Shown: in pieces, positions 1 through 64,000 of the stretch
Layout: the number at the start of each line of letters is the position of its first letter
Position numbering within the stretch: position 1 is the first letter of the stretch
NCBI RefSeq assembly: GCF_017355785.1
Contig: NZ_JAFEWE010000003.1
Span: 186,001 to 250,000 of the forward strand
Direction: 5' to 3'
Length of the DNA: 64,000 nt
Origin: Desertivirga arenae
GTDB lineage: Bacteria; Bacteroidota; Bacteroidia; Sphingobacteriales; Sphingobacteriaceae
Program-made: the position numbers and the translations under genes
Notes under the pieces: model-generated
Databases searched by the model: none
Told to the model about the DNA's origin: nothing
The model's input: the letters and a program-made list of their open reading frames with translations, nothing else

Positions 1-1045
1 AATTGCCTTCACCCTGCTTATAATTTACAAGCAATTTTTCTTTCTTAGACTTTTTGTCTTTGTAAGTAAGAAGGGTATTCTTTCTTATTGCTTCCTTATC
101 TGTTGGATCAACCCCACCAGTAGCGGCATACTGCCATTGTGATTCTGTTGGTAAACTGAAGTTAAGGGCAGAATTACGTAAAGAATTATTTGTTTTATTA
201 ACTAATAAAGCAGAAGTTTTTGTTCTCCAATTGGAATATGCTCTGGCTTGCATCCAACTTACCCCAACTACCGGATAATGATCAAAAGCTTTTGTTTGAT
301 AGTAGTTTTCAGTCATCAATTCCACCTGAGAGTTAGGAAAATCATTAATCCAAACGTCAGTTTCTGGAACAACACTGATATTTTCTTTTACATATTTATC
401 AGCATTTGGCCCGGCAGCATGGCGGAAAAAGTAGCCATACTTCACCATCTCCTTATTAAGGCTGTTCCTTCCGTTGATTTCGACAACTAGCTTAGCCTCT
501 TGTAATTTCGACTGAATTTCAGCATCGCGATTCTGCCATAAAGGAGTTTTGCTTCCATGAGGTCTAACTTTATCCCAATCGATAGACTTGATTAAGGCAA
601 CAGATGAAGAAGATGTTGATGCTCCTTTACCTTTTTTTGACTTAACTGCCGGTTTAGATTTTTTGGAAGAAATGAAATACTTTTCGTCCTTAAGGATGTC
701 GACAACTGCAATTGAATCTGCCACCCAGTTCACAAATTCGCGATACTGGTAATTTGTAACTTCAGTTGCATCCATAAAAAATGGACTTAAACTCACTTTT
801 CTGTCCCCCTCAGCGGAACTCTTGTAGATAACAGTACCAGCAGGTACATAAACCATTCCCGGAGGAGGAAAAACTGTTTTTCCTCTTGAACTGTAAACCG
901 GTTTAGCTTCATAAAAATCTACAGATTTACAGGAAGTAATCGTCTCTGCGATTAATAATGCCGCCAAAACTGAAATTTTTGAAATTAATTTCGTTCTCGA
1001 CACCCCGTTCCTCTTCGATTTCAACGATAGATCGAACTCATTCAT
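1..1045 (-). CDS. gldK: GldK/GldJ-like gliding and type IX secretion lipoprotein, cut by left edge
   Basis: About 348 residues are visible from an ATG at 1045; the C-terminus lies beyond the window. The N-terminus has a basic and hydrophobic stretch ending at Cys39 (TITSC), a weak but plausible lipobox. This is followed by the PPPGMVYVP entry into a formylglycine-generating-enzyme-like (sulfatase-modifying) domain, as in the GldJ/GldK family. It shares long blocks with the gene at 35355-36773 (for example DATEVTN and QYREFVNWVADSI), so the two are paralogues. GldK is an outer-membrane lipoprotein of the gliding/T9SS machine. If this is the main gldK, gldL, gldM and gldN should lie to the left, just outside the window. 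That is inference. GldJ is the alternative assignment. Confidence 0.8.
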   Translation of the reverse strand, partial: MNEFDLSLKSKRNGVSRTKLISKISVLAALLIAETITSCKSVDFYEAKPVYSSRGKTVFPPPGMVYVPAGTVIYKSSAEGDRKVSLSPFFMDATEVTNYQYREFVNWVADSIAVVDILKDEKYFISSKKSKPAVKSKKGKGASTSSSSVALIKSIDWDKVRPHGSKTPLWQNRDAEIQSKLQEAKLVVEINGRNSLNKEMVKYGYFFRHAAGPNADKYVKENISVVPETDVWINDFPNSQVELMTENYYQTKAFDHYPVVGVSWMQARAYSNWRTKTSALLVNKTNNSLRNSALNFSLPTESQWQYAATGGVDPTDKEAIRKNTLLTYKDKKSKKEKLLVNYKQGEGN

Positions 1046-1396
1046 ACTTTAAAATATACCAAACTTTACTGAAAATTTCCCAAACCCTTTTCTTGCAGAG
1101 AATCTGCCGTGTAAAAGTATTTAATTTATTACAAACTAAAAAAATATCTGTAAATATTAATAATATGGCAATAATAAGATTAAAAAATAGAAAATCGAAA
1201 AAAAGTAACCAATAAAATAACGTTTTTTCAAAAATGCCTATTTACAAAAACAATTCTTTTATTGTCCATCCCCTTGAATTGTGATATTAAAAAAACATAA
1301 GGTTAAAACATGCGCAAAACTATAAAAATACATTTATGTTCAGGTATGTGTTCTATAATTTATTCGAAAGTTTTTTCTACTGCATTTTCGTTGGAA
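1046..1396. other. AT-rich gap upstream of gldK-like gene
   Basis: This 351-base stretch has no convincing gene. It probably holds the promoter of the minus-strand gldK-like gene. One exact match to the Bacteroidetes -7 element TAnnTTTG (TAGTTTTG on the minus strand, 1315-1322) is present, but no TTG sits at the right distance upstream and the leader would be about 260 nt, so I do not call it a promoter. Confidence 0.4.
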
Positions 1397-1954
1397 CTAA
1401 AATGAGATTTTACAACGCTCGTCGGTAAGTAGAATCTTATCCGCTTCACATTGTACCGAGGTAAGAACTTGCTTTACAACTTCCTTGTGCTGAATCTTTA
1501 GTTCCTTCCGGCGTTTCCCCTCAACAAATCGCCTTAACTGTTCTTCGTTTTCAAGTATTAAACCTGGAACTTTTAAAGGTCTATGATCCTCATCGATGGC
1601 AACCATTGTAAAGTAACTTGTATTGGTATGCTTTACTGTATGATTTTTAACGTTCTCAGAAATCACCCTGATACCAACAACCATCGAGCTGGAGCCGACG
1701 TAATTTACAGATGCCATTAGTGTTACTAATTCCCCTACTTCAACAGGTTGCCTAAAATCAACTGTGTCTATAGATGCTGTGACACAGTAGGCAGAAGCAT
1801 GTTTTGTTGCGCATACATAAGCAACTTTATCCATTAGTGAAAGAATGAGTCCTCCGTGGATCTTTCCACCGAAATTAGCATAGGATGGGATCATCAACTC
1901 AGCCAGAACTGTTTCAGAATGTTTAACAGGAAGATAATCAGAGAGAGAATTCAT
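1397..1954 (-). CDS. Acyl-CoA thioesterase, hotdog fold (YciA/BACH type)
   Basis: The 185-residue protein has the hotdog thioesterase layout. NFGGKIHGGLILSLMDKVAY near residues 28-47 is the segment carrying the active-site Asn/Asp region and hotdog helix, followed by the strands with VDFRQPVEVGELV. Enzymes of this type hydrolyse acyl-CoAs to free acid and CoA in the cytoplasm and work as oligomers. The charged tail after about residue 135 is an extension typical of the acyl-CoA hydrolase subgroup rather than of 4-hydroxybenzoyl-CoA thioesterases. It lies 18 bases downstream of the dehydrogenase gene on the same strand, so the two may be co-transcribed. Chain-length preference cannot be told. 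Confidence 0.85.
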   Translation of the reverse strand: MNSLSDYLPVKHSETVLAELMIPSYANFGGKIHGGLILSLMDKVAYVCATKHASAYCVTASIDTVDFRQPVEVGELVTLMASVNYVGSSSMVVGIRVISENVKNHTVKHTNTSYFTMVAIDEDHRPLKVPGLILENEEQLRRFVEGKRRKELKIQHKEVVKQVLTSVQCEADKILLTDERCKISF

Positions 1955-1972
1955 TAATTTAATTATATAAGT

Positions 1973-2920
1973 TTAACTTACTACATTGATAGGTTCATTA
2001 GCAACAAAAGAACGTATATTCCTATAGGTTGTCTCCATTATACGCTCACGCGCCTCCCTACTCATCCAGGCGTTATGAGGTGTTATAAAGCAATTTTTAG
2101 CGCTGAGCAATGGGTTATTTGGTGGAGGTGGCTCTACTGAAAGCACATCTATTCCAGCACCTGCTATTCTATCTGAATTTAGAGCATCTGCCAGGTCTTG
2201 TTCATTTACTAAAGGTCCTCTGGCTGTATTAATGAAGAAGGCATTTCTCTTCATTCTTGAGATAAGATCGCCGTTTACAAATCCTTTGTTATCAGCCTTT
2301 AATGGTAAATGAAGAGAAATAAAATCGCTCTCCGAAAAAAGCTCTTCTAAACCAACGTGTCGGGCATAAGCTGTATCTTTAATTGTTGGGGTGTGATATA
2401 ATACTTCCATCCCAAAAGCCTGTGCTATTTCGGCAACTTTACGCCCTATGTTGCCAAATCCTACCAAACCTAATGTTTTGCCAGCTATTTCAAAAATTGG
2501 GGATAAAGAGTAGCTGAAATCCGCACAGTTACTCCAATCACCTTTATGGACCGACGCTGAATGTAAACCAACCTGAGTTGCAAATTCAAGAATAAACGCA
2601 AAGGTATGTTGAGCTACAGACAAAGAACTATAATCCGGAACATTACATACAATGATACCTCTTTCTGCAGCAGCCTTAGTGTCGATAATATTATATCCGG
2701 TAGCTAGCACACATATAAGCCGTAGCTTTGGAAGCTGGTTCAGGATCTCGCTGGGAAAAGCTACTTTATTTGTAAGAATGATCTCAGCAGAGGAACATCT
2801 GGAAATTATTTCTTCAGGCCCTGTCCTGTCAAAAACCTTTAGATCTCCAAGATTATGTATCTCGTCCCAATTTAAATCCCCAGGGTTAAGGGCAAAGCCA
2901 TCAGTTGCAACAATCTTCAT
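1973..2920 (-). CDS. D-isomer-specific 2-hydroxyacid dehydrogenase (glycerate/hydroxypyruvate reductase-like)
   Basis: NAD-dependent reductase of 2-keto acids such as hydroxypyruvate or glyoxylate. I start it at ATG 2920 (MKIVATDG). The open frame continues to 3031, but that stretch is hydrophobic, does not belong to the family and runs up to the terminator of the next gene. From this start the protein has 315 residues, normal for the family. The Rossmann motif GFGNIG is at 154-159, the catalytic Arg at about 234 (NTARGP), Glu at about 263 (SVEPP) and His at about 282 (TPHNAW). The sequence VPDYSSLSVAQH resembles glycerate dehydrogenases more than phosphoglycerate dehydrogenases. The exact substrate is not determinable. 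Confidence 0.88.
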   Translation of the reverse strand: MKIVATDGFALNPGDLNWDEIHNLGDLKVFDRTGPEEIISRCSSAEIILTNKVAFPSEILNQLPKLRLICVLATGYNIIDTKAAAERGIIVCNVPDYSSLSVAQHTFAFILEFATQVGLHSASVHKGDWSNCADFSYSLSPIFEIAGKTLGLVGFGNIGRKVAEIAQAFGMEVLYHTPTIKDTAYARHVGLEELFSESDFISLHLPLKADNKGFVNGDLISRMKRNAFFINTARGPLVNEQDLADALNSDRIAGAGIDVLSVEPPPPNNPLLSAKNCFITPHNAWMSREARERIMETTYRNIRSFVANEPINVVS

Positions 2921-3029
2921 AAAGAGTAGGAATTGCAGCAAAGCTATTAATCTTTCTTCAACTTCATATGACAAAAGTTGTAAAGCCGTGATCAGTAGCA
3001 GGAGAAATGTTAGATTAAAAATACCGAGC

Positions 3030-3058
3030 ACAAAAAAACCCGCGGCAGCGGGTTTAAA
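3030..3058 (-). terminator. Rho-independent terminator of the NTF2-like gene
   Basis: A short GC stem (AACCCGC / GCGGGTT, loop GGCA) lies 20 bases after the stop of the 3078-3518 gene. In minus-strand direction it is followed by a run of seven T. It also argues against starting the downstream dehydrogenase at 3031. Confidence 0.85.
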
Positions 3059-3077
3059 TTTACTATAATAAAGGTCA

Positions 3078-3518
3078 TTAGGATGCTGCCGGAGGTCTGA
3101 CAGCTTGCCTTGCTAACAGTTTCCATTTTCCATGCTCCTTAGCGAAAACAAGCAGGATTGATAGATTAACGCTACCAGGCTTGCCACTATCATTAGTTTG
3201 TGCATTCAATTTGTGACGTACAATAGCAGTCTTGCCCGAAATTTTAATAGTTTGTTCGGTAAGGTCTATAGTCACAAAATCAGATTTTCCGCTTGAAATT
3301 GCCTCTACGAATGCTGTTTTATCCTCTACCTTACCACCCGAATGTCCGTAACTTAGATATTCTGAAGCTATAGCCTCCAGGTCTTCCTTTTTTCCATCAA
3401 CCATCGCCTTTTTTAGCTGCTCCACAGCAGATGCCACCTGCTTTTCTGCTTTTGTTTGTGCTTTTGCATTTAACACTAAAAGGCTCAACATTAGAACCGA
3501 ATAAAAAAGTTTTTTCAT
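3078..3518 (-). CDS. Secreted NTF2-like (SnoaL/DUF4440) protein
   Basis: A 146-residue protein with a clean Sec signal peptide (KK start, hydrophobic core, cleavage probably after NAKA). It then has one cystatin-like NTF2 fold: a helix with AEKQVASAVEQLKKAMVDG, followed by strands ending in the typical KEHGKWKLLARQAVR. Proteins of the DUF4440 family are small periplasmic or exported proteins of mostly unknown function. Related folds bind small hydrophobic ligands or act as isomerases, but no catalytic residue can be assigned here. It forms a single-gene unit with its own terminator. Confidence 0.8.
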   Translation of the reverse strand: MKKLFYSVLMLSLLVLNAKAQTKAEKQVASAVEQLKKAMVDGKKEDLEAIASEYLSYGHSGGKVEDKTAFVEAISSGKSDFVTIDLTEQTIKISGKTAIVRHKLNAQTNDSGKPGSVNLSILLVFAKEHGKWKLLARQAVRPPAAS

Positions 3519-3729
3519 TTCTTTTAAAACTAATTGGTTTCTTTCCGTAAACAGGAATAATTCTTTTGGCTAAGGTATTAATAACACAGCAAAATAGAAA
3601 TGCTTTAAAACTGATAATTCTAAAGCAGAATTATTCAGGAAGGTAAAGTTTAAACTATATTAGCAGACCTTATTCGATAAGATTTAGAAAATATTAAGAA
3701 CCACCATTTAATCGAACTACGAAATTTTA

Positions 3730-4539
3730 ATGAGGCCTGTCTCCATCCCCGCTTACGTTCTAAAATATTGGAACGCAAATAAAAACTCCTCTCAAGTATT
3801 TGAAGAAACGAGAAACGCTTACACTCGACTTAATAAAGGCATTGAGCCCGAAGTATCAATTGTAATGCCTGCATATAACGAAGAGGATAATATTGTTCAA
3901 ACCCTTGCCTCTCTTTGTAACAATAAGACAACAAGGGCGGTTGAAATTATCGTAGTTAATAATAATTCTAAAGACAAAACAGAGGAATTAGTTAAAAAAT
4001 GCGGCGTTAATTGTGTGCTTCAATCGGTTCAAGGCATCACCCCTGCCAGGAACATGGGCCTCTCTGTAGCAAAAGGAAAATATATTTTAAATGCAGACGC
4101 GGATACAATATATCCTGAAGATTGGATCGAAGAGATGGTCAAGCCACTTGATAATAGCAATGTTGCTGCTGTATATGGTCGTTTCTCTTTTATTCCTATT
4201 GGAAGTACCGGGCGAATGACCTATTTTTTCTATGAATATTTTGCTGATCTTACCCGGAAACTAAACAAATACGTTAAGGATGAAGCCGTAAATGTTTATG
4301 GTTTCAATTCGGGTTTCCGAAGATTGCAAGGATTAGAGGTAGACAGCTTTAATCATCCTCCTGGCACTAATGAAGACGGATGGATGGCTTTGAAACTCCG
4401 GAATAGGGGATTTGGAAAACTTTATTATGTAAATAACATTAAGGCTTTAGTATGGACTACTGACCGGCGGATTCAAATAGACGGAGGTCTTTGGAAAGGA
4501 ACTGTTAAACGACTTAAGCGGGTAGTATTAAGAAACTAA
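3730..4539 (+). CDS. Family 2 glycosyltransferase
   Basis: The 269-residue protein has a GT-A fold glycosyltransferase domain from about residue 40: VSIVMPAYNEEDNIVQTL, then VNNNSKD, then the DxD-type motif NADADT near residue 120 that binds the nucleotide-sugar and metal. GTNEDGWMALKL carries the likely catalytic acidic residue. There are no clear membrane spans, so it is probably cytoplasmic or peripheral. The sugar donor and acceptor cannot be read from sequence. It sits 11 bases before the nicotinamidase gene on the same strand and may share its transcript, without an obvious functional link. Confidence 0.85.
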   Translation: MRPVSIPAYVLKYWNANKNSSQVFEETRNAYTRLNKGIEPEVSIVMPAYNEEDNIVQTLASLCNNKTTRAVEIIVVNNNSKDKTEELVKKCGVNCVLQSVQGITPARNMGLSVAKGKYILNADADTIYPEDWIEEMVKPLDNSNVAAVYGRFSFIPIGSTGRMTYFFYEYFADLTRKLNKYVKDEAVNVYGFNSGFRRLQGLEVDSFNHPPGTNEDGWMALKLRNRGFGKLYYVNNIKALVWTTDRRIQIDGGLWKGTVKRLKRVVLRN

Positions 4540-4550
4540 ACTATATACCT

Positions 4551-5156
4551 ATGAAGGCTCTCCTGATCATCGACGTTCAAAATGATTTTCTTCCCGGGGG
4601 AGCACTTGCTGTTCCTTTTGGCAACGAAATTATTCCGATTATCAATAGTATTCAGGACAAATTTGATCTCGTAGTTGCTACTCAGGACTGGCATCCTTTG
4701 AATCATAAAAGTTTCGCCTCTAATCATGATCAAAAAACACCTTTTGACGTGATAGAGCTTAATGGAATACAACAAGAGTTATGGCCAGACCACTGTATTC
4801 AAACTACTTTTGGAGCCCAGCTTTCCTCTGAAATGGATTGGAGAAGATCAGAAGCAATTATTCGAAAAGGTACCAATCCTGACATAGATAGTTACAGCGC
4901 TTTCTATGATAACGGACACCTTAAGCCTACAGGTTTAACAGGCTTGCTTAGAAATAGAAGTGTAACGGAGGTTTATGTTGCAGGTTTAGCTGCCGACTAC
5001 TGCGTTTACTTTACTGCTCTTGATGCAATTACAGAAGGTTTTCGTACGTATTATATTCAAGATGCTACCAGGGCAATTAATCAACAAGGCTTTGAAAAGG
5101 CAAAGAAGCAGTTAAGTGATCAAGGATGTGAAGTTATTAACAGTATTGATCTTTAA
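4551..5156 (+). CDS. pncA: Nicotinamidase (pyrazinamidase)
   Basis: Converts nicotinamide to nicotinate and ammonia in NAD salvage. The protein has 201 residues, as usual for bacterial PncA. The catalytic triad is visible: Asp8 (IIDVQNDF), Lys106 (IRKGT) and Cys151 (AADYC). Metal ligands fit Asp46 and His48 in QDWHP and His81 in PDHC. Isochorismatase fold, cytoplasmic. It ends convergently with the M23 peptidase gene, with 18 bases between the stop codons. Confidence 0.95.
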   Translation: MKALLIIDVQNDFLPGGALAVPFGNEIIPIINSIQDKFDLVVATQDWHPLNHKSFASNHDQKTPFDVIELNGIQQELWPDHCIQTTFGAQLSSEMDWRRSEAIIRKGTNPDIDSYSAFYDNGHLKPTGLTGLLRNRSVTEVYVAGLAADYCVYFTALDAITEGFRTYYIQDATRAINQQGFEKAKKQLSDQGCEVINSIDL

Positions 5157-5174
5157 GCTATTACAGTGTGTTAA

Positions 5175-6068
5175 CTACGGCTTCCTACTTAGTACGCTGA
5201 ATAATGAATTCTGTTTTTGCTCCCAGTTAAAACTTATTGCCTTATTCTTATCTGTATCGATAGTTGGTTGAATAATTTCGAAATGCAAGTGGGGACCATT
5301 TGAAAATCCAGTGTTTCCTGAATATCCAATTATCTGCCCCTTTTTAACTAGTTGCCCTTCTTTTACTACAGATCCATCTTTGTTCAAATGGATATAATTA
5401 GCTATAGTTCCATCAGCATGATATATCGAAATAAAATTGGCCTCATCAATAAACTCTTTACCAGGACCGCCAATACCTGAATCTGTCTTTACTGAAGCAA
5501 CTATCCCATCGCGTGCTGCCGTAATTGGAGTACCTATAGGCATAACGAAATCATAAGCGAACAAATCCTGATGACTAAATACTCCACCGGGGCCCTGAGA
5601 AATTTTATAAGATCTTTCTTTTGCATAAGGTAAAGCATACAAATAACCCTGGTCTGGTCTTTTATTTACGTCGCCTAATACTACTTTCCAGCGGTAGTAG
5701 CACTGATATTCCCTGGTGGGATCTTTACGTTTGAAAACGCTTAAATTAAAACCGACGGCCTTTGCTGGAACAACAGCGAATATTTCGCGTTTAAGAGGAG
5801 CCTGGAGATTTTCAAGTTCTACAGATAATTTAATTGTGACGGGTACTTCAAAGTCATTGTCAAATTTTAATAGCAATGAGTCTGCCCCAGCTTCTTTCAT
5901 GTAAATCTTGGTACGTTCCTTTATTTTATAGGGGGACGCATTAACAAAAACGCCAAAAAAGAAGAATTGGAATACAAGACAAATTAAAGTCTTTACACTT
6001 ACACCATAATTTCCAAATGAATTCCCCTCATTGGAAAGCTTAACTTTTTTCACTCTAAAACTCACCAA
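5175..6068 (-). CDS. Exported M23 (LytM-type) metallopeptidase
   Basis: Zinc endopeptidase of the peptidoglycan-cleaving or regulatory M23 family. After a basic N-terminus and a hydrophobic segment (about residues 25-44) comes a roughly 100-residue beta-rich domain, then the LytM domain from about 160. Zinc ligands are His166 (FSHQDLFAYDF), Asp173 and His262 in the motif GPHLHFE; His260 and His227 complete the active site, so it looks active. The frame opens at TTG 6068 and the next codon is GTG; no ATG is near, so the exact start is uncertain. Shape and signal point to the periplasm. Confidence 0.85.
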   Translation of the reverse strand: MVSFRVKKVKLSNEGNSFGNYGVSVKTLICLVFQFFFFGVFVNASPYKIKERTKIYMKEAGADSLLLKFDNDFEVPVTIKLSVELENLQAPLKREIFAVVPAKAVGFNLSVFKRKDPTREYQCYYRWKVVLGDVNKRPDQGYLYALPYAKERSYKISQGPGGVFSHQDLFAYDFVMPIGTPITAARDGIVASVKTDSGIGGPGKEFIDEANFISIYHADGTIANYIHLNKDGSVVKEGQLVKKGQIIGYSGNTGFSNGPHLHFEIIQPTIDTDKNKAISFNWEQKQNSLFSVLSRKP

Positions 6069-6270
6069 TTAATTAAACGTACTGCAGAAGCGAAAGATAC
6101 ATTTTTTTTGATTTTTCACCACCAAATTTTAGACGGGTAATTAACTCATTTCCAGCTCACAGTAATACTGTTTATTCATTTCTGCAATCATAAGGTACTG
6201 GAACATTATTTGCAGCAGTAAGATCAATGAAAACATGAAACTAAAAACTTAACATCTAACATCAAAACCT

Positions 6271-7644
6271 ATGAAAACATTAAAAAATCTAACGTTAGCA
6301 ATCTTAGCTGCTGGAACGTTGGCTGCTTGTTCAACAACACGAACCGGAACCGGATCTGGCGGTTCTTCTGGAACTACCGGAACAGGAACAGACAGTGCGT
6401 CAACAGGAACAAGCGGTACATCGGGGACTGGATCTGGTGGTTCAACAACTAGTAGTACTGGCACAACGGGTGTTGACAATAGTATCTCTGGCTCCACTAA
6501 TCCAGGTAGTTCCTTAGGAAATTATTCTAACAATTCGGGAGTATCAGGTACCTCAACAACATCAACGGTAAATTCCTCGGGCTCGGTTACATCAACCGGC
6601 AATACTAACGGAACGATGACCGGAGCAACAGGAGTTTCGGGTACTCAGGGAGCCGGAGCAGGAAGTTCAAGCACCTTATCAGGGAGTGGTACTAATTCAA
6701 TCAGTGGAAACGGTATTTCTACTGACAAATCCTTAAGCAACCGTAACAGTAGTAGCCCCTCTACTTACGGAAGCAATATCGGTAACGGAATTACTTCTAG
6801 CTACGGAACAAACAAAACCTTAGGATCCACTAAAAATACTTCTTGGAATTCATCTGCAGCGGACACAACTTCAGCCAGCAGTTTTATTTCAACTGCAGCA
6901 CAATCTGGAATGAAAGAAATAGAGCTTAGCCGTCTTGCTCAAACCAAAGCAACCAATCCTGAGGTCAGGTCGTTCGCAATGATGATGGTAAAAGATCACT
7001 CTATGCACCACCAACAATTAGCATCACTAGCCAGAACAAAAGGAGTATCAGTTTCGGGAGGAATGACAGCAGTTGGAGCAGGGTCAAACAATATGGGAAG
7101 TATGTCAGGATCCGGAACGCTTAGTGGTCAGAAAACAGGGGTTTCTAGTGGTAGTTTAAATACAAACGGTAGCACTACCGGCAGTATTTCAGGAACAACA
7201 GGGAATCAGGGCTCAGGAAGTACAGTAAACATAACAACAGGTTCAGGTATTACAGGTAGTCAAACTCCTGGAAATACAAGTTCAAGTACCAGCAATACTG
7301 GTAATACCAATACTACTAATAACTCTGTTAACAACATGGGAACAACGGGTAATAACATGGAAACCTCCGGGGTTCATGACATGAGCACTCAGGGTGCAGT
7401 TGGTTCAACAGTTAGCAGTAATTATTCAGCAGATGCAAACGGCCTTCAGAACCTTTCAGGGAATGAGTTCGACAGAAAATACATGCAGATGATGGTTCAG
7501 GATCATGAGCAAGCTGTTAGCTTGTTTACCAGTGCTTCCCAGTCGCGCGACCCGCAGGTTAAAGCATTCGCAATTAAAAGCCTACCAAAATTAAGAGCAC
7601 ATCTTTATGATGCCAGGCAAATAAGTAACAGATTGACTATGTAG
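6271..7644 (+). CDS. DUF4142 lipoprotein with a large Ser/Thr/Gly-rich insert
   Basis: 457 residues. A lipoprotein signal ends at LAACS (Cys20). Residues about 22-195 are a low-complexity Ser/Thr/Gly/Asn tract. Residues about 200-258 match the first half of a DUF4142 ferritin-like helical bundle (ELSRLAQTKATNPEVRSFA, KDHSMHH). Residues about 390-455 match the second half (NEFDRKYMQMMVQDHEQAV, DPQVKAFA, LPKLRAHL). Between the halves lies a second low-complexity tract of about 130 residues, where ordinary DUF4142 proteins have a short linker. The domain is often found in exported stress-related proteins, but its activity is unknown. Conserved His and Asp in the helices could bind metal, which is inference. 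Single-gene unit with a terminator. Confidence 0.85.
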   Translation: MKTLKNLTLAILAAGTLAACSTTRTGTGSGGSSGTTGTGTDSASTGTSGTSGTGSGGSTTSSTGTTGVDNSISGSTNPGSSLGNYSNNSGVSGTSTTSTVNSSGSVTSTGNTNGTMTGATGVSGTQGAGAGSSSTLSGSGTNSISGNGISTDKSLSNRNSSSPSTYGSNIGNGITSSYGTNKTLGSTKNTSWNSSAADTTSASSFISTAAQSGMKEIELSRLAQTKATNPEVRSFAMMMVKDHSMHHQQLASLARTKGVSVSGGMTAVGAGSNNMGSMSGSGTLSGQKTGVSSGSLNTNGSTTGSISGTTGNQGSGSTVNITTGSGITGSQTPGNTSSSTSNTGNTNTTNNSVNNMGTTGNNMETSGVHDMSTQGAVGSTVSSNYSADANGLQNLSGNEFDRKYMQMMVQDHEQAVSLFTSASQSRDPQVKAFAIKSLPKLRAHLYDARQISNRLTM

Positions 7645-7666
7645 AACATGTTTTCTGTTTTAGAAG

Positions 7667-7694
7667 CGGCTGGAATTATATTCCGGCCGTTTTT
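7667..7694 (+). terminator. Rho-independent terminator after DUF4142 gene
   Basis: Nine-pair stem CGGCTGGAA / TTCCGGCCG with one G-U pair and a five-base loop, followed by five T, 23 bases after the stop codon. Confidence 0.85.
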
Positions 7695-7843
7695 GTTATA
7701 AGCTTTCTTACTCAACCTAATTCCCCTGTAAATTATGCGTTTTTGAATCACCGACAACATTTAGAGTGTTACGTGGTTTAATGTGCAGTATTTCAGTTAG
7801 CGATCTCTGCAATACAACCCTTAAGATTCTTTCAAGCGCATTA

Positions 7844-8638
7844 ATGGAAAAAAACACTTCTAGTAAAACAAACGGTCCGGGAAAGATAAGCCGCATGTTT
7901 TTAACGTTATATGATGTAGGTGCATTTGTGACCCGCTTCTTTAAAGAAGCTTTTCTCCCACCCTACGAGATAAAAGAGCTCGTTAATCAATGCTATAATA
8001 TCGGGTATCAGTCCTTAATACTTATATCTACCACTGGTTTTATAACAGGTGTTGTCTTCACTAAACAATCCAGACCGTCCCTGGCTGAATTTGGAGCTAC
8101 ATCATGGCTTCCCTCCCTCGTGGCCATTGCATTATTACGAACTTTAGCTCCCCTTCTTACTGCCCTTATAGCGGCAGGTAAGGTGGGTTCAAGCATCGGT
8201 GCAGAACTTGGGTCTATGCGTGTTACCGAACAGATCGATGCCATGGAGGTGTCCGCAACTAATCCCTTTAAATTTTTAGTTTCTACCCGAGTTATGGCAA
8301 CTACTATAACCATTCCCATATTATCCTTCTATACAGCTTTAGTAGGAATGCTTGGAGCATTGCTGAATGTCTCGCTTAGTGAAGGTACAAGTGCGAAGGC
8401 CTTTTTCTTATCAGCCCTTGAATCCATAACCTTTCTTGATATAACAGCCTCCACTATCCGATCCATAATCTATGGCTTTACAATAGGTATTGTTGGATGT
8501 TATCAGGGCTATAACTCTTCAAAGGGTACTGAAGGTGTGGGTAAAGCCGCCAACTCCGCAGTTGTTATTGGAATGTTTTTAGTTTTTCTTGAAGAAGTAA
8601 TAACGGTCCAATTCTTTTCATTATTCAGAACGGTATAA
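7844..8638 (+). CDS. mlaE: MlaE-family ABC transporter permease
   Basis: Inner-membrane permease of the MCE/Mla phospholipid transport system between inner and outer membranes. Five to six membrane segments are visible, with the conserved MlaE core around TGFITGVVFTKQSRPSLAEF, AGKVGSSIGAELGSMRVTEQ (the coupling region) and EQIDAMEVSA. I place the start at ATG 7844 (MEKNTSSK), about 17 residues before the conserved ISRMFLTLYDVG. An in-frame ATG at 7766 would add 26 residues that do not look like the family. It is first in the operon mlaE-mlaF-mlaD (9-base and 3-base gaps). No mlaC or mlaB is adjacent. Confidence 0.92.
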   Translation: MEKNTSSKTNGPGKISRMFLTLYDVGAFVTRFFKEAFLPPYEIKELVNQCYNIGYQSLILISTTGFITGVVFTKQSRPSLAEFGATSWLPSLVAIALLRTLAPLLTALIAAGKVGSSIGAELGSMRVTEQIDAMEVSATNPFKFLVSTRVMATTITIPILSFYTALVGMLGALLNVSLSEGTSAKAFFLSALESITFLDITASTIRSIIYGFTIGIVGCYQGYNSSKGTEGVGKAANSAVVIGMFLVFLEEVITVQFFSLFRTV

Positions 8639-8647
8639 AGGGGAATC

Positions 8648-9409
8648 ATGGAAAATATTAAATCAAAAGAAAAGGTTATTGAAATAAGAGGGCTAAGTAA
8701 ATCTTTTGGTAAACTGGATGTTCTAAAGGAAGCTAATCTAGATCTTTACCGGGGAGAAAACCTGGTGGTGTTGGGCAAGTCGGGAACAGGAAAGTCCGTA
8801 TTGATTAAAATTATAGTTGGCTTATTAAAGCCCGACCAGGGCTCTGTTCGCGTTCTCGGAAATATTGTAGATCAGATCACTTATAAAGAACTATTAGCCC
8901 TTCGGTTGAAGGTGGGCTTTTCCTTTCAAAATAGTGCACTCTATGATAGCATGACGGTACGTCAAAATCTTGAATTTCCTTTGGTAAGGAATCAAAGAAG
9001 ACTCACCAAGGGCGAAGTTAACAGAGCAGTTGAAGAAGTGCTTGATGCGGTAGGCCTAATGCAGACAATAGATCAGATGCCCTCTGAACTTTCAGGTGGC
9101 CAAAGAAAACGCATCGGGATAGCCAGAACCTTGATCCTTCAACCTGAGATAATGCTGTATGACGAACCCACGGCGGGTTTAGATCCAATTACTTCAGAAG
9201 ATATTAATGATTTAATAAAAGAGGTACAGGAAAAATATCATACAAGTTCCATTGTCATTACTCACGACTTGACTTGTGCTAAAGCAGTAAGCGACAGGGT
9301 CACCATTCTGCTTGACGGCAAATTTGAAAGGCAAGGCACATTTAATGAAGTTTTCGATACAACAGATACACGGGTAAGACCTTTTTACGATTACAATTTT
9401 ATTCAATAA
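8648..9409 (+). CDS. mlaF: MlaF-type ABC transporter ATPase
   Basis: Cytoplasmic ATPase that powers the Mla lipid transporter. 253 residues with every ABC motif: Walker A GKSGTGKS at 43-50, Q-loop near FSFQNS, signature LSGGQRKR, Walker B IMLYDEP, and the switch His in ITHD. It lies 9 bases after mlaE and 3 bases before mlaD, so the three form one transcript and one complex. Confidence 0.95.
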   Translation: MENIKSKEKVIEIRGLSKSFGKLDVLKEANLDLYRGENLVVLGKSGTGKSVLIKIIVGLLKPDQGSVRVLGNIVDQITYKELLALRLKVGFSFQNSALYDSMTVRQNLEFPLVRNQRRLTKGEVNRAVEEVLDAVGLMQTIDQMPSELSGGQRKRIGIARTLILQPEIMLYDEPTAGLDPITSEDINDLIKEVQEKYHTSSIVITHDLTCAKAVSDRVTILLDGKFERQGTFNEVFDTTDTRVRPFYDYNFIQ

Positions 9410-9412
9410 GAA

Positions 9413-10396
9413 ATGGAAGCAACAGACACTCGACGTAAGATAACAGTTGGTATATTTATATTTATTGGACTACTCATATTTGTTCTGGGTGTTTTTACCT
9501 TGGGTAGCCAAAAAAAGGCATTCGTTAAAAGCTTTTTAGTGAAAGTAGTTTTTGATGATATCCAAGGTTTAAAAGCGGGTGACAATGTCTGGTTTTCCGG
9601 AGTGAAGATAGGCACAATTAAAAAAATTCAATTCTATGGAACTTCTCAGGTAGAGGTGACCATGAATATTGAAGAAAATGCACACCAATACATCCGAAAG
9701 GATGCTGCTGCCAGTATTGGTTCAGACGGACTTATAGGAAATAAAATAATAGTGATAGATGGAGGAAACCCAAAAGTTCCAGCAATAGAAGATGGAGATC
9801 GTATTCGCGTAAATAAAACGCTTTCTACTGATGAAATGATGAAGACCTTGCAGGTGAACAACCGGAACCTGGTTGATATTACTACTGATTTCAAGACGAT
9901 CTCTTCTAACCTGGCATCCGGTAAAGGAACTGCTGGCGCACTTCTTTCCGACGAAGAAATGGCTGGAAATATAAAGAGCATTGTAGCTAATCTTCAAAGT
10001 ACAACTATTGCTACCAATAAGATGGCTGCAGAGCTCAGAACATTTAGCCACTCATTAAATAATAAACAGGGCCTTGTAAATAATCTTGTAAGCGATACGG
10101 TGATCTTCAACCGTCTTAAAAGCTCATCCTATGATTTTCAGCGGGCAGCTCAGTCAGCTAATGCTATAACCGCAAACTTAAATACAGCCTCCGCTAAATT
10201 AAATGACACGAACGCTCCAGCAGGATTGTTGTTAAATGATCAGCAAACAACGGAGCAATTACGAAGAATAATTGAAAATCTTGAAAGCAGCAGCTACAAT
10301 TTAAATGAAGATCTGAAGGCCCTGCAAAGCAATTTCTTGTTCAGAGGTTATTTTAAGAGGAAAGCACGGGAAGCCGGAGATCAGAATAAAAAATAG
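9413..10396 (+). CDS. mlaD: MlaD/MCE-domain substrate-binding protein
   Basis: Membrane-anchored periplasmic lipid-binding subunit of the Mla transporter. 327 residues: short cytoplasmic tail, one transmembrane helix (about 11-30, IFIFIGLLIFVLGVF), one MCE domain (about 38-120; FDDIQGLKAGDNVWFSGVKIG is the typical start), then a long helical region with heptad-like Asn/Leu repeats (about 140-310) that in this family builds the oligomeric needle or barrel. The basic tail (KRKAREAGDQNKK) ends the protein. Confidence 0.92.
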   Translation: MEATDTRRKITVGIFIFIGLLIFVLGVFTLGSQKKAFVKSFLVKVVFDDIQGLKAGDNVWFSGVKIGTIKKIQFYGTSQVEVTMNIEENAHQYIRKDAAASIGSDGLIGNKIIVIDGGNPKVPAIEDGDRIRVNKTLSTDEMMKTLQVNNRNLVDITTDFKTISSNLASGKGTAGALLSDEEMAGNIKSIVANLQSTTIATNKMAAELRTFSHSLNNKQGLVNNLVSDTVIFNRLKSSSYDFQRAAQSANAITANLNTASAKLNDTNAPAGLLLNDQQTTEQLRRIIENLESSSYNLNEDLKALQSNFLFRGYFKRKAREAGDQNKK

Positions 10397-10603
10397 GTAC
10401 AAATTGCCGAAAATTTCTACAGGCAGAATGGGTCGTTAAAGCTTGAGTGTTAAAGCCGTATACAGGAAATACATCAATTACTACAAAAAAACGAATGTGG
10501 CATCAGATTTCTAGATAGTTATCCGGGTGCGATGAGTATAGAACCTTGGAAAGCAAGAAAGAATCTATGTTTAAAGTGTATTTGTAATTTAGATTTGATG
10601 TAT

Positions 10604-10638
10604 GCCCTGTTCGATCTCATATTGATCAGGGCTTTTTT
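10604..10638 (+). terminator. Terminator downstream of mla operon
   Basis: GCCCTG / CAGGGC stem with an inner ATC/GAT pairing, followed by six T. It lies 208 bases after mlaD and just before the convergent AraC-type gene. The preceding 200 bases hold no gene that I can see. Confidence 0.7.
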
Positions 10639-10645
10639 ACCTCCC

Positions 10646-11224
10646 CTAATCATTGACAGAATCAAGAGGCTTCCGCTGTAAATTAGCAGTTGTTGATGAT
10701 TTAAATTTGGAAGGCGTTTGGCCTGTAACCTGTTTAAATTGCGTAGAAAGATATTGTACACTACTATAACCCAAATTAAATGCTATTTCACTCAAGGTAA
10801 GCTCATTGTATAAAAGTAACTCCTTAGCCTTTTCAACTCGCTGACGGATAATAAAATGCTCGATTGTAAATCCTTCTACAGAGGAAAACAAGGCGCTGAG
10901 ATAATTATAGTCAAGATGTAATTCATTAGATATTATCTGCGACCAATTTACCTTTAGATCCAGTGGCCCGGTGTGATGAACTCTTGATATGATAGTATTT
11001 TTGATTCTTTCTATCAATCGGGATTTAGCCGAGTCAAGCAACTCGAAACCAAGCTCCCCCAGTCTCATGTTAAGTGCTTCCAATTTTTCAGGAGAAAGCT
11101 CCTTCTCCCTGAGCTTCACGATCCCAAGCTCTATAGACAAGGAATGCAGACCCTGCTCAGACAACACTTGTTCAACTGTTATCACGCAGCGCCTGCATAC
11201 CATGTTTTTTATGTAAAGTTCCAT
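10646..11224 (-). CDS. AraC-family regulator with HMA-like N-terminus
   Basis: 192 residues. The N-terminal 60 residues (IKNMVCRRCVITVEQVL, with Cys10 and Cys13, then ELGIVKL and a GLELG-type end) have the spacing and strand-helix pattern of a heavy-metal-associated (HMA) domain with its CxxC pair. Residues about 95-178 are a typical AraC double helix-turn-helix: LTLSEIAFNLGYSSVQYLSTQFKQVTGQTP. HMA domains bind Cu(I) or similar metals. A metal- or redox-sensing role is therefore plausible but is inference. Possible targets are not adjacent; neighbours are mla (convergent) and a lipoprotein gene. A TATTTTTG -7 element is located just upstream. Confidence 0.85.
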   Translation of the reverse strand: MELYIKNMVCRRCVITVEQVLSEQGLHSLSIELGIVKLREKELSPEKLEALNMRLGELGFELLDSAKSRLIERIKNTIISRVHHTGPLDLKVNWSQIISNELHLDYNYLSALFSSVEGFTIEHFIIRQRVEKAKELLLYNELTLSEIAFNLGYSSVQYLSTQFKQVTGQTPSKFKSSTTANLQRKPLDSVND

Positions 11225-11241
11225 TCACTTCGCTTAGTTAG

Positions 11242-11249
11242 CAAAAATA
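11242..11249 (-). promoter_or_regulatory. Putative -7 promoter element of AraC-type gene
   Basis: TATTTTTG on the minus strand fits the Bacteroidetes consensus TAnnTTTG and sits 18 bases before the start codon. No good TTG is found at -33. An inverted repeat TGTCAT / ATGACA (11270-11290) lies just upstream of where the -33 region would be and could be an operator. Confidence 0.4.
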
Positions 11250-11315
11250 CAGTGGAACTGCTTTATGGCTGTCATCTGCTTGTAATGACAACAATAGCTA
11301 ATTGAAATTCTTGGA

Positions 11316-11786
11316 TTACTGAATCTCTGCTTCGAAAGCCCCTTGAGTAATGTTCTTTATAGAACCACCAGAGCTGGCACTATTAAACTCGAAGGTTCCT
11401 TTAAGGCCATTCTTTTGATAAGTAGTTATCTTGATAGTTCCCGAGCTTGCAGAGTGATTATTTGCGGAAGGAATCATTCCATTGATGTAGGTAGCCTCTG
11501 CACTTCCTGGTATCGGAAACTGGCCTTTTCCTCTTATTCCTGGGATCACTAAGGTAACAATTTCGTTTGTAGCTTTAAGCTGGGCTGTAATAGTCAAGGT
11601 ATTCACCTCTCCCATTTTGGCATAGACATTATCCGCACCAACAGCAGATTTGGCTGTACCATTTACAAGGAAACTTATACTTGGATTCTGGACTTCCAGC
11701 TGCTCTTCTTTTTTGCAAGAAACAAGGCCAAAAAAGATTAGGAAAAGAAATTTTACAGAGGCCGATTGTGTATTGTGTGTTCTCAT
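11316..11786 (-). CDS. Small lipoprotein, DUF6252-like
   Basis: 156 residues with a lipoprotein signal ending at LVSC (Cys24) followed by KKEE. The mature part is beta-rich: a FLVNGTAKSA strand near residue 40 and a C-terminal repeat of edge strands (GTIKITTYQKNGLKGTFEF, then ITQGAFEAEI). This pattern resembles the DUF6252 family of Bacteroidetes surface or periplasmic lipoproteins, whose function is unknown. It probably stands alone, upstream of the AraC-type gene on the same strand with 91 bases between. Confidence 0.7.
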   Translation of the reverse strand: MRTHNTQSASVKFLFLIFFGLVSCKKEEQLEVQNPSISFLVNGTAKSAVGADNVYAKMGEVNTLTITAQLKATNEIVTLVIPGIRGKGQFPIPGSAEATYINGMIPSANNHSASSGTIKITTYQKNGLKGTFEFNSASSGGSIKNITQGAFEAEIQ

Positions 11787-11955
11787 AAAAATTAGGTTTA
11801 TTTAACTATAGAAGGCTTTTTTCACACATTTTGTTCAGAAAAAGCACAATTTCACACTGGTCTAAATAGTCCCTGAGCTGAAGTCTGAATAAGGGTTATT
11901 TAGATCAAACCGGCGCCTAGATTGAGGCACAGAGGTGGTCTGGTTAACCGATAAA

Positions 11956-11980
11956 AATATGAGGACAAAGCCCTCATATT
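11956..11980 (-). terminator. Terminator overlapping the EVE gene stop
   Basis: AATATGAGG / CCTCATATT stem with a seven-base loop, followed on the minus strand by a T-rich tract. The hairpin starts inside the stop codon of the 11979-12392 gene. Confidence 0.7.
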
Positions 11981-12392
11981 AAGCCTGTTTACTAGACAAC
12001 TCCAAAATACGGTCAAATTCTTCTTTTTTCATTGTCATCACAGAAAGCCTGCCTTGTTTTACAAGACCGATGTTGGCAAGCCTTTCGTCTGCCTTGATTT
12101 CCTCCAGGGTGACCGGCCGGTTTAAGGTCTCCACAGGTGCAAGATCTACAACCACCCAATTCGGATCCTCAGTAGTTGGGTCCTGATAAAATTCTTTTAC
12201 TACCTTAGCCACTCCCACTACAGCCTTACCTTCATTACTATGGTAAAATAATACCAGATCGCCTTCTTTCATTGCTTTCAAGTTATTTCTGGCCTGGTAG
12301 TTCCTCACCCCATCCCAAAAGGTACGACCATCTTCATTAAATTTTTCCCAGCTATATTTGAAGGGCTCTGACTTGACTAAGAAGTAGTTCAT
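11979..12392 (-). CDS. EVE-domain protein
   Basis: 137 residues, covering one EVE domain (PUA-like fold, related to YTH domains). It starts with MNYFLVKSEPFKYSWEKF and contains the conserved WDGVRNYQARNNLKAMKEGD and FYHSNEGKAVVGVAKV. EVE domains bind modified nucleobases in DNA or RNA through an aromatic cage. Stand-alone members are common in bacteria and mitochondria-related genomes, but their targets are mostly unknown. A possible -7 element TAGTTTTG lies at 12454-12461 on the minus strand, 60 bases upstream. Confidence 0.9.
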   Translation of the reverse strand: MNYFLVKSEPFKYSWEKFNEDGRTFWDGVRNYQARNNLKAMKEGDLVLFYHSNEGKAVVGVAKVVKEFYQDPTTEDPNWVVVDLAPVETLNRPVTLEEIKADERLANIGLVKQGRLSVMTMKKEEFDRILELSSKQA

Positions 12393-12526
12393 TTGATCTT
12401 TTATTAGTAGAGGTTTTTCAAATCCTCTTTATAGTATTTTAATATAAACGACGCAAAACTAATAAATCAGAAATAATTAGCTCTTCTTCCCATAACCAAA
12501 AGTAATCTCGCATCAGAATTAGTGAT

Positions 12527-12557
12527 TTGAACCGCCCTTAGCTTATTCTCAAATTTG
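12527..12557 (+). promoter_or_regulatory. Possible promoter before small ORF
   Basis: TTG at 12527-12529, a 20-base spacer, then CAAATTTG at 12550-12557, one base off TAnnTTTG. It would start transcription about 15-20 bases before the ATG at 12581. Confidence 0.35.
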
Positions 12558-12580
12558 CCTTAACTCAAAAGACATCAAAA

Positions 12581-12784
12581 ATGGGACTACTAAATAGAAT
12601 TTTCATCAGAACTAATAAAAGCAAGTCAGATCCTTTAACTATTACTGGCAATTATAGTACCGGTAGCGACATCAGGCATTCAAAAAACATTACCAGGAGA
12701 AGCAGATGTTTTCTTCCTCAACTACCGTTTTTGGGATTCAATTTGAATAATGTTCCTGAAGAGTACTTTCACCTCTTTATTTAG
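12581..12784 (+). CDS. Possible small protein of unknown function (67 aa)
   Basis: I do not recognise this protein. It starts MGLLNRIFIRTNKSK, is basic and has no membrane segment or known motif. Support comes from a promoter-like sequence just upstream and from an A-rich start context. Against it are the short length and the lack of a recognisable family. Its stop overlaps the end of the convergent transporter gene by four bases. It could equally be a chance frame. Confidence 0.3.
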   Translation: MGLLNRIFIRTNKSKSDPLTITGNYSTGSDIRHSKNITRRSRCFLPQLPFLGFNLNNVPEEYFHLFI

Positions 12785-13662
12785 CTGGATTTTTTCTTCC
12801 ATCCACTTCTTTGTCCCAAATACAAGCTTAGAATGACAAGAAAGGTACCGGCAATTGTAAAAACGGTTATGGGTTCGTGCATAAGCCACCATGCGTAAAA
12901 GAAGCCAAACACCGGGCAAAGGAATAACCATAGCGAGGCTTTAACCGTATCTATGCGAAGCAGATGGAACCAGCATATTAAGCCGACTATAGAGACTGCA
13001 ATACTTAGCCACAGTATTGATGACAAAAAGTTATAATCGAGACGCACGGTCGAAAAGTCGCTCAAGCCGAGGGTAAAAGGAAGTAATAATATACCGGCAA
13101 TAAAGACCTGCCAACCGTTTATCAATAGATTGGGTAATTTCCATTTTACAGTAGCATAATAAACACTGGCAACAGACACTGCAATCATACTGGAAATGAG
13201 AAGAACCAGACCACCAAGGGTTGTATGGCTGTCCTGTAATAAAGGATAGGAAGCTATTCCTATTCCGGTCATACCTAATAGGACACAAAACACTTCAGTT
13301 CCTGATGGTTTCCTCCCAAGCCATAAGGCAGAGAAGACAACGATCAGTAAGGGGTTGGTAGATACAGCAAGACTTCCTATTCCAGCGGCAGTATACTTCA
13401 TCGCAAAAACGTATAAACTCAGGTATAGCGTTGTGTTTAAAAAACCAAATAGAGTAAGCTGCTTAAACTCTTCTTTTGTTGGTATCCGATATTCTTCACC
13501 GCGACTAAAAGAATAGGTTAAACCGAGGAGGATTATTCCAGCTATAAAAAAACGAACATTGGCCAAAACCAGGGGTGGTGCAGATAAAACACCAAATTTG
13601 GTTGCAACAGATGCAGAGGCCCAGAGCATGGCAAATAATAAGCCTATTAATACCTTTTTCAC
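12781..13662 (-). CDS. DMT-superfamily (EamA) transporter
   Basis: 293 residues with about ten hydrophobic segments arranged as two EamA repeats (residues about 1-135 and 150-285). The first repeat opens with MLWASASVATKFG and has NVRFFIAGIILL, typical of DMT exporters. Such proteins export amino acids or other metabolites through the inner membrane; the substrate is unknown. The start codon is GTG at 13662, with no in-frame ATG nearby. It stands alone on the minus strand. Confidence 0.88.
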   Translation of the reverse strand: MKKVLIGLLFAMLWASASVATKFGVLSAPPLVLANVRFFIAGIILLGLTYSFSRGEEYRIPTKEEFKQLTLFGFLNTTLYLSLYVFAMKYTAAGIGSLAVSTNPLLIVVFSALWLGRKPSGTEVFCVLLGMTGIGIASYPLLQDSHTTLGGLVLLISSMIAVSVASVYYATVKWKLPNLLINGWQVFIAGILLLPFTLGLSDFSTVRLDYNFLSSILWLSIAVSIVGLICWFHLLRIDTVKASLWLFLCPVFGFFYAWWLMHEPITVFTIAGTFLVILSLYLGQRSGWKKKSS

Positions 13663-13781
13663 GCATGCAAAGCTAAAAATACCCTCGCTAAGTTTATTCT
13701 AAATTAAATAATAGCCAGACACTACAGGACGCATAATAGTAAGCGTTTTCATAATTTGGCAAAACCAATTCTATAAAGCTA

Positions 13782-14858
13782 ATGCAAATTAAAAACATTC
13801 TGACCATCTGCATTGCAGGTCTTATCGGCCTTGTTGCCAGTGCACAGGAAGACCGGGGCTATAAGATCTATCAGTTTCCTCCCAACATGATTCCTAAGAT
13901 TGATGGTAAGACTGATGATTGGGATTCGTTTCCGAAAGAATATATTGTTGGTACTGACCAACTTTGGGATGATTCGGGCCGGTACCCGAAGGTGGATCCC
14001 AAAAACCTAGACGTCAAAGTAAAGGTTGCCTGGGTTAAAGGATTAAATCGCTTATACTTCTTGTATGAAGCATATGACAATTACTGGGATTTCAGTCAGG
14101 CAGGTTTGCATAACGATACTTTTGAAATTGTAGTGGATGGTGACCTTTCGGGAGGACCATTAATACAGGAACAACACCCTAATCAGAGCCTGGATAAAAT
14201 GGAAACCTATTTTTCATATCATGGCGTGCATGCGCAGAACTATCATATTTTCACACCGGCAGTAGGAAAAGATTGGGCTTTGGCCTGGGGAGCTCAGCCC
14301 TGGGTAAAAAATCTTCCCTATTCCAACATTGTCTATAACTATAACTTCAAGCCGGGAGAACCTGGAAAATTGGTCGCTGAGTTCTGGATCACTCCTTTTG
14401 ACTATGCAGGAACAGAAGGACCGGTCAGGGCGGTTGAGTCTGTGCTTTATGATAATAAAAAAATAGGCCTAACCTGGGCTATTATTGATTACGATGATGT
14501 GAATGACGAGAAGGTTAAAGGTTTCTGGAACTTGTCCAAGAATCATAAAATGTATGGCAATTCCAGCTTAGGAACAGTATTTACCTTACAGCCCCTTAAT
14601 GAAAAATACCTGAAGCCTTTTGAAGCAAAGTGGAGTTTTATTGTTACGGATATGGCCAAAAGAGAGGTGACCTTTAAAGATCAAAGCCGCGGTAAGATCA
14701 ACAAATGGCAATGGGATTTTGGAGATGGTTCAACTTCCACCGAGCAGAACCCGGTTCATCACTATAAAGAACCAGGTAAATACCTGGTTGTGCTTGAAGT
14801 TGAAGGCCCTGGGGGTAAGTCGCGCTGGGCCAATCAATGGGATGTAGCTGTTAAATAG
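13782..14858 (+). CDS. Exported CBM9-like and PKD-domain protein
   Basis: 358 residues. A Sec signal peptide ends around VASAQ. Residues about 30-275 resemble a carbohydrate-binding CBM9-like (sugar-binding/DOMON-type) beta-sandwich: [37 protein letters not shown]. Residues about 278-358 are a PKD domain with the hallmark [11 protein letters not shown] and a closing YLVVLEV. No T9SS C-terminal signal is visible. It is probably a secreted or periplasmic carbohydrate-binding protein; the ligand is unknown. It overlaps the end of the convergent phosphoesterase gene by 8 bases. Confidence 0.8.
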
Positions 14859-15981
14859 CTACGCCCTCTTTTGCCAAAAGTTTAAAGGTATCAACAACGC
14901 TTGTTTGAAATGCTTCACCCTCAACTTTTTGCAAAATTGCATGGTATTCTCCGCCTATCTCTATGCCAGCCTCTGTTCTCTCCACTTTTACTTTCAGAAA
15001 ACCATGCTGCGAGTCGCAGTAATTTATTAAACGAACGCCCTCAAAAAACGGGTGGTCTGCTGTGAAGTTTTCATCATCCCTATTCACTATCGAATGCAGC
15101 TGATCATAGCCGCCTCCACCCGCTACAATAAATGACGTTTTCTCACCATCCTCATATTCTTTTTCAAAGCGCTGATAGTTGTGGACATGGCCACTAAAAA
15201 CAACGTCTGGTTTTACCTGGGCCTCAGCAAACGATGATTCCAAAACCTCTATCATTTTTAAACTTGCACCATGATTGATATCCGCCGAATAAGGGGCATG
15301 ATGAATACAAACAATAATCGCTTTTTCAGGCCTTTGGGTAGCCGCTAATTTCAACTCTTCAACAAACCAGGCCTTCTGTTCTTCTGTAATTATTCCAAAC
15401 TTAGGAACATTACTTTGTAAACCTATAAAGTTGGCAACTGGAGTTTCAAGTGTCCAAAACACGTTGGGTTGGATCATGCTAGTCCAATTCGTATCGCCAC
15501 TAAAGCTCACCCTTCTACGTTCCGTATCGCAGAATACAGCCATAAAAGGTTCAAGGCTACTATAAGAAACAGGGCTTTCCATGTTAACATCGCAATCATG
15601 GTTACCAGGAATAGCAAAGATTGGACGCGGATACTTGCTATAAGGAGCAAAAAACTGCTCGTAATAACGAGAAGCTTCTCCATGGTTGTAAACCACATCT
15701 CCTAAATGAAATAAAAAATCCGGATGATCCTCTCCCTTCTCAAATTGCCTGAGCATGGCCCCCACTACCTTTTCCTGAAAAGCAAGTCCCCTGATACTAC
15801 CAGTATCTCCTACCATATGGAAAACTATTTTATTAGCATCAGCCGGAGCGATAGCGTCGAGAGAAAGATGGTAAGGATAAGCACCGGAGGGCTTTGGCAG
15901 TGGCTGGAATTTAAAGCTATCGTCTGGCAGATTTAACTTAATAACAGGGCTATTATGTTTTTCAGGTTTCTTAAGGATCAT
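14851..15981 (-). CDS. Calcineurin-like metallophosphoesterase
   Basis: The five metal-binding blocks of the family are present in order: [32 protein letters not shown] and [11 protein letters not shown]. The arrangement resembles purple-acid-phosphatase-type phosphoesterases. No signal peptide is visible, so it may be cytoplasmic. The open frame begins with TTG at 15987, but ATG 15981 (MILKKPEKH) is the more likely start, giving about 376 residues. Substrate unknown. The 3' end overlaps the PKD-protein gene. Confidence 0.85.
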
Positions 15982-16058
15982 TAACAAAAATAACGATCAA
16001 ACGTTAACAATTTGTCAACAAAACTTAAGAAGATTTAACAATACCACCAATATTCCCT

Positions 16059-17999
16059 CTAATTATCTGTTCTAAACGGCGATGCTGGCAGCCTTTCAGC
16101 ATTATATAAATTGGGGTCTACAGGATTGTCTGACCATGCATAGCGGACGTATTTAGGTTCTTTAACCTCATCTGACCATACTTCAACTTCCTTTCCAACA
16201 ATTTTGGCCCTTGCCCAAACAAACTTTTTATCCTCGCCAGCAATGGCAAACTGAGAAAGTTCTTCACCGTCAATACTAATTAATCCCCCTCCAACATTGC
16301 TGAAGCTAACTTTGACCTTATTTCCGGTTATTACGGATGATTGATACAGAGGACCGCTATATACCAGGTTTTTCTCCCCGTAATTAAAACGTCGCGCTAT
16401 CAGAGACAGCCGTTCCCCTACATCTTTTTTATTATCCGGATGAATATCATTCCATTCTCCCAGATCTATGGTTACCGCCATCCCAGTATTAGGCACTTTG
16501 AGGCTTTGCAAGGACGCTTCTCTAAGGGTTGCCCAGCTACTTTCAGCTGGCAGATAATTAGCATCGCCAAAGTTGGGCAGTTGAACATAGTAGAACGGCA
16601 AATGAGGTTGCGCGAACTTTTGTCGCCAATCTCTTATTAACGCTGGTAATAGCTGTTTATATTCCTGAGGTTTTCCGGTATTACTTTCACCCTGGTACCA
16701 AAGAACACCTTTGATGTTATAATTAATAAAAGGAGCAATCATCGCGTTATATAATGCAGTGGGTTGATTTTGTTCTGCAATGGGTCCCAGTTCAAACTTT
16801 CCTTCCCGTGGACGGAACACTTGACCCACTTTATATTGCCAATCCCCTTTCAGATCTATTTTTTCCTCCCCCGCTTGAAGGAAGTAAGGTTTATCAGGAA
16901 CAAAACCGCCCTTTCCTGCTGTGTTTTGAACTCTGATCACTAAAACATTTTTTCCAGGCTTTAAAAGTCCGGATGGTACCTTGTATCTCCTTTGAGGATA
17001 CATATAACTGGTTGTTCCTACCTGCTTTCCGTTTATGAAAGCTATATCCGCATCAATGATTCTTCCCATAAAAAGCTTGGCCTCTTTACCAGTCATTGAG
17101 GAGGGTACTTCGATTTCTTTCCGGTACCAAACTATCCCATTCAAATCTCTAACTCCCTGATCTTCCCAATAACCCGGAATATTTATACTATGCCAGTTTT
17201 TAGGGATATAATTAGTGTCAAACCATTTAACCACTTCGGTCATTCCCCTATCCGGATTTAGTTCCTGTCCAGTTTGTACTGAAGCCGGCCTTGCTTGTCT
17301 GCTTTTAACATAGGCTGTATCCTTATTTTTCTCAACAATACTTAATAACGAGCTGAAATCTTTAAGACCGTCCTCACTTGTCCATGCTTCAATGGGAGTT
17401 CCACCGTAACTCGAATTTATGATTCCAATTGGTACATGGTGTTTTCGGTAGACATCCCTGGCAAAAAAGTAAGCTACAGCAGAAAAATCGTTAATATTTG
17501 AAGGATTAGCCCATTTCCATGAACTTTTCTGAACATCCTCCTTAACTCCGCCAAGGCTTGCGACGTTCGGCACCCAAAACTGCCTTATTTCAGGGTAATT
17601 TGCTTCAGATATATCTTTGGCGTAACTCACATTATGTATACCCATTTGATGAACCATATTTGATTGCCCTGCACACAACCAAACATCTCCAAGTAGTATG
17701 CCCTTAAGGTTAATTGAATTTTTACCTTTTAAAAGCATTTCATAAGGACCGCCAGCTTTCATTGAAGGCAAAGTTACCTGCCATTTTCCATTAGCACCGG
17801 TAGTAGTAGAAACCGCCTTTTTATTGAAACTGACACTTACTTTCTCACCTGGAGTAGCCCATCCCCAGATCTTTAAAGGCATATCCCGTTGAAGGATCAT
17901 ACTATCTGCTATTAAATAAGGTAGTCTTATTTGAGCATTTATTCTAAAAGATGAAAGGCAAGAAATCAAAAAAATGGAAAATGTGAAAGCTCTGAACAT
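16059..17999 (-). CDS. Sialate O-acetylesterase-like carbohydrate esterase (SASA)
   Basis: 646 residues with a signal peptide (through FRINAQ). The SGNH/SASA catalytic pieces are spread around an inserted domain: CAGQSNM (Ser nucleophile) near residue 112, SSYGGTPIEAW, WYQGESNT near residue 430, and NDIHPDNK with the catalytic His. The insert between about 270 and 400 is a galactose-binding-like sandwich. In this locus it most likely removes acetyl groups from xylan, as several SASA-domain enzymes do. That role is inferred from context; the family also includes true sialate esterases. Third gene of the GH10-GH115-esterase unit. Confidence 0.88.
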   Translation of the reverse strand: MFRAFTFSIFLISCLSSFRINAQIRLPYLIADSMILQRDMPLKIWGWATPGEKVSVSFNKKAVSTTTGANGKWQVTLPSMKAGGPYEMLLKGKNSINLKGILLGDVWLCAGQSNMVHQMGIHNVSYAKDISEANYPEIRQFWVPNVASLGGVKEDVQKSSWKWANPSNINDFSAVAYFFARDVYRKHHVPIGIINSSYGGTPIEAWTSEDGLKDFSSLLSIVEKNKDTAYVKSRQARPASVQTGQELNPDRGMTEVVKWFDTNYIPKNWHSINIPGYWEDQGVRDLNGIVWYRKEIEVPSSMTGKEAKLFMGRIIDADIAFINGKQVGTTSYMYPQRRYKVPSGLLKPGKNVLVIRVQNTAGKGGFVPDKPYFLQAGEEKIDLKGDWQYKVGQVFRPREGKFELGPIAEQNQPTALYNAMIAPFINYNIKGVLWYQGESNTGKPQEYKQLLPALIRDWRQKFAQPHLPFYYVQLPNFGDANYLPAESSWATLREASLQSLKVPNTGMAVTIDLGEWNDIHPDNKKDVGERLSLIARRFNYGEKNLVYSGPLYQSSVITGNKVKVSFSNVGGGLISIDGEELSQFAIAGEDKKFVWARAKIVGKEVEVWSDEVKEPKYVRYAWSDNPVDPNLYNAERLPASPFRTDN

Positions 18000-18022
18000 A
18001 TGCTATTAAGGTTCCTTTAGTA

Positions 18023-20881
18023 TTATTTAGAATCAGTTATTAACCTATCGGCCTTTTGGCCTGCGGGAGGACCAAGATAGCTTGGTTCCAGACCGCCACT
18101 ATTCAATATCAGTCTTTGCAAAACCACTCCAGGATCAATCCTCCAAAAACTGAGAATATGTTTACCTGAAGAAGAAATCTTGAACTTTATTCTCTGCTGG
18201 CGTATGTTATTAGCAACGGACCGTTCCCAGGTTCCCATACCCTCATTATCATGAATATTAATTATTTCCGGTTTATTACCATCTATTGATAGGGCGTATT
18301 TCAAGCCACCCTTGTTCATGAAATCCAGTGAAGGGGAAACGTGAACATTCACTTCAACAGTTCCAGTATCTTGTAAGGTGAATTCGTATTGTAAGTGCGC
18401 CGAACTACCAGAAAGCTGAGTAGGTGGAGCAGTGACTGGGATTGACATAATACCCGACCTAGTCCTGCCGTAACCAGGCAGCACATCCCATGCTGCAGCT
18501 GGTACCGCCCTGGTATAATCGTCTGCTTCCAGTGCCAGGAATGACTTTTTCGGAAGAAAGTTCTTACTAGCCTCCATTGCGGTTGAACCTTTGTTCACAA
18601 TTGCAAAAACAGTGACCGTTTTTCCTGTACCGTTAATAGTTACAGGCACCCTGTGATCGCCAGCTGGTACTTTTTCCCATTCAACATCCACCCAAATTCT
18701 TGTCTCCTGATCAATAGTTCCTGAAAGAGAACTTAGCTTCAGCCATTTCGAATCCGTTTTTATAGAAAAGCTATAGCTCTCATTTCCTCTGTTGAACAAT
18801 TCAAAGTAACGGTGTCGTCTATTTTTATCAAAAACTAAATCTCCACTGGTTTCCGTGGGTTTAGTCTCTCCTTCCAATACCAGGCCCATTTCAGCCTCCG
18901 TATTAGCTTGTATGGCTTTTAGCTCCGGAAGAACGTCTTCTTTAGGATCTCTCCAGGAAACATAACCAATATGAGTTTGATCCATCATATGGTTCCATTT
19001 TCCATTTGCCAGTTCTTTATTGTACCGGTAGGAGATGGCTTTATCTCGTTCAAACAATTGCTTTGCCCTTTCAGCAAGACTATTGGTGGCAGATCGACCC
19101 TGAGTTGCGTAAAGACGATTTTTGGCAACGGCGTAGTACAATTCGTTTAGGTTTGCACAAGCCAGAACGGGATGTAGAACAAGTTGAAAGTACGCGTCCC
19201 TATACTTAGCCGGCAGGTCTTTTTCTATTTTTTCTGCTTTCAAAACCAAACCATTATAGTCTTTCACAATCCGTTCAAACTCCGTATAATTGGTAAGACT
19301 GTAAGTGTCGGGCGATAGAAGTTCCGGCTTTCTTCTGCCATTATACCGGGTATATGTAGAAATAATATCAGCTATTTCAGAGGCATATTTAGCTCCAAAT
19401 TGTGCCTTTGCCCATTGTTCGGTATAGGCCTGTAAACGTTGAGCCGGCCACTTTTCTGGTTCCCTGGCATAATCGAGAAAGAACTCGATAGGGAATTCCA
19501 TTGGCTTAAGGTCTCCAACATTTACAATCCAGATCCTGTCTGCACCGTACTTGTGAGCAAGGTGCATTTGTTCCCATACTTTTGAGATCGGATTCGTATT
19601 AAGCCATTTGTAATTCCTTGGTCCGCCAACGTAATCATAGTGATAATAAATGCCGTATCCTCCAATTCTTGGCCTGTCTTTCAAGGATGGTAATTTCCTG
19701 ATATTTCCCCAGTTATCATCGCAAAGCAAGAGAGTAACATCGTCAGGCACTCGCATACCCTTATCATAATAATCCTGCACTTCTTTGTATAAGGCCCATA
19801 ATTGCGGTACTTCTGCAGCCTTTTTACCACTAACTTCTTCTATGATCTCTCGTTGGTCTTTAACAATTTTTTCAAGTAGAGCAATGTTGCTGCCTTCGGT
19901 CATTGGCTCATCGCCATCGCCTCTCATCGCTATAGTAACAATACTCTCTTTGGAGCCCATATTTTTAATACCGTTTCTCCAAAAGTCACGCAATACAGAA
20001 TCATTAGTTTGATAGTTCCATTCGCCTTTTCCAAAGCGTTTCCATTCTGTTTGCGAACGAACCATTGGTTCGTGATGAGAGGTACCCATAACGATACCAT
20101 ATTCATCCGCCAGCACTGGATTTAACTTATCATCATCATTGAAAGCACTACCCCACATTGCTGGCCAAAGATAATTACCCTTTAAACGCAGGATAAGCTC
20201 AAATACGTGTTCATAGAACTTGTGATTTAAGCCACCAAATTTCTCGCTCGCCCAGCCTGTTAAAGCGGGAGCCTCGTCATTCAAAAATATTCCTCTGTAC
20301 TTAACAGCGGGCTCCTTGAAGACGTGTCTTCCTCGGGTAACATAGATATCTTTTCTTTTTTCTACAGGTACATCAGCCCACCAATACCACGGAGACACCC
20401 CTATTTGAGCGGATAGTGTATAAATGCCATATATCGTTCCTCGCTTATCGCTTCCTGCTATCACCAATGCCTGTTCTACCCCTGGAAATGGATTGCTAAC
20501 CATCTGCGTAACAGAATACTCCCATTTCCCTTTCACTTGGCTAACATCCAATTTCTTAGCCTTTACCAATTGATCAATAAGCTGGTTATGGCCAACAGTG
20601 CCGGCTAGGACAATCGTTTTACTCCCCTTCCCAGGAACCGAAAACCAAAGCGGCTTTGAACCGGTAACCATCTGTAGATCTTTCGAAAAACTTTTGAATG
20701 CCCTAATAACCCCAGGCCACTCATTTTCGCTACAAACCAGGCTGGTAACTTTTCCTTCCGAGCTTAGAGGAAAACTTGCCGGAGTTTTTTTAAAGGACAC
20801 ATATATTTCTGATTCAACTGCTTTTACGCTCGATGACACCAGAAGCAAAATGGCGAGAATTTGCTTTTTTATTCCAAACAT
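18023..20881 (-). CDS. GH115 xylan alpha-1,2-glucuronidase
   Basis: 952 residues with a signal peptide (ends near VKAVES). It matches glycoside hydrolase family 115 along its length: YGIYTLSAQIGVSPWYWWADVP, KYRGIFLNDEAPAL, LWPAMWG, GTSHHEPM, MRGDGDEPM and WIVNVGDLKPME. The C-terminal part (from about 660) carries the family's accessory beta domains. GH115 enzymes release (4-O-methyl-)glucuronic acid from internal as well as terminal xylose units, complementing GH67. Its start overlaps the GH10 stop by one base and it is followed 23 bases later by the esterase gene. Confidence 0.95.
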   Translation of the reverse strand: MFGIKKQILAILLLVSSSVKAVESEIYVSFKKTPASFPLSSEGKVTSLVCSENEWPGVIRAFKSFSKDLQMVTGSKPLWFSVPGKGSKTIVLAGTVGHNQLIDQLVKAKKLDVSQVKGKWEYSVTQMVSNPFPGVEQALVIAGSDKRGTIYGIYTLSAQIGVSPWYWWADVPVEKRKDIYVTRGRHVFKEPAVKYRGIFLNDEAPALTGWASEKFGGLNHKFYEHVFELILRLKGNYLWPAMWGSAFNDDDKLNPVLADEYGIVMGTSHHEPMVRSQTEWKRFGKGEWNYQTNDSVLRDFWRNGIKNMGSKESIVTIAMRGDGDEPMTEGSNIALLEKIVKDQREIIEEVSGKKAAEVPQLWALYKEVQDYYDKGMRVPDDVTLLLCDDNWGNIRKLPSLKDRPRIGGYGIYYHYDYVGGPRNYKWLNTNPISKVWEQMHLAHKYGADRIWIVNVGDLKPMEFPIEFFLDYAREPEKWPAQRLQAYTEQWAKAQFGAKYASEIADIISTYTRYNGRRKPELLSPDTYSLTNYTEFERIVKDYNGLVLKAEKIEKDLPAKYRDAYFQLVLHPVLACANLNELYYAVAKNRLYATQGRSATNSLAERAKQLFERDKAISYRYNKELANGKWNHMMDQTHIGYVSWRDPKEDVLPELKAIQANTEAEMGLVLEGETKPTETSGDLVFDKNRRHRYFELFNRGNESYSFSIKTDSKWLKLSSLSGTIDQETRIWVDVEWEKVPAGDHRVPVTINGTGKTVTVFAIVNKGSTAMEASKNFLPKKSFLALEADDYTRAVPAAAWDVLPGYGRTRSGIMSIPVTAPPTQLSGSSAHLQYEFTLQDTGTVEVNVHVSPSLDFMNKGGLKYALSIDGNKPEIINIHDNEGMGTWERSVANNIRQQRIKFKISSSGKHILSFWRIDPGVVLQRLILNSGGLEPSYLGPPAGQKADRLITDSK

Positions 20882-21981
20882 TATTTTTTCTTAAAATTCA
20901 CCACTTCCCAAAATGCCTTCTTTGGCTTAAGATTCGTATCAAATAAGAGGGGGTAATTTTTTCGTCCCGGGACCGGGTAAGTATCTAACCAGGTGTACTG
21001 GTCTGAAATATTCCAGAAGGTAACGCTTGTAATCTTATCCCAATTTTCTCTGAAGATCCTGAATACTTTGGAATACTGTTCTACCTGTTTTTGCTCTAGC
21101 TCTGGAGTAAGGACATCTGACTCTCCCGGCCTTTTTTCCCTTCTTTCTTTCTCCCAGGGATAGACAGACATATCCAATTCCGTTATTTGAACTTCGAGTC
21201 CTAATGATGAAAACTTACTGATAGTATTCCTTAATTCACTTTCCGATGGCTCATAGATGGACCAGTGAGCTTGCAGACCAACCCCATGAACAGGAACTTT
21301 AGCATCTACGAGTTTTTTCATTAACCGGAACACCCTTTCCATTTTTTCAGGTCGCTCCGTGTTATAATCATTATAGAACAATTTTGCTTTTGGGTCTGCT
21401 TCATGTGCATACTCAAAAGCTTTGACAATAAAATCTTCACCACAGATCTGGTACCAGGGAGAATTGCGAAGGAATTTAGTGCTATCATCGTCAATAGCTT
21501 CATTAACAACATCCCACACATAGATCTTTCCCTCATATCGCTTAACCACACTAAAAATATGTTCTTTAAGGCGTTGAAGTAATAGCTCTTTTGAAACGGT
21601 CTTTCCCTCTGCATCTTTGAACATCCATGCCGCAGTTTGCTCATGCCAGCAAAGGTTGTGTCCCCTAACCCGCAACCCATTCCTTTGGGCAAAACTGACA
21701 ATAGAATCTGCGTCTCGCCATGCGTAATATTTTTCGGAAGGATGAATAACACCCATCTTCATTGCATTTTCAGGTGTAAGGCTGTTAAAATGAGTTTTAA
21801 TGAAAGAGGCAGTCTCTCCCGACAGATCTTTCGGGCCGACAGCTACTCCCACCGGAAAATAAGATCTGTAATAATCCTTCAGCCCTTTTTCAGAGTCAGA
21901 GGAATTTCCCTTTCGGCTTGCACAGCCTGCATACAATAATGCAGTAATAGAAAAAATTAATGATAATTTGCTTTTGTACAT
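20881..21981 (-). CDS. GH10 endo-1,4-beta-xylanase, lipoprotein
   Basis: 366 residues with a lipobox LYAGC (Cys20), so it is probably surface- or periplasm-anchored. The catalytic (beta/alpha)8 barrel of family GH10 covers residues about 35-362. Acid/base Glu161 is in WDVVNEAI and nucleophile Glu268 in QITELDMS. The substrate-binding motifs RGHNLCWHEQ and GVGLQAHW are intact. It cuts the xylan backbone into oligosaccharides. First gene of the GH10-GH115-esterase unit; the 270-base gap upstream contains the GH67 terminator and probably its own promoter. Confidence 0.96.
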   Translation of the reverse strand: MYKSKLSLIFSITALLYAGCASRKGNSSDSEKGLKDYYRSYFPVGVAVGPKDLSGETASFIKTHFNSLTPENAMKMGVIHPSEKYYAWRDADSIVSFAQRNGLRVRGHNLCWHEQTAAWMFKDAEGKTVSKELLLQRLKEHIFSVVKRYEGKIYVWDVVNEAIDDDSTKFLRNSPWYQICGEDFIVKAFEYAHEADPKAKLFYNDYNTERPEKMERVFRLMKKLVDAKVPVHGVGLQAHWSIYEPSESELRNTISKFSSLGLEVQITELDMSVYPWEKERREKRPGESDVLTPELEQKQVEQYSKVFRIFRENWDKITSVTFWNISDQYTWLDTYPVPGRKNYPLLFDTNLKPKKAFWEVVNFKKK

Positions 21982-22196
21982 CTGTACTTCTTAAAATATT
22001 AAATCCCGGCTTTGAAGGGCCCAGGGAACGGTCTATAATGCTTAGTGTTGTCTAAAAGACAAGTGTAAAAGTAGGCTTGGGAGGATGCTAAGATGTGTTT
22101 AGATTGTTCTAAATGCTAGCACAAATGTTTAAAATAGGTTTTTAGCAAGTATTTAACAAAAGGTCTGGCGGAGGGAACGAAAATAAAATCTAAAAA

Positions 22197-22226
22197 ATAG
22201 ACCCGGGATTAGAATGCCGGGTCTAT
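22197..22226 (-). terminator. Terminator after GH43-GH3-GH67 unit
   Basis: ATAGACCCGG / CCGGGTCTAT, a perfect ten-pair stem with a ten-base loop, followed on the minus strand by six T. It separates the two xylan transcription units. Confidence 0.88.
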
Positions 22227-22251
22227 GAAATTACGAAAATGACAACCCTAA

Positions 22252-24351
22252 TTACTTCATCCACTCCTCGCCGGAAGGTTTGCCGGTCAGTTGCATTGGA
22301 TTTACTGATTTCAGAAAGTCGAGTTCGTAAACCGGCCTCTCCAGTTCATAAGGAATCCTCCTTTTACTGAATTGCTGAAAGTATAATAAGCAGCCATCCT
22401 TCCAAACCTGTGCATCACGTGTTTGTACCTTTAAGCGGCTTTGAACGTGGGCAAAGCGTTCAGTGTCAACAAATTGTTCTGCTTTATCCCAAACCTTTTG
22501 GAATTCACGTACCTGATTCACTCCGATATCGTATTTGTTGCAAAGTTCATCCCAAAGTGTTCTGCCACTTTTCATCTTATAGTCCCATGGGACATGATGA
22601 AACCAAAGCAGATAAATTTCGGGGCACGATTTGATATCATTAAGCTGAGAAGCCAAAGGTTCAGCATACTGACCAACAGAATTACTTCCGCTTTTAGTGC
22701 GATCGAACCCAATTCCATTACTTTCTGCCTGGTGATAGTATGGAGGAGTCCAGTCTACCCTCACATTTGCAGGAGCCCACCATGGACCAGGTCCATAATG
22801 ATGATTAGCAGAGAAAATATGATGTAAGCCAAGCGGCATGGAATAGTTCACAGCCGCTTCTCTACTTTCCAGCATCATCTTTCTTATCGGTTCAATAAAT
22901 CCATTTTCCCAGTTAACCGCGCTTTTAGCTGGTTTGAAAGTAAGACGTATCCATTCGTTGGCAATTTTTTCACTACCCAACGTATTATCCCATGCTAGCC
23001 GACCGAAAGCATACCAATTCGCTTGAGCAAAGTGATGGCCAGTCCAGTTTGAGTCGAGCCCTATATTGGCCACACCGGCTACCGCTGTGTGCTTCTGATT
23101 AAAAATGCTTCCATCAGTGCATCGCGCTACTGTACTGCCCTTACCTTCCTGGTAGGTATCGCTCTTTAAGCACTCCTCCCACATGGTGGATAGAAAAACA
23201 AGATGATTAGAATGCCCTAAATACTCCTGTGTAACCTGAAACTCGGGCATGACAGAAGTTTTCTTCAGTGCACCAAATAAGGGACTGAAAGGCTCCCTTG
23301 GTTGAAAGTCTATAGGACCATTCTTTACCTGTATAATAACATTATCTCTGAATTGCCCATCTAGCGGTTTAAATTCTGAGTAAGCCTGACGGGCACGATC
23401 TTTATCAGTAGAACTATAAACAAAGGCACGCCACATCACTATGCCGTTAAACGGCTTCAGAATGTCTGCTAACATATTTGCTCCCTCAGCATGGGTACGA
23501 CCGAAGTCCTGAGGACCAGGCTGGCCTTCGCTATTAGCTTTTACAAGAAAACCTCCAAAATCTGGCACCAGCTTGTAGATTTCACTCGCTTTATTTTTCC
23601 ACCATTTAATCACCTCCTGATCCAATGGGTCTGATGTTTTTAATCCACCGAGCGCTGCCGGAGAGGAGAAATTAACGGAAAGATAAGTTCGTACACCATA
23701 AGGTCGCAGCGCATCAGCAATAGCTTTTACCCGTTTAAGGTTCTCAGGAGCCAACATACGAGGCGATGAATTAACATTATTCAAAACGCTTCCATTTATT
23801 CCAATGGAAGCGTTTGCACGTGCATACTGTTGCCATAACTCCAGATCTTTTGAGCTTACATTTAGGTCTTTTTCTCCTCTCCAAAAAATAGATCTTCCAG
23901 CATATCCTCTTTCTATTGAACCGTTCAAGTTGTCCCAATGGTTAAGAACACGCAGCTCATAAGAAGGATTAGACACAAAACGGTTATCAGAAAGATTCAA
24001 GGATTGTCTGCGTAAGAGTTCGAATGCTCCATACAGGATCCCAGCTTCAGTTCTTGAGTATATTCCCTCCTTTTCTAACCTGAAACCATCTCCTTTTAAG
24101 GTTTTATCATCTGTAACTGCCAGCACGAGCTTTGCTCCCTTCTTTCCTTGCCAACCGTCCTGTAATTCTTTAATAGCGTTGGAAAGTATTGGAGATTTCC
24201 TCTTACAAACGATCTCAACGGAAGTAGGAGATGCTTTACTTAGCCAAAGTTCGTGACCGTTATTAGCACGAGCCACTGTAATAGTTATGAAAACCAGAAC
24301 CAAAGTAAAGAGGAGGATGAACTTTCCTGAAAATGGTGCTTTTAATATCAT
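22252..24351 (-). CDS. GH67 alpha-glucuronidase
   Basis: 699 residues with a signal peptide (ends near VARA). Typical GH67 features appear in order: an N-terminal domain with GDGFRLEKEG and GILYGAFELLR, then the barrel with LRVLNHWDNLNGSIERGYAG, YLSVNFSSP, NSEGQPGPQDFGRTHAEGAN (acid region), and the C-terminal part HHIFSANHHYGPGPWW and EIYLLWFHHVPWDYKMKSG. GH67 removes (methyl)glucuronic acid from the non-reducing end of xylo-oligosaccharides, i.e. after xylanase has acted. The gene overlaps the GH3 stop by four bases, a sign of translational coupling. Confidence 0.96.
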   Translation of the reverse strand: MILKAPFSGKFILLFTLVLVFITITVARANNGHELWLSKASPTSVEIVCKRKSPILSNAIKELQDGWQGKKGAKLVLAVTDDKTLKGDGFRLEKEGIYSRTEAGILYGAFELLRRQSLNLSDNRFVSNPSYELRVLNHWDNLNGSIERGYAGRSIFWRGEKDLNVSSKDLELWQQYARANASIGINGSVLNNVNSSPRMLAPENLKRVKAIADALRPYGVRTYLSVNFSSPAALGGLKTSDPLDQEVIKWWKNKASEIYKLVPDFGGFLVKANSEGQPGPQDFGRTHAEGANMLADILKPFNGIVMWRAFVYSSTDKDRARQAYSEFKPLDGQFRDNVIIQVKNGPIDFQPREPFSPLFGALKKTSVMPEFQVTQEYLGHSNHLVFLSTMWEECLKSDTYQEGKGSTVARCTDGSIFNQKHTAVAGVANIGLDSNWTGHHFAQANWYAFGRLAWDNTLGSEKIANEWIRLTFKPAKSAVNWENGFIEPIRKMMLESREAAVNYSMPLGLHHIFSANHHYGPGPWWAPANVRVDWTPPYYHQAESNGIGFDRTKSGSNSVGQYAEPLASQLNDIKSCPEIYLLWFHHVPWDYKMKSGRTLWDELCNKYDIGVNQVREFQKVWDKAEQFVDTERFAHVQSRLKVQTRDAQVWKDGCLLYFQQFSKRRIPYELERPVYELDFLKSVNPMQLTGKPSGEEWMK

Positions 24352-26966
24352 TGGATAAACAGAGTAGTTGAAATAATATTACTAGTTTTTGCATTTGCTT
24401 CATCAGGCTGACACCCTCCGATGCTCAAACCTATTTTGCCTTTAATCTGAGTACTTGCACCTCCTTTAGACTCATCTATGTGAGAAAGGTCCTCCGGAGT
24501 AAGTTTAAATCTCAGAATCCTGCTTTCTCCAGCTTTCAGATAAAAGCGTTGAAAACCTTTTAAAGATTTAAGTGCTGCTTTAACTGAAGGATTCTGATTA
24601 GAGACATAGAGTTGAGCAACCTCATCCCCGGCCATTTTTCCTGTGTTGGTAACTCTCACAGTAATAGTGACGTCTTTACCTTTACTGACTGTTTTAGGCA
24701 TACTTAGCTGGTCGTAACGAAAACTGGTATAACTCAGCCCGTACCCAAATCCAAACAACGGTTTTCCTTTAAAGTACCTATAGGTACGATTATCCATGCT
24801 ATAATCAGTAAAAGAAGCAAGATCTTTATCACCCTGATAAAAGGTAACAGGAAGCCGCCCTGCAGGATTATAGTCCCCAAAGATTACATCTGCAATAGCA
24901 TTCCCGGCAGCTTGTCCTCCGTACCACCCATTCAGAATTGCAGGTATGTTCTCTGCCTCCCAGGGTGTGGCAATAGCACTTCCCGTCATCATAACGAATA
25001 CCACAGGCTTGCCTGTTGTCTTTAAAGCTTTCATTAGTTCAGTCTGAACTGTAGGTAGCATAATAGAAGTTCGGTCGCCACCGTCAAACCCCGGGTAGTT
25101 TACTTTCATCTCCTCACCCTCTAGCTGAGGAGAAATTCCTCCAGCAAAAACAAATGCATCTGCTCCCTTTATCCTATTAATAAGATCAGCGAAATCAGTG
25201 CGACGATAATTTCCGGTACTTAGGCGCACATTTCCTTTACCCTCTCCCTGCCAATACTCTAGTACTAATTTATATATAGAATCCTTTCTTGTTTCTAATC
25301 TGTAAGTGCGGGCTCCCCAACGATTACGTGTCCATGCATTAATCACTTCTTTTCCGTTTACAAGGAACCTATAACCGTCATCCCCTTCCACCTCAAACAT
25401 CAGTGAACCGTCCTTGTCTGCTTTGAAGTCTGTAGTATATCTCGCTGAGAAATTATTAGCGCGGAGCCCATTGGTGATTAGCTCCCCCTCCTGCCAGAAG
25501 TGGTTTACCTGCGCATCCTTCTGAACCAACACAGCCTTACCCTCCAGATCTTTATTGTTAAAATATTCTGCTTTGAATCCCTGGGCACCGTCGATAGAAT
25601 ACTGGCTTTTAAGATCCTCGTATACCAGAAGTGTATCATTGGTAAAATTAATGGCTTTTTCATAAACCACTTCAGTATTCTGTCCCACTTTATCTTTAAT
25701 TCCCTGAAGCACAGTAGAGAGCTTTGAAGGGATACCATTGTAATTGCCAAGGATAGAAATGGAATTATCCGCGTTAGGACCCAGAACCACAATTTTTCGT
25801 AGGTTCTTCTTTAATGGTAAGGTTTGGTTTTGATTACGTAGAAGAACTATGGATTGATGAGCCATTTTTAAGGCGTGATCCTGATGCTCTGCTCTTTCTA
25901 GTACAGAAAAAGGCGTTTGGGCATATTTAACTATTGATGCAGGATCAAACATTCCTAATCTAAAGCGGATCATATACAAGCGTTTTACAGAAACGTCAAT
26001 TTGTTTTTCCGTTATTTTGCCTTGCTTTACGGCCTGCACGAGAGCTTTATAGGCATCCGTTCCGCAGTCTATATCTGTACCATGAAACACAGCATCGGCA
26101 GAGGCTGAAGCAGCGTCGGGATGGGTTTTGTGGTTTTTAAAAAAATCATCAATCGCCCAGCAGTCTGAGGTTACATACCCATCAAATTTCCATTGCTTTC
26201 GTAGAATATCAGTCATCAAGACATCACTGGCACAGCAAGGTTGAGTTCTGAAAGCATTATAGGCGCACATTACACCTGCTACTTTAGAATCCACAACCAA
26301 CTTACGGAAAGCTGGGAGATAGGTATCCCAAAGATCGTAAGTACTTACGTCAACATTGAATACATGGCGGAGGGGCTCCGGACCACTGTGAACAGCATAA
26401 TGCTTGGCACAAGCAGCAGCCAATAGGTATTTGGAGTCATTCCCTTGTAATCCTCGTACAAAAGCGTCTCCTAAATTGGCTGTAAGAAAAGGGTCTTCCC
26501 CATAAGTTTCCTGTCCCCTTCCCCATCTTGGGTCTCTGAAAATATTGATATTAGGAGTCCAATAAGTTAATCCCAGATAGCGCTCATTAGTACGTCCTGT
26601 CTCTACCGCTTTATTGTAGATCGCCCTTCCCTCTAAGGCACTGTATTCTGCCATTTTAAATAAAGAACCTGGGTCGAAAGTAGCAGCCATCCCAATTGCC
26701 TGAGGATATACCGTAACCTTAAATGGGGTTCTTGCCACACCATGTAGTGTTTCATTCCACCAATCATAAGCTGGTATGCCTAAGCGCGGAATGGCTGGAG
26801 ATGAATTAAGCATCTGAGATACCTTCTCCTCCAGTGTAAGACGAGAGACCAGGTCATCCACTCTTTTTTCAAAAGGTAAATGATAGTCATTGAAAGGATA
26901 CTTTTCCTGAGCAAGGACTGATGAAAAAAATAAGACTGAAATAGATAAAAAGCTGATTATCCTCAT
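24348..26966 (-). CDS. GH3 beta-xylosidase/glucosidase with PA14 insert
   Basis: About 872 residues. I choose ATG 26966 (MRIISFLS), which begins a normal signal peptide ending at VLAQ; an ATG five codons earlier is possible. The N-terminal GH3 barrel has the nucleophile Asp in GYVTSDCWAI. The second domain is interrupted at about residues 455-595 by a PA14-type beta domain (FKAEYFNNKDLEGKA, FEVEGDDGYRFLVNG). Then follow GGISPQLEGEEM and NGWYGGQAAGNAIADV, and a C-terminal fibronectin-III-like domain. The context suggests xylosidase activity on xylo-oligosaccharides; beta-glucosidase cannot be excluded by sequence alone. Confidence 0.93.
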   Translation of the reverse strand: MRIISFLSISVLFFSSVLAQEKYPFNDYHLPFEKRVDDLVSRLTLEEKVSQMLNSSPAIPRLGIPAYDWWNETLHGVARTPFKVTVYPQAIGMAATFDPGSLFKMAEYSALEGRAIYNKAVETGRTNERYLGLTYWTPNINIFRDPRWGRGQETYGEDPFLTANLGDAFVRGLQGNDSKYLLAAACAKHYAVHSGPEPLRHVFNVDVSTYDLWDTYLPAFRKLVVDSKVAGVMCAYNAFRTQPCCASDVLMTDILRKQWKFDGYVTSDCWAIDDFFKNHKTHPDAASASADAVFHGTDIDCGTDAYKALVQAVKQGKITEKQIDVSVKRLYMIRFRLGMFDPASIVKYAQTPFSVLERAEHQDHALKMAHQSIVLLRNQNQTLPLKKNLRKIVVLGPNADNSISILGNYNGIPSKLSTVLQGIKDKVGQNTEVVYEKAINFTNDTLLVYEDLKSQYSIDGAQGFKAEYFNNKDLEGKAVLVQKDAQVNHFWQEGELITNGLRANNFSARYTTDFKADKDGSLMFEVEGDDGYRFLVNGKEVINAWTRNRWGARTYRLETRKDSIYKLVLEYWQGEGKGNVRLSTGNYRRTDFADLINRIKGADAFVFAGGISPQLEGEEMKVNYPGFDGGDRTSIMLPTVQTELMKALKTTGKPVVFVMMTGSAIATPWEAENIPAILNGWYGGQAAGNAIADVIFGDYNPAGRLPVTFYQGDKDLASFTDYSMDNRTYRYFKGKPLFGFGYGLSYTSFRYDQLSMPKTVSKGKDVTITVRVTNTGKMAGDEVAQLYVSNQNPSVKAALKSLKGFQRFYLKAGESRILRFKLTPEDLSHIDESKGGASTQIKGKIGLSIGGCQPDEANAKTSNIISTTLFIQ

Positions 26967-26996
26967 AAATAAATGTACCAATTCAATTGCTTAAAC

Positions 26997-28121
26997 TTAG
27001 TTGCCTGCATTAGAAATAGTATACGGATCAATTGTAGCAATTTTGCCATCAGCAGTATACTTCAGCTCCGTTACTTTCACATTACGAAGATGTGTCTTGC
27101 CTTTTGAAAGCTCTGTGTCATGATAGAACAGGTACCATTTACCTTTAAACTCTACTATTGAATGGTGTGTAGTCCATCCTATTACAGGTTTAAGAATAAC
27201 TCCCTGATAAGTAAATGGCCCGTATGGATTATCGCCGATAGCGTAACAAAGCAAATGGGTATCCCCTGTTGAGTAAGAGAAATAATACTTGCCCTTATAT
27301 TTATGTACCCATGAGGCTTCAAAAAAGCGGCGGTCATGATCACCACCCTTCAAGGCATTTCCATTCTCATCAAGGATAATAACATCTTTAGGCTTCTCTG
27401 CAAACTCCATCATATCTCCGTTCATTTTAGCTACTTTAGCTGTCAGCGCGGGCTTATCATCCTGATTCAGATCAGTGGCAGAACCCTTAGCGTCGAACTT
27501 GCCCGAAGACCATTTCTGCAACTGACCTCCCCAAATTCCTCCAAAGTACATGTAACTTTGCCCATCTTCGTCAGTAAATACTGCAGGATCTATGCTAAAG
27601 CTGTATTTAATAGGCTCTGGATTAGGCTTAAAGGGGCCTTCAGGTTTATTACTTATCGCAGCTCCTATCCTGAATACTCCTTCTTTATCCCGAACGGGAA
27701 AATACAGATAATACTTGCCATTTTTGTAGGCCGCATCTGGAGCCCATAACTGCTTGCTAGCCCAGGGAATATCGCTTACACTTAAAGCCACTCCATGATC
27801 AGTGACTTTCCCACCCACACTGTCCATGGAATAGATGTAAAAATCTTTCATGGCAAAATGATCTCCATTGTCATTTTCAGGAATTCCTGCATCGTAATCA
27901 TGAGAAGGATAAACAAATATTTTTCCATTAAAAACATGGGCAGAGGGATCAGCACTGAAACGCTGGCTCACAAGTGGTTTAGATATTGAATTAACGAATG
28001 AAGCTGAATCTGTTGATACTTCCGGATTGGCAGTCTCCTTACTTTCCTTACCTTTTTTTTCCTGAGCGCAGGATGAAGCAAATAAAATAACAGTGGATAA
28101 CACTAGGGTCTCTAATTTCAT
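26997..28121 (-). CDS. GH43 xylosidase/arabinofuranosidase lipoprotein
   Basis: 374 residues with a lipoprotein signal (FASSC, Cys18) and a charged spacer. The five-bladed propeller of GH43 has all three catalytic acids in usual settings: Asp in FSADPSAHV (base), Asp in FSIDPAVF (pKa modulator) and Glu in FFEASWVHKY (acid). QLWAPDAAYKNGKYYLYFP is the typical second motif. It would release xylose or arabinose from xylo-oligosaccharides. First gene of the GH43-GH3-GH67 unit; RBS-like AGAAGGA lies just before the start. Confidence 0.93.
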   Translation of the reverse strand: MKLETLVLSTVILFASSCAQEKKGKESKETANPEVSTDSASFVNSISKPLVSQRFSADPSAHVFNGKIFVYPSHDYDAGIPENDNGDHFAMKDFYIYSMDSVGGKVTDHGVALSVSDIPWASKQLWAPDAAYKNGKYYLYFPVRDKEGVFRIGAAISNKPEGPFKPNPEPIKYSFSIDPAVFTDEDGQSYMYFGGIWGGQLQKWSSGKFDAKGSATDLNQDDKPALTAKVAKMNGDMMEFAEKPKDVIILDENGNALKGGDHDRRFFEASWVHKYKGKYYFSYSTGDTHLLCYAIGDNPYGPFTYQGVILKPVIGWTTHHSIVEFKGKWYLFYHDTELSKGKTHLRNVKVTELKYTADGKIATIDPYTISNAGN

Positions 28122-28665
28122 ATAGTCCTTCTTCTATTTAAGTTTAAATGTTGTAAAACCTGATCTTCCGGATATGGACAGGGGAATAAAGTCCTAATAA
28201 CCTCTTTGCTATTATTTAATTTAAGGAATTCCTACAGAGCAAACATTCTGGATCTGAAATACCTGGTTCTAATAATTCAGGGAGGCTTTTTTACGGTTAA
28301 TCTGTGAGTAAAAGTAATCCAGGAAAAATCGACAGGATGGTACAATTGTTAAAACTTCTTATTCGAATGTTTAAATTGTGTATCTCCGACCTTAATAAAC
28401 CACTTTTCAATACCCATTCGTAACAATTAAAGTATCTGAGTGACTTATAAAACTACAATTATTACATGATACGAGAGGTTTAGCATTTTCTGGTAAATAG
28501 GGGAAATTACCAGTTTAAACAAATTTGACATTTAATAGCACATTTATGCTATCGCGATACAGGCAGCTAAGCGATATTTGAACTATCAAAAAAATAAATC
28601 ATCGGGATATTGATCTCATATTAAGTCCCTCTTAAATTTTATTGGTTATAAAAATGGTTTAATTA
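28122..28665. other. Gene-free region upstream of xylan unit with inverted repeats
   Basis: About 540 AT-rich bases without a credible gene on either strand. It must hold the promoter of the GH43-GH3-GH67 unit. Symmetric sequences are clustered at one end: CTGGTAA / TTACCAG (28490-28513, ten-base loop), TAGCA / TGCTA (28536-28551) and the perfect palindrome TATCGCGATA (28550-28559). They could be binding sites for a regulator, but none matches an operator I know. Confidence 0.4.
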
Positions 28666-28689
28666 AACTGCCCCTCCATAGGGGCAGTT
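28666..28689 (-). terminator. Terminator after nrdA
   Basis: AACTGCCCCT / AGGGGCAGTT, a perfect ten-pair stem with a CCAT loop, 46 bases after the nrdA stop. T tracts flank it on both strands, so it may work in both directions. Confidence 0.85.
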
Positions 28690-28734
28690 CCTTTTTTGGC
28701 CTATTGTCAAGTGTTCGTTTTCTTAAGCCTTGAT

Positions 28735-31128
28735 TTAGGAGCCGCACGTAAGGCAGCCTTCTTCCATACTACAACTTAATCCATCCACTGGCAGAGCATC
28801 AATTCCTGACAGATCAGATCCCGGGGCTTCGGTACTCTTTGGGATTAGGGGATCCATACTTTTTCCACCCTGCTTTTCAACCGTGAACTGAACGGCCTGA
28901 CTAGCTGCCTGGGTACGCAGGTAGTACATACCTGTTTTTAATCCTTTTTTCCAGGCATAAAAATGCATAGAGGTTAGCTTGGGGGTGGAGGGTTGATCCA
29001 CAAAGAGGTTGAGGGATTGCGATTGACAGATAAAAGCTCCCCTGTCGGCAGCCATATCTATCAAGCTTCGCTGTTTTATTTCCCACACCGTCTTATATAA
29101 CTCCTTAATCTCTAATGGAATTTCAGGAATCTGTTGAATTGAACCATTAGCAGAAATAATTTTATTTTTCATGGTATTATCCCATAATCCTAGTCGCACC
29201 AAATCCTTCAATAAATGCTTGTTAACGATAATAAACTCGCCACTAAGAACCCTTCTGGTATAGATGTTCGAAGTATAGGGCTCGAAGCATTCGTTATTCC
29301 CCAAAACCTGAGAGGTGGACGCAGTAGGCATTGGGGCTACAAGCAAAGAATTACGTGTACCGTACTTTTTAACCTCCGCTCTTAACGATTCCCAGTCGTA
29401 CCGGTTGGAGGGCTTTACATTCCAAAGGTCAAATTGAAATAAACCTTCAGAAAGAGGAGAACCAGTAAAAGTTTCATAAGCGCCAAATTCCTTTGCAAGG
29501 TCTTTACTAGCAGTCATAGCAGCGAAATAGATGGTCTCAAAAATATCTCTGTTCAATGCCCTGGCCAGATCACTTTCGAAAGGAAGACGTAAAAGTATAA
29601 AGGTATCTGCTAGTCCTTGTACACCTAAACCAATAGGCCGGTGACGCATGTTCGATGTTTCTGCTTCCTTTACAGGATAATAATTATTGTCTATGATGCG
29701 GTTGAGGTTCCTTGTTGCATGGTAAGTGATCTCGTAGAGTTTTGCGAAATCAAATTTACCATCCTCCACGAACCGGGGCAATGCAATGGAAGCAAGGTTA
29801 CATACTGCCACTTCATCAGCACAGGTGTACTCCATGATCTCGGTACACAGGTTGCTGCTTTTAATAGTTCCCAGATTCTTCTGGTTACTTTTACTGTTAG
29901 CTGCGTCTTTATAAAGAAGATAAGGAGTACCTGTTTCAATCTGCGCCTGAAGTACGGCAAACCACAGGTCTTGTGCATTAATTGTTTTTCTTGCCCGCCC
30001 CTCACGTTCATATTTGTGGTAAAGTTCTTCAAACTTTTCACCAAAGCAATCATGTAAGCCGGGAGCTTCATGGGGACAAAATAGACTCCAGTCTTCATTT
30101 GCCTCTACCCTTTTCATAAACAAATCGGGAATCCATAAAGCGTAAAAAAGATCACGCGCCCGCAATTCTTCCTTCCCATGGTTCTTACGCAAGTCAAGGA
30201 ATTCAAAAACATCGGCATGCCATGGCTCTAAATAAATAGCAAAAGCACCCTTTCGCTTACCTCCCCCCTGGTCAACATATCTGGCTGTATCATTAAATAC
30301 CCTAAGCATGGGTATGATCCCGTTACTCGTTCCATTTGTGCCACCGATATAGGTTCCGGTTGCCCGTACATTGTGAATAGCTAAGCCAATACCACCAGCA
30401 CTTTGAGAAATTTTAGCCGTTTGCTTTAATGTATCATAGATCCCGTCAATACTATCATCCTTCATGGCCAGCAAAAAACATGAAGACATTTGAGGTTTCG
30501 TGGTTCCTGCGTTAAACAAGGTGGGTGTGGCATGAGTAAACCAACGTTCACTCATCAGATGATATGTTTTTATAGCACTCTCTATATCCTCCTTGTGAAT
30601 TCCGATAGCTACGCGCATGTACATATGTTGCGGTCGTTCTGCAACCTCTCCATCTAGTCGAAGAAGGTACGATTTCTCCAGTGTTTTAAAGCCGAAATAA
30701 TCGAAACCAAAATCACGATCGTAGATGATGGAGCTATCCAGCAGTTCTGCGTTATCCTCAACAATTCTAATTATATCATCTGCAATCAGAGGCATTTTCC
30801 TTCCTGAAAGAGTATCAGTGTAATTGTACAGCTTCAGCATGGTTTCTGTAAAAGATTTAGCTGTATTTTTGTGAAGATTACTTACAGCAATCCTACTGGC
30901 CAGAAGAGCATAGTCAGGATGTTTAGTGGTAAGGGAGGCTGCGGTTTCAGCAGCAAGATTATCCAGTTCAGTAGTGGTCACGCCATCAAATATTCCCTCG
31001 ATTACTTTTTTAGCAACGTCTATGGCGTCGACAAGGGGACTTAACCCGTAAGATAATTTCTGTATGCGGGCGGTGATCTTGTCGAACTTAACGCTTTCCT
31101 TCCGTCCGTTTCTCTTTATTACTAGCAT
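28735..31128 (-). CDS. nrdA: Class Ia ribonucleoside-diphosphate reductase, alpha subunit
   Basis: Reduces ribonucleoside diphosphates to deoxyribonucleotides together with NrdB. 797 residues. The N-terminal ATP-cone (about 1-90) gives allosteric activity control by ATP/dATP. The barrel has the redox Cys in MSSCFLL, the catalytic NLCTE trio (Asn, Cys, Glu) and the partner Cys in AVCNLAS. The C-terminal CLTCGS carries the thioredoxin/glutaredoxin-reducible Cys pair. It follows nrdB by 39 bases and is under the same cobalamin riboswitch. Confidence 0.96.
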
Positions 31129-31167
31129 TTTTATGTTTTTAAGATGAAAATATATCTTGTCTTGGGA

Positions 31168-32136
31168 CTAAAAGTCCTCGTCAAGGGAGAAGCTTTGCGT
31201 ATCCTTTCCGGTAAGTACCCCCGCCTTTTGATAGTCTCCCACACGTTTTTCGAAGAAATTAGTTTTACCTTGTAGAGAGATCATCTCCATAAAGTCGAAA
31301 GGGTTCTGCGCGTTAAAGATCTTATCATACCCCAATTCGTTCAGCCAACGATCAGCCACGAACTCAATGTACTGCTTCATCAGTTTTGCATTCATCCCTA
31401 TAAGATCTGCAGGAAGGGCTTCGGTTATAAACTCCTTTTCAATTTCAACCGCTTCAGAAATTATATCATACACCAGCTTCTGCGAGAGCTTATTATTCAG
31501 CATACTGTATAAGAGACAGGCGAACTCGCAGTGTAAGCCTTCATCACGACTAATCAGCTCATTACTAAAGGTCAGACCTGGCATAAGTCCCCTTTTCTTT
31601 AACCAGAATATGGAACAAAAACTTCCACTGAAGAAGATCCCTTCTACTGCTGCAAAAGCAACCAGTCTTTCTGCAAAGCTGCCATTCTCTATCCATCGTA
31701 AGGCCCATTCCGCTTTTTTCTTTACTGCAGGTACAGTATCTATAGCGTGAAACAAATAATCTTTTTCGCGGCTATCTTTAATGTAGGTATCAATGAGTAG
31801 TGCATAAGTCTCCGAATGAATGTTCTCCATCATGATTTGAAATCCATAGAAACAACGGGCTTCGGGTACCTGGACCTCGCTCATGAAGTTTACAGCCAGA
31901 TTTTCGTTTACAATTCCATCACTAGCCGCAAAGAAGGCAAGTACATGTGAAATGAAGTGTTTTTCTCCAGGATTTAACAATTCCCAGTCCTTCAAATCTC
32001 CGGTGAGATCAATCTCTTCAGCTGTCCAGAAACTGGCTTCGTGTTTCTTGTACATTTCCCAGATCTTGGGATAGTTAATAGGCAGGATCACGAAACGATC
32101 CTTGTTCTCTTTTAATAATACTTCTTCCTGTTGCAT
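31168..32136 (-). CDS. nrdB: Class Ia ribonucleotide reductase, beta subunit
   Basis: Provides the tyrosyl radical for NrdA through a di-iron centre. I start it at ATG 32136 ([12 protein letters not shown]), giving 322 residues. The frame stays open to 32286, but that stretch overlaps the conserved core of a riboswitch and cannot be coding in practice. Iron ligands and the radical Tyr lie in [21 protein letters not shown] and DEGLHCEFA, and the intact Tyr supports class Ia rather than a Tyr-less subclass. The C-terminal FSLDEDF is the NrdA-docking tail. Order nrdB then nrdA. Confidence 0.96.
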
Positions 32137-32246
32137 ATTCTTATTGTTTTTGATACAAACAGGAATTGACAAAAGGCAGCAGACCCGGGGATAAATGGGT
32201 GCGAAGACTTTCGTCAAAACCTTATTCGTGAAAGTTTTGACAAAAA

Positions 32247-32358
32247 CTATCTGGCAGGTGTCTGGCTTACCGCTTTTGCGGATCACAGTTGCACGTCAGC
32301 CCGTGAATTGAACACGGTTCCCTTTTAATCATCCGTACTCCCGGATGAACCAATATAG
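32247..32358 (-). ncRNA. Cobalamin (B12) riboswitch controlling nrdBA
   Basis: The transcribed minus strand contains the B12-box core in the right order: GATTAAAAGGGAA, then a CCGTG/CACGG hairpin, GGCTGACGTGCAACTGT, a CCGC/GCGG hairpin, and AAGCCAGACACCTGCC. A closing helix CTAT/ATAG brackets it, and a peripheral TCATCCG/CGGATGA hairpin sits at the 5' side. It ends about 110 bases before the nrdB start. Downstream, GTCAAAAC/GTTTTGAC (32213-32241) may be part of the expression platform. Binding of adenosylcobalamin normally shuts off the downstream genes, so class Ia reductase would be repressed when B12 is available. Confidence 0.95.
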
Positions 32359-32491
32359 TCATTGAAATAATGAGCGGTAAAGATAGGACAAGACTTGGCG
32401 CAAAGGAAAAGTAGTTTTAAACAGAAGGGTGTTTTTTCAACAAATAAGGTCGGGTGCCTTTAGAATATTCAGGCGAATGTTCCAATGAAAG

Positions 32492-32517
32492 TAAGGCCGT
32501 AAGTAATCACGGCCTTA
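32492..32517 (-). terminator. Terminator after DUF305-like gene
   Basis: TAAGGCCGT / ACGGCCTTA, nine perfect pairs with an eight-base loop, 17 bases after the stop of the gene at 32535. The remaining bases between it and the riboswitch (32359-32491) must contain the nrdBA promoter, which I could not pin down. Confidence 0.8.
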
Positions 32518-32534
32518 AAATATCTATTTTACTA

Positions 32535-33149
32535 TTAATCAGGATTCTGTGAGCCAAGTAACCAAGATTTAAGATATTGGTTCTGTTGCCGGCGTTTTTC
32601 GATAATGCCTGCTCCGAAATTTTTCAAAGGAAGACTTGTTCCAAAAAGAGCCTGTAATCTGAAATTTTCCATGGCTCCCTCGTTTTGGAGAATCATGAAA
32701 TTTGCAAAATCGCGGTCTATATCGCCTGTCCCAATCTGAGCATTTGCACTCTTTTCAGTTCGTTCAATATTAAGTAGAACTTGCTCCTTGAACTGGGGAA
32801 CTGCTAAACCGATCTGATGTCCTTTTAAAAGCTGTTCAATTTCTTCGTTCTCTTTCTTAAGGTCTAAAATCACTTCTCTAGCAACTTTCTGCATCCTGGA
32901 ACTTCGCCCCGACTCCAATTCCTTGTTTGCAATAGACGTGGCAGCATCATTATGAATTAACATTACAGTTGCAAAATCCTTGTCGGGATCCGATGATAAT
33001 ACTGTTGACCGAATTTTTTCTGCCATGGAGATCTGAATCCCAGACAACTCACTTATCGGAATTTTAACATCTTCCTTACTGCATGCCTGCATAATTAGCA
33101 GGAGAGTTAAAGTTCCAATAGCCTTACCCACGTATTTCATATTTCTCAT
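32535..33149 (-). CDS. DUF305/DUF4142-like helical lipoprotein
   Basis: About 204 residues from ATG 33149; ATG 33140 is an equally good start. The lipoprotein signal ends at IMQACSKED. The mature protein holds two copies of a helix pair: DKDFATVMLIHNDAA and DRDFANFMILQNEGA. This is the pattern of the DUF305 ferritin-like bundle (usually DFxxxMixHHxxAi). The usual double His is replaced by HN and QN, so metal binding of the standard kind may be lost. Function unknown; likely periplasmic or outer-membrane anchored. Single-gene unit with a terminator. Confidence 0.7.
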   Translation of the reverse strand: MRNMKYVGKAIGTLTLLLIMQACSKEDVKIPISELSGIQISMAEKIRSTVLSSDPDKDFATVMLIHNDAATSIANKELESGRSSRMQKVAREVILDLKKENEEIEQLLKGHQIGLAVPQFKEQVLLNIERTEKSANAQIGTGDIDRDFANFMILQNEGAMENFRLQALFGTSLPLKNFGAGIIEKRRQQNQYLKSWLLGSQNPD

Positions 33150-33264
33150 TAAGTATTGTCGAGCTTGAATTTTCTTATACTGCAATATCTACTGAAGAGT
33201 TATTGAAAATATAAAAAAAGACTTGTAAACCAAAGGCTATTAACAGAATAAAGAAAAATTAGCT

Positions 33265-34188
33265 CTAATTCTGTTTCGAGGTCAAAAATTTATTAAGATC
33301 CAACCAATTCAGTGTACGATCAAACCATTGGTCTTTTTCCTGCTTATTGTACATTCCGAAACCATGACCGCCTTGCTGATAAAGGTACATCTCCGCTTTA
33401 ACTCCATTTTTAAGGGCCTGCTCGTAAAAAGACAAGCTATTTTGTACAGGAACGGCAGCATCATCCTGAGCATGGATCAGAAAAACAGGAGGAGTTGTTC
33501 TCTTCACCTGCTTTTGGTTTGAAAAATTATCTATCTGTTGGGAACCAGCATCTTTCCCTATCAAATTAGTCTTTGACCCCATATGCGTGAATTGCCCCAT
33601 ATCAATAACCGGGTACACCAGTATCATAAAATTAGGTCTGAGATTAACCTGCTTTTTGTTTTCTATATAGGCGTGGTCGTAGTGGGTGCCAAGAGTTGAG
33701 GCAAGGTGCCCCCCGGCAGAGAATCCTATTACGCCAATTCTTCCTGTATCTAATTTCCACTCATTTGCCCGTTCCCTCACCATTTGAATAGCTCTTTGAG
33801 CATCCTGAACAGGCCCTACGGAACGATCTTTCATTATACGATCGTCGGGTAATCTATATTTCAGTAAAAATGCAGAAACGCCTGATTCTGCAAATTTTTT
33901 AGCCACATCAATTCCTTCATGATTATTAGCTATACCTGCATACCCGCCTCCTGGGATTACAATTACAGCCGCTCCATTTGCTTTACCAGCCTCCGGAAGA
34001 TAGGGTGTAATAGTGGGTTGGGATACTTTCGTTATCCAACCATTCGAGCCGGTACTTTCTGTATAATCAGCAGGAACTGGTTTACTATTAGGGATATCCT
34101 TGTAAAGAGAAATAGGGTTTTGGCTAAATGCATTGAAAGCAGGACTAAACATTGAAAGGACGAAAATTGACTTCAGCAAGTATTTCAT
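33265..34188 (-). CDS. Secreted alpha/beta-hydrolase, acetylxylan-esterase-like
   Basis: 307 residues with a Sec signal (ends near AFSQ). The catalytic triad fits Ser in GFSAGGH, Asp in AQDDAAVP and His in GGHGFGMY. VIVIPGGGYAGIANNHEG is the oxyanion-hole region of the BD-FAE/AXE-type esterase group. Related enzymes deacetylate xylan oligosaccharides or release ferulate. With a glucuronoxylan locus 5 kb away, a role in xylan deacetylation is plausible but not shown; it is not in the same transcript. Confidence 0.85.
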   Translation of the reverse strand: MKYLLKSIFVLSMFSPAFNAFSQNPISLYKDIPNSKPVPADYTESTGSNGWITKVSQPTITPYLPEAGKANGAAVIVIPGGGYAGIANNHEGIDVAKKFAESGVSAFLLKYRLPDDRIMKDRSVGPVQDAQRAIQMVRERANEWKLDTGRIGVIGFSAGGHLASTLGTHYDHAYIENKKQVNLRPNFMILVYPVIDMGQFTHMGSKTNLIGKDAGSQQIDNFSNQKQVKRTTPPVFLIHAQDDAAVPVQNSLSFYEQALKNGVKAEMYLYQQGGHGFGMYNKQEKDQWFDRTLNWLDLNKFLTSKQN

Positions 34189-34310
34189 TTTAGGACGCTA
34201 ATTGGTAGTTAGTATGCTAAGATATTGATTATTTTTAAAATTTTAATTTACTTGAATGAACATGCTTCAGAAAGTGTCGAGTGGAGATCAAGAACTAAAA
34301 GTAATTTCAT

Positions 34311-34339
34311 AAAAAAAGCCGGAAATTCATCCGGCTTTT
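34311..34339 (-). terminator. Terminator after gldK-gldN pair
   Basis: AAAAGCCGGA / TCCGGCTTTT, ten pairs with a six-base loop, followed by a T run in the minus-strand direction. Confidence 0.9.
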
Positions 34340-34362
34340 CGACTTATTAATGTAAATGCTTC

Positions 34363-35328
34363 TTATTGCTTAGCATTCGTTGTATTATTATATCCCCAAA
34401 CTTTTTTCTTGTATTCAGCAATCCCTGATTCAATACGAAGGGCTTCTTTCTCCTGTTCGGTTAAATCTTTAGTGTAATCAACAATACGTTGACCAGTAGT
34501 ATTTGATTCACGAATTATCTTGCTTGTAAATCTGCGCTGAAGGAAAATATCATCCATACTCATATCAAACATTCTCTTTTCAGGATCAGAAACATCTTTC
34601 TTAACGAATACATTTCTGCATTCAGGAAAATGTAGCCAGAATACAGGTGTTTCTGCAGCAACTGTGGTATCGCCTGTAGAGATCTTAACTAAAGGTGCTA
34701 TTCCAATGATACGTGTTTCAACTTTAGCTCTTTGCTTATCAAAAAAGATATCTTCTTTAATCCTGAACTTAGTTATTTTCTCGGGATTAAACTCGTTCAA
34801 CTGCATTTTCGCATCAATTTGGTTTCCCTTATCATCAAAAACAGGAACCAATACGCTGTCTACAAGCTTAGCCATTGCTTGTTGAGGAGTTAGCCGGAAT
34901 TTGAAAGAATCATCAACAGGATCGTAAGCTGTTATTTGTCCTTTCTTTATTCCATCAAGTACGGTCTCAATCAACGTATTTCCTGGTATGGCCAACACTT
35001 GATTTTTAGGTTCTGTAACGTCGATATCTCTCCATAGCCTTTTGTAAAAACGAACGTTAACCGGATTTATATAAGGGTAGTTAAAGGGCGTTGCAGCTCC
35101 AAGAATGGTGTAGTTATAAAATCCGTCAACTGGTGCAACTGAATCTTTTTTCGCCGGCGCAGCTGAACTTGCAGGTACCGTTGAATTTGTTGCCAGTGCC
35201 GGTTGGGCAAAAGCTGAATCTTTTTTTGTTGGTATTGCAGACGCAGTTAAATCGCCATTAACCTGCGCCTGAGCGACTACTTCCAGTCCACTTGCCGTTA
35301 GCAAAATAGCTACTAATAAATTTTTCAT
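34363..35328 (-). CDS. gldN: Gliding motility/type IX secretion protein GldN
   Basis: 321 residues with a signal peptide (ends near VVAQ) and an Ala/Pro/Ser-rich spacer to about residue 65. The conserved GldN domain follows: RFYKRLWRDIDVTEPKNQ, FWLHFPECRNVF, and the C-terminal DIFLQRRFTSKI. GldN forms the periplasmic ring with GldK under the T9SS translocon. It directly follows a gldK gene (26-base gap); gldL and gldM, which usually stand between them, are missing here. Confidence 0.9.
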   Translation of the reverse strand: MKNLLVAILLTASGLEVVAQAQVNGDLTASAIPTKKDSAFAQPALATNSTVPASSAAPAKKDSVAPVDGFYNYTILGAATPFNYPYINPVNVRFYKRLWRDIDVTEPKNQVLAIPGNTLIETVLDGIKKGQITAYDPVDDSFKFRLTPQQAMAKLVDSVLVPVFDDKGNQIDAKMQLNEFNPEKITKFRIKEDIFFDKQRAKVETRIIGIAPLVKISTGDTTVAAETPVFWLHFPECRNVFVKKDVSDPEKRMFDMSMDDIFLQRRFTSKIIRESNTTGQRIVDYTKDLTEQEKEALRIESGIAEYKKKVWGYNNTTNAKQ

Positions 35329-35354
35329 GGTAGAATCTTAAAGTGTGTGTGTAT

Positions 35355-36773
35355 TTATTTCTCTGCTTTTTGAGTACTTACGGGTGTCTCAGAGCGTGTA
35401 TTACGTGTTGCTCTTCCCTCTGATTGCTTAACCAGGGATGCTTTACGGGTGCGAACCTGATCGCTTAACAACTCAGGTGCAGGCATTACACATCTGAAGC
35501 CAATATAAGAGTGAGCCACATCCTGCATCTCATAACTGCGAGTGTCTTTATTAAGCAATTCCCCGTTATCTTTCCAGGATCCGCCTCTTACAACTTTACG
35601 TTTCATTACATCCGCGTCATTCTCTGAAGCGTCATAAAGTAATACAGGGTTCAAATCGTGTACAAATTCAACGGCAGAAGGACTGAAAGCATCAAGTGTC
35701 CATTCGGCAACATTTCCAGAAGTGTTAAATAAACCAAAAGCATTTGGACTATAAGACTTTACGGGAAGAGTAAAAGTTGAACCGTCCATGGTATAATTTC
35801 CTTCGCCCTGCTTAAAGTTTACAAAAAGCTTTTCTTTTCCATCTTTTCCTTTCTTACTGCTTGATGCAACCGCATTTGTTACCACAGCTTCGTCCGGATT
35901 ACGCATCCCAGATGATGCATACTGCCACTGTGCCTCAGTAGGAAGATTGAATGTTAACTGATACGCTTTTAAATAGGCATTCTTATGTAGGGAATTAGCG
36001 GCAGATTTACCTCTCCAATCAGCAAAAGAACGGGCTTGTTTCCAGGTCACTCCCACAACAGGATAGTTGTCATAGGATTTATGATCATAATAATTAGCCG
36101 ACATGAAACCCATCTGCGAGTTAGGGAAGTCGGCGCTCCACACACTCTTATTAGGTATCACCGGAACATTTTCTGTAATAAATTCGTTTGCATTAGCACC
36201 TCCACTTTTTTGGTAGGTAAATGCATATTTTACTAGTTCTTTATTTAGTACGCGTCTTCCATTCTCCTCCAGCACTATCGTTCCCAATATTTTTGATGAA
36301 ATGTTTTGATCAGCACTTTGCCATAATGCATATTTATCATGGTCAATTTTACTCCAGTCTATCTGTCTGGCTACATATTCCCCTTTATTCTTTTCATTTT
36401 TCTTGAAGTAGCTTTCATCTTTAAGATAGTCGGTAATAATAATAGAATCCGCAACCCAGTTAACAAATTCTCTGTATTGGCGGTTGGTCACCTCCGTTGC
36501 ATCAACAAAAAATGGACTCAGACTTACTCTCCTTGTTAAACCATCATCTTCTGTAGAACTTTTGTACATGATGGTACCTGAAGGGACATAAACCATTCCG
36601 GGAGGTGGAATTATTCCTCTTCCCTTAAATCCGTACACTGTGGGTGCCTCGTTAATGTTCTGAGATGCACAAGAACTTAATGCAGCGACCAGGGCAAAGG
36701 AAGCTCCTGCTGCTAGCGATTTTCTTAAACTAATTTTTTTCCAGCTGTGGGTAAAGCTATAAATAGATTTCAT
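35355..36773 (-). CDS. gldK: Gliding motility/type IX secretion lipoprotein GldK
   Basis: 472 residues. The lipoprotein signal ends at ALSSC (Cys35). A formylglycine-generating-enzyme-like fold (about 55-435) follows, beginning IPPPGMVYVPSGT and ending VRGGSWKDNGELL and YIGFRCVMP; the FGE active-site Cys pair is not expected in GldK. The basic, Ser/Thr-rich tail is disordered. It forms the GldK-GldN ring of the type IX secretion system in the periplasm/outer membrane. A paralogue lies at the left edge of the window. Probably co-transcribed with gldN. Confidence 0.9.
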   Translation of the reverse strand: MKSIYSFTHSWKKISLRKSLAAGASFALVAALSSCASQNINEAPTVYGFKGRGIIPPPGMVYVPSGTIMYKSSTEDDGLTRRVSLSPFFVDATEVTNRQYREFVNWVADSIIITDYLKDESYFKKNEKNKGEYVARQIDWSKIDHDKYALWQSADQNISSKILGTIVLEENGRRVLNKELVKYAFTYQKSGGANANEFITENVPVIPNKSVWSADFPNSQMGFMSANYYDHKSYDNYPVVGVTWKQARSFADWRGKSAANSLHKNAYLKAYQLTFNLPTEAQWQYASSGMRNPDEAVVTNAVASSSKKGKDGKEKLFVNFKQGEGNYTMDGSTFTLPVKSYSPNAFGLFNTSGNVAEWTLDAFSPSAVEFVHDLNPVLLYDASENDADVMKRKVVRGGSWKDNGELLNKDTRSYEMQDVAHSYIGFRCVMPAPELLSDQVRTRKASLVKQSEGRATRNTRSETPVSTQKAEK

Positions 36774-37029
36774 AGATATATCTGTTAGGTAAAATAAGAT
36801 AGATTGTCACACTACTTTCAAGAATAGTGCCATTGTTAAATTTTAAGCAATTTCAATTGGAACATGGAAATGATTTTGGGAAATATTTTAACCTTTATAA
36901 AGGGAAACCCTCTATAATTCAAAATTTTGCAATCGGATAAATCCAAGGATCTTTAATAGGATCTTTAATTGCACAGCAGGTGTACGCTTTATTGGTCAAA
37001 AAATTAGAAAGAATTCGAATTCGCGGATT

Positions 37030-37425
37030 ATGAATAGAGAATTAGGGCAATGGCTTAGAAATTGCACGGGAAATAATCTATGTTATTTTAATGTACCTGC
37101 AATGTTAACACACCCTTCACTATTTCAATTACGGGATTTGAAATTTTCTTATAGCTCTCAAAGTAGTTTTTCTTTTAGAGAGCCGGTCTTTAAGAGTATG
37201 CCTAATAATGAAAAGCTAGACAGGAACAACCGTTATGAGGTAATTCTCTTTATAAATTCATTGCAGATGTTATGGAATCTCTACGACACGGAGGAGTGTC
37301 AAAAAATTGAATACTTGATAAAGGAAAAAATGCCGGAAGAAATAGAAAGGCAATTGGAAGTGGCCGATTGGCTGGTATTGAACTGGAATACGTTCAACCT
37401 TTCAGAATTTGCAAAAGCTGTTTAA
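37030..37425 (+). CDS. Hypothetical protein (131 aa), not recognised
   Basis: I do not recognise a family. The first 55 residues are Ser/Phe/Asn-rich. The second half (EKLDRNNRYEVILFINSLQ, then EEIERQLEVADWLVLNWNT) is acidic and helical with regular hydrophobic spacing, which looks like a real folded domain. The true start could be Met57 (MPNNEKLDRNN). No signal peptide or membrane segment. It stands alone between the divergent gldK and the phosphohexomutase. Confidence 0.5.
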   Translation: MNRELGQWLRNCTGNNLCYFNVPAMLTHPSLFQLRDLKFSYSSQSSFSFREPVFKSMPNNEKLDRNNRYEVILFINSLQMLWNLYDTEECQKIEYLIKEKMPEEIERQLEVADWLVLNWNTFNLSEFAKAV

Positions 37426-37773
37426 GTAAGCTTTTGCAATTAACTAAAAGTGTATGTTTTAATTAATGAAATACTAACATTCTTACTATAGCCATATAGA
37501 TAAGAGCACTTATACTTAAAATTATTAAGTTAAAAAGGCGAGGGTTTTTCTGAATAAAGGTAAATAACATAATAAGTCCCGTTTTCTAAGTTGCTACAAA
37601 AATACAATTTTTTCAATTCCTTCCTATTTTTTCTTACAAGTCCGTAATAAAAAATATTTTTCTCTAACAATTTCCCATTCTTTTTGTTCTTTGGCTGAAT
37701 TTAAAATTTCTGTTATTTCTTTTTACTTTATTATACTTGCAATAATTAACTCTAAAAATAATTTAATTCGCCC
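37426..37773. other. AT-rich gap upstream of phosphohexomutase
   Basis: No gene seen. It presumably contains the promoter of the 37774 gene. TATACTTG at 37732-37739 is one base off the TAnnTTTG consensus and about 35 bases before the ATG, but the -33 element is poor. Confidence 0.4.
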
Positions 37774-39510
37774 ATGCAACAATTAGAACCTTCTGTTTTA
37801 GAACGCGTTAACACATGGCTCCAAGGTAACTACGACCCTGAGACCAAACAACAAATTCAAAACCTGGTAGACGAGCAATCGTTTACAGAATTAACCGATT
37901 CATTTTACAAAGACCTGGAATTCGGAACTGGCGGTTTAAGAGGTATCATGGGTCCCGGATCTAACCGTATAAATAAATATACTATTGGAGCTGCAACACA
38001 GGGACTGGCGAATTTTCTTAAAAACACCTACCCTGGAGAAAAAATCAAAGTTGCAATTGCTCACGACAGCCGTAACAACTCTGATTACTTTGCAAAAATT
38101 ACTGCAGAAGTTTTTTCTGCAAATGATATACACGTATACTTTTTCAGTGAGCTGCGCCCTACACCAGAGTTGTCTTTTGCAGTTCGTCAATTAGGTTGCA
38201 AAAGCGGTGTAATGCTAACCGCTTCACACAATCCTAAAGAATATAACGGATACAAAGCATACGGTGCTGATGGTGGACAATTTGTGTCTCCTGATGACAA
38301 AAAGGTAATGGAAGAAGTTGCAAAGGTAACTTCAGTAGACGATGTTAAGTTTACCGCCGTTGAAGCAAACATCGAGTATTTGGGTGAAGAGATCGACGAA
38401 AAATATTTGAGCAGCATCACTCAGCTTTCGGTTTCCCCAGATGCCATTCAGCGTCAAAAGGACCTTAAAATCGTCTTCTCTCCCATCCATGGAACAGGGA
38501 TTACACTTGTTCCTAAAGCACTGGAAAGGTTCGGCTTTACCAATGTTACCCTTGTTGAGGAGCAGATTAAGCCAGACGGAAATTTCCCTACAGTAGTTTA
38601 TCCAAATCCTGAAGAGAAAGAAGCCCTTACACTCGCACTTAAAAAAGGACAAGAGATTGACGCCGATCTGATCCTGGCAACAGACCCGGATGCTGACCGT
38701 GTTGGTATCGCTGTTAAAAACAATGAAGGCGAGTTCGTTTTATTGAATGGAAACCAAACCGGAAGCTTACTTATCAATTACCTGCTAACTGCATGGGAAG
38801 AAAAAGGTAAGTTAACCGGCAATGAGTATATCGTAAAGACTATTGTAACTTCTTATATCATAGACGCTATTGCAGCTTCTAAGAATGTTGAATGTTATAA
38901 TACCCTTACTGGATTTAAGTACATTGGAGAACTGATGACGAAATTCGAAGGTAAGAAAACCTTTATAGGAGGTGGAGAAGAAAGTTACGGATACTTGATC
39001 GGCGAGTTTGTAAGGGACAAAGATGCTGTTGTTTCTGCAGCTTTCATTGCTGAAATGACTGCATTCTATAAAGATAAAGGAAGTAGCTTATTTGAAGCAT
39101 TGTTGGAAATGTATCAGAAATACGGCTTCTATAAAGAAAAATTAGTGTCTGTAACTAAGAAAGGTAAATCCGGAGCTGAAGAGATAAAGGCAATGATGGA
39201 GCGTTTCAGAAACAATCCTCCAGCAAGCCTTGGAGGTTCAAAAGTCGCGAAGCTTAAAGATTATGAGCTAAGAAAAGAAACAGATATCGCTTCAGGAACA
39301 GTTTCAGAAATTGATCTTCCAAAATCAGACGTACTGCAATTTGTTACCGAAGACGGTAGTATTATTTCTGCTCGCCCATCCGGAACAGAACCAAAAATCA
39401 AGTTTTACTGCAGTGTTAAAGGCACGTTGCCAAGTGTAAGCGCCTTCAAAACAGCAGATCAGGAACTAGAGGAAAAAGTTAACGCCATAATGAGCGACCT
39501 TGAAGTTTAA
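37774..39510 (+). CDS. Phosphoglucomutase/phosphomannomutase
   Basis: Interconverts hexose-1- and hexose-6-phosphates in the cytoplasm. 578 residues, matching the long PGM2-like class of alpha-D-phosphohexomutases. The four domains show the phospho-Ser loop TASHNP (Ser151), the metal loop DPDADR, the sugar-selectivity loop GGEESYG and the phosphate-binding RPSGTEPK near the end. GTGGLRGIMG near residue 51 is the typical N-terminal loop. Single-gene unit with a terminator. Confidence 0.95.
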   Translation: MQQLEPSVLERVNTWLQGNYDPETKQQIQNLVDEQSFTELTDSFYKDLEFGTGGLRGIMGPGSNRINKYTIGAATQGLANFLKNTYPGEKIKVAIAHDSRNNSDYFAKITAEVFSANDIHVYFFSELRPTPELSFAVRQLGCKSGVMLTASHNPKEYNGYKAYGADGGQFVSPDDKKVMEEVAKVTSVDDVKFTAVEANIEYLGEEIDEKYLSSITQLSVSPDAIQRQKDLKIVFSPIHGTGITLVPKALERFGFTNVTLVEEQIKPDGNFPTVVYPNPEEKEALTLALKKGQEIDADLILATDPDADRVGIAVKNNEGEFVLLNGNQTGSLLINYLLTAWEEKGKLTGNEYIVKTIVTSYIIDAIAASKNVECYNTLTGFKYIGELMTKFEGKKTFIGGGEESYGYLIGEFVRDKDAVVSAAFIAEMTAFYKDKGSSLFEALLEMYQKYGFYKEKLVSVTKKGKSGAEEIKAMMERFRNNPPASLGGSKVAKLKDYELRKETDIASGTVSEIDLPKSDVLQFVTEDGSIISARPSGTEPKIKFYCSVKGTLPSVSAFKTADQELEEKVNAIMSDLEV

Positions 39511-39542
39511 TAACATTTTTTAAGGCCGACAGGCCTAAGCTG

Positions 39543-39584
39543 AATGCCCGTTATGGTTGAATCATTCAAACAGCAACGGGCATT
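39543..39584 (+). terminator. Terminator after phosphohexomutase
   Basis: AATGCCCGTT / AACGGGCATT, ten pairs; the loop holds a smaller TTGAAT/ATTCAA hairpin. A short T run follows. Confidence 0.8.
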
Positions 39585-39607
39585 TTAGTTTCCTTTCTTT
39601 CATCCTT

Positions 39608-39717
39608 CACTCACTCACTCACTCACTGGTTCATTCTTTCATTCACTCCTTCCTTCATTCATTCATTCATTCATTCATTCACTCATTCACTCATTCACTC
39701 ATTCACTCATTCACTCA
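39608..39717 (+). repeat. Tetranucleotide repeat tract upstream of ruvB
   Basis: Five CACT units (39608-39627), a short interruption, then an unbroken tract of sixteen 4-base units of the form YTCA: seven TTCA (39654-39681) followed by alternating CTCA/TTCA (39682-39717). It ends 49 bases before the ruvB start codon, in the only gap where a ruvB promoter could be. Such tracts change length by slippage. Confidence 0.95.
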
Positions 39718-39766
39718 TTAACCTCCTCCCCCTGACAATTCTTCAAAAATTCTCTATTTTAGCACC

Positions 39767-40792
39767 ATGCTGAATGAGAATCTTGACCCCAGTGCCGAAA
39801 GACTGTCTTCGACAGAACGTGATATAGAAAAAGTTCTTCGCCCCCAAGCATTTGAAGACTTTACCGGTCAATATAAAATCCTTGAAAACTTAAGAATATT
39901 TGTACAAGCCGCTAAGCTTCGTGGTGAAGCACTTGACCACGTACTTTTACATGGGCCTCCTGGGTTAGGTAAAACTACCCTATCACACATCATTGCAAAT
40001 GAAATGGGTGTGGGAATAAAAATAACCTCAGGACCGGTACTCGATAAACCTGGAGATTTGGCTGGTCTACTTACCAACCTTGAAGCCGGTGACATATTGT
40101 TTATTGACGAGATACATCGTTTAAGTCCCCTTGTAGAAGAGTACCTGTACTCGGCAATGGAGGACTTTAAGATCGATATCATGCTGGAAAGCGGACCAAA
40201 TGCCCGTTCTGTACAAATCTCTTTAAATCCCTTTACCCTCGTAGGTGCAACAACCCGTTCCGGCTTGCTTACCGCTCCTCTAAGGGCACGTTTTGGTATT
40301 AATGCAAGACTTGAATATTACGACGCTAAGCTTCTCACCACCATCGTCTTACGTTCAGCTTCTATACTTAACACTCCTATATCCGATGAAGGAGCCTATG
40401 AGATTGCACGCCGAAGTCGCGGTACCCCTCGAATTGCGAATGCTTTACTAAGACGTACCCGCGATTTTGCTCAGATAAAAGGAAACGGAACAATAGATAC
40501 AGACATAGCACAATATGCATTAAATGCATTAAATGTTGATAGTCATGGCCTGGACGAAATGGACAATAAGATCCTGACAACCATCATCGATAAATTTAAG
40601 GGTGGTCCTGTTGGTTTAAAAACAATTGCAACGGCGGTTGGGGAAGACGAAGGAACTATTGAAGAAGTTTACGAACCTTTTCTGATTCAGGAAGGCTTTA
40701 TGATGAGAACATCCCGGGGTCGTGAAGTAACAGAAACAGCATATAAACACTTAGGGAGACTAAAACCAGGAGGAACACAAACCCTTTTTTAG
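39767..40792 (+). CDS. ruvB: Holliday junction branch migration ATPase RuvB
   Basis: Ring-forming AAA+ motor that drives branch migration with RuvA during recombination. 341 residues, full length. Walker [10 protein letters not shown] (64-72), Walker [10 protein letters not shown], sensor 1 [10 protein letters not shown] and the arginine finger region APLRARFG, then the winged-helix domain ending in [12 protein letters not shown]. Its start is ATG 39767. ruvA and ruvC are not adjacent. Confidence 0.97.
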
Positions 40793-40800
40793 AGGGAATT

Positions 40801-40860
40801 GACACGAATACCAGAAGGCGTTGACTGAATTATAACCTCTTACGATAGGCAATTCGTGTC
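40801..40860 (+). repeat. Inverted repeat downstream of ruvB
   Basis: GACACGAAT (40801-40809) is the exact reverse complement of ATTCGTGTC (40852-40860), separated by 42 bases, just after the ruvB stop. It may fold in the transcript, but without a T run it is not a standard terminator. The right arm resembles the unit of the adjacent 9-bp repeat. Confidence 0.5.
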
Positions 40861-40865
40861 CATTT

Positions 40866-40955
40866 CGTTTAATTCGTTTAATTCGTGCTATTCGTGTAAT
40901 TTGTGTAATTCGTGTTACTCATCTAATTCGTATTTCTCATTTAATTCGTGTTCAT
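40866..40955 (+). repeat. Degenerate 9-bp tandem repeat between ruvB and mscL
   Basis: Ten successive units with strict 9-base periodicity (starts at 40866, 40875, 40884 and so on to 40947) and a consensus close to CGTGTAATT; several copies differ at one to four positions. The tract fills most of the intergenic space. Confidence 0.85.
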
Positions 40956-41020
40956 TTCATTAACTGTAAAGAACTTTATTTAACAGTACTTGTTTAAGTC
41001 AAGTAAATAAACTTGTTGTT

Positions 41021-41443
41021 ATGGGGATCATAAAAGAATTCAAGGAATTTGCCATTAAAGGCAATTTAGTAGACATTGCCATCGGCTTAATCATTGGAGC
41101 TGCCTTTGGAAAAGTCGTGACCTCTCTGGTGGATAACGTCATAATGCCACCGATTGGATTATTGATTGGCGGTGTAGATTTTTCTGACCTGGCAATTCAG
41201 CTTAAAGCTGCAGGTACAGAAAATGGAAAGGAAATACCTGCAGTGGTTTTAAAATATGGTCAATTCATTCAGGACATCCTCGACTTTCTAATAGTTGCTC
41301 TTGCTGTATTCTCAGTAGTTAAAGTGATGAACACTATAAAAAAGAAAGAGCAGGAACAACCAGCCAAGCCAGCTCCAGATGTACTTACTAAAGATCAGAT
41401 ATTGCTTACCGAGATTAGAGATAGTTTAAAGAATAGAGCTTAA
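41021..41443 (+). CDS. mscL: Large-conductance mechanosensitive channel MscL
   Basis: Inner-membrane emergency valve that opens under osmotic downshock. 140 residues. Amphipathic N-terminal helix ([18 protein letters not shown]), TM1 with [12 protein letters not shown] and the gate, periplasmic loop, TM2 ([15 protein letters not shown]) and a charged cytoplasmic helix (LTEIRDSL) preceded by a Pro/Ala linker. All are as in the family. The end overlaps the convergent DUF2400 gene by four bases. A short inverted repeat ACTTG/CAAGT lies just upstream. Confidence 0.96.
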
Positions 41444-42342
41444 AATCCAAACTTTTCCTCTATTCCTAATCCGAATAAAGCGAAATCATACTTAACAGGG
41501 TCGGTTGGATCCAGGTCTCTCAAATGTTGTGTTAATTCAACTGCTGTGGTCCAATCGACTTGTTTTCTTGATATTAATCCGAGTTTCCTTGCAACTCTTT
41601 CCACATGAAGATCGCAGGGACAAATCAAATTAGCGGGTTTTAGCCGTTTCCATATTCCAAAGTCTACACCTTTGTTATCTTCCCTCACCATCCATCTTAA
41701 GAACATATTCAAACGCTTGCAGGTCGACTTCTGAGCTGGAGAACTAACGTGCTTCACTGTACGTCGTGGTGCATCCGGTAAACTAAAAAAGTAGGACCTA
41801 AAGTGATTTAAGGCTACCTCCACCTGCTCCCCATTGGTACTTAAATGAGGTAGATAGCAAGCAGGAGAACTTAGTTCTACCTCAGGCCCCGTAAACTCAT
41901 CCAAAAACTCCTCCCGGAAGGGACTTTCCGTTCCTGCCCCGCTAACTGATGGTAAGAATGCATCTTCCAACGAGTCAAATTTTGCGTAATGGTTTTTAAA
42001 GAAATGAACAAAATAAAGGAGATCGGTATCATTAAAGGTCCTGTGCTTAAACCCTAAAAGTCCTTTCAGATCGTCCTCTTGATGATTCTTTATAAACTCA
42101 AAAGGCCGACGGTCCATCCTGCTTACCAGTTCCCGGCATTTGTTAATAATAGTTTTTCGTTGTCCCCAAGCCAGTATCGAAGCAAAGAACCCCATTATTT
42201 CTATGTCCTGTTTTAGCCTGAACTCATGGGGAATTACAATAGGATCATTGGGGATGAAGTCTAAACAATTATACTGCTCAGCCTTCGCATCCAGAAAACC
42301 TTTAAGTCCTTCCCGGTTATTTTGAAAATTTATATCAGCCAT
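41440..42342 (-). CDS. DUF2400 (TIGR02757) family protein
   Basis: 300 residues with the family's conserved blocks: [34 protein letters not shown], and near the end [24 protein letters not shown] and [17 protein letters not shown]. The C-terminal half resembles the helix-hairpin-helix fold of DNA glycosylases of the endonuclease III type, which makes a nucleic-acid role likely, but no activity has been established for the family as far as I know. It follows the PLP-enzyme gene by 7 bases on the same strand. Confidence 0.88.
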
Positions 42343-42349
42343 TTGAAGT

Positions 42350-43489
42350 TTAACGAAGTGCTTGTTCCAGATCTTCCAAAAGATCCTCTATGTCCTCCAC
42401 TCCTACGCTCAAGCGTAACAGATTATCCACTACCCCTACTGCTTCCCTGGCTTCCTTCGGTATAGATGCATGGGTCATAGATACGGGATGATTGATCAAA
42501 GACTCTACACCTCCTAACGATTCAGCTAGTGTGAAAACCTTAAATTTAGAGGCAGTCTCGAAGGTTTCCTTTAGTGCGGCACCCTTTAATGTAAAGGATA
42601 TCATTCCCCCGAAATCCCTCATTTGTTTTTTAGCAACGAGATGATTGGGATGGTCATTAAAACCCGGCCAATAAACCTTATCCACTCTAAAGTGAGCTTT
42701 AAGGAAGCTTGCTACTTTTTCACCATTTTCACAATGGGCCTTCATCCTTAAATGAAGTGTTTTAATTCCCCTCAAAACCAGAAAGCTGTCCATTGGGCCC
42801 GGGGTGGCACCGCAGGCATTATAGATGAACCATAACTTTTTATAAAGGTCCTCATCGTTAAGCATTACTGCTCCCATTACTACATCAGAGTGCCCTCCCA
42901 GGTATTTAGTTGCAGAATGCATTACAATATCAGCCCCAAGATCTATCGGATTCTGAAGATATGGTGAAGCAAAGGTATTATCTACAGTTAGCAAGACATT
43001 ATGCGCTTTGGCAATTTTCGACACCCCAGCAATATCTACAATTTGCATGGTAGGATTTGTAGGAGTTTCCAGCCAGATAAGCTTTGTTTTTGTATTGAGA
43101 TAAGGAACAATGTTTTCAGGAGAAGAAAGATCTATGAAATGAAAGTTGATTCCGTAGGCTGCAAAGATCCTGGTGAACATCCGGTAAGAGCCGCCATAAA
43201 GGTCGCTGCCAGTTATTACTTCATCTCCAGGTTTCAATAGCTTCATGATGGCATCCGTAGCGGCCATTCCACTGGAAAAAGCAAGACCAAAGGTAGCATT
43301 TTCTAATGCAGCCAGACATTCTTCCAAGGCTTTCCTGGTAGGATTAGTTCCCCTTGAATATTCGAAGCCTTTATGTTCTCCAGGACTTTTCTGCCAATAG
43401 GTGGAGGTTTGATAGATCGGCGTCATCACGGCGCCTGTCGAAGGATCAGGCTCCTGCCCTGCATGAATAGCTTTCGTTGCGAACCTCAT
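42350..43489 (-). CDS. Cystathionine gamma-synthase/gamma-lyase family PLP enzyme
   Basis: 379-residue fold-type I PLP enzyme of the Cys/Met metabolism family. The cofactor Lys is in SATKYLGGHSDV; YSRGTNPTR, SGMAATDA and TPTNPTMQIVDI bind PLP and substrate; PVSMTHASI is the C-terminal substrate motif. It could be cystathionine gamma-synthase (methionine synthesis), gamma-lyase (cysteine synthesis) or methionine gamma-lyase; sequence alone does not settle this. It is divergent from egtB across 105 bases. Confidence 0.92.
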   Translation of the reverse strand: MRFATKAIHAGQEPDPSTGAVMTPIYQTSTYWQKSPGEHKGFEYSRGTNPTRKALEECLAALENATFGLAFSSGMAATDAIMKLLKPGDEVITGSDLYGGSYRMFTRIFAAYGINFHFIDLSSPENIVPYLNTKTKLIWLETPTNPTMQIVDIAGVSKIAKAHNVLLTVDNTFASPYLQNPIDLGADIVMHSATKYLGGHSDVVMGAVMLNDEDLYKKLWFIYNACGATPGPMDSFLVLRGIKTLHLRMKAHCENGEKVASFLKAHFRVDKVYWPGFNDHPNHLVAKKQMRDFGGMISFTLKGAALKETFETASKFKVFTLAESLGGVESLINHPVSMTHASIPKEAREAVGVVDNLLRLSVGVEDIEDLLEDLEQALR

Positions 43490-43594
43490 AGTCTAAATTT
43501 AAAATTGCCTAAAGATATTGACTATGATGTTAAGAAAACCTACCATCGCAAACAATTTTGCCTTGTAGCGCCTTTACACTGCAACTTTACTATC

Positions 43595-44749
43595 ATGCCT
43601 TCAAGTAGCTATCGTGACATAAGAAAACATACAGAAGAACTCTGTCGCCCCCTTCAAACCGAGGACTACGTAGTGCAACCAATCGTAGATGTAAGTCCCC
43701 CCAAATGGCACTTAGGACATACAACCTGGTTCTTTGAAACATTTATTCTCAAAGACCATCTGAAGGGATATCAGGTATTCAACGAGAACTTCAATTATGT
43801 TTTTAACAGCTATTATGAAAGTGTTGGCGCAAGGGTAATCAGAACCAACCGTGGAAATTTAAGCAGACCTACAGTGGATGAAGTCTATCAGTACCGTCAG
43901 TATGTGGATGCGGCTATGGAAGAATTGTTCGAAGACATTGAGCTTACTGCAAGCATTACTGATCTGCTACAAATAGGTCTTAATCATGAACAGCAACACC
44001 AGGAGCTGTTGCTTACTGATATTAAATATATCCTGGGCCATAATCCACTGTTTCCTCCTTATCAAACCAAAGGCTTAATTGAAAACAGAACAGGAGCTCC
44101 TGGCACATTTGCAACAATCTCTATTCCTGAGGGCCTCTATGAAATTGGTTACAAAGGAGAAGGTTTCTGCTTTGACAATGAATTAAACGCTCATGTAGTG
44201 TTCCTTAATGAATTTCTAATCTCTCAAAATCTTATCACGAATGGTGAGTACCTCGAGTTTATAAATCACGGAGGTTATTCCAACTTCAAGCATTGGCATT
44301 CGGAAGGCTGGGAATGGGCTAAAAATCAGCTGAACCCTGCTCCTCTCTATTGGCATTTTATAGAGGGTGAATGGTTGCATTATACGTTACAAGGTTTGAA
44401 GCCTCTGGAACTTGACGCTCCTTTATGCCACATTAACTATTATGAGGCCCATGCTTTCGCCGATTGGAGGGGTAAACGTCTTCCAACCGAATTCGAGTGG
44501 GAAGTGGCAGCCGATCAATTAGGCTGGGGTGAGCGATGGGAATGGACTGAAAGCGCTTATTTACCCTACCCTGGCTATAAAAAAGCAGAAGGAGCTTTAG
44601 GGGAATACAATGGAAAATTTATGGTAAATCAAATGGTGTTAAGAGGAGGTTCTGTAGCTACCCCTGCAAATCATAGCAGGAAAACATACCGGAACTTTTT
44701 TCATCCTAATCTGAAATGGCAATTCACGGGCATCCGGTTAGCCGAATAA
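43595..44749 (+). CDS. egtB: Ergothioneine synthase EgtB (sulfoxide synthase)
   Basis: Iron enzyme that joins hercynine to a sulfur donor with O2. I start it at ATG 43595 (MPSSSYRDIR); the frame extends upstream into the divergent PLP gene, which is not credible. 384 residues: a DinB-like domain with the three iron His at about 42 (WHLGHTTWF), 131 and 135 (NHEQQHQE), then an FGE-like domain from about 180 with HAFADWRGKRLPTEFEWE and VLRGGSVATP. It is followed 7 bases later by egtD. The sulfur donor (cysteine or gamma-glutamylcysteine) cannot be decided. Confidence 0.93.
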   Translation: MPSSSYRDIRKHTEELCRPLQTEDYVVQPIVDVSPPKWHLGHTTWFFETFILKDHLKGYQVFNENFNYVFNSYYESVGARVIRTNRGNLSRPTVDEVYQYRQYVDAAMEELFEDIELTASITDLLQIGLNHEQQHQELLLTDIKYILGHNPLFPPYQTKGLIENRTGAPGTFATISIPEGLYEIGYKGEGFCFDNELNAHVVFLNEFLISQNLITNGEYLEFINHGGYSNFKHWHSEGWEWAKNQLNPAPLYWHFIEGEWLHYTLQGLKPLELDAPLCHINYYEAHAFADWRGKRLPTEFEWEVAADQLGWGERWEWTESAYLPYPGYKKAEGALGEYNGKFMVNQMVLRGGSVATPANHSRKTYRNFFHPNLKWQFTGIRLAE

Positions 44750-44756
44750 ATTTAAA

Positions 44757-45725
44757 ATGGTGACTTTTACAGAACTAGAAGAAAAGCAAAAGCAATTTAA
44801 AGAAGACGTCCTAATGGGGTTGAATTCTTCGCCAAAGTACCTTTTGCCGAAATATTTTTATGATGGTTTTGGCGACAAGCTGTTCCAGCAAATAATGGCC
44901 CTTCCTGAATATTATCTTACCGATGCGGAAATGGAGATCTTCAAAACGCGCTGCAAGGAGATGATGTTGCTGGTAAGCGAATTCAAAGATGGGTTCGATT
45001 TAATCGAACTGGGCTCTGGTGACGCTTTAAAATCATCGCAACTCCTAAAATGCCTCTCGGACAATAAGGTAAATTATACCTACTATCCTATTGATATTTC
45101 CGGAGACGTCCTTGAGCTCATCAGCAAAACACTTCCTAAAGCTATCCCGACAATTGAAATTCAAGCGAAACAGGGTGAGTATTTGGAAGCACTTAAAGAG
45201 GTAACGAGAATTTCTACCCGGCCAAAACTTATACTATTTCTTGGAGCTAACATTGGAAACATGTATCCACAGGAAGCTGAAAGTTTTTTATTAGAATTGA
45301 ATGATCTCCTTAACCCAACCGATCTATTAATGATCGGCTTTGATCTTAAAAAGAATCCATGGACTATTTTTAATGCTTATAACGATTCCCAGGGAGTTAC
45401 CAAGGAGTTTAACTTGAACCTTTTGAAAAGGATAAACAGGGAACTGGATGGAGATTTTAACACGGAGTTGTTTGAACACTACGAAAGCTATGATCCCTGT
45501 TCCGGAGCCTGCAAAAGTTACCTTATAAGCCTTGCCGACCAAACGGTCAGTATAGGTTCTGAGGTGTTGAAGTTTGAGGAGAACGAATGCGTCTTCATGG
45601 AGATCTCGCAGAAATACACACTGAAAGAAATAGATGCATTAGCTGGAAAAGGAAGCTTTATGGTAGAAAGGCACCTTTTTGATTCAAGGAAATTATTCAG
45701 CGACGTGATTCTGAAAAGGAAATGA
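44757..45725 (+). CDS. egtD: L-histidine N-alpha-methyltransferase EgtD
   Basis: Trimethylates histidine to hercynine using SAM, the first step of ergothioneine synthesis. 322 residues as in the family. YFYDGFGDKLFQQIMALPEYYLTDAE binds histidine; LIELGSGDALKSS is the SAM motif; FLGANIGNM and MIGFDLKKN are typical of EgtD. The gene is 7 bases after egtB, so one transcript makes the two central enzymes. egtA, egtC and egtE are not nearby. Confidence 0.95.
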   Translation: MVTFTELEEKQKQFKEDVLMGLNSSPKYLLPKYFYDGFGDKLFQQIMALPEYYLTDAEMEIFKTRCKEMMLLVSEFKDGFDLIELGSGDALKSSQLLKCLSDNKVNYTYYPIDISGDVLELISKTLPKAIPTIEIQAKQGEYLEALKEVTRISTRPKLILFLGANIGNMYPQEAESFLLELNDLLNPTDLLMIGFDLKKNPWTIFNAYNDSQGVTKEFNLNLLKRINRELDGDFNTELFEHYESYDPCSGACKSYLISLADQTVSIGSEVLKFEENECVFMEISQKYTLKEIDALAGKGSFMVERHLFDSRKLFSDVILKRK

Positions 45726-45792
45726 TACCATATCCTTTTATAACTTAATCATAGTGCAATACACCTTGAAGCAGACAAGTTCGTACCAACAA

Positions 45793-45909
45793 CGCTACAG
45801 CAGCGCTTTGCTCCCGATATGGCGCGTATATGACGCGCATATCCTGCGGAAATGACGCGCGAGATGCTGCCAGAGCCCGCCACAACGGGAGCTAAGCGCA
45901 CGAATAGCG
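45793..45909. repeat. GC-rich long imperfect inverted repeat
   Basis: Within the 351-base gap between egtD and the nuclease gene (45726-46076) lies a GC-rich block unlike its AT-rich surroundings. Two 32-base arms, 45793-45824 and 45878-45909, are reverse complements at 24 of 32 positions, including a continuous GCTCCCG/CGGGAGC. The 53-base loop contains the direct repeat ATGACGCGC (45830-45838 and 45852-45860). It could be a structured RNA or a copy of an interspersed repeat; no known RNA family is recognised. A 66-codon minus-strand frame across it is probably chance. Confidence 0.75.
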
Positions 45910-45995
45910 AAGCAGACTGGTAGCAGGCCTGACCTTGCCCCTGTAACAACCAGGATCTAAAAAACTTTCGTACTTTAGGATACCCACTTACTTAC

Positions 45996-46003
45996 TACCT
46001 TTG
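45996..46003 (+). promoter_or_regulatory. Putative -7 promoter element before nuclease gene
   Basis: TACCTTTG is an exact match to TAnnTTTG, about 75 bases upstream of the start codon; the -33 element is weak. Confidence 0.45.
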
Positions 46004-46076
46004 TGCGCTGGGAATACTACAAAGGAAACAGTTTCCATTCTACTAATTTTTCTCAACCCTCAGACAAGTTTTAATA

Positions 46077-46667
46077 ATGAATTTCATAATTGCTATTGTT
46101 TTTTCTCTTCTTTCTTTAAACCTTAATCCCCCTAAACTTATAAAAGGTAAAGTGGTCTCTATCGCAGATGGAGATACTTTTACTATTCTTACAGAGGATA
46201 AAGAGCAAGTTAAGATCAGACTGTATGGTGTTGACTGCCCTGAAAAAAAGCAGGACTTTGGAACAAAAGCAAAACAATTTACATCAAACCTCTGCTTCGG
46301 CAAAGCGGTCAATGCGCAGGTAAAAAATAACGACCGCTACGGAAGGAAAATCGCATTAGTAATTTTGCCAGATGGCCGGATAGTAAATAAGGAACTTCTA
46401 ACTGCTGGTATGGCCTGGCATTATAAACATTACGACAAGTCAGAAGAGTTTGCCTTACTTGAATTAAAAGCAAAAAAAAGCAAGATCGGCATCTGGAGTG
46501 CACCAAACCCGGTAGCGCCATGGGATTTCAGGAAGGATGGCAAAACGGCAAAGACGTCAAATTATAAAAAAAAGATAGTTCAACGTTGCTCTGGGACTAC
46601 CGCTGCAGGAAGTCCCTGTAAACATAATGCTACTCAGGGAGGTCGCTGCTGGCAGCATCGAATGTAA
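46077..46667 (+). CDS. Secreted thermonuclease-like nuclease with C-terminal Cys/His motif
   Basis: 196 residues. A short hydrophobic leader (FIIAIVFSLLSLNL) suggests export. The staphylococcal nuclease domain covers about 20-150, with VVSIADGDTF, IRLYGVDCPE (catalytic Arg and Asp), YGRKIALV and GMAWHYKHY; it should cleave DNA or RNA with calcium. The last 30 residues (RCSGTTAAGSPCKHNATQ, then CWQH) form a Cys-Cys-Cys-His set with spacing that could bind zinc, as seen in a subset of Bacteroidetes nucleases. That role is inferred. Confidence 0.9.
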   Translation: MNFIIAIVFSLLSLNLNPPKLIKGKVVSIADGDTFTILTEDKEQVKIRLYGVDCPEKKQDFGTKAKQFTSNLCFGKAVNAQVKNNDRYGRKIALVILPDGRIVNKELLTAGMAWHYKHYDKSEEFALLELKAKKSKIGIWSAPNPVAPWDFRKDGKTAKTSNYKKKIVQRCSGTTAAGSPCKHNATQGGRCWQHRM

Positions 46668-46895
46668 TTTTATTATTTTTTTCGCTTAATTTTATTTCAG
46701 CTTCTTTGCATTAATAACAATTTTGTTACTTCATTCTTATTAATTCAATACCCACTTGCTCCTCCTGATCAAATATTCTTAAATGTCATTTTTCCTATAG
46801 GACCTTCGTTGAAACTTCCTGTCTTTCAGTCGTAAAAGAGTTAATTGGCAACATGCCATAAGGGGAAATTTGACTAACCATTTTTAGGTAAAAGT

Positions 46896-48041
46896 ATGAG
46901 GAGATTATTTGCCGCAATCTTAATTGTGGCTCTGGCGGCTTGTAAAAAAGATCATGTAGCAGAAAAGCAAGCAGAAGTAATTGACCAGAAACAGGAAGTT
47001 TCAAACGATGATGATGATGTTCTGAGCTCTGAACCAGGGGTAAAGATCTTAAGTTTAAATTTAGGGGCAGTAAACTTCAATCCTTCTAATTCAGCATTGG
47101 TTTTCAACTCTGTGGCTGTTGGAAAAAAAGATGCGAGTGGAACAGAAAGCAAAATTACCCTTTCCTACTCGGGGTGGACACATCCCAGTATGATGCGTTT
47201 TGAGAAAAAGTGGAACGGATACAATTATTGGGCAGCGGTTACTCCTTATCCAAATACTGACAGTCAATATGAAAATCCCCACATTTTCTGTTCAAATGAT
47301 GGGGTATTATGGTTAGAACCTAAAGGAATATCAAATCCGATCGAGCATGCGCCCGAAGGAATAGGATATCACTCCGATGTAAATCTAATGTTTGATAACG
47401 GAACGATGTATTGTTATTGGAGATCAAATATCGAAAGTATCAGGTCGCTTTGGGTTACTAAAAGTACAGATGGAGTGCACTGGAGTAAAAAGGAAAAGAT
47501 CTGTGAATGGCCGGCTACTGCGATAGATGTAATCTCACCATCGTTTATCAAAGATAATAACCTGTACTACTGCTACGGTATCAGCAATTACGAGACAAGC
47601 CCGGGCAACTATTACAACTCGATCTGCATCCGAAGGATGATATCTACTGATCCAATCAAAGGGTTCGAGGCAGACAGGAACAAAGGCTATGATATCGTTA
47701 AAATAAATAACCGGCCTTGGGGAGCAGGACAAGATCCTTGGCATATGGAAGTGAAAAAGCTTAACAATATTTGGTTGATGCTGATCACTACAACAAATCA
47801 CGGCGGTTATGGTAGCGGTGGAAGACTATTTCTGGGTTACTCTTCAGATGGAGTCAGTTTCACCTTCAATAGCTCCCCTATTTGCAATATAAGCGGTACA
47901 TATAAAAGTTCCTTTAACCCGGTCATCAGCACTAAAGGAAAATGTATAAAAATTGAAATGTGGAGGGCTATGATGTCTAACGGCTGGGCAGTTTTTCACG
48001 ATAGGTTTAGTGTTCCGATGGAGTATTCACCTGGAATTTAA
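46896..48041 (+). CDS. Lipoprotein with five-bladed-propeller glycosidase-like fold
   Basis: 381 residues with a lipobox LAAC (Cys16) followed by an acidic spacer (SNDDDDVLSSEPG). The mature part has repeating short motifs of a glycosidase-type propeller: HIFCSNDGVLW, LWVTKSTDGVHWSKKE, PWHMEVKKLNNIWLMLIT, LFLGYSSDGVSF. This resembles GH43/GH32/GH117-like proteins, but I cannot identify a full set of catalytic acids, so family and activity remain open. It may act on a polysaccharide at the cell surface. Single gene with a terminator. Confidence 0.7.
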   Translation: MRRLFAAILIVALAACKKDHVAEKQAEVIDQKQEVSNDDDDVLSSEPGVKILSLNLGAVNFNPSNSALVFNSVAVGKKDASGTESKITLSYSGWTHPSMMRFEKKWNGYNYWAAVTPYPNTDSQYENPHIFCSNDGVLWLEPKGISNPIEHAPEGIGYHSDVNLMFDNGTMYCYWRSNIESIRSLWVTKSTDGVHWSKKEKICEWPATAIDVISPSFIKDNNLYYCYGISNYETSPGNYYNSICIRRMISTDPIKGFEADRNKGYDIVKINNRPWGAGQDPWHMEVKKLNNIWLMLITTTNHGGYGSGGRLFLGYSSDGVSFTFNSSPICNISGTYKSSFNPVISTKGKCIKIEMWRAMMSNGWAVFHDRFSVPMEYSPGI

Positions 48042-48069
48042 AGTCTTTTTAGTTTTAGTTTAGTTTTTG

Positions 48070-48097
48070 AAGGGATAAATGTTTATCCCTTTTTTTG
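48070..48097 (+). terminator. Terminator after propeller lipoprotein gene
   Basis: AAGGGATAA / TTATCCCTT stem with a four-base loop and eight T, 28 bases after the stop codon. Confidence 0.9.
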
Positions 48098-48305
48098 TTT
48101 TATTATCGTTTTCGGCATTGTTTATAGGAGATTTTGTCCCTTTTAAACCCCTTCCTACACTATCAGTTTAGAAATTTACCTTAAATCGTAGCAGTTTTAT
48201 TTTTTTTATTAATTTTAGAGCTCTTTGTGATGATGAGTTTTTCCTAAGCAATCAGTGCTATAGGACTTTTAAAATAATTTTCTAAACGATTACAGTTGAT
48301 AAAAT

Positions 48306-50417
48306 ATGATCAAATTTTACGCTCTTTTTAAAAGCCGTGTCCTAAACAGACGAGCCCTCACAATTCTTGGCCTTCTGGCATGCTCCGGCACTGCTTTTTC
48401 TCAAAATGTTGGCATAAATGCTACGGGTAACGCACCTCATTCATCTGCTGGCCTTGATGTAAGCTTTACAGATAAGGGGTTGCTTATTCCAAGAGTTAAG
48501 TTAAAGTCTACTCGTGATACAGAAACTATTTCGTCTCCTGAAGTATCTTTATTAATCTACAATACAGAGGCGGTAGAGGACGTAACTCCCGGATATTATT
48601 ATTTTGATGGGTCTGCTTGGCAAAGGCTTGCAGCCAATAGTTCTTCAAGTAATTGGAACTTTTCAAATGGAACCGCATATTTTTCTGGGAATTTAGGTAT
48701 TGGAGTTTCGAATCCGGCTTATAGACTGCATGTTGACGGAGCTGACAATCCATTGTTTCTGCGTCGCGTACAACAAGGCACAACATCTGATAGTGTTCTA
48801 ACTATAGCGGATGGGATTGTTCGAAAATTGCCATTCGGATCAGTAGCTACGTCTCAATGGAACACTTCTGGTTCTGATATTAGTTTTAGTAATGGGAATG
48901 TTGGTATAGGTGTTAGTACTAACCTCACTTCTAAATTACAAATTGAATCCTCAAACAATTCTCCTTTAAACATTAAAGGACTTGCGAGTGGTAATACAGG
49001 TGACGAAATATTAACCATTACTTCTGGAGGGGTTGTTAGAAAGCTTCCTCAAAAAAGTTTAGCAGGAAGCAGTCAATGGACAACCTTAGGGACTGATATA
49101 ACCTATTCCAATGGTAACGTTGGAATAGGAACAACCGAGCCGACTCACCCCCTTCATCTAGTATCGGACACGGAACCTTTAAAAATAGAGGGTTTAAGTG
49201 AAGGAACAAGTTCAGATGCAATTTTAACAATTACAGATGAGGGAGTTGTGCAACAACTTCCATTCAGTACGATCTCCCCATGGTCAGTAGCAGCTGGACC
49301 TAAGATTTTCTACACCGCCGGAAGCGTAGGTATTGGGACATCATCACCGAGCTCAAGCTATAAATTAAGTGTAAGGTCTCCAAAAGACCCGGTTTTTCTT
49401 TGGGGATTACAAGAAGGAAATGCTGCAGTTGACAGCACTTTGACCATTTCTTCCGGCATTATTAAAAAGGTAGGTCCATCCTGGAATTTGAATGGCAATA
49501 CGGTTTCATCCCAGTCATCCTTTTTGGGAACAAAAAATGAACAGCCCTTAATATTTAAAACTAATGACTTACAAGCTATGGTAATAGATAGCGACGGAAG
49601 TGTAGGAATTGGCTCAAGTCCTACATTTTCATCAGGTACTGAGAAGGAAAAAGTATTGATAGACATAGGACCAATTACAACCACTTCTAGTTCTACATTT
49701 GGAGCAACTGGACTTGCTCTTAAAGGTAATATCAATAGCTTTATGCAGCTTAACGTTCAGAACATTCATTCTGGATCAAAGGCAAGTACAGACATTGTTG
49801 CAACTTCCAATTTATCTACGGGCGAAAATTATATCGATATGGGTATCAATAGTACAACCAATGGTCAAAATAAATGGGGAAGTAAGTCCGATGGATATTT
49901 ATTTGTAAATAGGGGCGATTTATTACTTGGTACAAATACTGCAGATAAAAATATATACTTCCTAGCGGGAACTGAAAAGAAAGCAAATGCTAACATGATT
50001 ATTTCAAATGATGGAGGTACAGTAGCAATCGGAACAGCCACTATCGATACTACTGTGAAGCTCCAGGTTAATGGCCATGCAGTTTTCACCACTTATTCAA
50101 CCTCTTCAGACAGAAGACTTAAGAGAAATATACAACCATTAAAACATGGATTAAACGCAATTCAGAAGCTAGAACCAGTAAGCTATAATTGGATTGATCC
50201 AAAACAATCTACCAAGACACAAATTGGCTTAATCGCCCAGGACGCCAGAAAGGTAATCCCAGAAATCGTATTAGGAGATGAAGATAAAGGTAAACTTAGC
50301 ATCAACTACACGGAATTAATCCCCGTCCTTATCAACGCCATTAAAGAGCAACAACAAAAGATCGATTCACAGCAGAAGCAGATCGATGAGCTTAAGGAAT
50401 TGATCAAACAGAAATAA
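48306..50417 (+). CDS. Secreted repeat protein with S74 (endosialidase-type) chaperone domain
   Basis: 703 residues. A signal peptide (cleavage near AFSQ) leads to an N-terminal GLDVSFTDKGLLIPRVKL block common in Bacteroidetes surface proteins. Residues about 110-400 carry four to five imperfect repeats of about 75 residues, each with VGIG, LKIEGLxEG and LTITxGVVxxLP. The C-terminal 103 residues are a peptidase S74 intramolecular chaperone: SDRRLKRNI supplies Ser601 and the Lys of the self-cleavage dyad, GLIAQD follows, and a coiled coil (EQQQKIDSQQKQIDELKEL) ends it. No phage genes are nearby, so this is a cell-surface fibre-like protein and not a tail fibre. Partner unknown. Confidence 0.85.
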   Translation: MIKFYALFKSRVLNRRALTILGLLACSGTAFSQNVGINATGNAPHSSAGLDVSFTDKGLLIPRVKLKSTRDTETISSPEVSLLIYNTEAVEDVTPGYYYFDGSAWQRLAANSSSSNWNFSNGTAYFSGNLGIGVSNPAYRLHVDGADNPLFLRRVQQGTTSDSVLTIADGIVRKLPFGSVATSQWNTSGSDISFSNGNVGIGVSTNLTSKLQIESSNNSPLNIKGLASGNTGDEILTITSGGVVRKLPQKSLAGSSQWTTLGTDITYSNGNVGIGTTEPTHPLHLVSDTEPLKIEGLSEGTSSDAILTITDEGVVQQLPFSTISPWSVAAGPKIFYTAGSVGIGTSSPSSSYKLSVRSPKDPVFLWGLQEGNAAVDSTLTISSGIIKKVGPSWNLNGNTVSSQSSFLGTKNEQPLIFKTNDLQAMVIDSDGSVGIGSSPTFSSGTEKEKVLIDIGPITTTSSSTFGATGLALKGNINSFMQLNVQNIHSGSKASTDIVATSNLSTGENYIDMGINSTTNGQNKWGSKSDGYLFVNRGDLLLGTNTADKNIYFLAGTEKKANANMIISNDGGTVAIGTATIDTTVKLQVNGHAVFTTYSTSSDRRLKRNIQPLKHGLNAIQKLEPVSYNWIDPKQSTKTQIGLIAQDARKVIPEIVLGDEDKGKLSINYTELIPVLINAIKEQQQKIDSQQKQIDELKELIKQK

Positions 50418-50437
50418 GATAACACACACTAATTCTT

Positions 50438-50464
50438 AAGGCCTGGGCAACCGGGCCTTTTTTA
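50438..50464 (+). terminator. Terminator after S74 protein gene
   Basis: AAGGCC / GGCCTT stem extended by three inner pairs, followed by a T run. Confidence 0.85.
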
Positions 50465-50586
50465 TTTTATATCAATAATGACCCACATCCCCCATCTCAT
50501 AATTAAACTCTCTTAACCACACAAAAATTTTACAGCTTAAATCCACTTAAATATCTATTTTTAGTTTCGCTACCCGCGCATCCTAT

Positions 50587-51768
50587 ATGAGAGAAATTGG
50601 CGAAATTGTTAGGGCTTTCAACCAGGCCCGTCATGAAAATAAACTAACTGCCCTTGCTACTGTAGTAAAAGTGGAAGGATCAGCTTATCGGCGACCAGGA
50701 GCGAGAATGCTTGTAACAGAAGACGGAGTTCTTACTGGTGCAATCAGCGGAGGATGCCTTGAGGGTGATGCTCTAAAGAAGGCCTTACTAGTGATGCATC
50801 AGAAAGAGGCGATGCTGGTAAAGTATGATACGAGTGATGATGACGACGCAAAACTGGGTGTAGGTTTAGGCTGTAACGGTATAATTCATATCCTTATTGA
50901 ACCTATAGATCCTGATTCCGAAAATGCTGTTACTTGCCTCGAAAAGTGCTTGAAAAAGCGTGAGCATACGGTCTTTGTAACGCTGTTTAATGAAGAGGAA
51001 CGAAAGCAACGGCAAACCGGCAGCTGCCTATTCATCATTGATGACAAAACAATCCAGCTCTCAGCACTTCAGGCCGACCTTGAAAATGAAATTATTTCAG
51101 AGTCAAGAGAGGCTTTAACTTCGCAGATTTCAAGAATTAGCCATTTTATCGATCCGGATTCTGCTGGAAATCTTACCGCATTCATTGAGGTGATTCCGCC
51201 AGCCGTGGTTTTAAATATCATCGGAGCTGGAAACGATGTGATCCCACTCGCTAAAATGGGTTCATTGCTAGGTTGGAACGTTAACGTTATCGACGGGCGT
51301 GCTAACCTATTATCCAAAGAGCGCTTTCCGACAGCAAAACGCTTGATCACCTCAAGATCAGATGAGATCCTTTCGCATCTTGAACCTGACAGGTATACTG
51401 TTTTCGCTCTCCTGTCTCATAATTACATTTACGATTTGAATGTTATTAAAGCAATACTTCCTCTTAGCATTCCTTACATTGGGGTTCTGGGCCCGAAGAA
51501 AAAGCTCAACAGGATATTGCAGGAATTGAAAGATGAAGGTCTGGAATATTCGGCGGATGATCTAGCTAAAGTATATGGACCTGCTGGTTTAGATATCTAT
51601 GCGGAAACGTCTGAAGAAATTGCGCTTTCTATTCTTTCAGAGATCAAGGCGGTACTTTCAAAAAAGATGGGCACTTTCCTTAGAGATAAGCAAGGCCCTA
51701 TTCATGACTCTAATCTTCCAGGGTACGAGGAGAAAAGGAAAATTAACTTTACCAGTCATGTTAGATAA
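50587..51768 (+). CDS. XdhC/CoxI-family maturation protein
   Basis: 393 residues. Family members deliver and sulfurate the molybdenum cofactor for xanthine-dehydrogenase-type enzymes. The N-terminal XdhC/CoxI domain has ATVVKVEGSAYRRPGARMLV and AISGGCLEGD; the C-terminal domain has a Rossmann motif (VVLNIIGAGNDVIPLAKMG) and YIGVLGPKKK. It is the first gene of a four-gene molybdenum hydroxylase operon and overlaps the next gene by 11 bases. Confidence 0.92.
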   Translation: MREIGEIVRAFNQARHENKLTALATVVKVEGSAYRRPGARMLVTEDGVLTGAISGGCLEGDALKKALLVMHQKEAMLVKYDTSDDDDAKLGVGLGCNGIIHILIEPIDPDSENAVTCLEKCLKKREHTVFVTLFNEEERKQRQTGSCLFIIDDKTIQLSALQADLENEIISESREALTSQISRISHFIDPDSAGNLTAFIEVIPPAVVLNIIGAGNDVIPLAKMGSLLGWNVNVIDGRANLLSKERFPTAKRLITSRSDEILSHLEPDRYTVFALLSHNYIYDLNVIKAILPLSIPYIGVLGPKKKLNRILQELKDEGLEYSADDLAKVYGPAGLDIYAETSEEIALSILSEIKAVLSKKMGTFLRDKQGPIHDSNLPGYEEKRKINFTSHVR

Positions 51769-52363
51769 GGTCGGTATAATAATCCTTGCAGCCGGCAACT
51801 CATCGCGACTAGGGCAAAGTAAACAACTACTTCGCTATAAAAATAAAACTCTTTTAAGACATGTTGTAGAGGAAGCAATAGAATCAAGGGCCTCAACTGT
51901 ATTAGTTGTATTAGGAGCAAACGGTGAAGAGCATAAGAGAGAATTAACAGATCTCCCCATACTGATAGCCGAAAATGGCAATTGGGAAAAAGGTATGGGA
52001 ACTTCGATAGCAGCAGGCTGTAAGGAGATATTAAAGCAAGCTCCATTAACAGATGCGGTAATTCTATGTGTTTGTGATCAACCTCACTTAGGAACCGCGA
52101 TAATAGACAAATTAATAGAACTTGGAGAAACCTCAAGCAAAGGACTTGCAGCATGTAAATATGCTGATGCTATAGGAACTCCAGCTTTATTTAAAGTCAA
52201 GTATTTCATTGCATTACAAGATCTTGAAGGTAATCAGGGAGCTAAAGTAATACTTCAAGCTTATAGGCAAGATCTGGAGCTGTTAGACTTTCCTGAAGGA
52301 GCTATAGATATAGACACAAAGACCGATTATACTAACTTATTAAACACACAACTAACAGACTAA
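51758..52363 (+). CDS. MobA/MocA-like molybdenum cofactor nucleotidyltransferase
   Basis: About 201 residues from ATG 51758 (MLDKVGIIIL). The longer open frame upstream lies inside xdhC and is not used. The nucleotide-binding motif ILAAGNSSRLGQSKQLL at about 8-24 and CVCDQP in the middle are typical of molybdopterin cytidylyltransferase MocA and relatives. It probably adds CMP (less likely GMP) to molybdopterin for the hydroxylase encoded next. The 11-base overlap with xdhC suggests coupled translation. Confidence 0.88.
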   Translation: MLDKVGIIILAAGNSSRLGQSKQLLRYKNKTLLRHVVEEAIESRASTVLVVLGANGEEHKRELTDLPILIAENGNWEKGMGTSIAAGCKEILKQAPLTDAVILCVCDQPHLGTAIIDKLIELGETSSKGLAACKYADAIGTPALFKVKYFIALQDLEGNQGAKVILQAYRQDLELLDFPEGAIDIDTKTDYTNLLNTQLTD

Positions 52364-52372
52364 ATTAAGAAA

Positions 52373-52831
52373 ATGGCTATTTACAAATTACAGATCAACG
52401 GCCAGACTAAGCAGGTTAATGTAGATCCTGACACCCCCTTACTTTGGGTATTGCGCGATCATTTGGGTTTGGTGGGAACCAAATACGGTTGCGGAATATC
52501 TGCTTGCGGCGCTTGCACTGTTCATATGAACGGACAAGCTATCCGTTCCTGCTCCATTCCTGTTGCGGCGGTAGGTCCGGCAAAAGTTATCACGATTGAA
52601 GGCCTTTCAGAGAAAGGAGATCATCCGGTTCAGATAGCATGGGATGAAGTAGACGTGGCCCAATGCGGGTATTGCCAGGCTGGTCAAATTATGACAGCAG
52701 CAGCTTTCCTGAAAACCAATCCCAAGCCGACTGATGATCAGATAGCTATTGCTATGAACGGAAATATTTGTCGCTGCGGCGCCTATCATCGTATTCGTGA
52801 GGCTGTAAAACTGGCAAGTACTAAAGCTTAG
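52373..52831 (+). CDS. [2Fe-2S] subunit of molybdenum hydroxylase (IorA/CoxS type)
   Basis: 152 residues with two [2Fe-2S] sites: plant-ferredoxin-type GCGISACGACTVH plus the Cys of IRSCSIPV, and the C-terminal AQCGYCQAGQ with NICRCGAYHRI. It passes electrons from the molybdenum site of the large subunit. The two-subunit form without an FAD subunit is that of isoquinoline 1-oxidoreductase-like enzymes. It lies 4 bases before the large-subunit gene. Confidence 0.95.
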   Translation: MAIYKLQINGQTKQVNVDPDTPLLWVLRDHLGLVGTKYGCGISACGACTVHMNGQAIRSCSIPVAAVGPAKVITIEGLSEKGDHPVQIAWDEVDVAQCGYCQAGQIMTAAAFLKTNPKPTDDQIAIAMNGNICRCGAYHRIREAVKLASTKA

Positions 52832-52835
52832 AAAC

Positions 52836-54980
52836 ATGAAAAGTACAACAAGCAGACGTAGTTTCTTAAAAAAAGCAGCTACCATAGGTGGAGGACTAGT
52901 TCTTGGTTTTGATTGGTTTAGTACCGAAGCTCAAACGGTATTAAGCTCGCTTTCTAAAGCCGAACTCTTAGAAAGCACCAGTTTAAATGCCTACCTGTCT
53001 ATCGCACCTGATAATACCATCACTATCTTATCCCCTAATCCTGAAGTTGGTCAAAATATAAAAACATCTTTTCCAACTATTATCGCGGAAGAGCTCGATG
53101 CTGATTGGACAAAAGTTAGAGTAGTTCAAGCTCCCTTCGATAACAGTCGTTTTGAAAGACAGGTAACTGGCGGAAGTGGAGCTACGCCTCATTCCTATAA
53201 AAAGCTAAGAAAGGTTGGTGCTACAGCGCGACAAATGCTAATTGAAGCTGCGTCAAAACAATGGAATGTGCCGGTAACTGAGTGTAATACTGAAAGCGGC
53301 TTTGTAGTTCACACTTCCGGAAAGAAATTAAGTTATGGAGAACTTTCTATAGAGGCCTCTAAAATAGCTGTTCCACAAGAGGTTAAACTTAAAGATCGAA
53401 AAGACTTTAAGCTGATTGGCAAAAGGGTAAAAAATGTAGAAAATAAGAATATCGTAACTGGAAAACCTTTGTATGGTATGGATTTCTACCGGGAAGGAAT
53501 GCTGTATGCCGTGATCCAACGTCCTGAAGGTTTTGGCATGAAGCTCAAATCGGTTGACGCTGCCGCTGTTAAATCCATGCCTGGTATCGTTGATGTGGTA
53601 ACCTTTAAGAACAACGTGGCAATTGTAGGCAAGTCGACATGGCAACTGCTAAAGGCACGAAAAGCGTTAAAAGTTATTTATGAGAACGCGCAGGGACTGG
53701 AATCTACAGAGGATCACAATAAGATTTTTTCAGAATTAATGGCAAAGCCGGAAGCTACTGTAAGACGGAAGAATGGAGATCCGGAAGCCGCTTTTAAAAA
53801 CGCCGCGAAAGTTATTAAGAGCGAATATCAGTGCCCCTTTTTGCCACATAACCCTATGGAACCCATGAACTTTTTTGCCCATGTAAAAGAAGATAGTGTG
53901 GAACTGGTAGGACCAACGCAGAATCCTGGATCAGCCAGAAGTTCAGTATCAAAATTAGTAGGCATTCCTGAGAGTAAGATCTCCTTAGAAATAACACGTA
54001 TAGGAGGAGGTTTCGGAAGACGATTAATGGATGACTTCGTAGTGGAAGCTGCCGAACTTTCAAGTATCCTTAAAGCACCGGTAAAGGTGATATGGTCCAG
54101 AGAGGATGATATGACCGGAGGGTATTACAGACCAGCTGTACGGTATCGCTTTGAAGCTGCATTAGATACCGCAAATAATTTAATAGGCTATCGCTTGCGC
54201 GGTGTCGGAATTAACGCCGGTAATCCAACCAGGGAGAATAACTTTCCTTCAGGAGCTGTAGAAAATCTCCTGATAGAGTCAACAGAACACAGATCACCAA
54301 TAAGTACCGCACCCTGGCGGGCTCCTATAACAAACTTTTTGGCTTTCGCAGAACAGAGCTTTCTTGACGAGGTTGCGTCAGCAACAGGAAAAGACCCTGT
54401 AGAGTTCCGGTTGGGGTTGCTCAATAAAGCTAAAACAGCACCAGCAGGTCCCGTTCGATATGATATAGACAGAATGATCGGCGTGATTAAATTGGCAGCT
54501 GAAAAATCTGGCTGGGGAACGAAAAAAGAAGTTTCCCAGGGCTTTAGCGTCTATTTCTCACATGCTTCTTATGTAGCAATAGTTGCTGAAGCTAGTTTGA
54601 AAAACAACAAACCGCAGGTAAGTAAAATATATGCTGCTGTAGACTGTGGAGAAGTTGTTAGTCCGATGGGGGCCAGACAGCAAGTCATAGGCGGTATCGT
54701 AGACGGCTTTGGGCACGCGATGTTTGGGAAGCTATCCTTCAAAAATGGCGTTCCTGAACAGAACAATTACCACAAATACAGGTTGATCCGTATGCGGGAA
54801 GTACCTGAAGTGGAAGCGCATTTTGTAGATAATGGTTTAGATCCTACCGGATTAGGCGAACCATCCTTACCTCCTACTTCAGGAGCAGTAGCGAATGCTA
54901 TCTACAAAGCAACAGGCACGCGAGTAAGGAATCAGCCATTTATGGATGAAGCCCCTTTCAAAATTAAGGCAAGTGTATAA
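52836..54980 (+). CDS. Molybdopterin-binding subunit of aldehyde/isoquinoline-oxidoreductase-type enzyme (IorB)
   Basis: 714 residues. A Tat signal (SRRSFLKKAA) at the start predicts export of the folded cofactor-bearing enzyme to the periplasm together with its [2Fe-2S] subunit. The molybdenum-binding blocks ITRIGGGFGRRLMDDF, TAPWRAPITNF and GLGEPSLPP (catalytic Glu) are present, as is the IorB-type N-terminal layout. It hydroxylates aldehydes or N-heterocycles; the true substrate is unknown. Last gene of the xdhC-mocA-iorA-iorB operon. Confidence 0.93.
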   Translation: MKSTTSRRSFLKKAATIGGGLVLGFDWFSTEAQTVLSSLSKAELLESTSLNAYLSIAPDNTITILSPNPEVGQNIKTSFPTIIAEELDADWTKVRVVQAPFDNSRFERQVTGGSGATPHSYKKLRKVGATARQMLIEAASKQWNVPVTECNTESGFVVHTSGKKLSYGELSIEASKIAVPQEVKLKDRKDFKLIGKRVKNVENKNIVTGKPLYGMDFYREGMLYAVIQRPEGFGMKLKSVDAAAVKSMPGIVDVVTFKNNVAIVGKSTWQLLKARKALKVIYENAQGLESTEDHNKIFSELMAKPEATVRRKNGDPEAAFKNAAKVIKSEYQCPFLPHNPMEPMNFFAHVKEDSVELVGPTQNPGSARSSVSKLVGIPESKISLEITRIGGGFGRRLMDDFVVEAAELSSILKAPVKVIWSREDDMTGGYYRPAVRYRFEAALDTANNLIGYRLRGVGINAGNPTRENNFPSGAVENLLIESTEHRSPISTAPWRAPITNFLAFAEQSFLDEVASATGKDPVEFRLGLLNKAKTAPAGPVRYDIDRMIGVIKLAAEKSGWGTKKEVSQGFSVYFSHASYVAIVAEASLKNNKPQVSKIYAAVDCGEVVSPMGARQQVIGGIVDGFGHAMFGKLSFKNGVPEQNNYHKYRLIRMREVPEVEAHFVDNGLDPTGLGEPSLPPTSGAVANAIYKATGTRVRNQPFMDEAPFKIKASV

Positions 54981-54986
54981 GTAATT

Positions 54987-55024
54987 AAACAAAAGTCTTC
55001 CGTAAAACCAGAAGGCTTTTGTTT
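54987..55024 (+). terminator. Hairpin terminator after iorB-like gene
   Basis: A 14-pair stem (AAACAAAAGTCTTC / GAAGGCTTTTGTTT, one G-U pair) lies 7 bases after the stop. The 3' arm itself is T-rich. Confidence 0.75.
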
Positions 55025-55052
55025 AGCTAAGCATCCTCCGATAAATCAAGCC

Positions 55053-55082
55053 TTGTTTCTTCTCTGTGAAATAGTACTTTTG
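55053..55082 (+). promoter_or_regulatory. lysS promoter
   Basis: TTG at 55053-55055, a 19-base spacer, and TACTTTTG at 55075-55082: an exact match to the Bacteroidetes housekeeping consensus TTG/TAnnTTTG. Transcription would start near 55089, about 43 bases before the lysS ATG. Confidence 0.75.
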
Positions 55083-55131
55083 CAGAAATTATGTCAATCA
55101 GACATATCTTTAAATAAATTAAATCAAGATC

Positions 55132-56853
55132 ATGAGTATCGGACTGTCGGAACAGGAAATTTTACGCCGCGAGGCATTAAAACAACTGCGAGATCTGGGT
55201 ATTGAACCCTATCCTGCTGAAGCATTTGAGGTAAACGTAACAGCACAAGACATAAAGGAAAACTACGAGCGTGATAAAACCAATTACAAGAACGTAAGTT
55301 TTGCCGGCCGGATCATGAGTCGCCGGATCATGGGAAGTGCTTCCTTTGTTGAACTACAAGATTCAACAGGTCGTATTCAGGCTTACCTAAAGCGCGATGA
55401 TCTTTGCCCTGGTGAGGATAAAACCTTATATAATACTGTATTTAAAAAGCTTTTAGATATTGGTGATTTCGTTGGTGTAAAAGGTTATGTATTCACAACT
55501 CAAACTGGCGAGATTTCTATACATGCCTCTGAATTCATTATCCTTGCGAAATCTCTCAAACCACTTCCGATCGTTAAGAGAGACGACGAAGGTCATGTGT
55601 ACGACGGTTTCACCGATCCAGAATTGCGTTACCGCCAACGCTATGTTGATTTAACGGTTAATCCTAATTTAAAGCAGATCTTCATTAACCGCTCAAGGGT
55701 TATCAATACGATGCGTAACTACTTCGATAACCAGGGATGGATGGAAGTTGAAACGCCAATTCTTCAGCCCGTACATGGCGGTGCTGCTGCCCGTCCGTTT
55801 AAAACTCACCACAATACTTTAGATATGCCTTTATATCTGCGTATTGCTAATGAGCTTTATTTGAAACGGCTCATCGTTGCAGGTTTTGATGGTGTTTATG
55901 AATTCGGCAAAATGTTCCGTAATGAAGGGATGGACAGGACACATAATCCTGAATTCACTTCTATGGAGATTTACGTAGCTTATAAAGACTATGTATGGAT
56001 GATGAAAATGGTGGAGGAGTGCCTTGAGAAAGTTGCTACTGCTATCCATGGAAATACTGTTGTTCCTGTTGGTCAGCATCAAATAGATTTTGCAGGTCCT
56101 TATGAACGACTTTCTATGTTCGAATCGATCCAGAAATATACTGGTATTGATGTCTCTGAACTGAACGAAGAAGGTCTGAGGAAAGTTTGTGCCGACTTAG
56201 AAATCAGCGTTGATCCAACCATGGGTAAAGGGAAACTGATCGATGAAATATTTGGTGCAAAAGTTGAAGCCAATCTGATACAACCAACGTTCATCACCGA
56301 CTACCCTGTCGAGATGACTCCTCTTGCAAAGAAACACAGAAGTAATGAAGGCCTTGTTGAGCGTTTTGAACTCTTTGTAAACGGAAAAGAGATTGCAAAT
56401 GCCTACTCAGAGCTCAACGATCCGATCGATCAACGTGAGCGTTTTGAAGACCAGTTAACGCTGGCTAATCGTGGGGATGAAGAGGCTATGGCTATGGACG
56501 AAGACTTCCTGCGTTCATTGGAATATGGTATGCCTCCTACTGCCGGTTTGGGTATTGGAATTGACCGCCTGGTGATGTTAATGACGAATCAGAGCACGAT
56601 TCAGGAAGTATTGTTCTTCCCGCAAATGCGACCTGAGAAAAAATTAAAAGTAGCATCTATTGATGATTTTAAAGCGATTGGTGTACCTCAGGAATGGGTT
56701 CCAGTGCTAATTAAGATGGGCTTCAATACCATTGAAGACCTGAAAGCTGCCAATCCGAATAAAGTATTTAATGACCTGGGAGGAATGAGAAAGAAGCTGA
56801 AGCTTGACATAACTGTTCCTACCAAAGAAGAGGTAACTCAATGGTTTGAATAG
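55132..56853 (+). CDS. lysS: Lysyl-tRNA synthetase, class II
   Basis: Charges tRNA-Lys. 573 residues. N-terminal OB fold ([18 protein letters not shown]), then the class II core with motif 2 ([20 protein letters not shown]) and motif 3 ([15 protein letters not shown]). It is about 70 residues longer than the E. coli enzyme; the tail from about 515 ([20 protein letters not shown], then [12 protein letters not shown]) looks like a small helix-hairpin-helix-type add-on that I believe is usual in Bacteroidetes. Confidence 0.97.
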
Positions 56854-56872
56854 AACCGGTTTAAAATATAAG

Positions 56873-56900
56873 AAGCCCGCCAATGTAGCGGGCTTTTTTG
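56873..56900 (+). terminator. lysS terminator
   Basis: AAGCCCGC / GCGGGCTT stem with a seven-base loop and a T run. Confidence 0.93.
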
Positions 56901-56995
56901 TTGTAATTCTCCCGTACAAAGAACAGCTTTGGTAAATTCATCCTCTAATACATCCATGTATTTGATAACCTTATTTTAAATAATCGTATTTTTCT

Positions 56996-57022
56996 TGTCA
57001 CGTATTCTAACCCGCAATTGTC
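56996..57022 (+). promoter_or_regulatory. ECF41-type promoter before the sigma gene
   Basis: TGTCACG at 56996-57002, a 16-base spacer and TGTC at 57019-57022. The published ECF41 consensus is TGTCACA with CGTC at 16 bases or so. The same arrangement, with a partly conserved spacer, recurs before the partner gene. Transcription would begin only a few bases before the ATG at 57034, giving an almost leaderless mRNA. Confidence 0.75.
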
Positions 57023-57033
57023 AATAGAAATTG

Positions 57034-57885
57034 ATGGAAACTTTACGACCTTTACTAACTACTTATGCCTATAACATCCTCGGCTCTTATGACGACGCTA
57101 AAGATGTGGTGCAGGATTCTTATCTTAAATTCATAGAGCTGGACCGGTCGCAATTAGAAAATCCGGAAGCCTACTTGAAAAGGATGGTTATAAATATGGC
57201 TATTAACCAAAAGAAACGACTGAATAAGTTGGTTCGCGATTATCCGGGCGAATGGCTTCCTGAACCTATATCAAATGAAGGTTCTGATAGTTCAATTATA
57301 AAAAAAGAGGTCCTATCCTATTCCCTGATGGTTTTGATGGAGAGGCTTAACCCAAAACAGCGGGCAGTATTTATCCTTAAGGAAGCATTTGACTATGACC
57401 ATTCCGAGATTAGTGAATTGATCGGACTTACTGAAGAAAATTCAAGACAACTCCTAAGCAGGGCAAAGAAACAGGTAAAAAGTGCTGTTCCTGTTCCCAA
57501 TAACAATACTTCAAATAGCTTCTTACTAAGATACCTTCAAGTGTTGCAACGTGCAGATACCGAGGGACTAAAAGCTTTGTTAAGGGAAGAAATAAGAGTA
57601 ATTTCAGACGGCGGAGGGAAAGTTAGTGCGAGCGTTAATCCTATTCTGGGTAAAGAAAATTCCTTAGCTATGCTTCAGGGAATATACCGTAAGTTTTATT
57701 TTAATCGTACAGCAGAATTGAGATTGATGAATCACCAACCTGCCCTTTTCTATTACGAAAATGATTCTCTTACATCTTGCATCATCTTCTCAGTTATAAA
57801 TGAAACGATCTCCGATGTTTATATCGTACGAAATCCAGATAAGCTAAAAAATCTTGAAAAAATAGGTATACCTGTCACGTTCTGA
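57034..57885 (+). CDS. ECF41-family sigma factor with SnoaL-like C-terminus
   Basis: 283 residues from ATG 57034 (a TTG precedes it directly). Sigma2 (about 5-70) and sigma4 (about 93-150) regions are followed by an NTF2/SnoaL-like extension. All three ECF41 hallmarks are present: WLPEP in the linker (74-78), DGGGK (192-196) and NPDKL near the end (267-271). In ECF41 factors the extension takes the place of a separate anti-sigma and tunes activity. The next gene is the expected AhpD/carboxymuconolactone-decarboxylase partner. Both genes have a matching ECF41 promoter, so the system is probably self-activating. The inducing signal is unknown. Confidence 0.93.
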   Translation: METLRPLLTTYAYNILGSYDDAKDVVQDSYLKFIELDRSQLENPEAYLKRMVINMAINQKKRLNKLVRDYPGEWLPEPISNEGSDSSIIKKEVLSYSLMVLMERLNPKQRAVFILKEAFDYDHSEISELIGLTEENSRQLLSRAKKQVKSAVPVPNNNTSNSFLLRYLQVLQRADTEGLKALLREEIRVISDGGGKVSASVNPILGKENSLAMLQGIYRKFYFNRTAELRLMNHQPALFYYENDSLTSCIIFSVINETISDVYIVRNPDKLKNLEKIGIPVTF

Positions 57886-57899
57886 TAGCCGCACTTGTC
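57873..57899 (+). promoter_or_regulatory. ECF41-type promoter before AhpD-like gene
   Basis: TGTCACG (57873-57879), 16 bases, TGTC (57896-57899). The -35 part lies in the last codons of the sigma gene. It starts transcription near 57906, 15-20 bases before ATG 57922. Confidence 0.75.
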
Positions 57900-57921
57900 A
57901 TTAGTGCAAAATTTAATAATT

Positions 57922-58386
57922 ATGGAACGTATATCTTTCAGCAAACTACCCGCAGGTATTTATGAGGCAATGACTCATGTACAAAATGTAATAGACAACT
58001 ACGGTTTAGACTTTAAACTTCTTGAATTGATGAGAATGCGGGTGTCTCAAATAAACGGCTGTGCTTATTGTTTGGATATGCATTACAAAGAAGCCGTTCA
58101 TGCAGGAGAAGAACCGTTACGACTTATGTCAATATCAGCATGGAGAGAAGCACCCTATTATTCAGCAGCAGAGCAAGCTGTACTTGCTTTTGCGGAACGC
58201 CTTACTAAGATGCCTGATGGGGAGCATAATGATGATATTCACGAGGAACTTGACAAATATTTCAGCAAAGACGACATCGCTATTTTATCCCTTGCTGTTG
58301 CCCAAATCAATTCCTGGAATAGACTTGTTAAGTCCTACGGACCGGTACCCGGAAAATATAAAGTGAGGGTTGCTGAAGCTGTATAG
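57922..58386 (+). CDS. AhpD-like carboxymuconolactone decarboxylase family protein
   Basis: 154 residues from ATG 57922; an upstream TTG in frame lies in the promoter. The all-helical AhpD core has the redox motif CAYCLDMHYKEA (Cys47, Cys50, His54), as in alkylhydroperoxidase D proteins that reduce peroxides or act with thiol cofactors. Such proteins are the standard partners and targets of ECF41 sigma factors. Substrate unknown. Followed by a terminator. Confidence 0.92.
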   Translation: MERISFSKLPAGIYEAMTHVQNVIDNYGLDFKLLELMRMRVSQINGCAYCLDMHYKEAVHAGEEPLRLMSISAWREAPYYSAAEQAVLAFAERLTKMPDGEHNDDIHEELDKYFSKDDIAILSLAVAQINSWNRLVKSYGPVPGKYKVRVAEAV

Positions 58387-58418
58387 CATTAAAAGCCTCT
58401 TTACTCCCCAGTATTCAA

Positions 58419-58445
58419 AAGCGCATCTAGTATGTGCTTTTTTTA
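58419..58445 (+). terminator. Terminator after AhpD-like gene
   Basis: AAGCGCAT / ATGTGCTT stem (one G-U pair, five-base loop) running into seven T. Confidence 0.88.
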
Positions 58446-58583
58446 TTTCATAAGTTTACATTACTCCATTTCCCTATGCTAATAGGAGATCTTAAGCCAT
58501 TGTATCCGGAGAAAAAATGATTGAAATCACACTTTTGTCATTATCTTCAAAAATGCATAGTAATCTATGCCGTATAGAGATTA

Positions 58584-58618
58584 TTGATGTCGCCCGGGAG
58601 AAAGTTTTATTATATTTG
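58584..58618 (+). promoter_or_regulatory. Promoter of isc operon
   Basis: TATATTTG at 58611-58618 matches TAnnTTTG exactly, 19 bases before the iscS ATG. TTG at 58584-58586 lies 24 bases upstream of it, which is at the long end of the accepted spacing. Confidence 0.6.
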
Positions 58619-58637
58619 TAATAATTTTAAATAAGAT

Positions 58638-59849
58638 ATGAATCTCCCAATATACTTAGACAATAATGCAACCACTCCCATGGATCCGAGGGTTTTGGAA
58701 GCTATGATTCCTTATTTTACTCAAAAATTCGGAAACTCAGCAAGCCGCAATCACGCTTTTGGATGGGCTGCTGAAGAGGCAATTGATTATGGCCGCGAAC
58801 AAGTGGCTAAACTAATTGGAGCGAATGAGAAAGAGATCATCTTCACCTCTGGAGCTACTGAAGCTGATAACCTTGCTATCAAAGGTGTATTCGAGATGTA
58901 CAAAGACAAAGGTAACCACATCATTACCTGCGTTACTGAGCACAAAGCTGTTTTAGATACTTGTAAACATCTTGAAAAACAAGGTGCTTCTATAACTTAC
59001 CTTCCTGTAAAAGAAGATGGGCTAATAGACCTTGAAGAATTAGAAAAAGCATTCACAGATAAGACTATCCTTGTTACTATCATGTATGGTAATAATGAAA
59101 TCGGTGTTATCCAACCTATAAAAGAAATCTCTGCAATTACCCACAAACATGGCGCTTTGTTCTTTACAGATGCAACTCAGGCTTGTGGTAAGATCCCTGT
59201 TGATGTAAATGCTGATGGAATCGACCTTTTGGCTTTTTCAGCCCACAAGATGTACGGTCCTAAGGGCGTAGGTGCATTATACGTTCGGCGTAAAAATCCA
59301 AGGGTTAAAGTGACGGCACAGATGGACGGTGGAGGTCACGAGCGTGGCATGCGTTCTGGTACTTTGAATGTTCCTGGTATCGTTGGTTTCGGTAAAGCTT
59401 GCGAGTTAGCTCGATTAGAGATGGCTGATGAAGCAGTACGTCTTTCAGCTTTACGTGATAAATTAGAGTCTTCATTAAAAACACTTGAAGAAAGCTATGT
59501 AAACGGAAACGTTGAAAACAGACTTCCTCATGTTGCTAATATTTCCTTCAAATATGTTGAAGGTGAAGGACTAATGATGGCGATGAAAGACATGGCAGTT
59601 TCTTCTGGATCTGCTTGTACCTCAGCTTCACTGGAGCCATCTTATGTATTGAAAGCCTTGGGTCTTTCTGATGATTTGGCACACTCTTCGATACGTTTTG
59701 GTTTAGGAAGATTTACAACTGAAGAAGAAGTAGATTTTGCTATTGAACAAACCAAGAAAGCGGTTAATCACCTTCGCGATCTTTCTCCTCTTTGGGAAAT
59801 GTTTAAAGAGGGAATTGACCTTAGCAAGGTTGAGTGGGTTGAGCATTAG
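58638..59849 (+). CDS. iscS: Cysteine desulfurase IscS
   Basis: PLP enzyme that takes sulfur from cysteine for Fe-S clusters. 403 residues. PLP Lys204 in [10 protein letters not shown], the stacking His in TEHKAVLDT, and the catalytic loop with Cys327 in [17 protein letters not shown] are of the group I (IscS/NifS) type. It is followed by iscU (97 bases) and iscA (58 bases). No iscR, hscA/B or fdx is included. Confidence 0.96.
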
Positions 59850-59946
59850 TCCCAGCCGTCAAATAAACTTTCTTGTCGCGTTCGACTAAATAAAATGAGC
59901 GACAAAAACGTAAATCGTAAATAAAAGAATTATAAATAAACAAGCT

Positions 59947-60360
59947 ATGGCTTATTCAGATAAAGTTATTGATCATTACACCAACCCTCGTAACGTTGGT
60001 ACTTTAGATAAAAGCAGCACTAAAGTTGGAACTGGTTTAGTTGGAGCACCAGAATGTGGTGACGTTATGCGTTTACAAATAGAAGTGAACGAGGAAAACG
60101 TGATCACTGATGCTAAATTCAAAACATTCGGCTGTGGTTCCGCAATCGCATCTTCATCTTTAGCTACAGAGTGGTTAAAAGGAAAAACTATTGATGAGGC
60201 AATGAGCATCGATAATATGGATATTGTAGAAGAACTTGCTTTACCTCCGGTAAAAATCCACTGTTCTGTTCTTGCAGAAGATGCTATCAAAGCTGCTATT
60301 AATGATTATCGCACTAAGAACGGTTTAGAACCGATCGAAAGCGAGAAATCTCACCATTAA
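59947..60360 (+). CDS. iscU: Fe-S cluster scaffold IscU
   Basis: 137 residues. The three cluster Cys are at 37 (GAPECGD), 63 (FGCGSAIASS) and 106 (KIHCSVLAED), and the chaperone-recognition motif LPPVK is present, so it is an IscU and not a SufU. It assembles [2Fe-2S] and [4Fe-4S] clusters with IscS. Confidence 0.96.
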   Translation: MAYSDKVIDHYTNPRNVGTLDKSSTKVGTGLVGAPECGDVMRLQIEVNEENVITDAKFKTFGCGSAIASSSLATEWLKGKTIDEAMSIDNMDIVEELALPPVKIHCSVLAEDAIKAAINDYRTKNGLEPIESEKSHH

Positions 60361-60418
60361 TTGGATTCAGGATACGCGACTATAACATCTCACGTCTCAA
60401 ATCTTAATTCTTAAAATC

Positions 60419-60745
60419 ATGGTAACAGTAACAGATAAAGCGAAAGAGAAAATAGAGAATTTGATCCAGGATTCCGGATTAGATAGCACCTATTTCTTAA
60501 GGGTTTCGGTAAAAGGTGGCGGCTGTTCCGGTCTATCGTACAATCTTGATTTCGACAACGAGGAACAACCAGGCGACCAGTTTTTCGAAGATAAAGGAGT
60601 TAGAATGGCTTTAGATATGAAGTCCTTCCTGTATCTTGCCGGAACTGAACTTGACTTCTCAGACGGGTTAAACGGAAAAGGATTTAATTTCCTTAATCCA
60701 AACGCTAGTCGCACTTGTGGCTGCGGAGAGAGTTTCTCGGTATAA
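60419..60745 (+). CDS. iscA: A-type Fe-S carrier IscA
   Basis: 108 residues of the HesB/IscA family. Cys36 (GGGCSGLSY), Cys100 and Cys102 (SRTCGCGESF) form the cluster- or iron-binding trio. It receives clusters from IscU and hands them to target proteins. Last gene of the isc operon, followed by a strong terminator. Confidence 0.95.
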   Translation: MVTVTDKAKEKIENLIQDSGLDSTYFLRVSVKGGGCSGLSYNLDFDNEEQPGDQFFEDKGVRMALDMKSFLYLAGTELDFSDGLNGKGFNFLNPNASRTCGCGESFSV

Positions 60746-60762
60746 AAAATTTAAATAAAAAA

Positions 60763-60795
60763 ACAACAAAAGGGGCTTTATGCCCCTTTTGTTGT
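60763..60795 (+). terminator. isc operon terminator
   Basis: A perfect 14-pair stem, ACAACAAAAGGGGC / GCCCCTTTTGTTGT, with a five-base loop. Flanking A and T tracts would let it work in both directions. Confidence 0.9.
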
Positions 60796-60843
60796 ATAAT
60801 AGCCTAAAGTTGTTGTAATTTTAGCCGGTAAACCGAGATTATT

Positions 60844-62751
60844 TTGAAAGCGAAGGTCGATACAATTCCTAAATTGCTGCGAAATGTTGTCAGCAACATT
60901 CATTCACCGCAAACCACATTCCTGCTTCATAAGAATAAGAACGAATGGGAAGAGATAAGTTACAAGCAAACCCTTGATGCGGCAGATGCAATATCAGCTT
61001 ACCTTCTCTCCATTGGAATTACAAAAGGTGACCGTCTTGGCTTTATCATTGAAAATTCTCCTCAATACATTTTCTACGATCAGGGATTGCAACAGATCGG
61101 AGCGGTAAATGTTAGCATCTATCCCACCCTTTCTGAACAAGAGATTGAATATATTGTGAACGATGCTGGCGTTAAAACTATCTTGGTTGGAACCCCATTT
61201 CTCTTTAAAAAGATCCTTAAGATCGCCAATCATTGTCCTTCCCTCGTCCGAATTGTTCCAGCTTTCGAAAACTTCCTGAAGCATGCAGAAAGTTTCAGTC
61301 CTAATGCTGAAATAATCGGTTTTGATGAGGTGATTGTGGAAGGTAAGAAGCAGCTTAATGAATACGCAAACGAGATTGATGAAATTCGCGAGGCTATCTT
61401 GCCTTCAGATATTTCGTCCCTGATTTATACCTCGGGAACAACAGGAATCCCTAAAGGAGTTATGTTAACCCATAACAATTTTGTTATGAACGCCGGCAGG
61501 AGCCTTGAACAGATTCCTGTTGTTACTAAGGATGACAAATTCCTTTCCTTCCTGCCTTTATCGCACGTTTTCGAACGCACCGCTACTTATTATGTTAGTT
61601 GTACTGCCGGATGCAGGATAGCTTTCTCACAGAGTCTTGAGCTTCTTGCGCGAAATATGGAAGAAGTTAAACCAACGATAATGAGCTGTGTCCCACGATT
61701 ACTTGAAAGGATACACGACCGCGCCATGAAAAATGGAACACAAGCCGGAGGTTTTAAATCTAAAATATTCCTTTGGGCGCTGGCTACAGGAAAAAAATAC
61801 CGGGAGGTACGAGAGTCAGGAAGAACGCCTAATGTTATTCTTTCATGGCAGCAAAAACTGGCGGATAAGTTGGTATTTTCTAAAATTAAGGAAAAGACAG
61901 GTGGACAACTTAAGTTTATGCTATCTGGCGGAGCAGCCTTACCTCAGAATGTAGGTGAGTTTTTTGGAAATCTTGGAATCAAGATCCTGGAAGGCTACGG
62001 CTTAACTGAAACTTCCCCGGTAATGGCGGTTACAGAATATCACCGGCAGGTCTATGGGACTGTAGGTCGAATTATTCCCGGTATTGAAGTAGGGATTCAG
62101 GATGTAGAAACCAAAAAGATCATAACGGTACAAACACACAACTCCTTTGATCCTGAGCTTGATTGCGAAGAAGGAGAAATAATTACCAGAGGACATTGTG
62201 TGATGAAAGGCTACTGGAATAAGCCGGAAGAAACAAGTCAAATCATTGATAATGAAGGCTGGCTCCATACGGGCGATATTGGAAGATTTCACAAAGGAAA
62301 CCTTAAGATCACCGACCGTCTGAAAAATATGCTGGTAAATTCATTCGGTAAAAATGTTTACCCTACCCCTGTCGAAAACATTTACTTGAAAAGCCCTAAG
62401 ATCGAGCAGATCTTCCTCATTGGCGACAAGCGGGAATACATTACAGCTATTATAATTCCGCCGAAAGATACCTTGATGGAAACCTTTGGTCTTAAGGAAG
62501 ACTTTTTCGAAAAAGAAGAACGTTTTGTAGATGATCCCGAAATCATAAAGTGGATAGGAGAAGATATCAAAAGGCTATCCAACGAACTAGCCAAATTTGA
62601 AAGGATAAAGAACTTCATTGTCAAACGAAATCCCTTCTCGTTAGAAGAAGGAGAAATGACTCCTTCGCTTAAGGCTAAACGTAAAGTAATTGAGAAGAAG
62701 TACGCCGATGTAATAGATAAGATGTACCTGGATGAGGTTGAAGCGGGATAA
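60844..62751 (+). CDS. Long-chain acyl-CoA synthetase (AMP-forming)
   Basis: Activates fatty acids to acyl-CoA through acyl-AMP. 635 residues. The start is TTG 60844: an in-frame stop lies four codons upstream and no early ATG exists. Motifs: LIYTSGTTGIPKGVMLTHNN (P-loop), LEGYGLTETSP, and HTGDIGRFHKGNLKITDRLK with the C-terminal domain hinge; the catalytic Lys is in EMTPSLKAKRKV. It resembles the long FadD15-type group, probably membrane-associated but without membrane spans. Confidence 0.93.
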   Translation: MKAKVDTIPKLLRNVVSNIHSPQTTFLLHKNKNEWEEISYKQTLDAADAISAYLLSIGITKGDRLGFIIENSPQYIFYDQGLQQIGAVNVSIYPTLSEQEIEYIVNDAGVKTILVGTPFLFKKILKIANHCPSLVRIVPAFENFLKHAESFSPNAEIIGFDEVIVEGKKQLNEYANEIDEIREAILPSDISSLIYTSGTTGIPKGVMLTHNNFVMNAGRSLEQIPVVTKDDKFLSFLPLSHVFERTATYYVSCTAGCRIAFSQSLELLARNMEEVKPTIMSCVPRLLERIHDRAMKNGTQAGGFKSKIFLWALATGKKYREVRESGRTPNVILSWQQKLADKLVFSKIKEKTGGQLKFMLSGGAALPQNVGEFFGNLGIKILEGYGLTETSPVMAVTEYHRQVYGTVGRIIPGIEVGIQDVETKKIITVQTHNSFDPELDCEEGEIITRGHCVMKGYWNKPEETSQIIDNEGWLHTGDIGRFHKGNLKITDRLKNMLVNSFGKNVYPTPVENIYLKSPKIEQIFLIGDKREYITAIIIPPKDTLMETFGLKEDFFEKEERFVDDPEIIKWIGEDIKRLSNELAKFERIKNFIVKRNPFSLEEGEMTPSLKAKRKVIEKKYADVIDKMYLDEVEAG

Positions 62752-62801
62752 GGACTTGACCACGCGGGAGAATTAATTATATTGCAGCGAAATTTTTACT
62801 T

Positions 62802-63401
62802 ATGACCAAAAGCCGTTTGGAAGCCTTCAGTGATGGAGTGATCGCCATAATAATAACAATTATGGTTCTTGAACTTAGAGTGCCTCACGGAGGGGAAATA
62901 GCCTCTCTCAGACCACTTTTCCCTGTACTGATAAGTTACATATTAAGTTTTATTTACGTAGCCATCTACTGGAACAATCATCATCATATGATGCAGGCTG
63001 TGCGTTCGGTGAACGGAAAGATCCTTTGGGCAAATACTCATCTTCTTTTCTGGCTATCGTTGGTACCATTTGCCACAGCCTGGATGGGAGAAAATCATTT
63101 CAGTAAATGGCCTTCAATAGTTTATGGCATTGTCTTATTAATGAATGCCGTAGCTTACACGCTGCTTGCCCGATGTCTTGTCTCTCACCACGGGAAAGAT
63201 TCTACCCTTGCATTGGCACTTGGAAGTGATGGTAAAGGAAAATTATCCCTTGTATTATATGGCTCGGCGATATTAATTGCCTTCTTTAATGCCTGGGTGA
63301 GTTTCGGCATATATATTCTTGTAGCTATAATTTGGCTGGTGCCGGATAAGCGGATCGAGAAGAGAATTGAGGAAGAGGAGGAAGTGGAAGAGCATAAATA
63401 G
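62802..63401 (+). CDS. TMEM175-like (DUF1211) cation channel
   Basis: 199 residues with about six membrane segments. The N-terminal SRLEAFSDGVIAIIIT carries the FSD signature that forms the pore of bacterial TMEM175 potassium channels; NNHHHMMQAV after the second to third segment is typical of the family. One six-helix repeat, so it would form a tetramer. The acidic C-terminus (EKRIEEEEEVEEH) is cytoplasmic. Ion selectivity is inferred from the family. Confidence 0.9.
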   Translation: MTKSRLEAFSDGVIAIIITIMVLELRVPHGGEIASLRPLFPVLISYILSFIYVAIYWNNHHHMMQAVRSVNGKILWANTHLLFWLSLVPFATAWMGENHFSKWPSIVYGIVLLMNAVAYTLLARCLVSHHGKDSTLALALGSDGKGKLSLVLYGSAILIAFFNAWVSFGIYILVAIIWLVPDKRIEKRIEEEEEVEEHK

Positions 63402-63482
63402 ATTAAATTTCTAATGTCGCTCCCGTAACAAAATTTCAACCCTGGTTTCAAACAAATTACCAGGTATTGAATTTATGAGTAT

Positions 63483-64000
63483 ATGGGGATCGACACATCG
63501 GCATTTAAAATTGCAGAAAGGGCCGAAATTGACTTGGGAAGTTTTGACACCAAACAAGACGGTGGATTATCAAAAGAAACTGCAAGTGATACGCTTCGCG
63601 CACTTAAGGAGCAGTTATCCGAATTGCAAGACAAGCTTTATGCAGACAATAGCAAATCTTTACTGATTATTTTCCAGGCGATGGATGCGGCTGGTAAAGA
63701 CAGTGCTATAAAGCACGTGATGAGCGGCGTTAACCCTCAGGGTTGCCAGGTTTATAGCTTTAAGCAACCAACATCCGAAGAGCTGGACCATGATTTTTTA
63801 TGGCGTCATTACAAAGCTCTACCGGAACGAGGCCGTATAGGCATTCATAACCGTTCTCATTATGAAAACGTTCTTGTCTGTAAAGTGCACCCCAAGTTTG
63901 CCGCTAACGAAAGCAAGCTTCCCCTGATGTATATTAATGAGAAGTTTTGGAATAACAGGTACCGCAGTATCAGAAATTTCGAGGAGCATCTGACTGATAG
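63483..64000 (+). CDS. Polyphosphate kinase 2 (PPK2), cut by right edge
   Basis: 172 codons are visible from ATG 63483 (MGIDTSAFK); the rest lies beyond the window. The PPK2 P-loop-type motif IIFQAMDAAGKDSAIKHVMS is at about 62-81, and the lid region ALPERGRIGIHNRSHYENVL at about 112-131. PPK2 enzymes transfer phosphate between polyphosphate and nucleotides. The class (NDP- or NMP-phosphorylating) needs the missing C-terminus to be judged. Confidence 0.93.
   Translation, partial: MGIDTSAFKIAERAEIDLGSFDTKQDGGLSKETASDTLRALKEQLSELQDKLYADNSKSLLIIFQAMDAAGKDSAIKHVMSGVNPQGCQVYSFKQPTSEELDHDFLWRHYKALPERGRIGIHNRSHYENVLVCKVHPKFAANESKLPLMYINEKFWNNRYRSIRNFEEHLTD

Follow-up and report, generated by a model that had tools for sequence, protein, structure and literature searches.

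A predicted cobalamin riboswitch ahead of the class I ribonucleotide reductase genes nrdBA in a Bacteroidetes genome that also encodes NrdJ

The nrdBA locus and its leader

The window, by which we mean the whole 64-kb stretch of DNA analysed here, carries on its minus strand the genes nrdB and nrdA for the two subunits of a class I ribonucleotide reductase, preceded by a leader that matches the Rfam family RF00174 (Cobalamin). The features of this locus, together with related loci discussed below, are collected in Table 1. The cmscan match at 32370-32236 (-) covers model positions 1-189, is not truncated and reaches 62.2 bits against a gathering score of 31.5 (E 5.6e-13). Its alignment takes in the AAAAGGGAACC core and the B12 box, and it is the sole match above any Rfam gathering score in the window. 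The original prediction of a B12 aptamer in the minus-strand nrdBA leader is thus borne out by a significant Infernal match to the Rfam cobalamin model, while the range given for it, 32137-32358, has to be corrected. The aptamer begins 12 nt further upstream, and 32235-32137 belongs to the expression platform and leader rather than to the aptamer.

Table 1. Positions of the predicted riboswitch elements and genes in the window, and of RF00174 matches before other B12-independent isozymes in the family
Feature	Position	Strand	Basis or remark
Predicted cobalamin riboswitch aptamer, short form without GGGAAGG	32236..32370	-	RF00174, 62.2 bits, full length; box GCCAGACACCTGCC
Candidate -7 element of the Bacteroidetes type, TATCTTTA, a few nt upstream of the aptamer	32378..32385	-	TAnnTTTG consensus
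B12 box AGCCAGACACCTGCC	32253..32267	-	sequence inspection
P13 5' arm TTTTTGTCAAAAC	32234..32246	-	overlaps last positions of the Rfam match
P13 loop (L13 candidate) TTTCACGAATAAG	32221..32233	-	sequence
P13 3' arm GTTTTGACGAAAG	32208..32220	-	pairs 13/13 with the 5' arm
Anti-P13 strand CTTTTGTCAA, a copy of the P13 5' arm; putative antisequestor	32166..32175	-	10/10 pairs with 32217-32208
TTCCTGTT, complementary to start-codon region 32132-32125	32158..32165	-	sequence
AACAGGAA, in nrdB codons 2-4; partner of 32165-32158	32125..32132	-	sequence
nrdB, beta subunit of the class I ribonucleotide reductase, 322 aa with start at ATG 32136	31168..32136	-	NCBIfam; start from relatives
nrdA, alpha subunit, 797 aa	28735..31128	-	TIGR02506, 744.8 bits (cut-off 341.05)
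RF00174 before second class I reductase	L153:4699-4831		
RF00174 before second class I reductase	L154:2077-2207		
RF00174 before second class I reductase	L152:4723-4860		
RF00174 before metE, genus g18	L155:1237-1388		
RF00174 before metE, genus g18	L156:4540-4691		

The NCBIfam models that fit NrdB best, NF005550 and NF007186, both stay below their cut-offs, and the best named matches of the protein come from uncultured Bacteroidetes and Chitinophagaceae (85-91% identity). An ORF finder extends nrdB to 31168-32286, that is, to 372 aa with a GTG start at 32286, and the 50 extra codons lie on the riboswitch and leader. Among 16 relatives that share this leader, 15 have an in-frame stop in the corresponding stretch before the ATG (only near its far end in L097, L098 and L106; none in L104), so that a coding role for the extension is rejected. 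Additionally, the proteins of many relatives begin with MQQ(E/D)E at the position of ATG 32136. Judged from these relatives, the start of nrdB is ATG 32136-32134, and it was right to regard the 50-residue N-terminal extension as riboswitch sequence, as had been proposed. The same trap was seen at L152:3679-4995, where the mechanically called 438-aa ORF of a second beta subunit continues without a stop across its riboswitch; the error may recur wherever an ORF stays open in this way.

Just upstream of the aptamer we named the candidate -7 element on the basis of TAnnTTTG, which we take to be the Bacteroidetes -7 consensus. It reads TATCTTTG in the relatives L095, L096, L106 and L107, and a clear -33 element was not seen upstream of it. 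A promoter at CTTTTGTC was rejected since its spacing to a TAnnTTTG is, by eye, unsuitable. In the interval from the upstream gene to the nrdBA leader there is a terminator-like hairpin of 11 pairs (window 32517-32492, minus strand).

The genome that contains the window (contig 34) comprises 6.19 Mb and is 99.8% complete. Scanned as a whole, it has RF00174 in five places, with an E value of 1.2e-14 for the nrdB copy, which stands in a 5' leader on the same strand as nrdBA and ahead of the gene for a B12-independent isozyme. Two of the other four places flank a B12 transport and synthesis locus, one precedes a TonB-receptor-like gene and one has no evident B12 gene nearby; the neighbouring genes were named by eye, except for the PduO-type adenosyltransferase. 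The last of these matches (L012:7030-7160, equal to G000:C11:42029-42159, minus strand) scores 80.3 bits and is followed, by eye, by an ORF of 73 aa that includes a hydrophobic stretch and, after it, by a resolvase-like fragment. Perhaps this aptamer was stranded by a mobile element, or it controls a small membrane protein.

NrdJ and the occurrence of the riboswitch in the family

A NrdJ elsewhere in the genome had been predicted together with the riboswitch, and we found it as a protein of 1100 aa (G000:C6:97384-100683) that scores 1246.5 bits with NF005122 (cut-off 859) and is also above the cut-off of TIGR02504. NrdA and this NrdJ are the two genes of the large-subunit family PF02867 in the genome. 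NrdD was not found in the genome by a search that was positive in 6 of 14 control genomes, nor was MetE by a search that was positive in 10 of 14. Because no class III enzyme was found as a fallback in this genome, B12 would decide about growth without oxygen.

For the distribution we searched 101 genomes of the family, all at least 90% complete, for NrdB, RF00174 and NrdJ. NrdB was present at a cut-off of E 1e-60 in 57 of the 101, and a riboswitch was counted when RF00174 lay on the same strand directly upstream of nrdB, the two being joined by coordinates. Among the matches listed under strict filters, this gave a riboswitch in at least 17 of the 57 genomes. Rescanning the remaining 40 nrdB places with permissive filters (13 + 20 + 7 loci) added G072 (43.4 bits) and G069 (36.8 bits), both above gathering, for a total of 19/57. 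NrdJ of the 1100-aa type is encoded in 28 of the 57 nrdB genomes; the riboswitch precedes nrdB in 19 of these 28 and was seen in none of the 29 that lack this type (Fisher p 1.1e-8, which overstates the case because the genomes are related). Omitting the genus of the window leaves 16/25 versus 0/29 (p 1e-7), and counting by genus gives 8/9 versus 0/4 (p 0.007), kinship being ignored in both values. We also built a tree of the 30 nrdB genes, out of the 57 nrdB genomes, for which loci were at hand. It yields three independent riboswitch pairs, counted on supported branches, and two for nrdJ, none of them opposite, which does not amount to significance. Overall it leaves two to four independent pairs, too few for a sign test to arrive at 0.05, and changes of the two traits along the tree are too rare for a corrected test.

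The 29 genomes without the 1100-aa type are not uniform. G007, G045 and G065 carry a different class II enzyme, about 860 aa long (TIGR02504 above cut-off), and no riboswitch, G013, G047 and G057 have a class Ib NrdE as second large subunit (TIGR04170 above cut-off), and the other 23 have a single PF02867 gene each. Counted against any class II enzyme, the riboswitch is found in 19/31 genomes with and 0/26 without. The family is a mosaic of class Ia, class Ib and NrdE-prime enzymes and of two class II types. Class Ib NrdE (TIGR04170) was observed at L164, L165, L166 and L167, with NrdF adjoining in L164 and L167, and in G003 it occurs without any other PF02867 gene found.

Both enzymes but no riboswitch were seen in 9 of the 28 genomes, namely G004, G012, G026, G042, G053, G061, G067, G080 and G090. 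The contig of G067 breaks off 172 nt ahead of the ATG, which makes a displaced aptamer possible there; leaving this genome out gives 19/27. Its leader L110 still has the platform motif CTTTTGTCAATTCC without a visible aptamer and, in the 172 nt available, keeps the motif CTTTTGTCAATTCCTGTT without a B12 box or P13 where its relatives have them, while nrdJ is open. The motif in L110 perhaps serves some function by itself. Within genus g16, riboswitch and nrdJ occur together in five genomes and are both missing from the pair G037/G049. The leader L109 of G080, also of g16, retains remnants only, with no RF00174 match at E 1 and an open nrdJ, and from its sequence looks like a decayed nrdB riboswitch.

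The most likely role of the element is that of a B12 riboswitch which switches nrdBA off when B12 is available, since NrdJ is encoded as well. The cell could afford this repression because NrdJ is B12-dependent and works without oxygen. Taken as a whole, this explanation, a cobalamin riboswitch on the nrdBA mRNA that acts by repression with NrdJ as the alternative, seems to us highly probable, and the same interpretation in the original prediction is supported by the sequences compared here. It predicts that these Bacteroidetes swap their ribonucleotide reductases according to the B12 supply. Against it count the nine genomes with both enzymes but no riboswitch, the three with the other class II type, the few independent pairs on the tree and, for the relay discussed below, the weak covariation of the anti-P13 helix and the outcome of constrained folding. 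The opposite sign, in which cobalamin binding turns nrdBA on, is very improbable. The platform model alone does not fix the sign, and one activating corrinoid riboswitch is known, that of A. halodurans cobT (PMC10653944), but it is hard to see what would be gained if B12 induced a B12-independent isozyme, and the confinement of the riboswitch to genomes with NrdJ fits repression.

Regulation of this kind has been described before. The nrdABS operon of Streptomyces coelicolor is reported to be under a coenzyme B12 riboswitch (Borovok et al. 2006, as cited in PMC4991794 and PMC5962746), so that these citing papers confirm the Streptomyces nrdAB precedent that had been claimed. As here, the genome encodes NrdJ and its class Ia reductase operon is preceded by a B12 riboswitch. 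The S. coelicolor case differs in that it concerns an Actinobacterium with the gene order nrdABS and regulation reported at the level of transcription, whereas we find nrdBA of a Bacteroidetes, in which a P13 arm is repeated ahead of the ATG and no terminator-like site was seen. In Desulfovibrio vulgaris and Desulfuromonas, nrdDG is likewise preceded by B12 elements, and repression where NrdJ exists was proposed for them (PMC545781). There too a B12-independent reductase lies under a B12 element with NrdJ present and the same logic was put forward, although those enzymes are class III NrdDG of delta-proteobacteria and ours is class I. The general rule that B12-independent isozymes come under B12 control is stated in PMC2211319. 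Our literature search, at the level of titles and abstract openings, gave no Bacteroidetes cobalamin riboswitch before a class I reductase; Vitreschak 2003, Borovok 2006 and Rodionov 2003 may list some. The regulatory logic is thus already published, and the Bacteroidetes nrdBA case is ordinary in kind and well supported.

The expression platform and a possible relay to the start codon

The platform was compared in 20 leaders, namely all 19 from the family in which a riboswitch precedes nrdB, plus L054, included for its shared loop motif. A regex pre-scan of 80 named loci served only for choosing leaders, and no count depends on it. In all 19 and in L054 the aptamer is followed by a hairpin with the loop TTTCACG; the leaders of other named loci (e.g. 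L013, L015, L018, L024) have different P13 loops. L054:3351-3515 belongs to Mucilaginibacter limnophilus and shows the same nrdB leader type in a named genome. The P13 arms form between 6 and 13 of 13 pairs, and the 13/13 of the window is the best of the 20 leaders. This perfect P13 and the match to the whole RF00174 model at 62.2 bits argue against the aptamer being a non-functional relic, a reading which we consider highly improbable even though the same family has one such case in L109.

Downstream of P13, separated by a spacer of 28-51 nt (32 nt in the window), a second strand repeats the P13 5' arm and can compete with it for the 3' arm. This anti-P13 strand can form 10/10 pairs with the P13 3' arm in 14 of the 20 leaders, nine in three, seven in two and five in one. 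An equal complement arose in 0.1 to 2.6% of composition-only shuffles for the 14 perfect leaders and in 4%, 7% and 15% of such shuffles for L112, L094 and L116; in L099, L100 and L054 the complement was not above shuffles that keep base composition. Since the leaders are related, the twenty amount to far fewer than twenty observations. In permutation tests of covariation, P13 gave p 0.012 with 17 distinct combinations and the anti-P13 helix a weak p 0.24 with 10.

Next to the anti-P13 strand lies TTCCTGTT, whose complement is found in the first codons of nrdB. In L097 the counterparts of TTCCTGTT and AACAGGAA have changed together (TTCTTGT with ACAAGAA). The pairing is poorly kept in L094, L099, L102, L116 and L054, and its coding side is constrained by the protein. 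Constrained folding was done for 18 of the 20 leaders, with L099 left out for its poor anti-P13 match and L105 as near-identical to L103. By thermodynamics alone, without ligand, P13 is favoured in 17 of the 18. In the anti-P13 state the start region is more accessible in 13 of these leaders, less accessible in four and equal in one; the difference between the states is small (0.51 vs 0.54 in the window).

On the minus strand between aptamer and ATG (32235-32137) there is no terminator-like site, and an intrinsic-terminator platform was therefore rejected. Within the same explanation of a repressing riboswitch, the output could still be transcription termination or mRNA decay instead of a block of translation, which we regard as unlikely. 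The mRNA level of a B. thetaiotaomicron riboswitch gene is reported to drop with B12 (PMC8941943), and, of the P13 relays in the literature, the one most like ours works through a terminator (PMC10653944). Against it stand the lack of a terminator-like site in this stretch and the hairpins in the 28-51 nt spacer, which by eye vary in position and sequence between the leaders.

Translational repression is, in our view, the likely form of the control, and OFF translational switches of such a type have been described in general terms (PMC2258182). We infer the following course. When cobalamin fills the aptamer, P13 would be locked, in this class by a kissing loop between L5 and L13. The locked P13 would leave the downstream strand CUUUUGUCAAUUCCUGUU free to base-pair around the start codon (UUCCUGUU with AACAGGAA), and less nrdBA would be translated. 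In the absence of cobalamin the downstream strand would instead be bound by the P13 3' arm, and nrdBA would be made. The relay is not strictly exclusive, because the pairing of UUCCUGUU with AACAGGAA does not overlap the anti-P13 helix. With respect to the putative kissing loop, no single register of L5-L13 pairing fits all leaders by eye, and the L5 consensus UCCCG given in PMC10653944 is not kept in the window.

The nearest relative of such a relay is the riboswitch of the P. megaterium metE gene for the B12-independent methionine synthase, which represses metE. In its ligand-free state the 3' side of P13 pairs with a downstream strand (PMC10653944), as it can here. The difference concerns that strand, which is part of a terminator in P. 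megaterium, whereas in the window it is found 39 nt ahead of the start codon, with a possible start-codon sequestor taking the terminator's place. The model offers a testable relay for a B12 riboswitch platform without a terminator.

Two aptamer subtypes and further isozyme genes behind RF00174

The short form of the window aptamer is not an isolated case. The motif GGGAAGG, which we take to be the marker of the optional P8-P10-P11 part, is absent from the window aptamer and from L004, while L001, L002 and L003, which belong to the same genome, contain it. Among the 19 nrdB aptamers of the family, the B12 box is altered in 14 (GCCAGACACCTGCC or a similar form), none of which contains GGGAAGG. 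The other five have the box GCCAGGAGACCTGCC, four of them with TGGGAAGG; all five belong to genus g16 and lie within one well-supported clade. The platform motifs are common to both groups. The new detail, as read from these leaders, is that two predicted aptamer subtypes share one homologous nrdB platform, a trimmed one whose J6/3 box is altered in most genera and a full one, including the peripheral part, within a single clade.

J6/3 and the peripheral part of the aptamer set the choice of the upper ligand. One may therefore speculate that the trimmed aptamer reads methyl- or hydroxocobalamin, and with it light or the redox state, in place of adenosylcobalamin. The altered and mostly shortened box of the 14 aptamers without GGGAAGG would suit this idea, but we think it rather doubtful: NrdJ itself uses adenosylcobalamin, and in a set of 38 riboswitches selectivity was reported not to be strongly tied to the function of the target gene, a result that concerns corrinoids and not upper ligands (PMC9600662). 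If it were true, the choice of reductase would be tuned by the chemistry of cobalamin and not by its amount alone, and the family would provide a natural series for ligand switching at constant platform. The P8-P10-P11 part has been described as optional (PMC2258182).

B12-independent isozymes as targets of the riboswitch are supported by the fact that RF00174 also precedes metE and a second class I reductase in the family. The metE case is found in two genomes of genus g18, G018, in which the identity of the gene was tested, and G050, in which the gene has the same length and start. The second class I reductase lies behind RF00174 in G015, G036 and G092, with a beta subunit of 324 aa (G015) and an alpha subunit of 548-551 aa. 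This alpha subunit is of the NrdE-prime type, with TIGR02510 above cut-off in the two that were tested, G015 and G092. A U-rich strand further downstream in L153 and L154 likewise looks, by eye, complementary to the P13 3' arm.
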